Source of the DNA: Hysterangium stoloniferum
Lineage: Eukaryota; Basidiomycota; Agaricomycetes; Hysterangiales; Hysterangiaceae
Assembly: GCA_015178975.1 (NCBI GenBank)
Contig: WHVD01000168.1
Location: forward strand, 105,516 to 169,515
DNA: 64,000 bases
Reading direction: 5' to 3'
Shown here piece by piece: positions 1 through 64,000 of this stretch. Each line of letters begins with the position of its first letter. Positions within the stretch are counted from its first letter, which is position 1. A program made the position numbers and the translations under genes. The notes beneath the pieces are model-generated. The model did no database searches. It saw nothing but the letters and a program-made list of their open reading frames with translations, and had not been told where the DNA came from.

Positions 1-1318
1 TGAATTTCTGGTTACAACGGTGCGTCTCGACATCATCCAGCCCACCAAAACCATAACAGACAATACCACCCACACCGACGTTTCTTTAATGAATATCCTA
101 TATAGCTTCTCGTGTGTTGCATCCACGAAGATGCATGGTTTCTAGATACTGCTGGAGCTGTATTGAGGGTTTTATTGGACGACATAAACATGCGTATAGC
201 GTCATTGACACTCAATATTAATTTGACATCACATTCACTAAATTAGAGTATTTACTCCTTGCACACCTTCTTCCATTACATCGTGCGCTAAGTTCACAAT
301 ATTTTACCTTCTAGCACTGTCTTACATCCATCAATGAAACTGTCCTACCAGTCTGTTTCTGAAGGAAGCCAGTCCAGTTCCCCCGCTTTTGGAATCTGCC
401 TAGATAATAATTGCGGTTACTATGAAGCTCATAGCTGCATCTTCCGCGCCCGAATACGGCTAATGCTATATGATTTGAGCCAATGTAAGAACGCACATAA
501 TCACTTTTTACCATCGCCGCAAGCTCTACAAATCGTCTTTATATATGCGTTGAATACATTTGGGGGCACTCCTACCCTAACATTTGAATCACGAACGATA
601 CTTGCTTGAAGTGAGATATCACTGAAGGTCTGAATAAGATCTCCCCCATTTCGATCCATGTCTCGTGGATCCTCACCTTATCTTCAGGACAGTGTTCAAT
701 CGATAGGATCAATGATTTTCCAGACAAATATGTTGCAATAAGCCGAGGGCCTTTGCACCATGCGAGGCATTGTGTTGGGTGAGGTTCTTAAACTAATCTC
801 TTCCATGGAAAACTTGACAATAAAGCTGCCATAGGCTGAGAAAATATAAGAGCGCATTCAGTCATTTTCGCACCGTCCGAGCTCTGCAGCTTGTACATGT
901 TCATGGAATACATCAGTTGATTACACTTGCGGGCACCCCTCGTGGCTAGATTGACATCCTATGTATGAATGACAATCATTTCAAACAAAAATTTGACTTG
1001 TGAGATGCTTCAAAACGATGGGGTTGTAACGAACCCAGGCAAAATTGCCGATGACGACCAGCACATTCCACTGTCTGACACCATGTAGAGATTTGGATCG
1101 ACGAGTTGGTGGGTGAATTATATAACGCAATTGTCATGTACTCTGTATCATATATGGTTAGTTGTAGTGCTAAGGAGAAAGGATCAACCGCGATCCGCTG
1201 ACTATTGTTCCGATTCCAGGGAGGTCTACCAACATCACATACATCCTCAGCCCACATTGCTGTCATGACGACGACTGAGGAATGATCTCACAGTATGTCA
1301 ACACAGGCTCAAGTATCA
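1..1318. other. Unrecognised decayed sequence left of Cop1
   Basis: I could assign no gene here. The minus strand carries short open stretches (976-1266, 311-514, and an open run around 600-760) whose composition looks like old coding DNA broken by stops, but no motif of a family I know is visible. It is the left flank of the Cop1 insertion: the target duplication GAACT lies at 1319-1323. It could be a decayed host gene; no start, intron structure or domain supports a call. Confidence 0.3.
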
Positions 1319-1323
1319 GAACT

Positions 1324-1748
1324 TATAACAAATATAATATCTCAGTTGACACGCTTGGTGAGAATCGACTAATATTAAATAACACCTATAACAAATATAA
1401 TATCTGCTCCAGAATTATTAGTTATGTCGTGTAATGAAAATAACAGGTATCATACCTCAGTCGACATGCTTGGTGAGAATCGACTGAGGTTATGGTATGT
1501 TGTGTAGCTGGTACTTATACTGTATCGGAACAAACAGTATAAAGTCATCTGACATGAGGGGTAAAGAGTAGTAAGACATAAATGTAAAATGGTTGCAAGA
1601 CATGATCGTAAAATGTGACCTTATCATAATCTTATCGTAGCTTGAATCACTTCAAGCTTATTGTTGTTATGATTCATGATGAGTCGTTAAGGGTCATGAT
1701 GAGTCGTTATGAGTCATTGTGAGTACACGTGAGCCTCAATTTACAACA
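1324..1748 (-). repeat. Cop1 3' LTR, with an extra partly duplicated end
   Basis: This LTR is about 63 bp longer than its partner. The outermost stretch 1324-1386 repeats pieces of the LTR itself: the terminal TATAACAAATATAATATCT and the internal CTTGGTGAGAATCGACT both occur in 1324-1371 and again in 1387-1486. The flanking duplication GAACT is directly outside 1324, so the extra piece lies inside the element. Confidence 0.85.
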
Positions 1749-4700
1749 CTCCCCCTGGCTGAGTGTACTCCTGGGCATAAATGAAGGGCAATACATTGTT
1801 GTTCGTGTTTAATGTGGGTGAGCTGCTTAGTGAACATATCGGCGAGATTATTGTTTGATGCAATATGGAGTACTTCGATATTGCCATCTTCGATGTGCTC
1901 TTGAATGTAGTGATATCGTATATCAATGTGTTTGATGCGTGAGTGATTTTTAGAGTTCTTCGTTAGTGACACTGCTCCAGTGTTATCATTCCACAAAGTT
2001 GCAGGCCTCGTTTGTGGGTAACCAACTTCATCCATAGCTGAGTACATCCATAAGATCTGTTTCATCACTTGCATGAGTGCCATGTACTCAGCCTCAGTTG
2101 TGGATAGTGCAACTGTGGGCTGATGTTGGGTTCCCCATGCAGTTGGTCTGCCTGCTTGAATGAATATGTGTCCCGAACATGACCTGCAACTGTCCATGTC
2201 CCCAGCGTAATCTGCATCCACATCACCTATCGGTTTGAGGTCTGTATAGTCACCACCATATGTGATCTTGTAGTTTAGGGTCCCTTGAATGTATCGCAGA
2301 ATGTGTGTGAGAGCATTCCAATGTGTTTTCCCTGGGTTTGATGCGAATTTGCTGAGAGTAGATATTGTGTATGACAGATCTGGTCGCATTGCAATTTGAG
2401 CGTACATGAGCAAACCCAATAGTTCCTGGTAAGGCTTGTCAGCCATGAAAACTCGATCCTCCTTTGTCTGTGGTCCCATGTCTTTTGTAAGGCCCAGGCC
2501 AGGTGGTAAGGGTGTTCCACGTGAATTACACCCCTTCATTCCAAATCTATCCAAAACCTGCTCGAGATATGCATGTTGTGAAATGGTAATGGTTCCAGCC
2601 GTTCTGTCTCTGTCAATGCGAATTCCAAGAATGAGATTTGCATTGCCTAGATCCTTCGTCTTGTATGTCCAACCCAACTCTTCCTTTGCCTGCTCTGCCT
2701 CTTCCTTTGAAGATGAGACTCCCGTTGTATCATCTGTATATGTGCTTGTTATCGTGACATTGCCGTTTGCATGTCTGGATTGAATGGCTGGATCTGCTTT
2801 TGACCTATAGTACCCCAATTCTCCCATCTCCTTATTCAATGCTTCTGCCCAATTATACGCACCATCCATTGTTCCATATAATGTTTTGTTCAATTGCCCC
2901 ACTTTCCCCTCCTCTTTGGCTCAATCTGGAAGTTCAATGTATATGATTGCTTGTGGGTGTGAATTCAGGTATGCTGCAACGTAGTCGATTTGCCAAGCTT
3001 CCATGTCCATTGCTGCAGTGATGGCGAGGTTCATTCGCAGGGATTCATATCGAACGACAGAAGCATAAGTCTCGAAAAAATCAACACCCAGGATTTGTGT
3101 AAACCCTTTTGCAACTAACCAAGCCTTGTGTGTGGTGAGATTCCTGTCAGTATCATATTTGTTGGCAAAAGTCCAATGCATCTTGACTAGGCGGGTGTCA
3201 GTTGGGGGGTCGACAGCAACCCATACATTACGTTCCCTCATAACAGCAAGTTCCTTTTTGATTGGGTCTGCCCAGATGTGTGGTTGGGTCATTGCTTCCT
3301 TGTATGGGTTAGGGAGCCAGTAGTTCTGTGGTTCAGGTAAGTTACTTGTGCTGCTGGTGTGAAAAGCTTTAGTGTTGTCAACATCCATCGCCCAATCCAA
3401 ACCAGCCTGCTGTGCTTCTTCAATGATTTGTTCGGATGCCTGTGATTCAATAGCTGCCTTTGTTGGAATATGAGTGCGAGTGGAACGCCGTGGCATGGGA
3501 ATTAAGAGTTCTTCTAGATTTGCTGTAATGGGAGCCTCAGCAGCTGTCTCAACCATGTTCAGGTTCGTGGTATTGTGGGAAAGCTCATCTGGTATGCTGT
3601 CACTTGTCTCCCCCTCACGTGAGCGAGGTAGAGTCTTATGAATAGTATCTTCCTCAAAAATAACGTCATGTGACTGGAAAATCTTCCTTGTGGTTGGATT
3701 ATATAAATGGTACGCATCTTGTCCAAAATACGCAATGAGTGTGCACCTAATGGATCATGCCTCTAGTTTGTTCAGTCCCCCACTGGCTTCTACTGGGATC
3801 TTTGCATACGCAATGCTGCCAAAAGGTCGGAGGTGGGATACATCTGGTTTCCGGTTATGCCACAACTCGAAGGGTGTGGTAGAGGAGTTCCTCGTGGTGG
3901 GCATGAATCTAGTGAGATAAATCACTGTGGATATGACCTCACACCACATCGACAATGGTAATTTAGTTTCATGCAATAATGCCCGTACCCATTCGATGAT
4001 AGTTCTATGGACACATTTGACCATTCCATTGGAAGCAGAGGAGTATGATGTTGTGGTTTCATGAACTATTCCTTGTGCTGCAAGGAAAGTATGCCAAGAT
4101 GTGTTACAAAACTCGTTGCCCTCATCTGTGCTTATAAATCACACCTTCTGCCCTGTTTGACGTTCTGTCAGTGCGATGTTTTGTTTCAGTGCTGCTAAGG
4201 TTGTCTCAGCCTGTTTATCTGCCAGAAAATAACCATCAATGTATCCTGAAAACCATCAACAATGGGCAGCATGTAAGTTCTTTCCCCCGTAGACTTTACC
4301 CGTGATGGTCCCCATAGGTCGATCGATGTACATACACTCCCCGATGGACACTTCATGATTATCGTTAGTGTGGAATGGGTGCCGGGTATGCTTCCCCATG
4401 ATGCAATCTTCACATGCTCCTGGCTTTGGAGTAAGGGAAGTTATGTCAAGTCCATTAACTATTTTGTCACGATGCATATGTTCAATTGTCTGATAACTGA
4501 CATGCCTGAGACGATGATGCCATGTGTCTATATCTGTTGGTTTGGCATGTGAATTGGTGGCACAAACAGTGACAATGTTTTTCATGGTAAGTCCGCACTC
4601 AATTCCTGATGTGTCTGAGTGAAGTGTAAAGGGCTCATCTGATTGGTGTACATCGACCTCATACATTGTGCTGACACCCCTTCCTCACATAAATGGTTTA

Positions 4701-5975
4701 TTATTCTTGTCAATGAAGATAACAGTCCCACTAGAAGCAACTGGCCTTATCCAGCCAACCAATGGACATGAGGTTGTGTGACAGGTCAGGAGTGTGTAAC
4801 ACATTATCAAAAGTGACATTGATTATTTTTCCATTGAAATCGACTTGTTTCATAACTGTCCCTATGCCATGTATGTTGAAGATTCCTCCAGTAGCAGCTG
4901 TAGTGCCATTTTTTCCATTGATGGGGGTGTAGGATGAAAAATTGCCAATGTTGACAAAACAGTGGTCACTTGCTGCAGAGTCAGCATAAGTTATGGTGCG
5001 TGTCTTTGGAGGTTGTGTTAGGTTGGTCATGAATGCATGACATTCATTTGTAGAGCTGCTAGCCACTGCGTCTATTGTCGCCATTGCAATTTTTGGCGTA
5101 GAATCCTGTGGTTCAGATTTGGTGGCATTGGGCGTACTTCCCTTCTTCTTCCACCAATCTGGGTACTGACCCTCCATTCCTCCCCCAGTCTTAAAACACT
5201 TGTTGATGGTATATCCAACTTATCAGCACACTGGGTTGGAACAGATAAGTGAGCTATGTGACCCTTTCTGTTGTGTTGTAGCTAGTGCCTGTGTAGTCTG
5301 GGGCATAACTTTTTTGTGGCGGGCCATCATTGCATCATGCATAGTGAGTCTGGCAATTACATCTGCTGATGTCTTTTGGTCATATAATGTACTAACATAA
5401 ATGGACCATTCACTGGGCATTGATCTGAGAATAATGGTGCGAAATTCAGGATCATCGATGTTGCTTCCTTGTCCAGTTGCCTTTTCCCAAGCTTCTCAGA
5501 GAATGGCAAAATGTGCATGTAAATCAGCTTCATCAATATGTCATATCCAACATAAGGTGTTTTCGGTGTTCAAGCAACCAATATCAGAGACAGAATCATA
5601 AATTGCAATGAGTGCTTTCCATGCATCTGCTGCTATCTGGGTTGACCTAATCCTGAAGCCAAGGGGGTTCTTGATATTTAGCATTATTATACTCTTTGTG
5701 TATGCATCACGCTGTGTCCATTCATCTGGTGTTGGTGTCATTGAACCCCGGTAACTTGTCGTAGTGGGTACTGGTACAGTTGATAAGGAAGATGGTTTCA
5801 CGATGGATCCCATGAGATATCCATGCATGCCGTGAGCATTTGCAGTGGAGAGTATCGTCTCCTTCCAGGAATGCCATCGTGTCCCATCAAAACGTTCATC
5901 AGCAGATAACTGGAAAAGGCCTGGTTGTGTAGACATGTTAAGTTGTGAAGAAAAAATTTCACTACAGTGTGGCAT
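1736..5975 (-). pseudogene. Cop1 gag-pol polyprotein, broken
   Basis: Read on the minus strand from 5975. A copia gag (UBN2-type) occupies 5975 to about 5220, then protease (around 4990; the active-site motif reads ADSAASDH where DSGAS-like is usual). The GAG-pre-integrase zinc-binding region is at about 4560-4380 and the integrase at about 4340-3700. RT follows (3556-2550, catalytic YTDD) and RNase H (about 2250-1750, ending NNNLADMFTKQLT). Breaks: stops near 5541 and 5223, a frameshift near 4680-4730, another near 4250, and an in-frame TGA at 2921-2923 exactly where CGA would restore the reading. The integrase catalytic glutamate is replaced by lysine (SASNGMVKC at about 4030). The element cannot move by itself. 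Confidence 0.9.
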
Positions 5976-6140
5976 TGAATCGTGTTCAGGTCGTGTTCAG
6001 GTCATGTTTGGGTCAGGCTCGATTCATGTTTTGGGTCAGGTTTAATTCATGTTTGGGTCAGGTTTGATTCGTGTTTGGGTCAGTTCAAGTCATATTCCTG
6101 TCAGGTTTGAGTTTAGTGATGTGGGACGGGGCCCATAACC

Positions 6141-6501
6141 TATAACAAATATAATATCTGCTCCGGAATTATTAGTTATGTCGTGTAATGAAGATAACAG
6201 GTATCATACCTCAGTCGACATGCTTGGTGAGAATCGACTGAGGTTATGGTATGTTGCGTAGCTGGTACTTATACTGTATCGGAACAAAAGTATAAAGTCA
6301 TCTGACATGAGGGGTAAAGAGTAGTAAGACATAAATGTAAAATGGTTGCAAGACATGATTGTAAAATGTGACCTTATCGTAATCTTATCGTAGCTTGAAT
6401 CACTTTAAGCTTATTGTCATCATGATTCATGATGAGTCATTAAGGGTCGTGATGAGTCATTATGAGTCATTGTGAGTACACATGAGCCTCAATTTACAAC
6501 A
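6141..6501 (-). repeat. Cop1 5' LTR
   Basis: A 361-bp LTR, nearly identical to 1387-1748. On the sense strand it starts TGTTGTAAATTG at 6501 and ends at 6141. It is followed by GGTTATGGGCCC, the likely primer-binding region, and then by the gag leader, which contains several short repeats of a GGTCAGGTT(T)GA-like unit (about 5990-6110). Confidence 0.9.
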
Positions 6502-6511
6502 GAACTGAACC

Positions 6512-7802
6512 TGTGATGTATCCAGTTGATTTTCACAATTTTTCCCTTAATTTTCCTGAATTTATTTCAATTTATTTCCATTTATTTTATTTTATTTATT
6601 ATTCCAAGAATATGGCTATTTCCTTTTAACTTCGCATACTCAAAAGCTTCGAATGATGTCACATTACATAATCGAAGCCTAGAGTGGTCCAAAGTTAAGA
6701 TTAATAAGCCACTTTATCTGTTTTTAGTGATTTGGGCCCTTTTCTCATAATCACTGCATATATGCACATTTTTTCGGCTCTATCACATGATATTACATAA
6801 TTGTCAATGATGCGTCTGCAAGTCGACACATGCCGTTTCCACAGCTGAGCAGCTGGTTTCATCCAAATTCGGCCCTGGAAGCTATTTTGCTTCCACCCTC
6901 AGCCATCCTGGACATATCTTCTGACTCGAACGGTTCGGATCTTCAGTTCAGATCTTCAGTTCAGATCTTCGGTTCGGATCTTCGAGTCAGGTGATAGCTA
7001 TGACATCATAGCGGAATTATAGAAACCTTTAGAAGCTTCTAATAATTTCCTAATTAGTTATTTAGAAATTATTGAGCAAAACTCTCTACATGTATAAAAG
7101 GAGGTCCAAATCACTGAATAAATAACAACTTTACTTTACTACTATCAAAAGCACCAGCTCCAAAGCTTATCTAATCATCCTAAGGACAAAAATAGCCTTA
7201 GTCTGATATACTAACTGCAAGCACCTACACTTGCAGAATCTTGAACTCTTTGTCAGAACTCTTGAACTTACCTAATTCATCTAAGTTCCCTCAGCTTCCC
7301 AGAAACCTTTAGGCTTACTAATCACTTAAGTAAATCTAAATTCTTATTACTGAAATCCCTGCCCGTTTAGGTTATTCAAGAGCCCATTTTAACAGCACAG
7401 TTAATTGATCTTTAAACAAACGCTTGGATATTCAACTCTTGGACAATCTCTCTATTTATAAATTATTTAACAGCTTGTTAAATCTTTATAAATAGTAAAC
7501 TAAAAGGCTACAAGAAAGCAAAGGCTTACAACAAGTTTCCACCAACTTATTGCGCATACATTCAGCTCCCGAACCTTTATTCTCAAGGAGAACTTAACTT
7601 TCGTAGAGCACATCATTACAAGTTCATCTGAATTTGTCAAGAGACCAAAAAAATATTGACTTTAGTTGTTTAAGCTTAATAGTGCAGCTAATTAATCTAT
7701 CAGTATTTAAATTACTGGACCTTTATTTGTTTATTTCTTGAATCCCTTGCCATGTCAACGTTTGTTAATTATTTGAGAGAGTAAATAGCCGGATACCTTA
7801 CA
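6512..7802. repeat. LTR-E, long solo LTR
   Basis: A 1291-bp AT-rich unit starting TGTGATGTATCC and ending GGATACCTTACA, so the ends form an imperfect inverted repeat. It is flanked by the 5-bp duplication GAACC (6507-6511 and 7803-7807). It contains a TATA-like TATAAAAGGAGG at about 7091 on the plus strand, suggesting plus orientation, and a short tandem array of a TTCAGTTCAGATC-like unit at about 6935-6990. No internal retroelement domain is adjacent, so it is most simply a solo LTR of a gypsy-type element. Its left duplication touches that of Cop1. Confidence 0.75.
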
Positions 7803-7807
7803 GAACC

Positions 7808-8375
7808 CAAGTATTACTGTGGAGTTGGTTTAGAAAAGGTTGAGATGAAAGTCCTTTACAATGCAAAGTAAACTTTGCGGACGGCAAAGTTGACGATATA
7901 TGAGCAAATTGTGTGTGGATCGTATTAAGATGACAAGGCCTTTATGTGAAGAGTACATGGTATAAGAAAGTGGACAAAGTTTAGTTTGAATTACTAAGCT
8001 ACTGAAAAGTACTACATAGCCGAGCATCCATTGAATAACTATGTCTAGTATAGTATAATCAAAAAGAGTACAGCAAGACTATGAGGGTCCTCGGTGGCTT
8101 GCGGCACAATACTAACAAATTACAACACTTTAACAAGTTAATATGCAAGGATCTCATGCTGCCAAGACTTGGAAGAATGATTCAAGACAGCATTGATTTA
8201 TTAAGGTAAGGACAACTCAGTCTCAATCAATGAATAGACTTGAAATACTTGTGTCCTTGTTGACCCACATACCCATGTCAAATTCAGAATCAAGCAGCGA
8301 CAGTTTTAGACCACTTCGGGAAGTTTGCACATTATGAGTGGAAGAAAGGCCATACTATCCAGCTGATGACATGTT
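7808..8375. other. No gene seen
   Basis: AT-rich sequence without a recognisable ORF, repeat or RNA gene. It separates LTR-E from the decayed transposase-like gene and may be its degraded leader. Confidence 0.4.
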
Positions 8376-10140
8376 GTGTCTCCCAGCACTGATTCATCAG
8401 ATAGTGATGGGACCTCAATCATAATTATGTCATCATTTTATTCAAAACACTGCTACACATTAATTTGGATGCCTGGTGCAACTGTAGTGCTAGGTGGGGA
8501 TAAACACCAATCTCCAACTTTAGATGGAAAGGGTCCAAAATGTAAATGTTTGGGTATCATACATCGCAGAAATCCTAACTTGATACTGTCATTCAGCCTC
8601 AGAGCAGAGATAGTGGTATTGAAAAGCAATTAAACCATAGTTGTGACTGTGATGGAATTTACATCAATGTGACATGCAATGTATTGTCCACACTTATTCA
8701 TTATGAGAATGGGATTATGTATCATAATGGTGGGACACATCCTCACCAATGACCTATACATAGACTCCATATTCTTACTAACAAATGATCTCAGCTCCAC
8801 AAAATATTTCAGGAACATCCACAAATGGGCTCATTACCGTTAGCTGTTGGTATTGCTGGATTTTCTAGTCCAGGTAAATCTGCCATAGAGATATCTCAGT
8901 TCTATTAAATGTTGATCATGTTTGGTATGAGAAGAAAGTTGTTTACAAGGGAAATAAGATTATTGGAGAGACCACAGAATCAGCATTGGAACAGCTACCA
9001 GAGTTTGGATCTCATCATCCTGACTTTTTACACTATAGTGAGGTTGGACCAACTGCAATCCTTCTACTTCAAACTTCTTGTATGGAGCTACAAATAATGC
9101 TAGATGTTGTTCAGTATGATGCTATCCATGGATTTGTCTCTGATGCTGCACATGGCTATTGGAGAATGAGTGGTCAGATACTTATAGTATCATCTGTATA
9201 TTCTCAACATCTTTATTGTTGGGTTACAGTTCTCTTCTCAGCTAATGGCATTACTTCAATCATTATAAATTACACTCTCTAATGCTGCTTCAAATTATTT
9301 CCTCTCAATGTCAGAAGCAGGGACACCAAATTACTGATGAAATATTTGCATGTGTTGTTGATTTAAGTCAAGCACTGGCAAATGGCTTCATGAATGCCTT
9401 TATTTAGTTGTGGTCAAGAAATACATGAAATCATGAGAAATTAACTTAGGCAGTAAACTCACTTAGAAAGGATGCTGTCAGCATTTTCATATTGGCATCA
9501 CTCATCTCACCAAGATTAGTGGTGTGGTACAACTTCAGCTACAGGACACTTTGAATCACATGCTCTAAGTTTGTTAGAGGCCATCAATACAGTGGCTTTT
9601 AAAGCACATGCTGCAGCACTTATATGTGACTTTCCAGATATTACAGACTGGGTGGATTGGTGGCAGCAGGACAAAACCTACTAAATGCTTTTTTTTAAGC
9701 CATTTCAAGCCTTGGGAGAAGGTCTCTGGGAGTGACTACCAGATACTACAAATGCCAAGCCATGCATGTTTTGACTTTACAGTGGGCTTGGTCACAATTT
9801 AGGACTTATGGAAGGTCTAGAAGGATTATTTTCATTTATGAATCTTCTAGGAATACAAGGCATTGCCAAGCAATCAGGAATACCAGTGGCATATGGGACT
9901 ATGAAACCTTGGACTAAGAATGTTCATCAGTTGGGATGAACTAAACTCCACTAAAATCCAATTTCTAAATGATTTCAAAATCATAGTGATCCACCAGATA
10001 CTGCTAAGGCACTTATCCTTGATACTAAAGGCAAGAAAAAGAATTCTGTCTTTATTACAGGATATCAATAGAAGGAAAACTCCTGTTGGTTGGATATCTC
10101 TTGAACTCATATCCCAGGCAGTTGATCACCATTAGCCAGC
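8376..10140 (+). pseudogene. Decayed transposase-like gene (MULE-like, agaricomycete family)
   Basis: Plus-strand coding remnants in all three frames can be joined into one protein. A DAIHGFVSDAAHGYW motif at about 9115-9165 is followed by a beta-strand-like ILIVSSVYS segment and a WV..LFS..G segment. This resembles the first-aspartate region of a MULE-type DDE core. Downstream are GHNLGLMEGLEGL (about 9790) and a PPDTAKALI tail (about 9990). I recall this order from a large uncharacterised protein family of mushroom genomes; that assignment is from memory. Many stops and frameshifts are present. Cop2 is inserted just downstream. Confidence 0.5.
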
Positions 10141-10155
10141 ATTACATCAAAATCT

Positions 10156-10571
10156 TGTTGAATATGTTGATTTTTTGTTTATAATTTAACTTTCAGAAAG
10201 CATTGATTGCAATGATATTTTACATGTTTTTATTAACAATAGTATGAGTTGGCTTATTGTAATACACAATCAACAAGGTGGTAATAGTCTTGTAATATAT
10301 GTATTTATGTCTCAATCAATGTGTCAGTTAGTGAATCACCTTCTGACATAGTAGGTAGGATGCTAGTTTAGGTGTACACTGGTTCTGGCATGCATTAACC
10401 TCCAAAAACATGGTCCACAATTAGCATCCTCCTATGACAAAGTGAAGAAATAGGTGAACCACCCCTAAGAAAACGGTGGCATTTTGTTGTACTGTACAGC
10501 TGCTTACTAATACTAACACTTTTGTTTGCATCCACTGTGTCTTGTCATACTTCACACACCCCAAAATCTAA
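10156..10571 (+). repeat. Cop2 5' LTR, split by R1-A
   Basis: Matches the 3' LTR at 14417-14582 apart from a 258-bp insertion (10223-10480). The 3' LTR shows the uninterrupted state at the same position, so it serves as an empty-site control. Confidence 0.85.
10223..10480 (+). repeat. R1-A, about 260-bp dispersed repeat
   Basis: Present in the Cop2 5' LTR and absent from its 3' LTR. Related copies are at 49492-49757 (inverted), 50343-50616 (same orientation) and, partly, 18412-18560 (inverted). It contains no ORF. The ends are AT-rich and no clear duplication is visible; ATTTT on both sides is possible. It could be a MITE or a small solo LTR. Confidence 0.75.
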
Positions 10572-12284
10572 TAGGTTATTGGCCCTGCAGACTTATTCAG
10601 ATTCATTGCCATGCAGATTTGTTCCTTCAAGTGGTTACTTATCATATTTGTTTTAGGTGGTTGTATAGAAGGGCATAGAAGCTGTGGTATTTGCACAGGA
10701 AGGGCTCTGGGGCAATACATTGAACTTGCAGGAGTAGGTGGCTGTATTAACAGGCTTAGAAGTCACAGCACTCACACTTTCCATTTCTTCTTCATTTTTT
10801 CACTATTCTAAATTGGCATCACACACGTATCCAAAATCGGGAGTGAGTATCACTTCCAAAAACTAGGGCAGGAGAACTATAGTACATGGTGTGTTTGTAT
10901 GAAAGCATATCTTGTTCACAAGGATGTCTGGGACCTCATTGATGGTTCAGAAACCCAACTGCCAGGTTCACCCTCTTCAAAACCAGTCAGCATGTTTATT
11001 AAAACACAATAACTTGCACAATCAGACTTGACTCTTGCTGTTGAACCAGAACAAAAATCCCTTACCTCCATGAAAGTGACCCAGTCATCTCTTGGGAAAA
11101 TTTGCATCAGGTCCATGTTGCCTGTGGATTCACGCCTGGTCCTTTGTCATCACTTCATTGCCATGAAAAAGAATGAGTCACAAAGTATGCCATGTTGGAT
11201 TGCTGCAGTCAAGCACACTGCACAGCATCTCAACCATACAACTACACCTCCAACCACTGACATAGGTCTCACCCTCTGTCACTGGTTGAAAACACATGAA
11301 GATGAAGAAGCTGTTCGTTGTGTGTGGTTTGGACCCATATGTACCCACATGTACTTACCATAGCACTATCTGTGTGTTGGCAATCTACCACCACTGGTCA
11401 TTCGAGTATGAGTCTGAGTCTGAGTTTGGTCACTCCTGGTGACTTCTGTGTCCTTATATCATCTATTCTAACAGAAGCCATTTTGGTGCTTACTGTTAGG
11501 ATACGTACAGGGCGGGTCTCCGGAGAAACCCGCAGAATATCCAGTAGGGGTAGGACTTGCCTTCAGCTTATAGGCTGTGCCCTCACTAGATCGTGTTGTC
11601 CAATTTCAGACAGGCAGAGGGGAATCCTGGGGAGTCTGGGTGGGGGTCGTGGGTCGAGGGGTCGTAGGTCGGAGGTCGTGGGTCATGAGTCAAGGTAGGT
11701 GAGAGAGATAGATGCGCCAGAGCTCACTAGTGTGAGCGGTGTGATTCAAGTAGGAGTTTAGAGCAGAAAATGTATTAGATTACTGGGGGGAATCTAAGCC
11801 GATTTTCTGACTGGATTGTATGTACAACATCTGCCAGTTTAAATAGACTGTGGTGTTAGGATACGTACAGGGCGGGTCTCTGGAGAAACCCGCAGAATAT
11901 CTGGTAGGACTTGGCTTCAGCTTATAGGCTGCACCCTCGCTAGATCGTGTTGTCCAATTTCAGACAGAATGGGAATCCCGGGGAGTCTGGGTGGGGGTTG
12001 TGGGTCGAGGGGTCGTAGGTCGGAGGTCATGGGTCGTGGGTCGAGATTGGTGAGAGAGATAGATGTGCCAGAGCCCGTGGGCTCCAACTAGTGTGAGCGG
12101 TATAATTCAAGGAGGGTTTTAGAGCAGAAAATGTATTAGATTACTGGGGGGAATCTAAGCCGATTTTCTGACTGGATTGTATGTACAGCATCTGCCAGTT
12201 TAAATAGACTGTGGAGTGAATGTCATACCAAATCCAGTAATAATGAAACGAAATGAGCAAAACATAAAATGGGAATAGTAAACA

Positions 12285-13249
12285 TGTTAAGAGCAGAAAC
12301 TGACAGATGTCGGCTGGCCGACAGGGACCGAACGGAAGGACTTGGCTTCAGCTTATGTGCTGCGCCCTCGCAAGTTACCGTCAGGTGTCCTTAAATTTCG
12401 GGCGGGCGAAAACTAGTCCTGTCAAGTAAACCTCTCGGTAAACTACTGATCGGAAACCGAAGGATAAGTTGAGGGTTGGGTTGAGGGGTCAGAGACCAAG
12501 AGTCGGAGACTGAGAGTGTCAGAGACTGAGAGAGTCGGAGACTGAGAGTCGGAGACTGAGAGTCGGAGACTGAGAGTCGGAGACTGAGACAGTCGGAGAC
12601 TGAGACAGTCGGAGACTGAGAGTTGGAGACTGAGACAGTCGGAGACTGAGAGTCGGAGATTAGAGGTTGAAGTCGTAAATGTAGGTTGAATCGTAAATCA
12701 GATGGAGTCGGAATGTGGTGGTCGTGAATAGATAATGGAGTCGGAAATTAGAGGGTATCTAAGTTGATCTAAGTTGATATTCTAAGTTGATATTCTGATT
12801 GTCTAGTAGTTACATTACAGTGGGTCTTATATACGAGTTATCGGCGTCTAGAAACTACTAACTAAGGGAAGAGTGGAAAATGGCATTGACAAATAAGCTT
12901 GTTTAGGAACCGGAAGGTTACGATAAGATCGGAAGCCGAGATTTAGCCGAAAGTGGGATTACGAGAAAAGGGAATAGTCCACGGGCTACAAGTATATACG
13001 GGCATATGTGAAACATAGAGTAAAACGGATCATCATAATGAAAGGGGACGTATCAAAGCATAACCAGATGGTACGAGTATATTTTGACAGGGGTGTAAAC
13101 GAGGTTTGATCGCCGTGAAGGTATACATCAGTGTCGGTATTCCGAAGGTTGCCGAAATGATGACTTGATCAATAACTTGGAACATTGATAGACTGTAGTA
13201 TTATTGGAGACCATCGGGTTGCGACATGGGTTAAGACACGGTCGTAACA
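12285..13249 (-). repeat. LTR-B1, solo LTR inside LTR-A2
   Basis: A 965-bp LTR with perfect AAACA duplications (12280-12284 and 13250-13254). On the plus strand it runs TGTTAAGAGCAG to CGGTCGTAACA. Relatives are LTR-B2 (17524-18330) and LTR-B3 (31020-31760). The shared CTTGGCTTCAGCTTAT block also occurs in LTR-A, so the two families are related. It is the innermost level of the nest. Confidence 0.9.
12490..12665. repeat. Minisatellite within LTR-B1
   Basis: About eleven tandem copies of GTCGGAGACTGAGA and length variants (with an occasional extra CA or TG). LTR-B2 has about three copies at the same position (17730-17765) and LTR-B3 about one (31215-31235), so the array expanded in LTR-B1. 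Confidence 0.85.
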
Positions 13250-14416
13250 AAACACCAAATTGGTGTTAGGAATGGGACGGAACAGAGTGGAGTCTGAATA
13301 GTGACAAATCATAAACCATAATGGGAAATGGAGCGGGAGCGGAGTCCGAATTGTGACAGGTCATTTGACTAAAACGGGAATGGGGCTCGGCTAGAGGGAA
13401 GACAGGTATTCTGAGTGGGGTCCGGTGACTGATGCGCGGGACGAGGTCGGAATTAGACAGAGACGACAGAGTCCGGTGGAAATTCCAGTGAACTGATAAC
13501 GGGTGCGTATAGGGCATGGGTGTGTATAAGTTAGTGCCCGGAGTCCAGTGGGATTTCCGGTCGTAACACATGGAGTGAATGTCATACTGAATCCAGCAAT
13601 GATGAAACAAAATGAGCAAAACATAAAACAGGAATAGTAAACACCAAATTGGTGTTAGGAATGGGACGGAACAGAGCAGAGTCTGAATAGTGACAAATCA
13701 TAAACCATAACGGGAAATGGAGTGGGAGTGGAGTCCAATTCATGACAGGTCATTTGACTAAAACAGGAATGGGGCTCTGTTAGAGAGGTGATGGGTTTTC
13801 TGAATGGGGTCCGGTGACTGATGTGTGGGATGAGGTCGGATATAGACAGAGGCGGAGTCCGGTGGGTTTTCCGGTGACTGAAACACAACATAACGAAGAC
13901 GAACGTAGACAAGTCTGACGTATGGAGTCCGGTGGGAATTCTGGTAAACTGATAATGGGTATGTATAGGGTGCGGGTGCGCATAAGTTAGTGCCCAGAGT
14001 CCGGCGGGATATCTGGTCGTAACACTTACAAACACTCTGGATGAGTCATACACAAATTTGTTGTCAGCTTAAATTCTGTCCCACCACAACAACTCACACT
14101 CGATTATGTTATTAGTCATTTACTCAATGTGGAATTGTGTCAGTTTGGTCCTCACATTTCATCCCTCCCAGATAAATATTTTGACACCCAGGCTTTCATC
14201 ACTCCTGTGGTCATACACTTAAGCACTCACCAAACATTTTGTGTTTTAATTGTGGTGGATGTGGTCACTATGAAATTGATTGTCCCACTCCTAAGGACTC
14301 CACCAAGGCCAATGTTGCAGACTCAAGTGATAGTGTTGAATCTGGCATAACTGTCAATCATATTATCATCCAGGTTTGAACTCTATGGAGTATCTTGAAA
14401 GGTTCAATTAAGAGAG

Positions 14417-14582
14417 TGTGTTGAATATGTTGATTTTTAGTTTAGAATTTAACTTTCAGAAAGCATTGATTGCAATGATATTTTATATTTTTTGTTGTAC
14501 TGTACAGTTGCTTACTAATCCTAATGCTTTTTGTTTGCCTCCACTGTGTCTTGTCATACTTTGCACACACCACAATCTAACA
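14417..14582 (+). repeat. Cop2 3' LTR
   Basis: A 166-bp LTR, TGTTGAATATG to CACAATCTAACA, followed by the AATCT duplication. A partial third copy of its right half lies at about 17115-17190. Confidence 0.85.
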
Positions 14583-14587
14583 AATCT

Positions 14588-15330
14588 TTCACAACTGGAT
14601 ACTTAGTTATTACTCTCATTTTTATACCAAATTTTTTATGAGTGTTTAATTACTGTTAGTGAGGTATTCAATGGTCAAGAAAGTATATTGATTTATGCCA
14701 AACATGATCAATTACATAACCAACTCCTTCAAAAGAGATTTATCAAGCAATTAATAAGCCTGATGTTCTGGTGGGTTGCTTTGAGAGGGCTATTTAAGAG
14801 TATCATAGCCATTATTGTGATAATGCAACACTGCCATTCCTTAAAGCCTGAATAATCCAACTCTGCTCTTTTCAGACCCAACAAGAGGCCCATTATCAAC
14901 TCACCAGCCTGTCAAAGACCTGAACAATTCACTACCTTCAAGTCAAACACTACCAGATGGCAAATGACAATTTGCAATCATGGTTATACTCATAGGTTCT
15001 TCTGGGGTCAGATCAAATTGGAAATGGTGTAAAGGTGAACAGATATTCAAGAGTACACCTTCTATAATGGAAATATAGATACACATTACTATCATGGTTA
15101 TTTTGTCCCTAGATTATGAGGACTTAACAGAGACATGGTGTCTGTCTAAAAAGCTCAAATTATTTCAGAATTTGAACCATCTTGAAGGTCTCTACTACAA
15201 CCTTGTAGGCAATGCTATCTATTCACCATCTGTTCAACACTTTACTATACATCAAGGTTCCATAATGGCAATGCTACATATCTATAAGTATGATGATTTA
15301 CATCATTCAGGATCCCCAGTAAAATACAAA
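14588..15330 (+). other. Degenerate sequence, possibly Gyp3 gag/protease
   Basis: There is no motif that I can assign. Plus-strand open stretches (for example 15094-15330) and the position directly upstream of Gyp3 RT suggest heavily decayed gypsy coding DNA, but this rests on context only. Confidence 0.3.
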
Positions 15331-15349
15331 AAGGTATTATATCACAATC

Positions 15350-16830
15350 CAGAATGCAATATTTGGGATCATGCCATAGAGCTTGAATGTGGCGCCAAAG
15401 CCATTAGTTGTATCCTTATCTGCATCTGAGCAAGTGCAATTGGATGTTTTCCTCAAGGAGAATTTAGAGATGGGCTGTATCCACCTTTCCAAATCCATGG
15501 CCTCCCCTGTGATTGATGAGTGGAAGGCAGCCTTCCACACCAATCAGGGATTGTTTGAACCACTGTGATATTCATTGGACTCACCAATAGTCCAGCCACA
15601 TTCCAGACAATGATGAATGATATTTTTCCAGATCCGGTTTTAAAAGGAGTGGTGCACATATGGATATCTGGGTGACATCCTGATCTAGTCAAAGACTCTG
15701 TCACTGGTTCCTCTGAATAGTCTTAGAGGCATTACAATGTCACAAGCTCTATCTACATCCAGAAAGGCGCAAGTTCAGAAAGACCAAGATTGAATATCTG
15801 GGACTCATTATCTCTCACAGTCATACTGAGATGGACCCAGTTAATATTGTAGGTGTGTCAGAGTGCCCACTTCCAAGAATACTAAGGAAGTGCAAGCATT
15901 CTCAGTCTTTGCCAAGTTCTACCATCATTTCATCCAAAACATCTCTAAACTTGCACATCCATTGTTTGATCTTACAGTGAAGGACATAGACTGGAAGTGG
16001 TCAACCTAGGAATCATTTGATGGCATCAAGGCTCAAGTGACTTTTGCTCTGGTCCTCCTACTCCCAGATGATAACTGACCAATTTGCATTGACACACATA
16101 CATAGTTCGGACTTCCCACAGGAGCCATTCTGTCTCAACAGTCAGACTCTCATGGAAAGTGGTACCCAATGGCCTTCTATTCCAAAGTATGGATGCAGTT
16201 GAGTGGAACTATGAGATATATGATAAAGAGCTCCTATCCATTATCCAGGCCTTGGAGGAATGGCAACATTTCTTGACAGGGGCCCAGCACAAGGTAGAGA
16301 TTTGGACTCACTATCAGAATCTCCAGTACTCTAGGTCAGCCTGACAGCTCAATTGCAGACAGACTAGGTGGTCACTCCTGTTTAAGTATTATTTATTCCA
16401 AAAACCCAGAAAATCAATGGGAAACCTGATGCTCTGTCATGGATGCCAAACCATGGAATGGGATCAGAAGACAACACTGATGTAGTGCTACTACATCCAG
16501 ACCTGTTTCAAATCAGAGCTCTGGAGGGTTTGAGTCTGGTGGGGGAAGGGCAGGAGCTTCTCCATATGATCTAGAAGGTGGGAAAATAGGATTGCAAGAG
16601 GACACAGTGGACAAGGCAGCATTGCAGCTTCAACAGAGCAATTACCAGAGGGTCTTGACTGCAAAGTGATCAGATACACATGGCATTCTTTCCTTTTATT
16701 GCAAGGTCTATTTGCTAAATGACCCAGAGCTTTGAATGCTCATAGGATCACAGCATCACAATACTCACACACAGCATCATATTTGCCACATTTTTGGGTG
16801 CCATTATAAATAAGCACTCCTATTAACAGG
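15350..16830 (+). pseudogene. Gyp3, decayed Ty3/gypsy pol fragment
   Basis: Plus-strand pieces in changing frames give the RT N-terminus (ASEQVQLDVFLKENL), then GLTNSPATFQTMMNDIF. A thumb segment (IEYLGLIISHSHTEMDP) comes next, and an RNase H segment (VEWNYEIYDKELLSIIQALEE) at about 16195-16330. The RNase H/integrase linker holds DNTDVVLLHPDLFQI at about 16470-16510. The central RT core between about 15540 and 15560 is missing, so the YxDD region is damaged. Numerous stops. Related fragments lie at 40620-41095 and 42695-42840. Confidence 0.8.
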
Positions 16831-17523
16831 GCTGAAGATGACAGTATGAATGTTAATATTAAATACCAATTACAAACCACCATATCCCTAGACAATATAA
16901 ATCCTTGACTCCTATTTTGGATGGTAGTATCAGGATCCAGTTCTAAGACAGATTGGTGGGTAATTTATAATTGGTTGTCTCGCAGAAATATTGACATTCC
17001 AATTTGTTAGTGAATTATACCCACCATGTCCATCTAAGCTGTATTACCTCCTTAAAATTCTGGCTGTTAGGTAATAATCTCACTGTGATGGCATCTGTGG
17101 CTCCCCAATATATGTACATATATTGTACTAAGTTTGGTACAGTGTGGCTGAGTAATACTAATGCTTTTTGTTTACATCCACCATGTAGCTTATTCTCCAT
17201 CAGTAAAATGGTGTTAAATGCTGGGAGGAGGTACCCCTATTCTGGGATGCTCCACACACTCCACAATGTCCAGGAGCTTCCTAGAATGGGGGGATCTCCC
17301 CCAGGAGCCATCTGGAATAAATAACATTTTACTGATGCCCCCCCCCCCCCTGTATCAACAGTATAGTACATGGTGCATAGTCCAAGGAAAGGGAAAGATC
17401 CCAAGCTGAATGGCAAACTGTTAACTGAGGTCCCAGGTTATCTCACTGCCATAGTATCAGATGTAGATTACAGCTGTTTGCATTACATATGTAAGGCATG
17501 TGCTGGATTGCATAGAAGTATTG
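16830..17523. other. Mixed degenerate DNA with a Cop2-LTR remnant and a C run
   Basis: Holds a partial copy of the Cop2 LTR right half (about 17115-17190) and a homopolymer run of about ten C at 17341-17350. I see no gene. The beginning may be decayed Gyp3 integrase. Confidence 0.4.
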
Positions 17524-18330
17524 TGTTAAGAACTGAAAACTGACTGATGTCGGTAGACTGATGGGGACCGAATGGAAGGACTTGGCTTCAGCTTATGTGC
17601 TGTGCCCTCACAAGTTACTGTCAGGTGTCCTTAAATTTCAGCTGGGCAGGAACTAGTCCTGTTGAGTAAACCTCTCAGTAAACTACTGATCAGAAACTGA
17701 AGGATAAGTTGAGGGTTGGGTTGGAGAGTTGGAGACTGAGAGTTGGAAACTGAGAGTCAGAGATTAGAGGTTGAAGTCGTAAATGTAGGTTGAATTGTAA
17801 ATTGGATGGAGTTGGAATGTGGTGGTCGTGAATAGATAATGGAGTCGGAGATTAGAGGGGTATCTAAGTCAATATTCTGATTGTCTAGTAACTACATTTA
17901 CAGCAGGTTTATATACGAATTGTCTGTGTCTAGAAACTACTAACTAAGAGAAGAGTGGAAACACAGGTGACAAATAAACTTGACTAGGAACTGGTAGGTT
18001 ACGATAATATCGGAAGCCGTGATTTAGCCGAGAGCAGGATTACAAGAAAAGGGAATAGTCCACGGGCTACAAGTATATACGGGTATATGTGAAATATAGA
18101 GTAAAATGGATCATCATAATGAAAAGGGGACATATCAAAACATACCCAGATGGTATGAGTATATTTTGACAGGGGTGTAAATGGAGTTTGATTGCTGTGA
18201 AGGTATACGTCAGTGTCGGTGTTCCAACGGTTGCCAAAATGATGACTTGATCAATAACTTGGAACATTGATAGATGGTAGTATCCTCGGGGACCATCGGG
18301 TTGCAACATGGTTACAACATGGTCATAACA
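17524..18330 (-). repeat. LTR-B2, solo LTR
   Basis: 807 bp, TGTTAAGAACTG to GGTCATAACA on the plus strand, with a perfect TATTG duplication (17519-17523 and 18331-18335). It has lost many CpGs compared with LTR-B1. Confidence 0.9.
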
Positions 18331-18411
18331 TATTGCAAGGAAATTGCAACCTCATAGCTCCTTCAAGCATTGATTATGGACCTTGTAACTTTGTATATTT
18401 ACTAATATACA

Positions 18412-18560
18412 GTGACTCACAAAATATATGTTGAATCGGTGATGAAAACACCCTTTTTCCTGGGGCAGTTCACCTATTTCTTCAAATTTTCATATGAAGA
18501 TGCTTGTGGACCATGCATTCTGAGGCTAATGCATGACAGAACACTGTACACCAGGAGTAT
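18412..18560 (-). repeat. R1-D partial repeat, with a mariner-like terminus
   Basis: From GGTGATGAAAACACCC onward it matches R1-B at 49492 for about 130 bp. It is preceded by TA then CAGTGACTCACAAAAT, which resembles the end of the broken Tc1 element at 51950-51971 (reverse complement CAGTGACTTACACAAT). It truncates the Helitron helicase just before the last helicase motif. Confidence 0.6.
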
Positions 18561-21500
18561 GCAGATCCAATCCAACTAATTTCAAAGATTGACCCTGTGA
18601 CTTATTGAAAGTCATAGAAAATGCTAGCCTGACTATAAACTGCCAACAATGTAGTTCAAATGGCACTTGTTTTGTAGTTGGAATTATTGTTATTCAAGGG
18701 ATGAATGCCAGCTCTCCTGCTGAAGGTCCTGTAATGATCTTTTCTTGAAGTACTCTGTGAGTCATTTGTATTAACTGCAGTCTTGTTCCATTAAAGAGCC
18801 CTTGTCTTGGATTGAAGTTTCAAAGAAGAATCAATGGCACTCCAGGTTTCAAATGCAATTTACTTGATGACAATCATTCGAAGTTGATTGAGTTTAGTAC
18901 TCAGGAGGATATAATGTCTCATTGCCTCCATCCTTGACACTGTCTGCACTGTAATGGGTTTGCTCAATCCCTGGAAATCTTTCAAAAAGCATGTCATTGA
19001 TTTGATCTACATCTGAATTTCCAGGACAGAGAATGGCCCACTCCAAGAAAAGCTCATCAGTAAGAACCTCAGGATCATGTATGTTTGAATACAAAGTTGA
19101 GACTAAATTATCCATTGTTGGTCCACATACCATGTGTTCAGGGACTTTAAACATATTATTGAGAGGTATGTCCTTTCCATGTCCAATATCCAAAAGCCAC
19201 TGAGCAAAAACAGCACTCTCTTGATCAGTAGGATCTACATGCATATTCTCAGTCAACAACAGAATCTTGACATTGTTCCAAAGGTGAGACCATGAGATAC
19301 ATGCACCAATTATATCTCTTTTGAACCTTTAGGAATGACAGACAATGTCTGTTGAAATTCACCACTCCATGCTACTGTAATGCCTCAAAAAGGAATGTTC
19401 TTGTTAAGGATATCTCTAAGGCTCCAATCTACTGTCTCACAGGCAAAGCAATTCAGCATTGGAACCTCATCCCAAATAATAAGGCTGACCTCTTTCATCA
19501 GATTGGTCTTATCTGAGCCTTTCTTCATTGTACACATGGATTTCTCATCAACCTCAGGGGGGATTTGAAACATGCTGTGAGATGTCCACCCACCACTCAG
19601 AATAAGTGCAATGCCAAAGGAGCAACACAGACTACAATGAATCCTTTGCCTCTGCAGGCATGTGCCAAGGTATTCCAAACAAATGATTTTCCAGTACTCC
19701 CAGGTCCATTCAAATATAACAGAAAATGGAATACAAGGAAAAGGGGATTTGCCATTGGATATATTCATTTTGAAAGACCCTCAAGTGGCCTGAGGTTCTT
19801 CTTACATACTTTGCTCACAGTTGTCAAAGGGCAACCTCTTTTGAAGATCTCAGGACCTGTGAAGGACAGTCTATCCTTCATTTCAAGCAGCCTGCATCTC
19901 ACATGGTCTACTTGAAGATAATAAATAATGGAAGTTGTGTCTTCAAGAGGCAAAGCTATGCAGACTGGATATCAATTATGGAAACTATTTGCTACTATTA
20001 TCAGCCAATGCTTTCCTTCTGATTGAGCTGCACTCTGGCATGAATTCAAAGGAGACATGTGTGATGTCTTGAAATACATTCTTCAGATGCATCTTTATCA
20101 GCCAGACACATCTGATGAGACAGTCCATGACTTTGGCCTCTTTAAGCTTGATAAAATTCTTCATGAAAGTAGGAAACCACTCTCAGAATACCCTCATATG
20201 CCTCAATATACAGAGCCATGAGAAGAGAGAGTGGGAAATCAATTCATCAATGAACAGAGGGTTTATGACCAGGCAACTGAGCATATGAAAGCAGATATAA
20301 ATATTGAAAAGTTGAATGAGGTCCAGAGAGTTGCATACAATGAAATTATGGATGCTGTCATTGCAAGGCATGAAACTGGAATAGATGGAAAGCTTTGTTT
20401 TTTGAATTCCATATGAAAAATTCTGGAAACTTGACATAGTGAATTGAATTGGCTGCTTGACCATGAAGGCCTATTGCATTTTTAGCATTGGCCTCAAAGT
20501 ATGTCATCAACTTGGGCTTGGAATGATGGGCAGCATCCAAAGCCTCTTCTGGGCATGCTCAGTATCAATATTATAATGCAACTGCTCATTAATGAGACAA
20601 TTGCCAACAATCACATCCCAATCATGAGTGTAGTTTGGCATGGTTGGATAGTGTGAGAGGGACTTTCCAGAATAGCAGAGGATCTTATCACTCTCATAGA
20701 GACCAAAGTCATGAACTCTGGCTTCTGTGAGACACATGTGCCACTGGTGATCCTCTTCAAGCAAACCACATGCAACACAAGCTTGTTGAAATGTGGGATA
20801 AGTCTCACCCTCAAATGTCTTGAGCTGTTCAAATGAGGTGGCACCTTTGACAACAGTGAGCAATGTATGAAGGTGGAATCTTCCCCACTGGCAATATTGA
20901 CAAAATGGATGCACCCTATGCAAAGGCCACATTGACAAGGCTTTCATGATTTAGTCTTGGGTAAAAATCTGAAATACTCAGGAAAGTCCATATAAAATGT
21001 ATCCTTGGCACACTGTCCATTATAACCAATTAGATCCTCAGCATTAACCTCAAAATAAATCATGAGAGTTGTCCCCAAATGCTCTGCCCTTTGTAAAGCC
21101 TGAGCAGGACCTTGATCACCATCAAAAACTACAGTGTTTCCCCCAGGGAGATGGACATGAAGTGCCATTACTGCAGGAACATGGGTGTGGAGTTCATTAT
21201 GCATTAATTGCCAGACAGACTCATGTGCATTGGCATAACATGCATCAAGGTACTGTTGAATCTCATCTGGTGCTGTTCCAAATTCCATAGTTGTATGATC
21301 ATGACCCTTGTAACAGTATTTATGCATGTACTTCATTGACCTATTGGTAAGGGTCAACTCTACATTGATGTGGCATTAAAAGGTGAGAAGCAAAATAGGG
21401 GAGTAAGCAACATGTCTGTTGTCATATGTAAATTTGGGAGTTTCATAAACCCTTCCATTGTTAGGGTGATGGCATGTTGGATAGCCTTCCTGATTGACAA

Positions 21501-23222
21501 TGGTGGATTCACACCACTCCTCTGGATGGTGTTTACTGCACTTCTTATCTACCATACAGGCAGCAGCATTTGGGTGATCAGTTCCACAGGGACCATGGGT
21601 CATGAGTTTCCCTACTAAATTAAATAGTCTGGGATGTGTTTCAGGATCTGGCAAACAGGCAGAAACCATTGAGTTGACATCTTCTGGTATCCTTGGCTTA
21701 TTCTGGTCATCAAACCATGTCAGGCAGTGCATATGTGGAAGACCACACTTTTGGAATTCAATAACATGATATGGGCTACTGTTCTACCAAGATGTGATCT
21801 TCTGTGATCATCTTAAGCAACTTAGCCTTCTTGGCAGCAAAGACATGGGAGACCAAATCAGGCTGATCAGCAGGGGTCTGGCCAGGAAGCAATTCATGGG
21901 TGACCTCCTCCCAATTGGGATTGGGAGTCATGGTGATGAAGCAGCTGGCATTGCCATACTTGCATGCAAATGTGAATAAATTCTGTAGACTTTACCTCAT
22001 ATCCCTTGAACCCCCAGTAAATGAAGAAGACAGTATTACCCTCTGACCAATACTATTAGCATCTGTGTTGACATCCTAATTTGTAAATGCCTCAACCACC
22101 TGGTTCTAGAGTTCTGCACATAACCTTGGTTGATTATCCTTCAGAAATCTCAATATTCACTGCTCTTTTACTGCCCAGGCATTGACAATATACTTCTGGA
22201 ATAGCTTTTGTGCATAAAAAAGTCTGGGAAATAGATGATAGGCATAATATTCACATTTGGTCACTTTATTATTACTTTTATCTTCATCTTCACCCTCTTC
22301 ATCCTGCTGTCCAGGCTGGGGCTGCCAATTTTGATTTGTATAGGGAATGTCCCATGACCAACCACACTCTCCCCTGGGAAAGAGCATCACATAATGAAGG
22401 GGTGTATAAATGGCTTGTGCTCATGCACATGATGGAACTGTCCCCCCCTTCTCTGAACAATAATATCCCTTGGATCACCATGACCTGTATCACCCTCTCC
22501 AAAGAGAATGACTACAAGTTCATCACTGGTTGGAAGGTTGTACCATCATGGATCATTAAAAGCCTTGTAGCTCAGTCCAACATGTAACCTTGGAGTCTCT
22601 CTGTGTTCTCAATCACTCATGTGCCTGGTGATAGAGTTCTATAAAAGGATTACATTGCTCCATCATATCCTGCAAGTCAGAATAGGTTTCATTGTTTAGG
22701 TTTTTATTTGCCTTGTGAGTCTGCCTTTGCTGTAATGTCTGCCTCAGTCCATCCTCCAGTGCCAATGCAGGATCATGGATGTAAAGCTGAGCATAACTAT
22801 GTGATACACCTTCTCTGTAAGGAATCAAAGAACCATGCTGGTGATATAATTTACCATGAATTTTGAAGACATATGGACCACCACCACCTTGCAAGACAGA
22901 CTCATCCAAATCGACACCCAGTGATGTAAATGCAAATGCATTATTATATGCAGGAATACTTTTGCAAAATTCCTTACCATTGTCTGTATTATCCTCAAAG
23001 AGGGACCTTAAAGTATGAGAGACTGGCTAAAGTATTGGGAGGGCCACCTTTCCTTGCTTGCAGCACTTGCCAAATTTTGGATGTCTCTTGGAGCTATTTG
23101 CCAGACACTCATCCATCCAGTGAAAGGCTCCACAGTCTGGACACTGTATGTTCATATGTCCCCAAGTCATGTCTTGGAAACCTGGCCTCCACAACTGGTT
23201 GCCATCGAATCATAAATGTGCA
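18561..23222 (-). pseudogene. Chimeric decayed Helitron (Rep/helicase)
   Basis: The minus strand encodes an N-terminal cysteine cluster (about 23150-23060), then a Helitron-like N domain (22909-22157). The HUH nickase motif PHMHCL is at about 21740, and the two-tyrosine motif KYMHKYCYKG at about 21325. The PIF1-type helicase follows, with Walker A GPGSTGKSF (about 19680), Walker B IIWDEVPM (about 19470) and the C-terminal NKSQGQS (about 18620). The Rep C-terminus and helicase N-terminus each occur twice: the 20947-20545 copy is followed by another Rep C-terminus at 20545-20405, so two Helitrons are joined near 20545. Stops and frameshifts abound. No TC or CTRR terminus was identified. Confidence 0.88.
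19745..20405 (+). other. Inverted internal segment of the Helitron
   Basis: This 0.66-kb piece encodes the helicase N-terminus on the plus strand (GYIHFERPSSGLRFFLHTLL through GIDGKLCFLNS), while both neighbours encode the adjoining protein parts on the minus strand. The left neighbour resumes at LYLNGPGSTGKSF and the right one ends KFPEFFIWNSK. Flipping it back would restore collinearity, which points to an in-place inversion. The right joint is at GAATTC near 20405. Confidence 0.75.
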
Positions 23223-23275
23223 ACAGGAGGTGGTGGTGGAGGCATAGCTGCAGGCTGTGGAATGGCTGGTAGTGG

Positions 23276-23801
23276 TGTTAGGACTGGGAAACCCACTGGG
23301 ACCCGGAATGCACCCTATAAGTAGTATATCACATGATCTCACCACCAGACTCCACCTGGATAACCCAGACTCCATTCTATATGTGCCAACTCTCTGTATC
23401 ATATGAACTATGCACCAGACCCCCCTTGTTCTTAATCCATCTTTGCCCATTTGTCATCTGGTTTAGTTTACCACTGTGTTTCCCTATTTGTTTGACATCT
23501 GGTTTATTGTGTTATTGTACTCTTGCTATGCCTTTTTGTATGTCTAAGTTAGTGGTACAATAATCTACTAGTCTATATAGTCCATTAGTTATTTGTACAT
23601 ACAATCTGATCAGAAAATCAACTTAGTTTCTACTTGTCTTTTGCTCCTTGCATATTCTCAGAACCCACAGGTTTCCTGTCTGCTCCTGTTTGAAATAGGA
23701 CAATGTGATCTGCAAAGGTGCAGCACATAAGCTGAAGCCACATCCTTCCCAGAACTTCCACAGGTTTCCCTGGAGACCCACCCATGAGCCCTGCACTTAA
23801 C
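23276..23801 (+). repeat. Gyp1 5' LTR (LTR-A family)
   Basis: 526 bp, TGTTAGGACTGG to CTGCACTTAACA. It shares with the solo LTR-A copies the CAGAAAATCA segment, the CATAAGCTGAAGCCA segment and both termini. It is shorter than the roughly 0.84-kb LTR-A5. Confidence 0.8.
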
Positions 23802-23838
23802 AGTATTTTCTGATCAAATATCACAGATTGTCTTGATC

Positions 23839-25130
23839 ATGCCTCCAAGAAAGAAACCATCTGAACACCCAGAGCCCGCTACACTCCAGTCACCACTCAT
23901 TTTGTATACCAGTCAGACATGCAGACACAACCCAGATACCACAGATGAATCCCACTTTGAAGAAATACTGAAGAATCCAGATGCCTCCAAGCACAAGGAA
24001 GAGTCGACAGCCACCAACAAGGGAGGGCAAAGGTGTTGAAAACCCCCAACTACAGAATGCCCACATGCTGAGGACCCCACTTCTGAAGTTTTAGCAGGTA
24101 CTATAGATAAATTTATGACTCACTGGCTTGAAGAACAAAAGAAGAAGGAACAGGAACCTCCACAGTCAAAAGTCAATGCTCCAGAACCCTTCATGGGTTC
24201 CAACCCCAACAAACTGTCTGCCTTCCTCATGCAATGTCACTTCAATTTCCATGATCAACTTGCCACATTCTCCACAGACTCCTGAAAAGTCAACTGTGCA
24301 CTCTCAGGATCTGCATTGAAATGGTTTGAACTGGCTTTTAGTGGACTTACTGAAGAAGAGCTGATTTCACTTGATGATTGGAATGCATTTGATGAAGAAT
24401 TGGAAATGAATTTTGGCCCATACAACCTGACTGGAGAAGCCAATAATAGCCTTCCCAACCTTCACATGAAGGACAACCAGCACATCGTGGACTATATTGT
24501 CCAATTCAATAATTTTGCAGTGCATTGTCAATGGAGTGATTCCACACTCCACCATCAGTTCTACTTGGGTTTGCCTTCCCACCTCAAAGATGAAGTCCTG
24601 AAGGTGAGGATGGAAAACCCGAGACTCTTAAACATATGCATCTCAAAGCTCAAAATGCAGATGCATGTTATTGGGAATGCTGAGTGGAAGTTGGCCATGA
24701 GACACCTGTGGACAAATTCAACAAGTCCATGGTGAATAAAACCAACAACAACAACCCATCTACCAGTAACTCAAACTCTGCACAATCTGACTGGAAGAAT
24801 GACAAGAAATCTTCCAACAACAACAACTCTAGCAATACCAACAAAGGTCAGCAATCTGGCAAATATACTGGGAAACCTGACCTTACAGGCAAACTTGGAC
24901 CTGATGGCAAATCGACCCCACAAGAAAAACAGCATTGTATGGACAACAACCTCTGACTTTTGTGCAGAAAACCCAGTCATTGTGTCCTGGAATGCTTGAT
25001 AGTGAAGGCTAACTCTGCCAAGGGTTGTGCAGCCAATACTTCCTCCATGGAGTCCCTGTTGAAGGAGAAACCGGCTTCTGATCCAAAAAAAGAGTATGCA
25101 ACCCTCTGGACTCTGCACAGGTTGAGGGTT
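23839..25130 (+). pseudogene. Gyp1 gag
   Basis: The start ATG is at 23839 (MPPRKKPSEHPEPA). A retrotransposon gag domain follows at about 24180-24620 (LKWFELAFSGLTEEEL and VDYIVQFNNFAVHCQW). Then comes an Asn/Ser-rich linker (24735-24900) and a damaged zinc knuckle in which only CRKPSHCVLEC is left (about 24960-24995). A stop at about 24037, another at 24283-24285 and a frameshift near 24730 break it. Confidence 0.8.
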
Positions 25131-25183
25131 GCATTAACTCTTCATGCATTCTTGAGTTCACCCATCTTAATGCATCCACTCTT

Positions 25184-28100
25184 TTGAACTCTGACTCATT
25201 ATTTGTAAAATTTACTTGTGATATGATCCTGCACTCCATTTTCTCTGCTCTTCTGGATTCTGGCTCAACCCATTGTTTTGTAGATATTGAATTTGCCCGA
25301 AAAAAATTTGTTGTCAACCTATTCAATAAACCTGGTCAGACTTTGACTTTTCAATGGTACAAGCAATTTGGTTATCACCCAAGCTTGCAACCTCCCTATC
25401 CAGTTCCTGTGCAGAATATTACAGATGGTCACTTTCTATGTGACACAGTTGGACTCGAGTTGCTCAGTCATCCTAGGACATAACTGGCTCACCCATTACA
25501 ATCTATTGATTGACTGGGTATCAGGCAGTATTACTTTCTGGACACCCATGGCACCTGATATAACTGTATCATCCCTAGCCTTTTTGTGGCCTCTATGGCA
25601 TCCTTGGCTTTGGCAGAACCCACAGTAATCCCATCCATTTCCCTCATTAATGGAGCAGCTTTTATTAGGGCTACAAAATCGGATGGATCCCAGGTGTTCA
25701 TGATCAATTTGAAAGTTAATTAAGGAACCAGACATTTTGCAACTCCAGAATCTAAGCATATCACCAACCTAGAAGGCATCCTGGAAAAATATCATGACTT
25801 CACAGATGTTTTTAGTAAGCAAAAAGTTGACCAGCTCCCACCCCACAGACAGTACAACTTAAAAATTGACCTTGAAGACAGGGCCCAGCCACCCCTTGGA
25901 CATATTTACCAACTATCCTCCACAGAACTCTCTGCTATATGGGACTTCCTGGACAAACATTTGTCCATAGGTTTGATCTGACTATCAAAGTCTCCTTTCA
26001 GAGCACCCATTCTTTTCATCAGAAAAAAGGATGGATCCTTTAGACTATGTGTTGACTTCCACAGACTCAATACTGTCCCACAGAAAGATAAGTACCCACT
26101 CCCACATATTTCCAATCTACTTGATGCTCCATGGAATACCCAGATCTATACCAAGATAGAGCTCAAGCATGCCTACCACTTGGTACAGATTGCCAAGGGA
26201 GGTGACTGGAAAACCACTTTCAGACCTATTATGAACCTTTTGAATGGTTGGTAATGTCCTTCAGGCTAACCAACACTCCATCTGTTTTTCAACATTGTAT
26301 TAACAATATTTTCTCTGACATGCTTGATGTATGCATCATTGTTTATTTGGACAACATTCTTATCTACTCTGAGGATCCTGCAGTACATAATGAACAGGTC
26401 CATGAGGTTCTCCAGAGACTTCAACAACATGGTCTATTCACAAATGGTAAAAAATGTACTTTTGACATGGACTCTGTGAAGTATTTGGGTTTCATTATGG
26501 GACCTGACAGACTCTGGATGGATGAGGCCAAAGTACAAGTCATCAAATATTGGCCCAAACCCCAAAAAGTTAAAGATATCCAATCCTTCCTCAGATCTAC
26601 CAGTGGTTTATCTGCAAATATTCCGAGATCATGGTCCCCCTTACTTGTTTTACTTGTAAGGACACTCCATGGAATTTCAATGATAAGTGTTGTGCTGCTT
26701 TTAATCTTTTAAAAGATTCTTTTTCTTCAGCTCCCATTCTTTCACACTGTAAGTTGGGCCTTCTGCTCATTGTTGAAATGGACACCTTGGACTACACATT
26801 AGGAGCCATTTGTCAATCCAGGACTTCAACAGAGAAATCCACCTGGACTTTTACCAGACTGGAGCTCATTATGATGTCCATGACAAAGAACTTCTCACAA
26901 TTTTTGAAGCCTTCAAAGCATGGAGCCACTATTTGGAGGGTGCAGGAATTCTGGTTGACATTGGAACAGATCACAAAAACCTGGAATATTTTTTGACCAT
27001 GAAGCTTTGACCTGCTGGCAAGCCTGGTGGTCTAAATATCTATCAGCCTTTAATATGACCATCTGCTTTTGACCCAGCTGCCTTGGCAGAGAACCTGATG
27101 CTTTGACTAGATGATGGGATGTCTATCCCAAAGAGGTGAGTAATGACTATGCCACAGTAAACCTGCACAAGTTGAAACCCATATTCACAAATTCACAACT
27201 TACCACATCAGTCCACACAACTTACCCTGTTCATCCAGTCATGTGTGGAATTATCATCATGGATATTGAGAAATTACATCAAGATATTCTATCAGCAATT
27301 CCACTAGACCTGGTAACCAAGGCACATCTTGACAGCCCCATGGACCCCAGTCAACCCTGGTGGTCTCTAGACCAGCATGGTTTCATTAGACTTGACAATT
27401 GTATCTACATATGTACTGGAGTCTGATGGCCTCCACCTCAGGATCCTCCAGTACAAACATGATCACCCACTCTTGGGACATTTCAGGCTCAAAAAGACTC
27501 TGTCATTCATTCAGCACTATTGTAAATCTTGCATTACTTGTTTATGCTCCAAATCACAACATCACAAGCCATATGGCCTTCTGAAACAACTCCTGGTACT
27601 GGAATACCCATGGAATTCCATCTCTATCGATTTCATTGAACACCTGCCAGACTCTGAAGGCTATTCTGCCATTCTAGTCATTGTTGACAGATTCTCCAAG
27701 CAAGGCATTTTCATACCCACATATGATACCATGCAGTTAGGGGAACATTTTGTTATCCATGTATTTTCCAAGCATGGAGTCCCATTCCACATAACTTCTG
27801 ATTGAGCATCAGAGTTTGTATCTCACTCCTTTAGATCCCTTGAAAAATCCTTGGACACATGAAGTGTAACTTCATGTCCAGGTATCACCTGGAAGGTGAT
27901 GGAAAAACTGAGAATGTCAATCAGACACTGGAACAATGTCTCTGCATATATTGCAACTATCAACAGGACAATTGGAAATCCCTGTTACCCCTTGCAGAAT
28001 TTGCTTACAACAATGCACCCTCAGCCACTACTGGCATATCCCCTTTCTTTGCAAATAAGTGTTATAATCCCAATATCATAGTACACCTGGAATAGAATTT

Positions 28101-28700
28101 GGCCTCCACCTGTACTCAACAGTTTGTCATGAACCTCAATGAACTCCATCAAGAACTCCAGAAAGTGATAACATCCACCCAAGAACAATATCAACATTCA
28201 GCAGACAAGAACTGGATTTTGCCACCTAACTTTAAGATTGGTGACCATGTTTTTGTTAAAGCTCAATTCTTCCAGACTACCCATCCTTCTAAAAAACTCA
28301 CTGAAAAGTATTTAGGGCCATCCAAAATTATAGGACAACCCAGCTCTGTAACATGGACCCTGTGGCTTCCAGATAGCATACATGTGGTACACCTGGTATT
28401 TAATGTCTCTATGTTAGAACCATGTACTGCTAACACTATCCCAGACCACATACAATGTCTGCCCCCTCTAGTCATCATAGATGGAGAACCCAAGTTTGAA
28501 ATATCACAATTTTAGACTCAAGACTAGATAATTGTCAGTGCACTTGTAAACTGTTCTACTTGGTCAAGTGGGCAGGTTATGAGGGTACAGATGAAGAAAA
28601 TTCTTGGATTTTGGCCACAAAACTTGGGAATGCCTCAGAGATCATTACTGGTTTTCATACAGCTTACCCAGTCAAACCAGGGCCATTATTGTCTCTCTGA
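25184..28700 (+). pseudogene. Gyp1 pol with C-terminal chromodomain
   Basis: Protease: LLDSGSTHCFVD at about 25250-25285. RT: 25800-26620, where the catalytic box reads VYLDN instead of YLDD (about 26340), so the second aspartate is lost by G-to-A. RNase H: about 26760-27000. Integrase: zinc-binding region about 27450-27550, IDFIEHLP at about 27625, a TGA stop within the second-aspartate segment (about 27802), and DGKTENVNQ at about 27900. A GDHVFVKA domain is at about 28240 and a chromodomain (VKWAGYEGTDEENSW) at about 28565-28610. The frame ends at 28698-28700. Many further stops and shifts. Confidence 0.88.
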
Positions 28701-28878
28701 CTGCATTATCCACAGACCCTGTACATATATTGGACTCATCTCATTCTTCCTTGTTGCCCTATGTCTCTCTTGCTTTGACAGATTTTTGACTTGTCTCTTG
28801 TGTCTTAGGCAGATATCCTGCAGATATTCCTAATTTTTCACACATTTCATTAAAGTATTAAAATATATATCTATTATT

Positions 28879-29878
28879 CTAGTCCTCTATTTCAATAGGC
28901 AGGCCAGGTTTCTTTTTCCCTGCCTCAACAAACTCCTCATGAAGCTCTGTAAGCTCCATGGACCCCATGGGATCCTCAGACCCCTCAGACTCCTCAGAAT
29001 CCCTGGACCCCATGGTATCCTCATCCCCCTCAGACTCCTCAGAACCCCTGTCCTCCACAGCATCAGGCCACTCATAACCTTTGTAGTCCTCCATGAACTC
29101 CCAGAAGAGTCCATGGAGTTCCTGGAAACTACCCACCATTGTCTTTCTGACATTGTTGCCCTCCTGCAACAAGACATTTTGGGCTTTGATGCTAATGACA
29201 ATCCATCCCAATATATCCTCCAAGGCTCCCAGTTTCTCCATGTGACTTCCCAATTCCCAGGATCCAGACCCTGATGCATCCTGCACAAGGGAACACTTGG
29301 CCTTCAAGTGTCCACAAGGTGAGCATCCCAGGCCCCAACCAGACTTCTTGAAACATTCAGTGTTCCAGTCATTACAACCAGAGCACTGCAGGTCATTCTT
29401 GGTCTCCAGGCAGGCTGGATGATTCCTCTGAGTCTTCTGTCAAACATGAGTCAGTCTAGGACCTTCCATGGGTTGCTCACTTACCTTTTGGGGGCTTCCC
29501 AGTTCTCCCTCAGACTCCAACTCAACTTCAGCTGCTTTGTGCTATTGGGATGGTTAGCATAAAACTTCAATAAAATAAAATAACTTACTTTGCCCACAGC
29601 CACCATGGATGCCTGGTGCACTCTGCAGCAACTCAAGCTGCCTCCTTTTCTGCCTCTGCCTCTTTGGCCACTTCCTCCTCATCTTTCTTCCTTTTGTCCT
29701 CTGCCCCTTTCTCTGTGGCCACTTCTGCCTGGTACTCCTTCTCCAACTCAGCCTCTTCATGCTGTCAATGCTGTTCTTCATGCTGCTCAAGTAATTGAGC
29801 AGCCGTGAGAGGTGCCCAATAGGTGGAGCCCATGGAGGAACCAGCAGTTGGTTTTTGTGGCATTGGTTTTGGTCCCAT
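28879..29878 (-). pseudogene. Antisense accessory gene of the LTR-A gypsy family (Gyp1 copy)
   Basis: Lies opposite to Gyp1, between chromodomain and 3' LTR. Exon 1, 29878-29589, starts MGPKPMP and is rich in Glu, Lys, Ala and Gln, a probable coiled coil. Intron 1 is 29588-29542 (GTAAGT..CTAAC..AG). Exon 2 is 29541-29485. Intron 2 is 29484-29437 (GTAAGT..CTGAC..CAG). Exon 3, 29436-28879, is open for 185 codons. Exon 3 begins with six cysteines spaced C-x2-C-x6-C-x9-C-x2-C-x6-C, as in Zn(II)2Cys6 clusters, though the usual basic residues are missing. It ends in an acidic repeat (DSEESEG twice). Exon 1 has two TGA codons and a 1-nt loss. The function is unknown; DNA or RNA binding is a guess. 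Confidence 0.75.
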
Positions 29879-29923
29879 AGTGACAACATGGGGGTATGAA
29901 AGAAAGAAGATAATTTATATTTT

Positions 29924-29948
29924 GAATTTTTTATATAGGCTCCTCACA
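29924..29948 (-). promoter_or_regulatory. TATA-like box of the antisense gene (Gyp1)
   Basis: On the minus strand GAGCCTATATAAAAAATTC lies about 55 bp before the ATG at 29878. The second family copy has GAGCCTATATATAAATTTG at the same distance. The upstream GGAAGGTAAGGTTCAAATG is also shared by both. Confidence 0.65.
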
Positions 29949-30039
29949 TTTGAACCTTACCTTCCAGACCACCTGATGTCTTGACACATACAGTAAGTGC
30001 AACCAACAAAGTCTCTAAAGCCTCCATGGGACTTCAGCC

Positions 30040-30183
30040 TTAAAGAGAGGGTACTGTTACAACCAGAAAACCTGCCAGGACCCAGACCTCATTCTAGATG
30101 TGCCAACACTCTGTATCGTACAAATGACACACTGGACTCCCTTGTTCTCACACTGGCTCCATGTTTTGTGTGACAATTGTGAG
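30040..30183 (+). repeat. Gyp1 polypurine tract and truncated 3' LTR
   Basis: AAAGAGAGGGTAC directly precedes the LTR start TGTTACAACCAG (30056). About 128 bp of LTR can be followed before LTR-C1; the remainder is not recognisable. The same tract next to the LTR recurs at 52559, which fixes the orientation of the LTR-A family. Confidence 0.8.
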
Positions 30184-30818
30184 TGTGAGAGGTACAGCGA
30201 AATATACTTAGGAAATATAGTCTGGATGAGCTCATACTATATTTCCATTATTATTTCTACTTTCTCTCTATTTTATTATACACTTATAATTAGTTTGACA
30301 ACCTATGTATGTGGTATATTGACTCTTGTGGGCACATACATACCAGACTTATGTATTCTAGTGCCCGTAGTTAGAACTCAGACACTTTTTACCCTGCAAC
30401 CACGACTTACCTAGACACCAGTTAGTGTCCTGTAAGTTGTGATTGGGGTATCATCTCGACCGTCACAGACAGGCTTTAACTATCTATGCAATCAGAGTTT
30501 AGAACTGTACCAGTCGAAACTCCACCTTTATCTCAATCCACGCGGACCACATCCACACTACTCTGTTATTTGACTCTCTCGTTACTCTCTTCTACACTTG
30601 AGCAGTCATTCAGAATCATACTTAACAGTCAATTCTCCTTATTCGTTTTAGCTCTCTACTTTACTTTAGATAGCTATTTCACTCAACCGTATTGAACTAA
30701 ATGGTCAATACGTGTTTGGTCTGTATTAGACTTAGATAGTCAATACATCTTTGTGTCATACCTAAACGGTCTATATTCTTCATATATAGAACGGTTAGAA
30801 CTTCCACCACTCTTCACA
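30184..30818 (+). repeat. LTR-C1, solo LTR
   Basis: 635 bp, TGTGAGAGGTACAGCG to CCACTCTTCACA, with a perfect GTGAG duplication (30179-30183 and 30819-30823). It shares TTCTTCATATAT, ACGGT and the CTCTTCACA end with the Gyp2 3' LTR (53151-53796). It is therefore probably a relative of that chromovirus. It is inserted in the Gyp1 3' LTR. Confidence 0.9.
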
Positions 30819-31019
30819 GTGAGGAGCCAGTGTGATTTGATTTAGCCTCTTTTGGTCAGGTGGAGAACAAAGAGAGTTTATATTTGTTGAGCAGTTGGAA
30901 CAAAGGAGAGTTTAACTAAATTGTGATCTATCTAACAGATTCTATATCATTTTGTAATTCCATCAAATTCAGGGATATGAATGGGATCTTAAATTGATTG
31001 ATTACATACATATTCTATG

Positions 31020-31760
31020 TGTGAAAAATTGAAAACTGACTAATGTCGGTAGGCTGACGGGGACTGATCGGAAGGACTTGGCTTCAGCTTATGTGCTGTG
31101 CCCTTGCAATTATCTGTCGGGTGTCCTTAAATTTCAGATGGGCAGAGAGTCCTAATGAATACCTCTCGGCGGAACTACCGATTGGAACTGAAGGATAAGT
31201 CGAGTGTCAGGCCAAGGGGTCAGAGACCGAGAGTGGGCGAGCACACACAAAGGCAGATAGTGGAGTACTTAGTATGAGACTTCTGGAGGTGTAAGAGGGT
31301 ATTCTGAGTCGATATTCTGATTGCCTAGTAACTACAACTACAATGGGTTCATATACAAGTATTCGGCATCTAGGAAATACTAATTAGGAGAAGAGCAGAA
31401 AATGGTATTGACAAATAAGCTTGACTAGGAATGGGAAGGTTATGATTAGTTCGGAGGCCGTGAGATAACCGAGAGCGGAATTACGAGAAAAGGAAATAGT
31501 CCGAGAGTTACAAGTATATTTAGACATATGTGAAACATAGAGTAAAATGGATCATCATAACGAAAAGGGACATATCAGAGTTTAACCAGATAGTATGAGT
31601 ATATTTTGATGGGGGCATAAACAGAGTTTGATCACCTGCAAAGGCATACGTCAGTGTTGGGAAAATGATGGCTTCCAATGTGGGGACTTGAGCGATGACT
31701 TGAATCGTCGATAGGTGGTGATAACCTTGGGAACCATCGGGTTGCGACATGGTCGTAACA
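31020..31760 (-). repeat. LTR-B3, solo LTR
   Basis: 741 bp, TGTGAAAAATTG to CATGGTCGTAACA on the plus strand, with a perfect CTATG duplication (31015-31019 and 31761-31765). The 197 bp between LTR-C1 and this element show nothing recognisable. Confidence 0.88.
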
Positions 31761-31849
31761 CTATGTGATGTTAAAACCTGCAACCACATCTGGGAGTTTT
31801 GTGGATTTTTAATTGGATCATCCTCTGACAAGTCACAGGAAGATAAAGG

Positions 31850-32640
31850 GATAGGAGGATAACCCAAAACTTTAAAAATTATTTATCCACTAAAGTATAT
31901 ATATTTATATTGTTTGTTGTAAAATTAATATTTAATCAAATTCAGTTGATTAGGTATCACTCTGAAGAATGCAAAAATATTAATATTTATCCTATATCTG
32001 ACAAAATTTAGTCAAACAATCATCTGTAGATTATTCTTTTGGAATAAATTGCACAATGGGGATTGGTACCCTAGATAGTTCTGGTTAACTCTCTAAACCA
32101 ACTAAATTTAAATTATATGCAATATATTTGAAAGTTTGCTTGTATACAAGAGAATACATCATAACCCAAAGATTAAGTCATAACCCAAATAATCTTGTTT
32201 AACCCAAATGATCTAGGTTAACCCAAATGATCTAGGTTAACCCAAATAATCTAGGTTAACCCAAATAATCTAGGTTAACCCAAATAATCTAGGTTAACCC
32301 AAATAATCTAGGTTAACCCAAATAATCTAGGTTAACCCAAATAATCTAGGTTAACCCAAATAATCTAGGTTAACCCAAATAATCTAGGTTAACCCAAATA
32401 ATCTTGTGTAACTATGTCATTTGTGTGTATTTTAAAAAGGCATGCATATTTTAAAGATGAAATTTCAGGTAATTAAATATAAACTCATAGAATAAGTTGT
32501 CATGGCCAGAAGGAATAGACTCACTTGGAAAATATGAGGATTATTCAGTAAAATTTTGTATATTCAATAAAGTGTGACCATCCTCCATAATCCCACTGGA
32601 CTATACAAAATTGAAGGGGTTTATATTCCATGATATGGTT
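31850..32640. repeat. R3-1, AT-rich dispersed repeat
   Basis: Aligns over long stretches with 41690-42330, more weakly with 44170-44700, and in its 3' part with 51974-52140. Landmarks are TTATCCACTAAAGTATATAT, GATAGTTCTGGTTAAC and CAGTAAAATTTTG. There is no coding capacity and the ends are undefined. It may be a non-autonomous DNA element or an LTR. Confidence 0.75.
32182..32409. repeat. 19-bp minisatellite in R3-1
   Basis: Twelve adjoining units of AACCCAAATAATCTAGGTT or close variants. The ten units starting at 32201 are perfect or one base off, and the edge units are variant (ATCTTGTTT, ATCTTGTGT). The other R3 copies keep one or two units at this place. Confidence 0.95.
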
Positions 32641-33518
32641 GATGCTTAAAAGATCCTATGTACACCTGATCACCCTCCACCTACCTTTTGGATCCTTAAC
32701 CAATTTAAATCTTATAAGGATCCAATAGAAATTATTGGAGTTTATATAAGATAAGGCTCTACTACAGATCCTAAAATCTTTTGGAGAGAGTGGTTTTTCT
32801 GGTGGGTGTTTGCCTTACTTTCCAACAAAGCAAAGTTGTAACTGCACGGGGATTCCCACCCTCCAGAGGGGCGAGTCTTCCCACACATATGCAAAGAGCT
32901 AACAATCTCCCCCTACCCAACCATACATCTTCTCGCACATAACAGTCCAAATTGGACAAGGCTGAGTATGAAGCTGTAAATTTCGGGTATTCTAGCGCGT
33001 GCCTTACGTAAGCAATGTAAGACAAATTTCCTGAGTTTCGTCAATCTATTTATGTTGTTATTACATTAGTTGCAAATACTCTATTAAGAGCACTTTATGC
33101 TTCAAATGGCCCCACGCCACAATCAAGGGCATATATAGACGCCTGCGAACAGCATAAAGCTTTTCAGCGCAGATGTCGTAAGTTCTCCGGTTCAATCTAA
33201 ACTATGTGATTGACTCCTCACTGTGCATTACGCAGAGGATCTTCTCCAATTGTCCCCTAACTGCGAAGTTTTTTCCTAGCACTCTTGGTTTTATGACAGA
33301 GTCGACTGTATATTAATTACTAATTTGCAATACTGACATTAGCGAACTGGTTTGGTTCCTGATATTCATATAACGCCATTCAGAATACACTATCTATATT
33401 GCCATGTTGGCATCTTATAAACGCCTACATATGACGCGCGTTCCGAGGGCTGACGCTTCACCACTTGCGAAAGGCAATAGAGTCACCCAACTTTCCCGCT
33501 CCCTCCTAACCATCATCG
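32641..33518 (+). other. Upstream region of the protease gene
   Basis: No gene was identified. Between about 33100 and 33518 the base composition changes to CpG-bearing host-like DNA. ATATATAGACGCC at about 33129 could be a TATA element for the protease, though it lies far from the start. The leader 33480-33518 is pyrimidine-rich. Confidence 0.4.
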
Positions 33519-35095
<1,577 letters not shown>

Positions 35096-36289
35096 AATTG
35101 AAGTATCTCTGCGAGGATTCGGATGAGATACACTTTGTTAGGATTCATGAATGTAATTTACATTCAACAGTTGAGAATCATTGTACTTGATGCATACGTG
35201 ACTGATTTGCCGGCTGCAAACAAAAATTGTGATTATTTTATATAACAAAGGTTTCTTTTGCTGCGCTCGGGGATCTAGTGCTGTTCGCTGTAACCCAGAC
35301 AGGCTGTCCTGTGTGGGACCCATCATATGGTTCCGGTCACCGTTCCGACAGCTGCTTGACCAGAAGTACCGTATCCAGGTCGCGGGAACATATTGCCCGT
35401 ATTAGACTATATTGGGACGACCATCATACAGATGATACGCGTCAACAAAAATCCACGAGTTCTGGCTGTCAGTACATGTACTTAAAGCTCGACGCGATGT
35501 CACCAGAGGCCGGGAGGCAATACCAGTCAGGTATATGCTATCCACGTCCATGGAATCTTCGGAATCTTTACCAGTCATTCCCACACCTATGAGTTTTGCA
35601 GTCACATACGTCATCTAGTAGCCCTGGATTGCCTCTCGATGCCAGTAAACTATTTCAATAGCTTCCAAGTACCGTTGTCTTGTAGAGATTATTTTCTTTC
35701 CCTTGCTATTATCCCCCATTAACGCCACACAATCCTATGATTAGCTAGTCTGAAATGACAAAAATGGTAACAAATGAGGTGAAATAGAACCTGACACATG
35801 GGCAAGGAAAATCAAGAAAAAAAAATCAAAGGAAGATCGTCGAGCGAGCGAACGGCGTCAGTAAATGAAATATCATCATGAACTTGTGAGTGTGCCTTTA
35901 TGGAACGGGTTCCATATTCGAATAATCTGATAGCCTGGGGATCACAGTATGAGAACTCTCTACTGTTGGAGCATAGCCACTTAGAGTAGAGCAGTGTAGA
36001 TATAAGCTGGTGATAAAACTAGGCTTTCAGATGAGGGATCTACTCCTCATCTGAACTAACTATATACTAGAATACATGGTCTGTGCACTGGTCTGTGCAC
36101 TTTCAGGAGGTCCTGTAGACTGACATGAATAGATCAACAAGGTCAGTATACATACATAACACAAACACCACTTCCATCACCACACCCACCACATCCCCCA
36201 TCACAATACATGCTGTTACTGATGGTATCCCATTGACTTTCAGGGATGGGAAGAGGTTCTAATTGTCCCATCAGTTTCTGGCATTAGAC
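35096..36289. other. Downstream region, no firm gene
   Basis: The minus strand has short open pieces with host-like composition (35614-35402; also around 35380-35310 ending GQAAVGTVTGTI, and an ATG at about 35737). Possible short introns exist, so a small or truncated host gene is conceivable but unproven. From about 35960 the sequence becomes repeat-like (TGTTGGAGCATAGCC), possibly an unrecognised LTR. Confidence 0.3.
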
Positions 36290-36450
36290 TTTGGTTCTGT
36301 AAGACTAGTATCTGCTGCAGGTGCAGACAGACACTAGAATGAGTGATGGAAATTAATACCATTACTGTATTGAAATCCATGTGTGCATAATAGATACTAG
36401 TGGAGAACAATGGGATGTGGAGTACAATGGGATGTGGACAATAATGGAGA
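36290..36450. repeat. R4-1 repeat
   Basis: CTAGTATCTGCTGCAGGTGC onward to GAACAATGGGATGTGGA matches 44845-45010 closely. Both copies end in short tandem ACAATGGGATGTGGA-like units. Confidence 0.8.
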
Positions 36451-36870
36451 CTAATACAGTATTACCAAATCACAGTGTAGGGAATCTCACTCCCTTACAG
36501 TTCCCAAGAAAGGATCACAAATGGCAACATAGTGTCCAATGTATTGGGACATTTTGTTACGACCGGAAGACCCACCAGACTCCAGGTACTACCATATATG
36601 CACCTGCACCCTATATGCACCAGTTATCAGTTACCTGGAATACCTGCTGAGACCCAGACATCAAAGCCTGTCTACACCTGATCCTCTGTGTCTTGCGCAT
36701 CAGTCATCAGACTCTTCCAGGACCTGTGCACATCAAAGCCTGTCTATGTCTGACCCCGTTCCATGCACCAGTCACTGGGCTCAGCTCCACCTGGATAACC
36801 TGACAGCTCTCTAACTGAGACCCATTCCCATTATGGTCAAATGACCTGTCATGTTTCAGACTCTACCTCC

Positions 36871-37466
36871 TGTAAAGAGTGGTGGAAGTTCTAACCATTC
36901 TATATACAAAGAATATCAACCGTTTAGGTATGACACGAAGATGTATTGACTATTTAGTTCAATACGGTTGAGTGAAATAGCTATCTAAAGTAGAGTAGAG
37001 AGCTAAAACAAATAAGGAGAATTGACTGTTAAGTACAATTCTGGATGACTGCTCGAGTGTAGAAGAGAGTAACAAGAGAGTCAAATAACAGAGTAGCACG
37101 GATGTAGTCTGCATGGATTGAGATAAAGGTGGAGTTTCAACTGGTACAGTTCAAAACTCTGATTGCATAGATAGTTAAAGCCTGTCTGTAATGGTCAAGA
37201 CGATACCCCAATCACAACTTACAGGACACTAACTGGTGTCTGGGTAAGTCGTGGTTGCGGGGTAAAAAGTGTCTGAGTTCTAACTACGGGCACTAGAATA
37301 CATAAGTCTGGCACCTATGTGCCCACAAGAGTCAATGTACCGCATAGGTCGTTGAACTAATTATAAGTGTATAATCAAATAGAGAGAAAGTAGAAATAAT
37401 AATGGAAATATAGTATGAGCTCATCCAGACTATATTTCCTGAGTATATTTCGCTGTACCTCTCACA
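36871..37466 (-). repeat. LTR-C2, solo LTR inside LTR-A3
   Basis: 596 bp, the reverse-complement relative of LTR-C1 (ends TGTAAAGAGTGG and CCTCTCACA on the plus strand), with a perfect CCTCC duplication (36866-36870 and 37467-37471). Confidence 0.92.
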
Positions 37467-38203
37467 CCTCCATTCCATTCCATTCCTAATACCTAGTTTG
37501 GTGTTTACTCGTCTTGTTTCATGATTACTTGTTTAGAATTTCATTATTACTGGATTTGGTATAACATACATTCCGCAGTCTACAGTAGGGGACAAAACTG
37601 TCCCAATGTTTTGATAATTCCCATTAAATGTTGTATAACTGATCACATAAATTTCCTAAAATAATGAAAATATTCTAGCAGATGCCCTAGCCTACTAACT
37701 TTCATATTCCCAAGTATTACATAATATTGATGTAAATTGGTGTCATAGTGGATATTTAAAAATACCAAATCATTGGGACAGTTTTGTCCCCTGCTCTTTT
37801 GAATCAGATATCTTGTTATTCTAGTACTTTGTGTGGCCTCCCTTGGCTTTTATTACGGCGACTAGTCTTCTTGGAATACTTTCTATAAGTTTCTGACACT
37901 CCTGAGGCTCAATCTTTGGCCATTCCACGATCACCCTCTCCCATAACTCCCAAACTCCCTTTGGTGGTGAAGGATATGTCTGGAGCTGTTTCTTCAGGTG
38001 GAACCAAAGATGTTCGATGGGATTCAGGTCAGGAGACTGTGCTGGCCACTCTAACATCTGAATATGATTTTCAGAAAACCATTTTTGTGCCATCTTGGAT
38101 GTGTGTTTAGGGTCATTATCCTGCTGGAAAATGGCCTCACCTGTTGGAATCTCCAAATCTTCAATGCCTTGGGACAAATGCTGAGCCAGGATCTCCACAT
38201 ATT

Positions 38204-39067
38204 TGTTATGACCGGAAAACCTGCTGGACTCCAGGCACTAACTTATATGCACCTGTACCCTTCATGCACCAGTTATTGGTTTACTGGAATACCTGCTGGA
38301 CTCTGGACATCAGACCTGTCCATGCTCGACCTTCTTTACTTCATGTATCAGTCACTGGAATACCCACCGGGACCCACACCTGTCTATCTCCAACCCTGTC
38401 CTACGTATCAGTCACTGGACTCCGCTTGGAAAACCCGACAGCTCTCTAACTGAGCCCCATTCCTCTTATAGTCAAATGGCCTTTCATGTTTCAGACTCCA
38501 CTCCTACCCCATTCCCATCATGGTCTAATGACCTGTCACATTTCAGACTCTGCTCCACTCTGTGGTGTTCCTAACACCAAATGTGGTGTTTACTTATCTC
38601 ATTTCATGTTTACTAGGTTAGATTTCATTATTACTGGATTTGGTATGACATACATTCCACAGTCTATATAGTCTGGCAGATGTTGTACAAACAATCCAGT
38701 CAGAAAATCAGCTTAGATTCTCCCCCGTAATCTCAGTACATTTTCCACTCTAACCTCCTCTTTGAAACACACTGCTCTTTGCCTCATGGGCTCTGACCCA
38801 TCTATCACTTGACCTCCAACCTATCTATCTCGACTGCCAACTCATCTCCACCCAACCCCTCGACTTCCACGGGATTCCCACAGTCGACCCTCTGACCTCT
38901 CAACCCACCAACTACTCCCAGACTGCCCGGGATTCCCATCTGCCTGTCTGAAATTGGACAACACAATCTCACAAGGGTGCAGCCTATAAGCTGAAGCCAA
39001 GTCCTACTGGCTTTCCTGTGGGTTTCTATGGAAACCCTCTGATAAGCTCCATGCACGACCCTTAACA
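38204..39067 (-). repeat. LTR-A4, solo LTR inside the Mar1 transposase
   Basis: 864 bp, TGTTATGACCGG to GACCCTTAACA on the plus strand, with a perfect ATATT duplication (38199-38203 and 39068-39072). Removing it plus one duplication rejoins the transposase in frame. Confidence 0.95.
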
Positions 39068-39549
39068 ATATTGTGCAGAATCCATCCTTCCTTCAATCTC
39101 TGCAAGCATTCCCACTCCATTCCAACCTATACAGCCCCACACCATGATATTCCCACCTCCATACTTGACTGTAGGTTGGGTTGTCCTATCAGAAAGTGGT
39201 TTCTCCAGCTTTTTTCCACACATATTGATATCCATCTGACCCAATCCTATTGATCTTGGTCTCATCAGACCACAAGACCCTTTTCCAATTATCCACAGTC
39301 CAGTTTTGGTACTGGAGGGCAAAGCTTAACCTGGCCTTTCTATGTTGAGCCTTGAGCAAGGGTCTTTTTGCTTTGACTACAGCTTTTAAACCATGCTGTT
39401 TCAAGGTCCTCCCAACTGTTTTGGATGAGACATGGGGTTCATTGATGGAATTGATGAAGTGTGTGACCTGGACAGCATTATCTAGCTTGCCAGAGGTGAT
39501 TTGATGTATGATCCTCCTCTGGTCAGTAGGAGAAAGCTTGGAAGGACAT

Positions 39550-39802
39550 TGTAAGCCTGGCACCCCAGTCTTACACATTCTCCTTTTGTTTCACTCTTTT
39601 GTGTCACTCATTTGTGCCACTCTTTTGTGCCACTCCTTTTGTTCTAGCACGTGATCACAGCCTATATAAGCCTAGGTAGTTTCCCTTCTCTTACCTGACC
39701 ATATGCTGCATCTGCCTGTATCCTGTTCTTGTTCTGGACAATACACTATGGTCCTGTCAACTCATGTGACCGCCAGTGATCCCAATTGATGACGGGATTA
39801 CA
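39550..39802 (+). repeat. LTR-D, short solo LTR inside Mar1
   Basis: 253 bp, TGTAAGCCTGGCACC to GACGGGATTACA, with a perfect GACAT duplication (39545-39549 and 39803-39807). It contains a TATATAAGCC box (about 39664) and short tandem TTTTGTGCCACTC units (about 39590-39640). Orientation is inferred from the TATA box. Removal rejoins GGC and PSKLS of the transposase. Confidence 0.9.
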
Positions 39803-40619
39803 GACATCCTCCTTTCAGGTTTTCTTTGTCTATTTCCATCTCCTGAGCAATTCTACTGATAGTAGACTTGCTAAGACCTGTGATAGAAGCCACATTCCTA
39901 TTGGAGAGTCCATTTTGGAGGAGAGAGAATGGCTTGTTCTCTTTTGAGAGGAGAAATAGCTTTCATGATGAGAGTAATAGTTGAAATGTGACTGTCACAG
40001 TCACATATCAATTAGAACATTGAACATATGTCACATGATTTAATTTGGAATTTTTCCATTTCTCTAGTGGGTAATATGATAGAGTGAAATCAGTGAAAAG
40101 AGCAGGGGACAAAACTGTCCCAATGATTGGTTATTTTTAAATATTCACTGCAACACCAATTTCCATCAATATTATATAATACTTGGGAATATGAACGTTA
40201 GTATGCTAGGGCATCTGCTAGAATATTCTCACCATTTTGGGAAATTTATGTGATCAGTTGTACAACATTTAATGGGAATTATCAAAATATTGGGACAGTT
40301 TTGTCCCCTACTGTATACAGTATACATAGTCTGGCAGATATTGTACATACAATCCAGTCAGAAAATCAGCTTAGATCTCCCCAGTAATCTCAGTATATTT
40401 TCTACTCTATTCCTCTCTTTGAAACACACCACTATTTACCTCATTGGAGCCCCTGGGCTCCAACCTATCTATCACTCGACCTCTGACCCATCACTGCCCA
40501 ATCCCCCAACCTCTGCAGGTTTCCCACAATCAACCCTCCGCTAAGCCCTGCATGTGTCAGCTATGACAACCACCAATAAAAGTATCATGATGTTGTGATA
40601 CAATGAGTCTTTGAAACTT

Positions 40620-41095
40620 TGGGTCGTTTAGCACACACATCTTGCCACAAAGTCAAGAATGCCCTGCATCTCTGATACTCTGCTGTCCAGACCCTCTGAG
40701 AATTGCCCTGTTGAATCACCCACACTGTCTTGGCCACTGTGTCCTCTTGCAATCCCATTTTTCCTGTTTTCAGATTTGATGTAGAATATCCTGTCTTTCC
40801 CCACCAGACTCAGACCCTCCAGGGCTCCAATTTGAAACAGGTCTGGATGCAATAGCACTGAATCAGTGTTGTCTTCTGATATCTTGTTCAATGATCTGGT
40901 CTCCATGACAAAGTATCAGGTATTCCCATTGATTTTCCATGTTTGTGGAATGAATCATATACTCAAAGTGAGAGAGGAACAGTGACCACCTAGCCTGTCT
41001 GTGATTAAGCTTTCAGGCTGACCTAAAGTGCTGGAGATTCTGATGGGTCAGTCCAAATCTCTACCTCATGCTGAGCCACTTCAAAGAAATGTCAC
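40620..41095 (-). pseudogene. Gyp3-family fragment (RNase H end and linker)
   Basis: The minus strand gives HEVEIWTDPSE..., then EDNTDSVLLHPDLFQIGALE (about 40870-40810), the same segment as 16470-16530 in Gyp3. Stops and shifts are numerous. Confidence 0.75.
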
Positions 41096-41684
41096 CATTC
41101 CTTCAGGGCTAAGGTTCAAGGCTAAAGGTGACAGAACTATGGAGGTTGTCCGTAATCATTATAATATCAGATGTTTACTGGTAGAATTTATATTTCTACA
41201 AAACTCCATCTTTAAATAGTGATATATCCTCTGAGACTATTATATTGTTAACTACCAACCATAAGAAACAATTCTCCATATTACATCCTAAACAATTCAG
41301 AGTCAATTAATAGAACCTATTGTATATTATGTAAATACTTGCTAATATTTTTGTTGTTAATTTGTTTTTTAAAAGCTAAACTCTAGTTACATATTTCCTA
41401 GTAAAATATGTGATATATAATTGGAAATTGTTTGTCCTGTGGCTTTCTTAGTTGGGTGAAATCACCTATATATTCTGGGTATGCTGAATCAAGTAGAAAT
41501 CTGTTCAGATTGACAGATCCATTCCGAAGTAATACATATGTATTTAGAGGTGCCAATGATATACATATATATGCATGGAATAAACTATCTAAAGGTATAT
41601 ATTTTTTAAAAGTATTAGTGTTTCAAACTACTAATTTTCTTTATTGTCTACTCATGTCCAGAAAGATTCTTTAGTTTGTAATGT

Positions 41685-42330
41685 ACAAGAGAGGAGGATA
41701 ACCGAAAACTTTAAAAGTTGTTTATCCACTAAAGTATATATATTTATATTGTTTGTTGTAAAATTAATATTTAATCAAATTCAGCCTATCAGATAATATT
41801 CTGGAGAATAAGGAAATATTAATATTTATCTTGTATCTGACAAAAGTTAGTCAAACAAACATATATAGATTATCCTTTTGGGGATAAATTCCACAACATG
41901 GATTGGTTGGCCAGATAGTTCTGGTTAACTTTCTAAACCAAATAAATTTAAATTATATGAACTACATTTGAAAGTTTGTATAATATACAAGAGAATGCAT
42001 CTCATCCCAAGGATTAAGTCATAACCCAAATAATTTTGGTTAACTATAATGTTTGTGGACATTTTAAAAGTCATGGGGATACTAGAGAATGTATTTTATC
42101 CCAAAGATTAGGTAACAACCCAGATAATCTTGTATAACCATGACATTTGTGCATATTTTAAGGGAATGTACAAGTCTTAAAGATGAAATTTTGGGTTAAT
42201 GAAATATAAATTTCTAAAACATGTAGTCATAGCCAAGAGAAATAGTCTCACTTAAAAATATGAGGAGTTTTTCATAAAATTTTGTGTATTCAATGAATTG
42301 TGACTATCGAGTTTAAAACTTTTTTAAAGT
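41685..42330. repeat. R3-2 repeat
   Basis: Same orientation as R3-1, with the shared landmarks in the same order. It has only a small AACCCAAATAAT core where R3-1 has the minisatellite. AT-rich sequence at 41110-41685 on its left has no recognisable feature. Confidence 0.8.
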
Positions 42331-42544
42331 TTTAAAAACCAAATTATGTTTGAATCACATCCCAGATGTTTAAATGACCTTTAGAGTATATTAGAATTTG
42401 GTATACTTAATAGTTTTCAGATATCCTCCTATGGGGGTCCACAGGATGTTAAGAGTTAAGCAAGGGGGGGAAAAGGGGATGATTTTGGAGGTCCAAAAAT
42501 GGTGAATCATACTAATTGGGGGGTCTGATTCTATAGATGTAGTG

Positions 42545-42640
42545 GAGCTTGGCTTCAGCTTATGTGTTGTGCCTTTGCATGAACTGTGAGGGCACTCTGG
42601 TATTTCAAATAGAGTGGATAGTACAATAAAAACAAAGATC
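42545..42640. repeat. LTR-A/B family remnant
   Basis: CTTGGCTTCAGCTTATGTG and the adjoining TGTGCCTTTGCA match the conserved block of LTR-A and LTR-B. A further LTR-A end remnant (CAGTGGGTTTCC, TCCTAACACC) is at about 43298-43324. Confidence 0.6.
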
Positions 42641-42694
42641 AACACTTAGCTCAATTGACTGGTGGGCCAAAATACTAAGTATACTTAAAGGCAG

Positions 42695-42840
42695 AAAAAT
42701 GTGAATTTGAAAAGGAAAAGATTGAATATCTTGGATTGATCATTTCACATGGCTGTATCTCCATGGATCCAGTAAAGATAGAAGGTGTTTCCAAATTTCC
42801 CAAACCTACTACTGCAAAAGAGACACAGGCTACTGCATAA
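42695..42840 (+). pseudogene. Gypsy RT thumb fragment
   Basis: Reads KCEFEKEKIEYLGLIISHG and then SMDPVKIEGVSKFPKPTT, matching the Gyp3 region at 15770-15860. Truncated on both sides. Confidence 0.75.
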
Positions 42841-42859
42841 TCATTGGTCCCACACTTAA

Positions 42860-43110
42860 GGTAGACTTCCAATCATCTAGTAATAGTGTCAGGTCTGCCA
42901 CCTAGGGAACCAGAGAGATATTCTCACCATCAGGCTTACTGACAAATAAGGCACTTAGTTGTAGTGAAATACTCTAAGTTCTTATGATTAGTGACAACAT
43001 CAATTGGGAGTCACAAACCTTCAAGGTAAAGATGCCAAGTCTTGAATGCCTCAAAAATGGCTATCATGAACATCATAGTTGCAATTCAGGAGAGACCATA
43101 CTAATAATAA
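42860..43110 (-). pseudogene. Gypsy RNase H fragment, Gyp1-like
   Basis: The minus strand reads NYDVHD, IFEAFKTWHLYLEG and VTNHKNLEYF in shifting frames, resembling Gyp1 at 26870-26990. It points opposite to the neighbouring RT fragment, so this stretch is a patchwork. Confidence 0.6.
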
Positions 43111-43427
43111 GGATTAAGATGGACTAGGAACAAGTATGGTGGAACAATAAACAATTGAATGAATGCATGTCAACAGACTCAGGGACAGATTGGGACAAGA
43201 GATCTTCAAGTGTCTAGAGAGTCAGGGATGTCTGAATGGAGTTCAGGTGACAGGTCATCCAAGACAACAGAGATAAATGCTTATGGGTAGGATCCAGGGC
43301 CCAGTGGGTTTCCTGTTCCTAACACCCATTGAGACAGTCAAAAACTTGATATGTACAATACATGTTGACTTCTACACCAAAGTGACATACATGGGACCAA
43401 GTATACCTAAACAAAGGCAGTGGTTTT

Positions 43428-43760
43428 TTGATGCACCTTCATAATCCATTGAGAGCAGTCTCAAGCCAGGTTTTTCATACAAGTGCACCTTACAAAAGTG
43501 AGTTTTCATGGCCTGACAGTGCATGTAGCTGTACTGCATGTATAGTCCCTATGCACAAGAAACTAGCATCTTCCTATCCCAATAATGCAGCATTTGATAA
43601 AATGGTTTCACATTTGCTAGTGTATTCACAGCATTTTATTGAGGCTTTTAAAAGAAGATGGGGTAGTGTCTTTGTGGCCTACAAGTGGTGGTTAACAGGA
43701 AGCACAAACATGTCCAAGCATGTAGGTCAATGTTGTTGGAAGGGAAGGTTTGGAATGTGA
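43428..43760 (+). pseudogene. PIF/Harbinger-like DDE transposase fragment
   Basis: SEFSWPDSACSCTACIVPMH followed by NNAAFDKMVSHLLVYSQHFI and EAFKRRWGS follows the DDE_Tnp_4 pattern of WxDSAY, a C-containing strand, then RSEH.IG.LKGRW. Where the family has the catalytic Glu of RSEH, this copy has Gln (YSQH). The N-terminal half is absent. Confidence 0.55.
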
Positions 43761-44169
43761 TTACTGGTGAGTGCAACATAATTTATAAAAGAAGCCTTGA
43801 GTAAATGACTGTAAGCCTAATGTTATTCTTAATAAAGTAATCCAAAATAATAGCAAGGCACAGAGACATCACCTCATAGATGAGTTAACAAATTTACATG
43901 CAAGTCAGTCTTTTTGAAATGTACATAGCATTGATGAAATCATATTGATCATAGGGTACCCACTCACACCACCAAACATGGGTGATGTGCTGTATATACT
44001 ACAGACCATGTGAGGATGCACAATATATACATGTGGGGGACAGCCTTCCCCTCCCATGCACATATGGCATATGACAACATCAAAACACTTCTTTGGTTCT
44101 GAGATTATATACATATATACCATGACTCTAGTAGAGGTGATATTTAGCCCTTTCTCTCAAATTTCCCTC

Positions 44170-44700
44170 TGCTGGGCAAGATTACCAAATATTTTAAAAA
44201 TTATGTATTCACTCAAGTATACCTGTTTGGCATAGAATCAATACTCAAGAAAATCCAGTCTATCAGGTGGTACTATGGAAAATGGGATAAAATTAAAATA
44301 TATTCTGCATGAGATAAAAGTTAGCTAAATAATCATTTATATATTTTCTTTTCAGAAGATATTTCACAACTTGGATTGGTAGGCTGGATAGATCTGTTTC
44401 TGAATCAAAATAAATTTGAATTATGTTAGCTATTTTGAAAAGTGACACAGATACCAGAGAGTAAATCCTATCCTAAATATTAGGTCATAACCCAAATGAT
44501 ATTGTTTAACCATGACATTATTGTATATTTGGAATGGTATATAGGTCTTGGAGGAGGTGGCATTTTGGGAGCAATGTATAGACACTCATAAAATATATAG
44601 TCATAGCCAGAAGGAATATTCTCACTCAAAAATATGAGAAATTCAGTAAAATTTTGTACATTAAAGAAGTGATGACCATCCTCCACATAAAAAATTGAGC
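44170..44700. repeat. R3-3, diverged repeat
   Basis: Shares TCATAACCCAAATGAT, CATAGCCAGAAGGAATA and CAGTAAAATTTTG in order with R3-1. The sequence between 43760 and 44170 has no identifiable feature. Confidence 0.65.
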
Positions 44701-44844
44701 ACATGACCATCCATGACTGTGACTCAAAGCTTGAATCAACTTAAATCACTTTCCAATTGGACTCTATGGTAATTGGAGCAAGGGCAGCACTTGTATTTAT
44801 TTGGATTATGAAAAGGTTCTATCTATATGCACTGCTTCTGTTGT

Positions 44845-45015
44845 TAATGTAAGACTAGTATCTGCTGCAGGTGCAGACAGACACTAGAATGAGTGATGGG
44901 GAATAAAACCAATACTGTATTGAAATCCACATGTACATAATATATACTAGTGGAGAACAATGGGATGTGAGCAACAATGAGATATGGACAACAATAGGAT
45001 GTGGACAACAATGGA
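44845..45015. repeat. R4-2 repeat
   Basis: A close copy of R4-1 (36290-36450) in the same orientation. It abuts the decayed F-box/LRR-like gene and appears to truncate it. Confidence 0.8.
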
Positions 45016-45019
45016 ATCT

Positions 45020-46350
45020 GGAAATTCAAGTGAAGCCCTGGATGCCGCCACCCATGTATCCTTTAAATTATGATACAAGGTTTCCCTAACCAACACACCG
45101 TCAAACCAACTGGATTGTTCCAACGATCTACTAAATCCACAAAAAAGGGACCCCACAGATTACAATATGAACCCACATCCGTATGGGGGCTGCATCGGAT
45201 ATACTCCCTGTGCTCGCCATGTTCGTCTTTTATCACCGAACTAGGCGGGGAATAGCTGATAGTTGTATGAAGGTGGTTTCACCTTCAAAAGTATTCAAAT
45301 CGACGAGAATAGAGCATATTGCGATGTGGTTGAGATTTTGAAGCCGGTGTAGAATTCTGAGATAGCCGCGTAGAGGATGCAAAGCCTAGTTAACATACAT
45401 GAAATTAATTATCCCGAAATATGCTATTCAAGTTGGGGAGCGAAGTACATTATTCGCTTCGATAAATGAAGATAATGGGAGCTTGAGGTGTATTATTTGA
45501 GGCTCCATGTTGCTTGTTCTCTCGAGCATTGTGGGGGATGTTTCTGCTTTTGGCATGAAATGTGTTAGCATGGGCATGCTAGCCAGGAAATTGAGAGATC
45601 GATGGAGGGTTGTCGGATCAAAGTGTACATCGAGACATTCAACATGTCGTGCAATATCAGATGGAAGAGCTCGAGGAAGAGGAAGAATATGCCTTTCTGA
45701 GTGAAGTCGTATCGAGGTGAGATGGGGAAAATGTCCTGTAAGGATTGTGCCAGGATGAAGACCATGAGAGGAGAGTAATTCATTCGTGGAGCGTTGTACT
45801 CCATCGCATCCAAGGAGATGGGTGAGATTTGACAACTTCCTTAGCTAAACATTAAGAGTAAGGCCGGGTCGTGAGGCGAGGAAATGGATATAACACGTAT
45901 TAGAGATATTTTGGTAAACCGCACTGCCCATGCAAATCGAAGCAATTCATCCATGCAAGGGAGAGCATCCATAAGTGCGAATATATACTCCTCACCGGCC
46001 ACATATAATCAATGTTGAACGAGTGATCTACCAAATCCGAATATACCGATAAGCATTTCGGTATTACAAGTTGATCACCGGTCAAGAGGTCGTCACTACA
46101 GCTCTCTCGAACAAGAACGAGGTGGCATATTCAAGAAGCAATGCGGGAAGTTTTGGCCAAATATTTCCACAAATTTACAGACTGAATATCACATTGGATA
46201 TCTCGAAATTGTAAGTGATATTGGATGATTATGCTGTGAAATATTGAGTTCGTGAGTGTGAGAGCTAGCAGGTCTGCAAGATGATCAGTGTGCACAACAA
46301 TATGTTCAATCCACCTGACATTGGGAAGGTGCAGTCTTACACTGTACTTA
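45020..46350 (-). pseudogene. Decayed host gene, F-box/LRR-like
   Basis: Minus-strand pieces: an early segment around 46310-46150 (HLPNVRWIEHIVVHTDHLAD), 46085-45900, and 45835-45428 (HLTSIRLHSERHILPLPRAL then HVECLDVHFD). A further piece is at 45156-45015 (ETLYHNLKDTWVAASRASLE). Alternating HLxxLxL strands and loops are usual in fungal F-box-associated LRR proteins. At least four stops or shifts remain after allowing introns. The base composition is CpG-bearing and host-like. The identification is by pattern only. Confidence 0.45.
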
Positions 46351-47869
46351 AGGATATAACCTCAAGTGCCCTTCCTATTATATCATATACACACTGAACT
46401 CAAAGCAGTATACCACCTGGTTGGTATTACATAATCTAACAGGAGAGGGGACAATGATGAGTAACAGGTGATAGAAAGTGATGTGAGACCCATCATCACC
46501 AGTGTGAACCCAAGAGCAACAGCAATGAGAGCCACCACTACCTACATGAGCACCTCCTTACCACTATGAAGGGTACTAACTTGGGGATGCGCAAATGAGG
46601 GCCTAAGGACGATGAAAATGGCCAATGATGGCCAACAGCATCAGCCACCACCACTCTGAGTGACTGCTTGCAGGCTGGAAGGTTCATGCATGTGGACCAA
46701 TGGAGGAGTGGTGATGACACCAATGAAAGATATGGTGATGATGACAAAGGATGAAAAGGGTTGCCCACACCAGGAAACAATGATAATGACACCTGGACTA
46801 TGGACAACATAAGGACCACTAATAACAACAACATCAGGGAAAAATAACAATGACACCAGGACCACCGACTCGAACATCTACTACTTACTCACTACCAGTG
46901 CCAATACCCACTGTGTACATACCCCCAATAGCGACAAGGGCTGTCACAACTGCCCATGTTGGCACCCCCTTTGGTGCTAGAAACTGCTTGTAGGGGAGGT
47001 GATATGGCTGGGATGACAATGAACAGAGTCGTGATATGAACGAAGGGGCCGCGAAGTGCCTCCTGCCCGAAGTGTCACCATCTTCCCATCTTCCTCGTTG
47101 CAGCTATCGTTGTTGGTCATTAGCACCTGCAGTCCACCCTGGGCACAGGGATAGTAGCTTACCAAGGCTGGGGACAGGTAATACAATATCACTACATTTT
47201 TCAATGGTTTATTATTTCCTGTTGATTGCCCTTTCCTTCGGGGTTTCTCATATTATATGATTCCCAAGTCCCAAACAAAGCCGCGGTATTTGGAAGTTTT
47301 CAACATCAATTGTTGCTCACAAATATTGTCTCAATAAATTTATTCAATATATCTTGTTTAGACCTTATCACAAACAAAATTGTAGTAAGATCACGGCTAA
47401 GCGGTATGAAGAGAAATAATCTGGAGCAGCAGCGATGGACATGTTTGAGTTATTTTTATTTTGAGATTTTGGACGTCGGTGTCTGACTTGAAAACCACTT
47501 GTAGTCTCTTTCTCTTCCGTACTTCTTTCCTTTCATTATTAGCATATATATTTTTAGTCGCCAAAATAAGGATGTGCTTTCTTCGCGCTGTAGTAGTCTC
47601 AAATGGAGATAACAAAATATTGGTCACCCGGTATGGTGTTTATATATCTGGTCTGTACCTTCCGCAAGACCGTGTAAAATGTAGCCAAAAGCAGATAAAT
47701 ATGGGAAATACGTACAGGGTGGCTTCAGGGGTTATCACAGGCATTGTTCCCGTATCAAGACAATAAACAATGACATGATGGATATTGCAAGTCGCTGACG
47801 ATAAATACATAGAAAATCACACACACAAGGAAGATAAACGTGATAATAGTACCATCGGAGTTGCCACCA
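46351..47869. other. No gene seen; repetitive and degenerate
   Basis: 46380-46960 is low-complexity with many ATGATGACA and CACCA-like words, which creates long spurious minus ORFs. 46960-47230 and 47230-47869 have short ORFs in both strands without motifs. The last part is the 3' flank of the AhpC/TSA-like gene. Confidence 0.4.
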
Positions 47870-48865
47870 TTATGGAAACGAGACGCCTGCTGCTTTAAAT
47901 AACTCGGCAACCTCTATGTCTAGAGAAGAGAGCAGCTAAGAATCACCGACAGTGAGTTAGAAGAATTACCCACGATCCTCTGTATGTTGCATTTTATGTC
48001 CAAAGGAGCATGTATTTGCTAATATAAATGAATTAGGAAATGGTTTCAGGAATAAATGGACATTAATAAATTTACTCGGTCCCAAGATAAACTCTCCGCC
48101 TAACTGTGAAATGTTTCCCTGTTTCCCCCAATGTAGCGGATTCTTGAGAGCTTTCTAACAATCAAAATCAAATTAGTGATCAAATATAATCGCAGTAAAT
48201 AAGTAAGCGACTTACGGCAATGCTAGCCATCGTCCCAACAAACAAACCCTTGGTCAAATAGTTTTTTCTAGGCTCGCCTTTCGGGGTCGTAGCAAGCGAT
48301 TGAGTTGTTAGACCAAGCGCACGGTATATTGTACGCGTAGGGTCTGCATAAAATAAAATGGTGGGGTGGGAAGAGTGAACTGTGAGTTCTATCTTGTAGG
48401 TTGAATGTCGAGTAGAGAAATCATACAAGTCTAGGTGACAGACCTTGATAATTCTTTATAAGTGCCCACTCCCCACATCCTATTATAGCTATCTTTGTCC
48501 CAGCTTCCTTTAAGGCCTCAGGTCGAACAGTTGTCAACTGTGAGATGTATTGCTATACGAGTTACCGACAATGAGAATATACTGCAGTGTGAGCACTCTC
48601 GCATGGGGAATTACCTGACAGCCCTGAATCTTACTTTAGCCATCAGTAGATTGGGTAATAAAACTGAAAACCAACGCCACAGAAGAAATGCCCTGTTGAT
48701 ATACATTCCCTTAATCAGTGGTTCTGAACGAGTTGACAAGAACTGACTGATAAAAACAACTATCGTCTTCTCAATCTCAAACAATTCACCAAACCGGATT
48801 TGGTTTCCTTCTGCATCATATAATTTTATATCTGCTGCAGCTGCGATCTGTAGTTCGGTGGCCAT
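47870..48865 (-). CDS. AhpC/TSA-like thioredoxin-fold protein (peroxiredoxin-like 2 type)
   Basis: Eight exons on the minus strand: 48865-48748, 48692-48676, 48623-48615, 48552-48444, 48379-48216, 48154-48076, 48018-47974 and 47919-47870. They total 591 nt or 196 residues, with no internal stop. All introns are 52-64 bp with GT and AG ends. The redox motif FFCGGCQ (CxxC, about residues 44-50) is assembled from a 17-nt and a 9-nt exon. Downstream IAIIGCGEW, YADPTRTIYRALG, KGLF and NTCSFGHKMQHTEDH are typical of the family. It probably acts as a cytosolic thiol oxidoreductase; the substrate is unknown. Exon joins were chosen by phase and family similarity. Confidence 0.85.
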
Positions 48866-49490
48866 GGCAACTGAGAATGGGAATTACGCCAACAACGCGG
48901 TATCACACCAACTGATGTGCTTGGTCAGCACGTGACCGTCAGGTGCATGGGAAAGTGCCGCGCAAGATGACGTGTCTTGGACAATTTAATTTGTCCATGG
49001 TCTCTGATGGAGGAACGTGATATATATCTTCGACAATGTTCAACCACACTACTACTCTATTGTTCCCTTGTCCTTTTGTTCTATTTCCTATATATCGCAT
49101 GTTATATCTCATATCCTTCATCTTGTCTCGTCTTAATTCTATACTCGATAGTCTTCCAAGACTTCGAATTCCGTTTATTTTGCACCCACCCTTCCGCTTT
49201 CCCTAGCCTTAGTTCTTATTCTTCTTGTATCTCGCTTCTGGCCGCTTGAGCATGGCTCGATCAACTGCTGGTCGCGCAATAAGACTGGTGGCGATGCAAT
49301 ATATCTCCTTTCCTTGCCCAGACTCACGAACGAACTATAAGAGACCTCAAAGACACACTTGCCTAGCATAAAATAGATATAGTTTTATATATATTCTTCA
49401 TATATAAATATGTGTACTGGGGCCCGGTTAATTTACTTTAAGATGGGGTTTTGATGTTTAAAATTGTGAATTAGCCCCTTTTCTGTTGGA
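48866..49490 (+). other. Intergenic region with a possible truncated gene start
   Basis: Divergent from the AhpC/TSA-like gene. It has a TATA-like GATATATATC (about 49018), a pyrimidine-rich leader (49080-49230) and an ATG at 49251 (MARSTAGRAI). If a short intron (about 49273-49321) is removed, THERTIRDLKDTLA follows to a stop at 49369-49371. It could be the 5' end of a host gene cut by repeats. Weak evidence. Confidence 0.3.
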
Positions 49491-49491
49491 A

Positions 49492-49757
49492 TTGGTGATG
49501 AAACCACCCTTTTCTTAGGGGCGGTTCACCTATTTCTTCACTTTTTCATAGGAGAATGCTAATTGTGGACCATGTTTTTGGAGGTTAATGCATGCCAGAA
49601 TCAGTGTACACCTAAACTAGCATCCTACCTACTATGTCAGAAGGTGATTCACTAACTGACACATTAATTTAGACATAAATACTTATATTACAAGACTATT
49701 ACCACCTTGTTGATTGTGTATTACAATAAGTCAACTCATACTATTTTTAATATTTTC
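49492..49757 (-). repeat. R1-B repeat
   Basis: An inverted copy of R1-A with about the same length, TTGGTGATGAAACCACCC to ATACTATTTTTAATATT. It forms an inverted pair with R1-C, 586 bp away. Confidence 0.8.
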
Positions 49758-50342
49758 TAAGAGCATATATCATTTAAAATGGTATTTTGAGTATTACCAT
49801 TCAAAATATAGCCATGTCTTAGTTTGAAGCCAACATGTATATTCGTGGCAATTGTCCACTTTTCGGGACATCCCTCACAGCAGTGTGCAACACCTCAACA
49901 GCCACACAGTGAAATTCAATGTTGGAGTTTGAAGAAATTTCAAGCCTGGACAGTCAACCCCTCTGCAATTCCTGACCCAATATCTTTTGGTGACACTCTG
50001 CTCAGATTCTACACTTTCGAAAATCTCTTGCTTTGGAAAGGTACCATCCTTTCTCTTAGATAGTTGTCTCTTGTCAGAATCTATATAAGGGCTACAAAAC
50101 TATGAAAGGGAAGAGGGTTCCCGGGACTCAGTCACTGCCTAAGATGAGTGGAAATGACTCATTTACCTATAAAAGGGCAGAGGTTGCCCAGGACCACTAT
50201 ACATCAGCCTAGGGAAGAAAACCTAAATGAATAAACTCACCTCGGTTGCTGCCTAAGATGGGTGGAAATGACTGAGGTGTCTGTAGGTAAGCCAAAGGTA
50301 TAAATACCATGTGCAGAGGTACATATACTCCCATAATATTAT
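49758..50342. other. Spacer between inverted R1 copies
   Basis: Contains an 80-codon plus ORF (49824-50063) without known motif. It also has two near-copies of CTGCCTAAGATGGGTGGAAATGA-like sequence (50136-50160 and 50248-50275), and TATAAAAG and TATAAATA words. Possibly internal DNA of a non-autonomous element. Confidence 0.4.
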
Positions 50343-50616
50343 TAATATTAAAAATAGTATGAGTTGACTCTATTGCAATACACAATATACAAGGGTTTAA
50401 TAAGCTTGTAATAAAAGTACTTTGTGTCTCAATATCTTGTGTCAGTTAGTATAGCACCTCCTGACAATATAGGTTGGATGCTCTGGGAGGTGTATAGTGG
50501 TTCTGACACACATTAACCTCCAAATGCATGGTCCACAATTAGCATCTTCATATGAAAAGTTGCAATAATTGGTGGACTCCCCCTATAAAAAGGTGTGTTT
50601 CATCATCAAATTTAAC
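50343..50616 (+). repeat. R1-C repeat
   Basis: Starts AATATTAAAAATAGTATGAG and ends GTGTTTCATCATCAAATTT. Same orientation as R1-A, opposite to R1-B. Confidence 0.8.
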
Positions 50617-50889
50617 AATTAAGTCAGGTGAAAACAACTCTGCTATCTCCGAGGTCAATGGAATATATGTATGAGACAACAAGACTTTGTTGGAACCGTT
50701 CCTGAGTTTATGAAGATTTGTGGGGGGTTGTTTAAGGATCATCACAAGCACCAAAATCCTCTGGTGTTTGCGATATTTCATTGTCTCTTTTTCTTCTTTT
50801 TTATAGCTTGCTCTCTGATTAGGTCTGGAGTACCTGGCTGATAGATCAAGACAATTAAGTGAGAAGTACACCTAGAAGGTCCTAGTTTG

Positions 50890-51633
50890 CTGTATCCTTG
50901 TATCTCTTTACTCATTATCCTGCTGGAGATGACATCATCTGCAGATTTACCATAATCCCTGAGCCTGGCTTACAGGTCATACTCTAGAATCTGTATGTAG
51001 AGATCCCCATCCATCCTTCCATTAATCTTGCATACATAACCAACCCCTCCCTACAGCATGCACCCCCATATCATCAAAGATCCACCACCAAACTTCAGGG
51101 TTCTCTCAACCAGCCTGTCACTCAAGCCCTCCCCTGCCTTTTTCCACACCCACTTCCTACCATCTGACCCCAGCCTATTGATTTGTCTCATCAGACCACA
51201 CCACTGTCTTCCAGTCCTCCACAGTCCAATTCTGATGTATCAAAGCAAAGTCCATCCTCTCCTTCCTATGCTTCTTAAAAAGAAGAAGCCTTTTCTTCTT
51301 TACCACAGGCTTCATCCCAGCTGCCTTGAGTCCATGATGTACTGTTTGAGGATTGAGTGACTGGTTGGTAATAGTGTAAAGTGCCCTTGTTGCATCTACA
51401 GCTGCATCAGCCTTTCCAGAGCTGATAATATATTGTGCAAAACAGATGTTGGCTGTAGAGAGTTTGGAAGGATGACCACCAGAGGACTTAGAAAGGTGGG
51501 AATGATGTTTAGAGTGAAGTCTAGAGATAGTAGCAAAGTTATATCCAGTAGAAACTGAAATATGTTTGGCAGAATGGCCAGCATCAAATAGAGAAAGGAT
51601 CTCATGCTGGACAGCAGGGGACAGAGGATGCAT
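50890..51633 (-). pseudogene. Tc1-2 transposase
   Basis: Open from 51633 (MHPLSPAVQHEILSLFDAGH) with HTH regions and the first catalytic aspartate at WSDETN (about 51190), then a frameshift and stop. Later pieces (ENPEVWWW-like, CAGCAGGATAATGA for QQDN at about 50915-50930) are broken. The DNA-binding domain is better preserved than the catalytic one. The C-terminal part is lost or unrecognisable; 50617-50890 has an ORF of unknown origin. Confidence 0.8.
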
Positions 51634-51971
51634 AGTTGAAATTAGAAGAATCTTAGCTGTGAGAGCCCTTCTTCTTATACTTTAGCACAGCATGATCACA
51701 TGACATGTTGAAAAATATAAACAAGTGCAAACAATCAACATTGTCATATGATTTTCATGTCAGTTCCAAAAGGTATCCAATGACCTCTCTCTATTAAAAT
51801 ATTCATATTGTTACCATATATGGATATTACATAATGACCTTATGGTGCCTTGGACTATACATGATAGAGCATTTTGGCAAATAATATGGTGATTTGTATG
51901 ATTTTATCTACTGGGGTATAAGCTTTACAAGCTGAGACTGCAAAACATTGGATACATTGTGTAAGTCACTG
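50890..51971 (-). mobile_element. Tc1-2, broken Tc1/mariner element
   Basis: A transposase remnant plus one terminus: the right end reads GTAAGTCACTG then TA (51961-51973), i.e. CAGTGACTTACACAAT on the other strand. It is followed at once by R3 sequence, so it is inserted in R3-4. The left terminus was not found. Confidence 0.7.
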
Positions 51972-51973
51972 TA

Positions 51974-52140
51974 CATACAAGTCTTAAAGATAACATTTTG
52001 GGATAATGAAATATAAACTCATAGAATACATAGTCATACCCAGAAGGAATAGTCTCACATAAGAATGTGAGAATCTTTCAGTAAAATTTTGGATATTGAA
52101 GGAATTGGGAATATCCTCCTACATTAAATTTTAAAAATGT
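51974..52140. repeat. R3-4, partial repeat
   Basis: CAAGTCTTAAAGAT to AATATCCTCCTACATTAAA matches the 3' part of R3-2 and R3-1. 52141-52440 to its right is AT-rich with nothing recognisable. Confidence 0.7.
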
Positions 52141-52440
52141 TTAAAACAATATAAAGTTATGCCACATTGTCATCACTTTATAAACACAAGTCCTTTCATA
52201 TTATCTAAAATTCTTTTACCTTCTTTTCTATTTTCATAATTTTTATGATTTTTTCTTTTATTACTTTTACTTTTACTTAGTTAGATCAGGTAGTTTTCCA
52301 ATTTTCATGATAACAAGATAGAATTTTTTGGCAAATGATTCCATAATTTCCATAATTTTATAAGTATGAAGGTTGGATTCACAAAATACTCATAATTAGT
52401 TATTAAACACATTTTAGCTCATATGATATTTTCATTATAT

Positions 52441-52559
52441 TGTAACGAAGACGAATGTAGATGAGTCTGACATACAGAGTCCAGTGGGAATCCCGGTGAA
52501 CTGATAATGGGTGCATATAAGTTGGTGCCCGGAGTCTGGTGGGATTTCCAGTCGTAACA
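52441..52559 (-). repeat. 3' LTR remnant of a second LTR-A element (GypA-2)
   Basis: The last 119 bp on the plus strand of an LTR-A (ending CCAGTCGTAACA), followed by GTACCCTCCCTTTATGCC, the complement of the polypurine tract AAAGGGAGGGTAC. The rest of the LTR is cut off at 52441. Confidence 0.85.
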
Positions 52560-52684
52560 GTACCCTCCCTTTATGCCGAAGTCCCAAAGAGGCTCTAGAC
52601 CTCGATAAGGTTCTTGTCGGCTACGCATATGTGTCAAAAGGTCATGTCGGTTACACATGTGTCAAAGAGTCATGTGATCTGGAA

Positions 52685-52720
52685 GGTAAGGTTCAAATGC
52701 AACGAGCCTATATATAAATT
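52685..52720 (+). promoter_or_regulatory. TATA-like box of the antisense gene (GypA-2)
   Basis: GGTAAGGTTCAAATG is followed by GAGCCTATATATAAATTTG, about 52 bp before the ATG at 52768. Its counterpart in Gyp1 is at 29924-29948. The direction is opposite to retrotransposon transcription. Confidence 0.65.
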
Positions 52721-52767
52721 TGAAAAAATAGAAATTCTTCTTCTTTATTACCCCCATCATCGACAAA

Positions 52768-53150
52768 ATGGGACCAAAGCCAATGCCAAGATGGGGGATG
52801 CCAACCGCTGGGCCTTCCACGGGTACTGTGCATCGGGCGACTTGGAGCATGGCCCAACTCTTGGCGCGGTGAGAAGAGCATTGCCAACTTCGCAAAGAAG
52901 CAGAAAGGGAAGCCAGGGAGGCCGAGGAGGCCTTAGACAGGGAGTGCCAGGCAGCATTGGCCGTGGAGGAGGCTGAGAGGCAGAGGAAGAGGGATGAGGA
53001 GGAGGCTGTGCGGGTGGCTGCAGACAGAGCCGCAATTGTCGTGGGAAAGGTAAGTCCCAATTTGACTTGTCGTTTTTTTTGACTGACTGTTATTTTCAGC
53101 GCAAGGTGACAGAAGTCAAGTCGGAGTCTGAGGGGGAGCCGGAGAGCCCC
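52768..53150 (+). pseudogene. Antisense accessory gene, second copy (GypA-2), truncated
   Basis: Exon 1, 52768-53049, has 94 codons in phase: MGPKPMP, MAQLLAR, then a Glu/Arg/Ala-rich probable coiled coil ending AAIVVGK. The only lesion is one TGA (about 52870) where CGA is expected. Intron 53050-53099 (GTAAGT..CTGAC..CAG) occupies the same place as intron 1 of the Gyp1 copy. Exon 2 from 53100 (RKVTEVKSESEGEPESP) is cut after 51 nt by the Gyp2 LTR. The alignment of both copies including the intron is the main reason to believe the gene is real. Confidence 0.75.
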
Positions 53151-53796
53151 TGTGAAGAGTCGATAGATTCTGACCGTTTGATATATGAAGAATAGTGTCT
53201 ATTCAACTACTATCAGCAGATATTGACCGTACAGTACAATACCGTAGATTACTAGACAAGCTGTACTAGTAAGAAGACACGCTATGCGTCACAAGAGCAG
53301 CTGTACAGTTGCTCTTGACGGCTAGAATGAAAGAATGAAAGAGTTGACCTTCACGGTACAACTCGCAGCTAGATGTAAAGTAGATAATCAACGCGAAGTT
53401 GAATATCTAGGGTAAAGAAATAATAGCGCGAGTCGACTATAATGTCGACTAGCGCAAAGACCTTAGATTGGAACTCGACCTTCGCGGTTCGAGTCCGAAG
53501 TACGTTAGTACGCAAGAGAATACTACCTTTTAAAGGTAGTTGAAACGTTACCCTTGACACCTCTCGCTATTCGACGTCTGGGTCGTTTACGAGGTGGTGT
53601 CTGCTGGGTAAAAGTTGTCTATCTCTTTTGGCGCCGAGAGCACCCATACGTATACACAAAGCTTCGAACTACAAAATCAAGGTGTGCTCAAAATATAGAA
53701 AGAATATAAAGAAAGAAAATAAAAGGGAAATAATAAAGTACTATAATCCAGTTATTATTCCTTAGTCCAGGTATGCATATATGCATACCCTTTACA
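53151..53796 (-). repeat. Gyp2 3' LTR
   Basis: 646 bp on the sense strand, TGTAAAGGGTATGCATATAT to CGACTCTTCACA. The end motifs match LTR-C1 and LTR-C2. It contains the palindrome-like GTATGCATATATGCATAC near its start. Confidence 0.85.
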
Positions 53797-53821
53797 GTGC
53801 CCCCCAGTTCGAAGGGATGTG

Positions 53822-56598
53822 CTATACTAGGTGTCGAAGAGCATCTGGGATGCCACCCCAAGCTTCCTGTGAGGATCCCCCAAGGTCCAAAATGAGGTTT
53901 CCCCATCGTTCCCTTTTTACTCTGAAGGATTCAGCTATTCTCGCCCGAGTCAAATCACTAGAATTCCTGTACAAGGAGTCGGCCCATCGTCTGTAGGCTT
54001 TCTCTCTGCAACGAACGACTGCGCGGACACTAACCGGCGGAGCGGAAATCCACGCGAGAAGAGGAGCATTGGGGAGGGGAAACGAAGACGCGGGCAGTAG
54101 GGCAGGAACGTGTGGCTGCATGGTGGTCTCTGTGGGAGGCGTCAGGATGAGGGCCTCGAGTAAATCTACTAAGCCAGCAATAGAGAGGACATTCGCTGAG
54201 TCTGGGGGCGGACGGTGAAGCTCCACTATGATGTGCCGGAACATAGAGAGTTTAATCTCCTGTGCTGCTCGTGCAAAGTTCTTCCCCTCTGCGAGATCCT
54301 CAAAGGAGAGATAGAAATCCTCCATTATCTCCGACAACGGAGCCAGACCGCGACAACCCTTGAGGCTCCCTTGAAGGACCGGTTGCTGAAGTACTGGCAC
54401 GAGCTCTGATAGCACCCTTCTGACAGGAAACTGTTCGGAAGGGTAGTTGACAGCTACTCGCATCCAGAAAGTTGTGGATACGGGCTCAGTGAGGGGAACC
54501 GGGCTGTCAAGGACGGGAATAGGGGATTGTTCTCGGAGAGGAGTGGTGGCTTTCTGCATCTCCTTCACCTTTCTGCCTGCCAGGGGATCGATGACGTCCG
54601 GTGTAGGGGGGTCCAAATCGACATCCATTCGCTCTGGTGGAAGGTCCTGGATAGGGCTACCCAAGGACACGCAATATGAATACGGAGAGTCGGGAGGGAT
54701 ACCCGGTGACGGCGGAAGTTGGGCCGGTACCAGTATAGCTTTCGGGGAGGGAGAGAGACGAGGCGCCAGAATCGGGGAAGGTTCGCGTTGGGCTGAGGGA
54801 GTGTGTGTCGGGTTGTTACGACCGGACAATCCCGCCGGACTCCGGGCACTAACCCGTACACCCCCACGTGCTACAAGCACCAATCGTCTGTTTATAGGAT
54901 TTCCTGCCCGGACTCCGTTATGTCAAGACTCGTTACGTTCGACCTCATTACGACACATATCAGTCACCGGACTTCCCCCGGACTCTGTCTCTGTCTATGT
55001 CCGTCTTCATCCCATGCATCAGTCACCGGTCCCCACTTAGAATCCCGTTACCGCTCTAATCGAGCCCCATTCCCGTTTTAGTCAAATGACCTGTCATGAT
55101 TTAGGACTCCGCTCCCGCTCCGTTTCCCGTTATGGGTTATGCTTTGTCACGATTCGGACTCCGCTCCGTTCCGTTCCGTCCTAACACCAATTTGGTGTTT
55201 ACTATTCCTGTTTCATGTTTTGTTAGTTTCATTTCACCATTACTGGATTTGGTATGTCATTCACTCCATGGTCTATATAAACTGGCAGATGTTGTACATA
55301 CAATCCAGTCAGAAAATTAGCTTAGATTCCCCTCAGTAATCTAATAATATTTTCCGCTCTAAAACCTTACTCGATTCACATCGCTCACACTAGTCGGAGC
55401 CCACGGGCTCCGGCGCATCTATCTCTCTCAACCAACTCGACTCACGAATCACGACCTCCGACTTACGACCCACGACCCAACTTACGACCTACGACCCACG
55501 AACCCCGCCTGGACTCCCCGGGATCCCCGTCTGTCCGTTTGAAATTGGACAACACGATCTAGCGAGGGCGCAGCCTATAAGCTGAAGCCAAGTCCTACCG
55601 GATATCCCGCGGGTTTCTCCAGAAACCCGGCCTGTGTGTGTATCCTAACACGGGTGAATGATGGGAAGGGGCCTCGACGTTGGCGAGAGATGTGGGACCG
55701 GAATCGTGGAAGGTTTGCGTTCCAGTGACTGTTGACTAGGGCGGTGACCCCTCCATACTCTGGATGACGGTCTCTGCGTTTGTCTTTGGTTGGGGTCGCT
55801 GGTTACGAAACGAACTTTAGACGGGAGAAGGAACCCTTCATGGCAATCCTCTCCCAGAGATCGGATGCTATACACGCCATTCCTGTTCTCGTCCTCCTCC
55901 TCATCCTCGTCCGAGGAAAACTCAATTGGTCCCCTATGGTATCCCTTTTCTTGTTGGGGCAGCATTTGACCGTCCCCTCGGGTAAGAACTATGCGTTGCA
56001 ACTTAATGCGTCGAAGTAGCTCCCAGTCGTAAAAGATGGTACCCTCCTTCTCCTTCCAGCTCTTGGTTCCCGTCGTCCTAATACAAGGCGTCCCACCCTC
56101 GCTATCATCGGTCTCCGCGAAGTCGGCCCATTTCTCTCCCGCGGGGGGAAGGATCGGCACGGAAGCTCTGTTTCCGCATTGCGCTCTGTACTCCCGCCGC
56201 TGCCGCTTGGAGGGGACTCCTTCTCTTGCTCCCCTCACCTCCTGTTGACTTCTATACTCAGCACGCCTTTCTCTTTTGCGGGTGAGTCTCCTTGCGTTGT
56301 GTTCTTCCATGAACATTTCCTGCTTCCGCATGCTAGCAGTGACTTCCTCAGATGACGGTCTGACGGAGGGGCCTAACGGCTTGCTCCAATCCGTACCGGT
56401 ATTTTTCCCCGGCTCATCACCAAAGGAGAAAGTCGACAGGGGGGTTGATTCTTGGGTACCCCAATTGCTCTCGACATTGTCTGTACGAGGCACGCGGGTG
56501 ATGAATCCCCCGCCGGTCGTGGATGTACTGGCTGTCGGGGCTCGCGGGACCTTTTTGAACTTAGGGAGGACTTGCTTGTTTTGTTGGAAAGGGAGCAT
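53822..56598 (-). pseudogene. Gyp2 extra ORF (ORF2), 644 codons, split by LTR-A5
   Basis: Starts at 56598, about 350 bp after the chromodomain stop, in the same sense as pol. Taking out LTR-A5 and one CGGGT copy joins 56598-55651 to 54808-53822 in frame, 644 codons with no other stop. The N-terminal half is basic and Ser/Thr/Pro-rich (RLTRKRERRAEYR, PSKRQRREY, nuclear-signal-like), then acidic SSDEDEEEDE. The C-terminal half is a Pro-rich stretch and a folded-looking region from about residue 430 (FWMRVAVNYPSEQF, FYLSFEDLAEG). No signal peptide or membrane segment is visible, so it is not env-like. I recognise no family. Confidence 0.8.
54814..55650 (-). repeat. LTR-A5, solo LTR inside Gyp2 ORF2
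   Basis: 837 bp, TGTTACGACCGG to GTATCCTAACA on the plus strand, with a perfect CGGGT duplication (54809-54813 and 55651-55655). It keeps most CpGs, so it is the youngest LTR-A copy here and shows the family is recently active somewhere in the genome. This minus-strand claim follows the family orientation set by the polypurine tract; the LTR sense reads along the plus strand here. Confidence 0.93.
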
Positions 56599-56948
56599 TA
56601 TAGCACGATAAAAGTGGTGAAGTTGAAGATAGAGGGAAGGGCTGTAGATAGGTGAAGGACGTGGTGTGAAAGATAAAGAAAATTTATGCGAATTTACGTG
56701 TACTTTTTTTATTATTTATATTGAATTGAAACTCCGCTCGGTTGGTCGTTAAATAAAATTCATTAATTGTGGCCGGGTTTTGGGTAAATGTGTCCGCTGC
56801 CAATTAATGATTGTCCCAATCGACCGAAGGGATAGAAAAATGAAAAAGAATAAAAGCCAATGAGATGGCTCACTGAATAACTGAGATATTTCTGAAAGGA
56901 AGTTACAAAAGAGAGGGAATAGATGATTCCTTGAGCGCATATATCCCG

Positions 56949-58968
56949 TTAAATGTTGAACAGCACCTTGTACGCCCTCAGAAGTGCCAGAGCGTTTCTA
57001 AGGTCAGTGCTGCTTAACCACGAATCCTCCTCGGGTCCATAACCTTTCCAGCGCACCCTAAATAGCAGATGATTTCGCTGTTTCCTATGTCCAACAATAG
57101 CTTCGACTTCATATTCTTCATGATCTGATTTCAACTCTCTTAGGTTCTCAAGTTGGGGTCTCGGACCTAGCTTGGAAGGAGAGGATTGATATTTCCGCAG
57201 ATGATCCCGATTAATGACTGGATGCATAGGATACTCCGGGGAATCTTAAGCCTAAATACTTGAGAGTTCAATTTCTCAAGGACCTCGAATGGTCCAATCC
57301 GTCTTTGTATTAGTTTCTTCCCCATTCCCTTGACTTCCACCAGTTCGAGGGAGTGGGGGTTCACCAATACAAAGTCTCCCTCAGAGATATCTTCTACAGG
57401 TCTTTGCTTCTTGTTATACGCTCGTGCTTGAATCTCTTGGGCTCGAGCGATTGAATCCCGTGCCATCTGCCGATGATTTTCTAGCTCGAGGATCCATTGG
57501 TCGGCCATAGGGCTGTCTGATAGTTCTCTAGGAACTAGGGGCTCGTCACCTCCTAGGACTCGAGACATTCCTCTTGGGAGGTATCCCATTAATAAGAAGG
57601 CTGGGGCATAGTTTGTGGAACTGTGAACAGTCGAGTTGTATGCGTGAACAACTACCTCAATCCACTGGGACCAGCTTTCCTTGGCAGAGGCACAATAGGC
57701 TCAAAGCATCTGTTCTATGGTCGCATTCATATTCTCCGTTTGCCCATCCGTTTGAGGATGATGAGCTGAAGATACTGCAAGGGTGGTACCATAGATCTTA
57801 CAGACTTCCCGCCAAAACCTGCAGGTCCATCTCTTATCCCGGTCACAGATTATTCGAGAGGGCAGTCCGAAGGGGCTTGCTACCTGTTTGACAAATATTC
57901 GTGCGAATCCTTCAGCTGTAAGGTTCGAAAAGGTAGGTATTGTAATAGCGTAACGCGTCAATTTATCAACGGCAACAAAGACTGCGGAATACGAATCCTT
58001 TCCTGAATTGGGTAGTCCAGTGATTAAGTCCATAGAAACTACCTCGAATGGCCTAAAAGGTACGTCAGCCGGTCTGAGGGCTCCTTGATGAGCGGTGCGA
58101 TCGACTTTGGTTTTTTGGCAGATATCGCAGGTACGCGCATACGACACGCAATCTTGTAGCATTCTTGGCCAAAAGAACCGGTCTTTCATCAGGTTGAACA
58201 ACTGCTGGCCTCCGGCGTGTGCTCCCTCAAAAGGGTTATCATGCACCAACCTTAGAATCGAGTTAATCATGGTTCTGGGTACACAGACTCGACTTTTCCA
58301 GTCCGAGTCGCGAAAGTACAGGAGTCGGTTTGCTCCCACGAAGTAGTGAGAAGGAGTAACAACCGCGTTGGGTGAAGGGGTATCTAAAGCGTAGAGATTC
58401 CTGAAAACCGGGTCCTTTGAATAACCCTCTAGAAATTTCTTTATATATCCCTCCTTGATGCTGATTAGTAGCTGAGGATGACGCAATGCGAAGTCAGACT
58501 CGTCTTCCTGGTCGTTCCTTATTGCGTTATGAGTATCCCATTCTGACCGATCGGACCTTTTGAGTTACTCCGAAAGGCTCCATAGAATCGAGTATGGTAG
58601 AGAAGACCGCTTTCTTAGCGGGTTCGTCTTTCCATAGTTTTTCCTCAGTACTCTTGTCCAGAGAAGGTCGAGGTGATAGCCTGCAAATCATCTCTAATAG
58701 GGCTCACGAAGGCTGGTACCCGAGGGAGTCTGGACAGTGGATCCACGTTGCTGTGAACTCTCCCTGCTCGATGCAAAATCTCGAGACCTGGAAATGCAGC
58801 GTATATCGCCCCCCATGCGGCTAGTCGACGATTAGTGTTCTCGTAAGATCTAGCCCATTGCAGAGCTGCATGGTCCGTAATGAGCAGGACATGTTCACCT
58901 TCAATGAAAGGTTGAAAGTGGACCAGTCCCTCCTTTGCTGCTAATGCTTCCCGTTCAGTAGGAGAATA
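56949..58968 (-). pseudogene. Gyp2 RNase H end, integrase and chromodomain
   Basis: One extra base at about 58971-58976 breaks the pol frame; the RNase H tail continues as NYSPTEREALAAKEGL. Two more shifts lie at about 58655 and 58555. Integrase from about 58490: an HHCC zinc region with CDICQKTK (about 58110), catalytic segments VSMDLITGLP (about 58035), CDRDKRW (about 57845) and TDGQTENMN (about 57740), all intact. A TGA at 57701-57703 replaces an expected CGA. A 1-nt shift at about 57240 precedes the chromodomain (HLLFRVRWKGYGPEEDSW, about 57080-57020), which ends at 56949. The chromodomain would steer integration to modified chromatin. Confidence 0.9.
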
Positions 58969-58969
58969 G

Positions 58970-61900
58970 TTACTGCTCAGCGCTTTTCAGCGTGCGACTC
59001 CAATATGCAATGACTCGTTCAACAGTAACTTCGGTCGCCTCAAAAGTGGATCCCCACGAATCCGACCACTCAATCTCGGGCTGTTTGGTTTTGTACCGAT
59101 GAACAAAGGATGGCACGTCCTGCGCACGGTCAAAAGCCAATTTGGCTTGGGCATAGATTTTAGTGTCCACTAAATCTCCTAAAGCCATCTTCTGGACTTG
59201 TTGGAGGCAACAACCCAAGGCAAAATCCGAAGCGTCCGTATACAATCGGTAGGGCATCCCACTAACTGGATGTCCCAGCACTGGAGCTGATCCTAATGCG
59301 GTTTTAACATCCTCATAAGCTCGGACATGTTCAGCAGTCCACGTCCAAGGTGTTCCCTTTTTTAGGAGCGAGAATAAAGGGGACACCATCCATGAATAAA
59401 ATGGTATATATGCTGAAAAGTAAAGGACCATTCCAAGGAACCGTTGTAGATCAGAAACCTTAGTGGGTGGGGCCAATTCCAATATAGCGCGAACTTTTTC
59501 TTGGTGGGTTGAAAAACCCAGCCTAGATACTTTATGACCCAATAACAATATCGAATTATATCCGATAAAACATTTCTTGGGAGAGAGAGTGATACCGGCC
59601 GAAGCGATAGCGCCAAGCACCTGATTCAGGTGAAGCAAATGATCATCCCAGTTCTTAGAGAATATGACTATGTCATCGATGTAGACTAAACAAAAAATCC
59701 ACAAGTAGGGTGCTAAAACTGTTTGCATGACGCGCTGAAATGTAGAGGGGCCGTTTCTGAGCCCAAATGGCATCCTTTTAAATTGCCACAGCCCTCTATG
59801 GGATCTAAAGGCTGTTTTGGGCTTATCGTCCTCCAACATTTCTAATTGAGTAAACCCGGCTAGCGCATCGAAAGAAGAAAGAACATTTGACCCCGACAGC
59901 GCTTGCATAATCTCCGATTGACGTGGTAAAGGGAATTCGTCTGGAACAGTGAGATGGTTAAGTTTCCGATAGTCGATGACCACCCGCGGTTTACCATTGC
60001 GATATACTACAAAGGCTGGCGCTCCCCAGGGGCTTTTAGATGGCTCAATGACACCCTGTTCGAACCAGGTATCCATTTGCTCGTCTATAACTCTCCTATT
60101 GGCAGGGGACGAAGGGAACATAGGCATGGATATGGGCTGGGCGCCCTCTTTCAAGGGGACAGGGACTCTACATTCCACTTGCCCTAACCGTCCGTCGACT
60201 CCGAAAGCCTTAACGTTCTCAGTCAAAACTGATCTGAGACGTGGCAGGACCTCCGTTGGTATATCCGGTCCCAAATTGACTAACTTGTGAAGATCCTCTG
60301 AGGCAAATTTCTCATTATCAGCCACTGCAGCCGTCTTAGGACCAGGCGGTTCGAAATCGTCTGCAATCTCTGGTTCAACAGGTGGCTTAGGCCTTTCTGA
60401 GGCGACTTGACGGTCCTCCTCAAGTTGAGAGAGACTTTCGATAAGGTGTGCGATCTTGGTCGCGCCTGCTACCATTAAACCTTTCTCCTCGAGTGACCTG
60501 GGCTTGTGAGCCCAACGAGCAGGGTCATGAATTATCCCTATTGTCTCCCCTCGTCGGATAGTCTTAGGGGTTAGCGATGGATTGGCTAAAGGTACTGCCG
60601 CACTATTCCTTGAAATTGCCGTGATTGGTGTGGCTAATATAGAACCGTCCTCGTTTTGCAGTACAATTCCTTCAACAATCCATTCCTCGCCCTTTAGATC
60701 TTCAACAAAAATAGGCACTAGTCTGGCTGACTCTGGATCGATAGTGCAATCCTCCAAGGCTCGCGCGACTCTTTCAGTACGCACACCTTTATCGGGGAGA
60801 GAGGTGAGTTTGGATGACTCCTTCTCATGCTTCCCGAAAGGGGCCTTATTGACGGTGAAGGTCAAAGGTTGAGGTTCCTTAGAAGAACTGGCTGGAATAA
60901 AACCCTGTCGTCCCGGGAGAATAAGTCTAGATCCCAACGGCTGATCTCTTAGAGTACCAATTTCATAATTAATATGGAAGTCTTCTCCCAAAAGAATTGG
61001 CACCGTCATTCCTCTAACGACATAAGTTTCTGCCGCGAACTTCAGTAACGTTCCACTGTCGTCCTCCAGGTAAATGGGAATATTAACATATCCGATAACC
61101 TTAGCGTTACCCGTGAGCTGGATTAGACGTAACTTGAGTCCTTGTTTCAACTTATACATGCCCTGCAGTTCCTTGTAGAATTCCTCCGATATAAGGGAAA
61201 GATCCGCTCCCGTGTCCATTCGAATTTTAACGCGTTCGGGTGAATCGGGAGTTCCTACATGACCGAAAACATGGAGCGCTGCAACTCCTATGCTAGAGTA
61301 ACCACTGGGAGGATCCCGTTTTCGATAAAGGATCGTAGTATCCTCCTTCATCAGACGACTGGGACGAGGGTATTGGATTCGAGGCCTCTTACTTTCCTTG
61401 CGCAGGGACAAGATTACGTTCCTGCGTTCACTTCGGCAAGGAACATGCTTCGAAGGGGAATCCAATACTGGATCATCGTCGCTGTCCTCCGAATCCGAAT
61501 TCTCGTACGGTAGTAAATCGGGGGGGTTCCCGGGATCAAACGGGAACGTGTCAACATCAGCTCCAGGCGAACAGAGCGAATTCGAACTGATTTGTTCGTG
61601 AGAATCTCCAGTCTGACAGTAGTCCTCGGTCAGGCCTTCAAGGTCCTGCCGATGAGCACTCAGCCGGTCTCCTTTTTCGAAGAAATCTGCGGCGAGTATG
61701 GATACGTAAGCTTCAGACAGAAGAGCTTCACCAGTCGTTCGATTTTCCTCCCTCACTAATTTGTCTTCGACATGGGGCGAATAAATGGAAACAAAAGTCA
61801 ATTCGTCATCAGAGTTATTTACTTGTCCTTGTATAGATAGTCCATGAACCGCTTCATATAACCTTTGCTCCTCAGCTTCCTCCGACATATCCTGTGCGGA

Positions 61901-63943
61901 GCATTTGTTGATAGAGACATAATGAGACATTTTGCCAGCTTGAGGGCAGTCTATCTTAAAATGCTCCGGACTTCCGCATATCCAACATTCCTTGGTGGGT
62001 TTGACCGAACTCCTCTTGTTACTCCTCTCGAAGAACATTTTTCCGTGACGCTTTCCCTGTTTTGGATCAGCGACGTCTGGAACGGTCCTTCTCGTCGAGC
62101 CTCTCTCGTTAGTCTCACTAACGAGAATATGGTTAGGTGAAGAGGAGTCGCCGGTGACTCTAAAATCCAATTCTTGACCCTCCGATAACATTACGCGCGG
62201 TTTCTGGAACCTGTAACGTTCCCGGTGTGTTTGGACCCAAGCGTTAATCAGAGCTTCTTGCAGGTTATTAGCATAAGTCTGTAAACTCATGATATTATCG
62301 ATGGGTTGTCCTTGAAGAAGGTAGAGCCATTCCGTAGGCAGTGTGAGAATGAGTCTGCGTGTCTCATCCCCTCTGTCCTGGTGGAACCCGTACAGGAAAC
62401 GATAAAGTTTAACTCTCCGTTGGATATAGTGGACGGGTGTCTCACGATCGTGACCAGCCTGTCGAAATTTCATAGCTTCCCATTCTAAGGCTAAGGATTC
62501 ATGCCAACGAGTTCCGAGCAATCCTTCGACGATACCCCAAAGAAACGACCCATGAGATTGACTGAATTCAGTACGATGCTCACGGTCTAAGGTGCTCCAC
62601 CAGACCTTAGCGTGCCCCTTGAGTCGTCTTGGCAGAGCAACTCCTAAGATCGCACTCATAGAGTCTGATATCTCCGCGAGACTCATGATATCCATGATAT
62701 AGTCCAGGGCTTCGGATTGAGCTCCATCGTATTCAGGGAGATCAGACCATTTGATCTTAAGGTCGTTGGTGTTAAGAGTGACCTTCTTGTCCTTAGGTAA
62801 GTCATCAATAAGCGCGCTAGCTCGAGACCGCATCGGAGTTCGAAAAGGGGTATTAGGCACTCCATTGTGGCGTTCCCCACGTCCTGAGTTCCCTCCCCGG
62901 TCTGAAGTATTCGAACTCCCAGATGAATCGCTAGGGGGTCCTCCTGATGGCAAGAAAGGGTTTGAAGCGATCGGTAGAGAATGGCGGGGACCGTCTGGAT
63001 TAAGCGATCCTCGACCAGCAACTGGGCCAGCTATGCCCTCAGTGAATGCCGTGGAGAAGGACGGTCGACCCTTGTTGGCGACTGATCGGTTTCTGAGAGT
63101 GGTCACTTCATCCCTGAAGTTAGGGCTGTTGGAGACTCCCTCAAATGCGACGCGAGAGCGGTGATCTCCCTGGAGAGACGTTAGGCCCGGTTCCATCGCG
63201 ATTTGTCTCTCGATCTCCGTCGCGTTCAGAAGTCGACACGGCTGGGGTTGATGGAAGGGAGCGCAGACCTCAATCCTCTTCTCCTGAAGGCGTTCTATCA
63301 CTTGCGTCCTCAAGTCCAGTGGAAAATCCTCCAATATTACGGGACGGTTGAGAGAATGCAGAAAACGAGTATCAGGGGACCCGTTTAAGTTGCGAACGAA
63401 CGAATTGGTCGTGGAGATAGGCGAATCAGGGACCTGGATCGAGTCGTTATAGGGGAGGAGTACCTCTAAAACCATCTTATCAAGTCTTCTTTGGTTTCGC
63501 TTCAACCGACCTCTTAAAGTGAGGTATGCCAGCGATAGATTTGGCGTGACTCCATTGAGAGACTCCTCCAACATACGGATGTACATGTACTGGTAGTCAA
63601 CCTTAGGCACAACATGATCTCCGCCAAGCAGGACATGCAGGATCTGCAACACATCATCATGCGTACGAAGTGCTTCAAGGAACATAGAAAACACCTCCCG
63701 CTTGAGAATTCTTCTTCCTCCTTCCATAGTAGTCGTCACCTCGTTCGACCATTCAGGAATCGATTGGGTCAAATCCTCAAGGTTCCCCTGGTCGTGTGAA
63801 TAAATCCCGCGCGATAAATCGCTTGATAACGCCCTAACCAGACTGCTACAGTCTCCGGTAGAATAGGGTAATCCATACTGTACTCCTCCACGAAGGGGGT
63901 AACCTGATCCTCGGGGATTCGATCGGTGTAGTACATATCCCAT
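58970..63943 (-). CDS. Gyp2 gag-protease-RT-RNase H polyprotein (5' part outside the frame)
   Basis: A single open frame of 1657 codons. The gag capsid-like region is at about residues 395-560 (KIKWSDLPEYDG, HAKVWWSTLDREHR). The zinc knuckle, C-x2-C-x4-H-x4-C, is at about 652-665 (CWICGSPEHFKIDC), and an acidic linker at about 810-840. Protease: RMDTGADLSLIS at about 907. RT: about 1270-1470 with VYIDDIVIF at about 1420. RNase H: start YTDASDFALG at about 1566. It ends at a TAA produced by one inserted base. Gag and pol are fused without a frameshift signal. The first 50 or so codons (above about 63795) read better in another frame, so the true start lies further right. Confidence 0.9.
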   Translation of the reverse strand: MGYVLHRSNPRGSGYPLRGGVQYGLPYSTGDCSSLVRALSSDLSRGIYSHDQGNLEDLTQSIPEWSNEVTTTMEGGRRILKREVFSMFLEALRTHDDVLQILHVLLGGDHVVPKVDYQYMYIRMLEESLNGVTPNLSLAYLTLRGRLKRNQRRLDKMVLEVLLPYNDSIQVPDSPISTTNSFVRNLNGSPDTRFLHSLNRPVILEDFPLDLRTQVIERLQEKRIEVCAPFHQPQPCRLLNATEIERQIAMEPGLTSLQGDHRSRVAFEGVSNSPNFRDEVTTLRNRSVANKGRPSFSTAFTEGIAGPVAGRGSLNPDGPRHSLPIASNPFLPSGGPPSDSSGSSNTSDRGGNSGRGERHNGVPNTPFRTPMRSRASALIDDLPKDKKVTLNTNDLKIKWSDLPEYDGAQSEALDYIMDIMSLAEISDSMSAILGVALPRRLKGHAKVWWSTLDREHRTEFSQSHGSFLWGIVEGLLGTRWHESLALEWEAMKFRQAGHDRETPVHYIQRRVKLYRFLYGFHQDRGDETRRLILTLPTEWLYLLQGQPIDNIMSLQTYANNLQEALINAWVQTHRERYRFQKPRVMLSEGQELDFRVTGDSSSPNHILVSETNERGSTRRTVPDVADPKQGKRHGKMFFERSNKRSSVKPTKECWICGSPEHFKIDCPQAGKMSHYVSINKCSAQDMSEEAEEQRLYEAVHGLSIQGQVNNSDDELTFVSIYSPHVEDKLVREENRTTGEALLSEAYVSILAADFFEKGDRLSAHRQDLEGLTEDYCQTGDSHEQISSNSLCSPGADVDTFPFDPGNPPDLLPYENSDSEDSDDDPVLDSPSKHVPCRSERRNVILSLRKESKRPRIQYPRPSRLMKEDTTILYRKRDPPSGYSSIGVAALHVFGHVGTPDSPERVKIRMDTGADLSLISEEFYKELQGMYKLKQGLKLRLIQLTGNAKVIGYVNIPIYLEDDSGTLLKFAAETYVVRGMTVPILLGEDFHINYEIGTLRDQPLGSRLILPGRQGFIPASSSKEPQPLTFTVNKAPFGKHEKESSKLTSLPDKGVRTERVARALEDCTIDPESARLVPIFVEDLKGEEWIVEGIVLQNEDGSILATPITAISRNSAAVPLANPSLTPKTIRRGETIGIIHDPARWAHKPRSLEEKGLMVAGATKIAHLIESLSQLEEDRQVASERPKPPVEPEIADDFEPPGPKTAAVADNEKFASEDLHKLVNLGPDIPTEVLPRLRSVLTENVKAFGVDGRLGQVECRVPVPLKEGAQPISMPMFPSSPANRRVIDEQMDTWFEQGVIEPSKSPWGAPAFVVYRNGKPRVVIDYRKLNHLTVPDEFPLPRQSEIMQALSGSNVLSSFDALAGFTQLEMLEDDKPKTAFRSHRGLWQFKRMPFGLRNGPSTFQRVMQTVLAPYLWIFCLVYIDDIVIFSKNWDDHLLHLNQVLGAIASAGITLSPKKCFIGYNSILLLGHKVSRLGFSTHQEKVRAILELAPPTKVSDLQRFLGMVLYFSAYIPFYSWMVSPLFSLLKKGTPWTWTAEHVRAYEDVKTALGSAPVLGHPVSGMPYRLYTDASDFALGCCLQQVQKMALGDLVDTKIYAQAKLAFDRAQDVPSFVHRYKTKQPEIEWSDSWGSTFEATEVTVERVIAYWSRTLKSAEQ

Positions 63944-64000
63944 TTGTAATCGATGGGCTGGGCATAACCATATGACCTCCGAGGAACTGCTTAAGGATGA
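63795..64000 (-). pseudogene. Gyp2 gag N-terminal part in a shifted frame
   Basis: On the minus strand a second frame reads GYAQPIDYKWDMYYTDRIPE through AVWLGRYQAIYRAGFIHTTR with no stop to the window edge. It then would join the main frame near 63795 (NLEDLTQSIPEW). A 1- or 2-nt lesion near there is inferred. The 5' LTR and gag start should be within the next kilobase. Confidence 0.55.

Follow-up and report, generated by a model that had tools for sequence, protein, structure and literature searches.

Antisense accessory genes are already known from plant Retand-type elements and from some retroviruses. In the plant gypsy elements Retand, Grande and RIRE2 such a gene is located between pol and the 3' LTR and conserved in most copies, according to the sections of the source that describe them (PMC11963269); the same sections state that the Retand-type antisense ORFs are suspected to bind DNA, and that a nuclear protein is reported for Grande. 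HBZ and the related antisense genes of HTLV and STLV are spliced, originate from an LTR element and encode a nuclear regulator, as outlined in an excerpt on these viruses (PMC10186651). Both the plant and the retroviral antisense proteins are, in the parts of the two sources that concern them, able to work in the nucleus (PMC11963269, PMC10186651). No report of a spliced antisense gene in a fungal chromovirus was found in the literature searched, most subscription papers being outside its reach. A 2010 survey of chromodomain gypsy elements with an 'add. ORF' is reportedly by Novikova and co-workers. The legend of one of its figures gives the function of this 'add. ORF' as unknown (PMC2864245). 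As in the present case, one of the surveyed elements has an ORF in addition to gag and pol, but the element, strand, introns and domain are unspecified in the text portions concerned, and the word antisense is absent from the main text (PMC2864245).

The locus analysed here lies in a window (the whole 64-kb stretch of Hysterangium stoloniferum DNA that was analysed) and is part of a degraded element on the plus strand, with the following components:

23341..30183, plus strand: degraded chromovirus (gypsy with chromodomain), consisting of LTR remnants and gag, reverse transcriptase, integrase and chromodomain pieces; outer limits approximate
23341..23802, plus strand: 5' LTR remnant; limits approximate, the end set by resemblance to the point where the LTR of L049, a younger copy, ends
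24286..24735, plus strand: gag piece (PF03732, E 1.1e-9)
26206..26712, plus strand: reverse transcriptase piece (PF00078, E 5.2e-17)
27371..27805, plus strand: integrase piece (PF00665, E 0.016, and PF17921, E 0.0061, each below the cut-off)
28500..28700, plus strand: chromodomain, which is the end of pol (PF00385, E 1.7e-5, exactly at the cut-off)
30055..30183, plus strand: start of the 3' LTR, interrupted by another repeat; end approximate

The two LTR ends have a common stretch of only 93 nt with 74% identity, and a different repeat begins at about 30184, next to the start of the 3' LTR. As pol is broken and spread over many short frames in the ORF list, the element is an old, degraded and dead chromovirus copy. 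A broken Helitron adjoins it at 20500-23030 on the minus strand, with Helitron_like_N matches at 21776-21991 (E 1.1e-15) and 21376-21783 (E 3e-4, below the cut-off), and a tandem array of a 19-nt unit occupies 32124-32450.

Opposite to pol, the minus strand from 29878 to 28879, between the chromodomain and the 3' LTR, holds an antisense gene, listed here from its upstream region to its end:

29953..29967, minus strand: 15-nt block, the most conserved part of the 150 nt upstream of the ATG
29931..29937, minus strand: TATATAA, 59 nt 5' of the ATG
29589..29878, minus strand: exon 1, ATG at 29878 (MGPKP...), in the window copy interrupted by two TGA codons and shifted in frame
29542..29588, minus strand: intron 1 (GTAAGT ... 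TAG), from aligned copies
29485..29541, minus strand: exon 2, 19 codons, acidic, open in the window
29437..29484, minus strand: intron 2 (GTAAGT ... CAG), from aligned copies
28879..29436, minus strand: exon 3, an open frame in the window, which encodes the cysteine cluster, a helical region and the acidic tail
29293..29385, minus strand: six-cysteine cluster C-x2-C-x6-C-x9-C-x2-C-x6-C, within exon 3

The initial annotation had described a gene antisense to pol just before the 3' LTR, with a TATA-like box, GTAAGT donors, fungal-type branch motifs and six cysteines in exon 3. The placement holds, the gene lying between the chromodomain at 28500-28700 and the LTR start at 30055, the promoter and splice signals are all present in the sequence, and the cysteines are confirmed at 29293-29385 in the spacing given. 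The window copy is not an intact gene: the length of its exon 1 is not divisible by three and the frame is interrupted by the two TGA codons; this copy of the gene is dead. A 129-aa open frame at 29554-29943 differs from the conserved exon 1 frame. The cysteine pattern, searched in the wider form C-x2-C-x6-C-x5-12-C-x2-C-x6-C, has a single match in the whole window, while 60 dinucleotide shuffles of the window give a mean of 0.017 matches (one shuffle with one match). No second exon 3 is present elsewhere in the 64 kb. A second fragment of the antisense promoter and LTR start is located at 52536-52788 on the minus strand, about 80% identical to 29858-30078.

The genome searched for further copies is the Hysterangium stoloniferum assembly, which comprises 111 Mb in 554 contigs. 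Exon 3 of the window gives at least 150 scored matches (the best 150 of 1227 first-look candidates) and exon 3 of L049 also at least 150 (the best 150 of 1382). A large family of elements in this genome has the antisense gene as one of its conserved components. At 26 of the 30 best-scoring loci the pol tail or chromodomain lies on the opposite strand past the antisense stop; among the four exceptions, L007 has pol on the same strand, and L013, L015 and L021 have none within 1.5 kb. An opposite-strand chromodomain is likewise found in 18 of 20 larger loci, which were selected for an exon 3 without a stop (absent from L033 and L036). When approached from pol, 50 of 60 matches (the best 60 of 150 listed) have an antisense match 205-218 bp away on the other strand, and the remaining ten may have a partner outside the 93 antisense places compared. 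A distant direct repeat is found in ten of the 20 larger loci, one of which belongs to a different element. Six LTR pairs were inspected by eye, the window copy with its degraded LTRs being excluded, and the 5-bp target duplication is perfect in five elements and matches at 4/5 positions in one.

The protein domains of L049 (Retrotrans_gag, RVP_2, RVT_1, RT_RNaseH, Integrase_H2C2 and Chromo) identify the host element as a chromovirus, i.e. a Ty3/gypsy element with a chromodomain. Its LTRs are 97.9% identical and pol is open for 1304 aa in several copies, and the family has therefore been active recently. Many near-identical young copies sit at contig ends (for example C16:973, C103:971, C25:1157, C545:844 and C33:528), which would most simply be explained by the assembly breaking at young repeats. 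Stops in exon 3 occur in 43 of the 150 antisense matches listed versus 10 of the 150 pol matches at equal query length, as counted from tables that cover not quite the same elements. Stop-bearing antisense copies are found even beside a pol of 1304 aa, and consequently the antisense gene is not needed in every copy. The correlation between pol and antisense distances is weak (r 0.30, with 124 of 2000 permutations equally high).

In order to follow the exon structure through the family, 44 of 50 regions were aligned, L007, L010, L011, L016, L026 and L030 being removed before counting. Intron 1 starts with GT in 42/44 and ends with AG in 42/44 copies, the corresponding figures for intron 2 being 43/44 and 44/44, and a branch motif resembling CTNAY lies ahead of the acceptor in 38/44 (intron 1) and 42/44 (intron 2). 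The intron bodies diverge freely, with a mean heterozygosity of about 0.50, which is close to the 0.43-0.47 at third codon positions of exons 2 and 3. A lack of intact homologues in other elements had been named beforehand as refuting the gene; this did not come true, as the spliced model forms a single open frame, of 281-312 aa, in seven of the 44. A gene model in the nr database, P0002 from Hysterangium stoloniferum, has its exon 1/exon 2 junction precisely where the intron is predicted, and departs from the predicted structure at the exit from exon 2. A TATA-like match is present in 27 of the 31 copies in which the ATG is kept, at a median of 59 nt before it, and the 15-nt block has a mean heterozygosity of 0.036 (29 copies, L002 and L012 excluded). 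This block resembles a donor site, yet it lies upstream of the TATA-like box. The TATA-like promoter region is situated between the LTR and the antisense gene, that is, inside the element and outside the LTR.

The pattern of substitution bears on whether the exons encode a protein. At the three codon positions the heterozygosity amounts to 0.17/0.20/0.43 for exon 2 and 0.32/0.27/0.47 for exon 3, and the codon periodicity is weaker in exon 1 (0.31/0.38/0.39), where all 44 rows are counted, frame-broken ones included. A dN/dS near 1 had been named by the initial annotation as evidence against the gene; the median pairwise values are well below 1, namely 0.21 in exon 1 (8 copies, 28 pairs), 0.17 in exon 2 (36 copies, 460 of 630 pairs usable) and 0.27 in exon 3 (the 35 copies, out of 44, with an open frame of at least 140 aa, 568 of 595 pairs usable), from pairs that are non-independent, that include 20 loci picked for openness and among which young pairs with small dS are few. 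Across a 420-nt part of exon 3 all 35 of these copies have an open antisense frame, for which they were selected, and the other five frames are open in 0, 0, 2, 0 and 3 copies. Coding in another frame across exon 3 is rejected, as at most 3/35 copies are open in any such frame. That the antisense gene is conserved and protein-coding is almost certain, and the combined data support a spliced antisense gene that belongs to the gypsy chromovirus and is maintained by purifying selection.

The predicted protein is best seen in a complete copy, L037, where an N-terminal helix rich in Ala, Glu and Arg is followed by an acidic linker, a basic stretch, the cysteine cluster, another helical region and a tail in which 15 residues are acidic and 4 basic, the helices being judged from sequence. 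The cluster is positioned mid-protein, at about residue 146 of 298. An acidic repeat tail had been proposed, of which the acidic tail is general and the extra repeat is found in one of 31 aligned copies, the window's own. Of the 44 copies, 32 retain the complete six-cysteine motif, with x9 and x6 invariant in each; among the 12 others, eight stop prematurely and four show an altered or missing cysteine. Zn(II)2Cys6 clusters have the spacing C-x2-C-x6-C-x5-12-C-x2-C-x6-8-C, and this rule is satisfied by the cysteines of the antisense protein in these 32 of the 44 copies. Zn_clus (PF00172) is also the sole Pfam family that matches many copies (24 of 31 at E of 10 or less, best E 0.0015), but the gathering cut-off of 21 bits is unreached in all 31 copies scanned, the best score being 19.0 bits. 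Moreover, the halves of the profile are swapped, the best stretch matching the opposite half in 9 of 10 matching copies. Owing to the sub-threshold scores and the swapped order of the halves, the protein is not filed as Zn(II)2Cys6. Of the original Zn2Cys6 proposal the spacing is retained, while membership in Zn_clus fails in all 31 copies scanned; the protein may still work like a Zn(II)2Cys6 factor. The likeness to the fungal factors of this class (PF00172) consists of the near-canonical six cysteines, the helical stretch after them and the acidic tail, whereas the scores below the Pfam cut-off, the swapped halves and the location of the cluster in the middle of the protein set it apart. A profile comparison to a structure database returns chains such as talin, none with an E-value better than 0.0013, through the helical part and not the cysteines. 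The genome contains 83 matches to PF00172, none of which, as compared by eye, is at a listed antisense place. Some of these matches form clusters, partly in one open frame (C56:27390-45410, C115:74483-75050 and C85:76115-76709), and these are different proteins with more than one zinc cluster.

Locus L046 holds another chromovirus, which is 51% identical over 818 aa to the protease-RT-RNase H frame of L049 and 47% identical in the chromodomain. This second family also has an antisense ORF between the chromodomain and the 3' LTR, with the spacing C-x2-C-x6-C-x8-C-x2-C-x6-C, and a genome search with this ORF gives 153 matches, many of them fragmentary. Its gene structure is known from three copies only (L046, L051 and L052): L051 has three exons that read as a single open frame, exon 3 opening with the cluster; the model of L052 does not stay in frame, and its intron 2 begins with AT instead of GT; L046 is without a segment around the junction of intron 1 and exon 2. 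Zn_clus has no match among the three copies. The alignment from a profile comparison between the two families is confined to the cysteine cluster (E 0.008, probability 4.8%), and common descent of their antisense genes is likely from position and gene plan. Searches of nr with the antisense protein match two proteins, both from Hysterangium stoloniferum; no relatives outside this species came from the protein-database searches or IMG/VR, the genome-level search being of this species.

In comparison with the described systems, the antisense location between pol and the 3' LTR is a feature found both in Retand, Grande and RIRE2 and here. The Retand-type elements are plant elements and non-chromoviruses, carry the TRP28 domain (PF04195) and have no six-cysteine cluster in the portion of the source that describes them (PMC11963269), whereas the fungal gene has the cluster and is without TRP28, PF04195 being absent from the matches of the 31 family 1 copies and of family 2. 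To HBZ, as excerpted, the likeness is that of a spliced antisense gene of an LTR element, splicing being deduced here from conserved splice signals. HBZ has a bZIP domain and a TATA-less promoter in the 3' LTR, in the same excerpt (PMC10186651), in contrast to the cysteine cluster and the TATA-like box outside the LTR in the fungal gene; bZIP has no match in family 1 (31 copies), and the best score in family 2 is 16.5 versus a cut-off of 27.6 bits.

The following reading is preferred. A lineage of fungal chromodomain gypsy elements bears an accessory gene in antisense orientation, placed between pol and the 3' LTR, which would be transcribed from the minus strand and then spliced. Its introns would persist through transposition, as expected from the retrotransposon cycle, since the genomic RNA is of the opposite strand, where these stretches do not constitute introns. 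The product of about 300 aa would bind zinc, enter the nucleus and act in trans on the promoters or chromatin of the element, most likely as a transcription regulator. A trans-acting regulator is favoured because of the cluster, the helices and the acidic tail, the promoter apart from the LTR, and the tolerated loss in single copies, which is expected of a diffusible factor. By analogy, the best reading is that such a regulator would work like HBZ of HTLV or the plant Retand antisense ORFs. We give the whole account, an antisense accessory gene in a fungal chromovirus lineage with a trans-acting nuclear regulator as its product, a probability of roughly 0.5; transcription regulation as the main role of the protein falls somewhat short of even odds. 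An ancient class of fungal chromoviruses with its own intron-bearing antisense transcription regulator, built around a permuted-looking Zn2Cys6 cluster and retained in two families with 51% identity in pol, as an HBZ-like circuit of independent origin, can be put forward only tentatively.

The features of the protein could also suit a nucleic-acid-binding cofactor of replication or integration, such as a particle component, an RNA chaperone or a chromatin tether, as a zinc-cluster-like fold, basic residues and helices are compatible with RNA or chromatin binding and the host element already reads chromatin via its chromodomain. However, a CCHC knuckle is present in sense frames of five of the 20 large loci and in a gag-side ORF of family 2, and the nucleic-acid-binding task therefore has a known holder. 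A promoter of its own and antisense splicing would also be odd for a particle protein that is proportional to Gag, and a cofactor instead of a transcription regulator is unlikely. That the gene is under long-term selection and yet dispensable in single copies could alternatively reflect a diffusible suppressor of host silencing (RNA interference, DNA methylation or heterochromatin). The fast divergence of the protein, which is barely alignable between families with 51% identity in pol, would fit such a function, but no known suppressor domain is found among the Pfam matches of the 31 copies, and we hold this explanation for rather improbable. The promoter block is more conserved than the coding exons, as might be anticipated if the antisense RNA itself were functional and restrained the sense RNA, with the protein being secondary; the hbz RNA of HTLV, in the excerpt available on it, holds both roles (PMC10186651). 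On the other side are the dN/dS of 0.17-0.27, the invariant cysteine spacing and the conserved splice sites, which indicate that the protein matters and make a primarily RNA-based function very improbable. A chance open frame or a hitchhiking fragment of a host gene, for which the broken state of the window copy taken alone might speak, has a negligible probability given the large family, the near-constant distance from pol and the location inside LTR pairs with target duplications, and a chance frame is rejected by dN/dS, conserved splicing and the 0.017 motif matches per shuffled window.

In the tentative reading of an ancient chromovirus class with its own antisense regulator, the antisense introns would turn each element into a natural counterpart of the spliced reporters by which retrotransposition is detected. 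A selected and spliced antisense gene in fungal chromoviruses would also mean that LTR elements have arrived at such circuits repeatedly, and genes of this type might account for some of the orphan cysteine-cluster proteins in fungal annotations.

An Rfam scan of positions 28000-31600 of the window gave no match above the Rfam cut-offs. An 18-nt motif, GCACATAAGCTGAAGCCA, is repeated on both strands with at most two mismatches and is present in 32 of 52 loci. In the window it is found at 11912, 12343, 17583, 23723, 31079, 38982, 42550 and 55573. It lies inside the LTRs of L034 and L049 and also beside other repeats of the window, and is possibly a shared promoter core.
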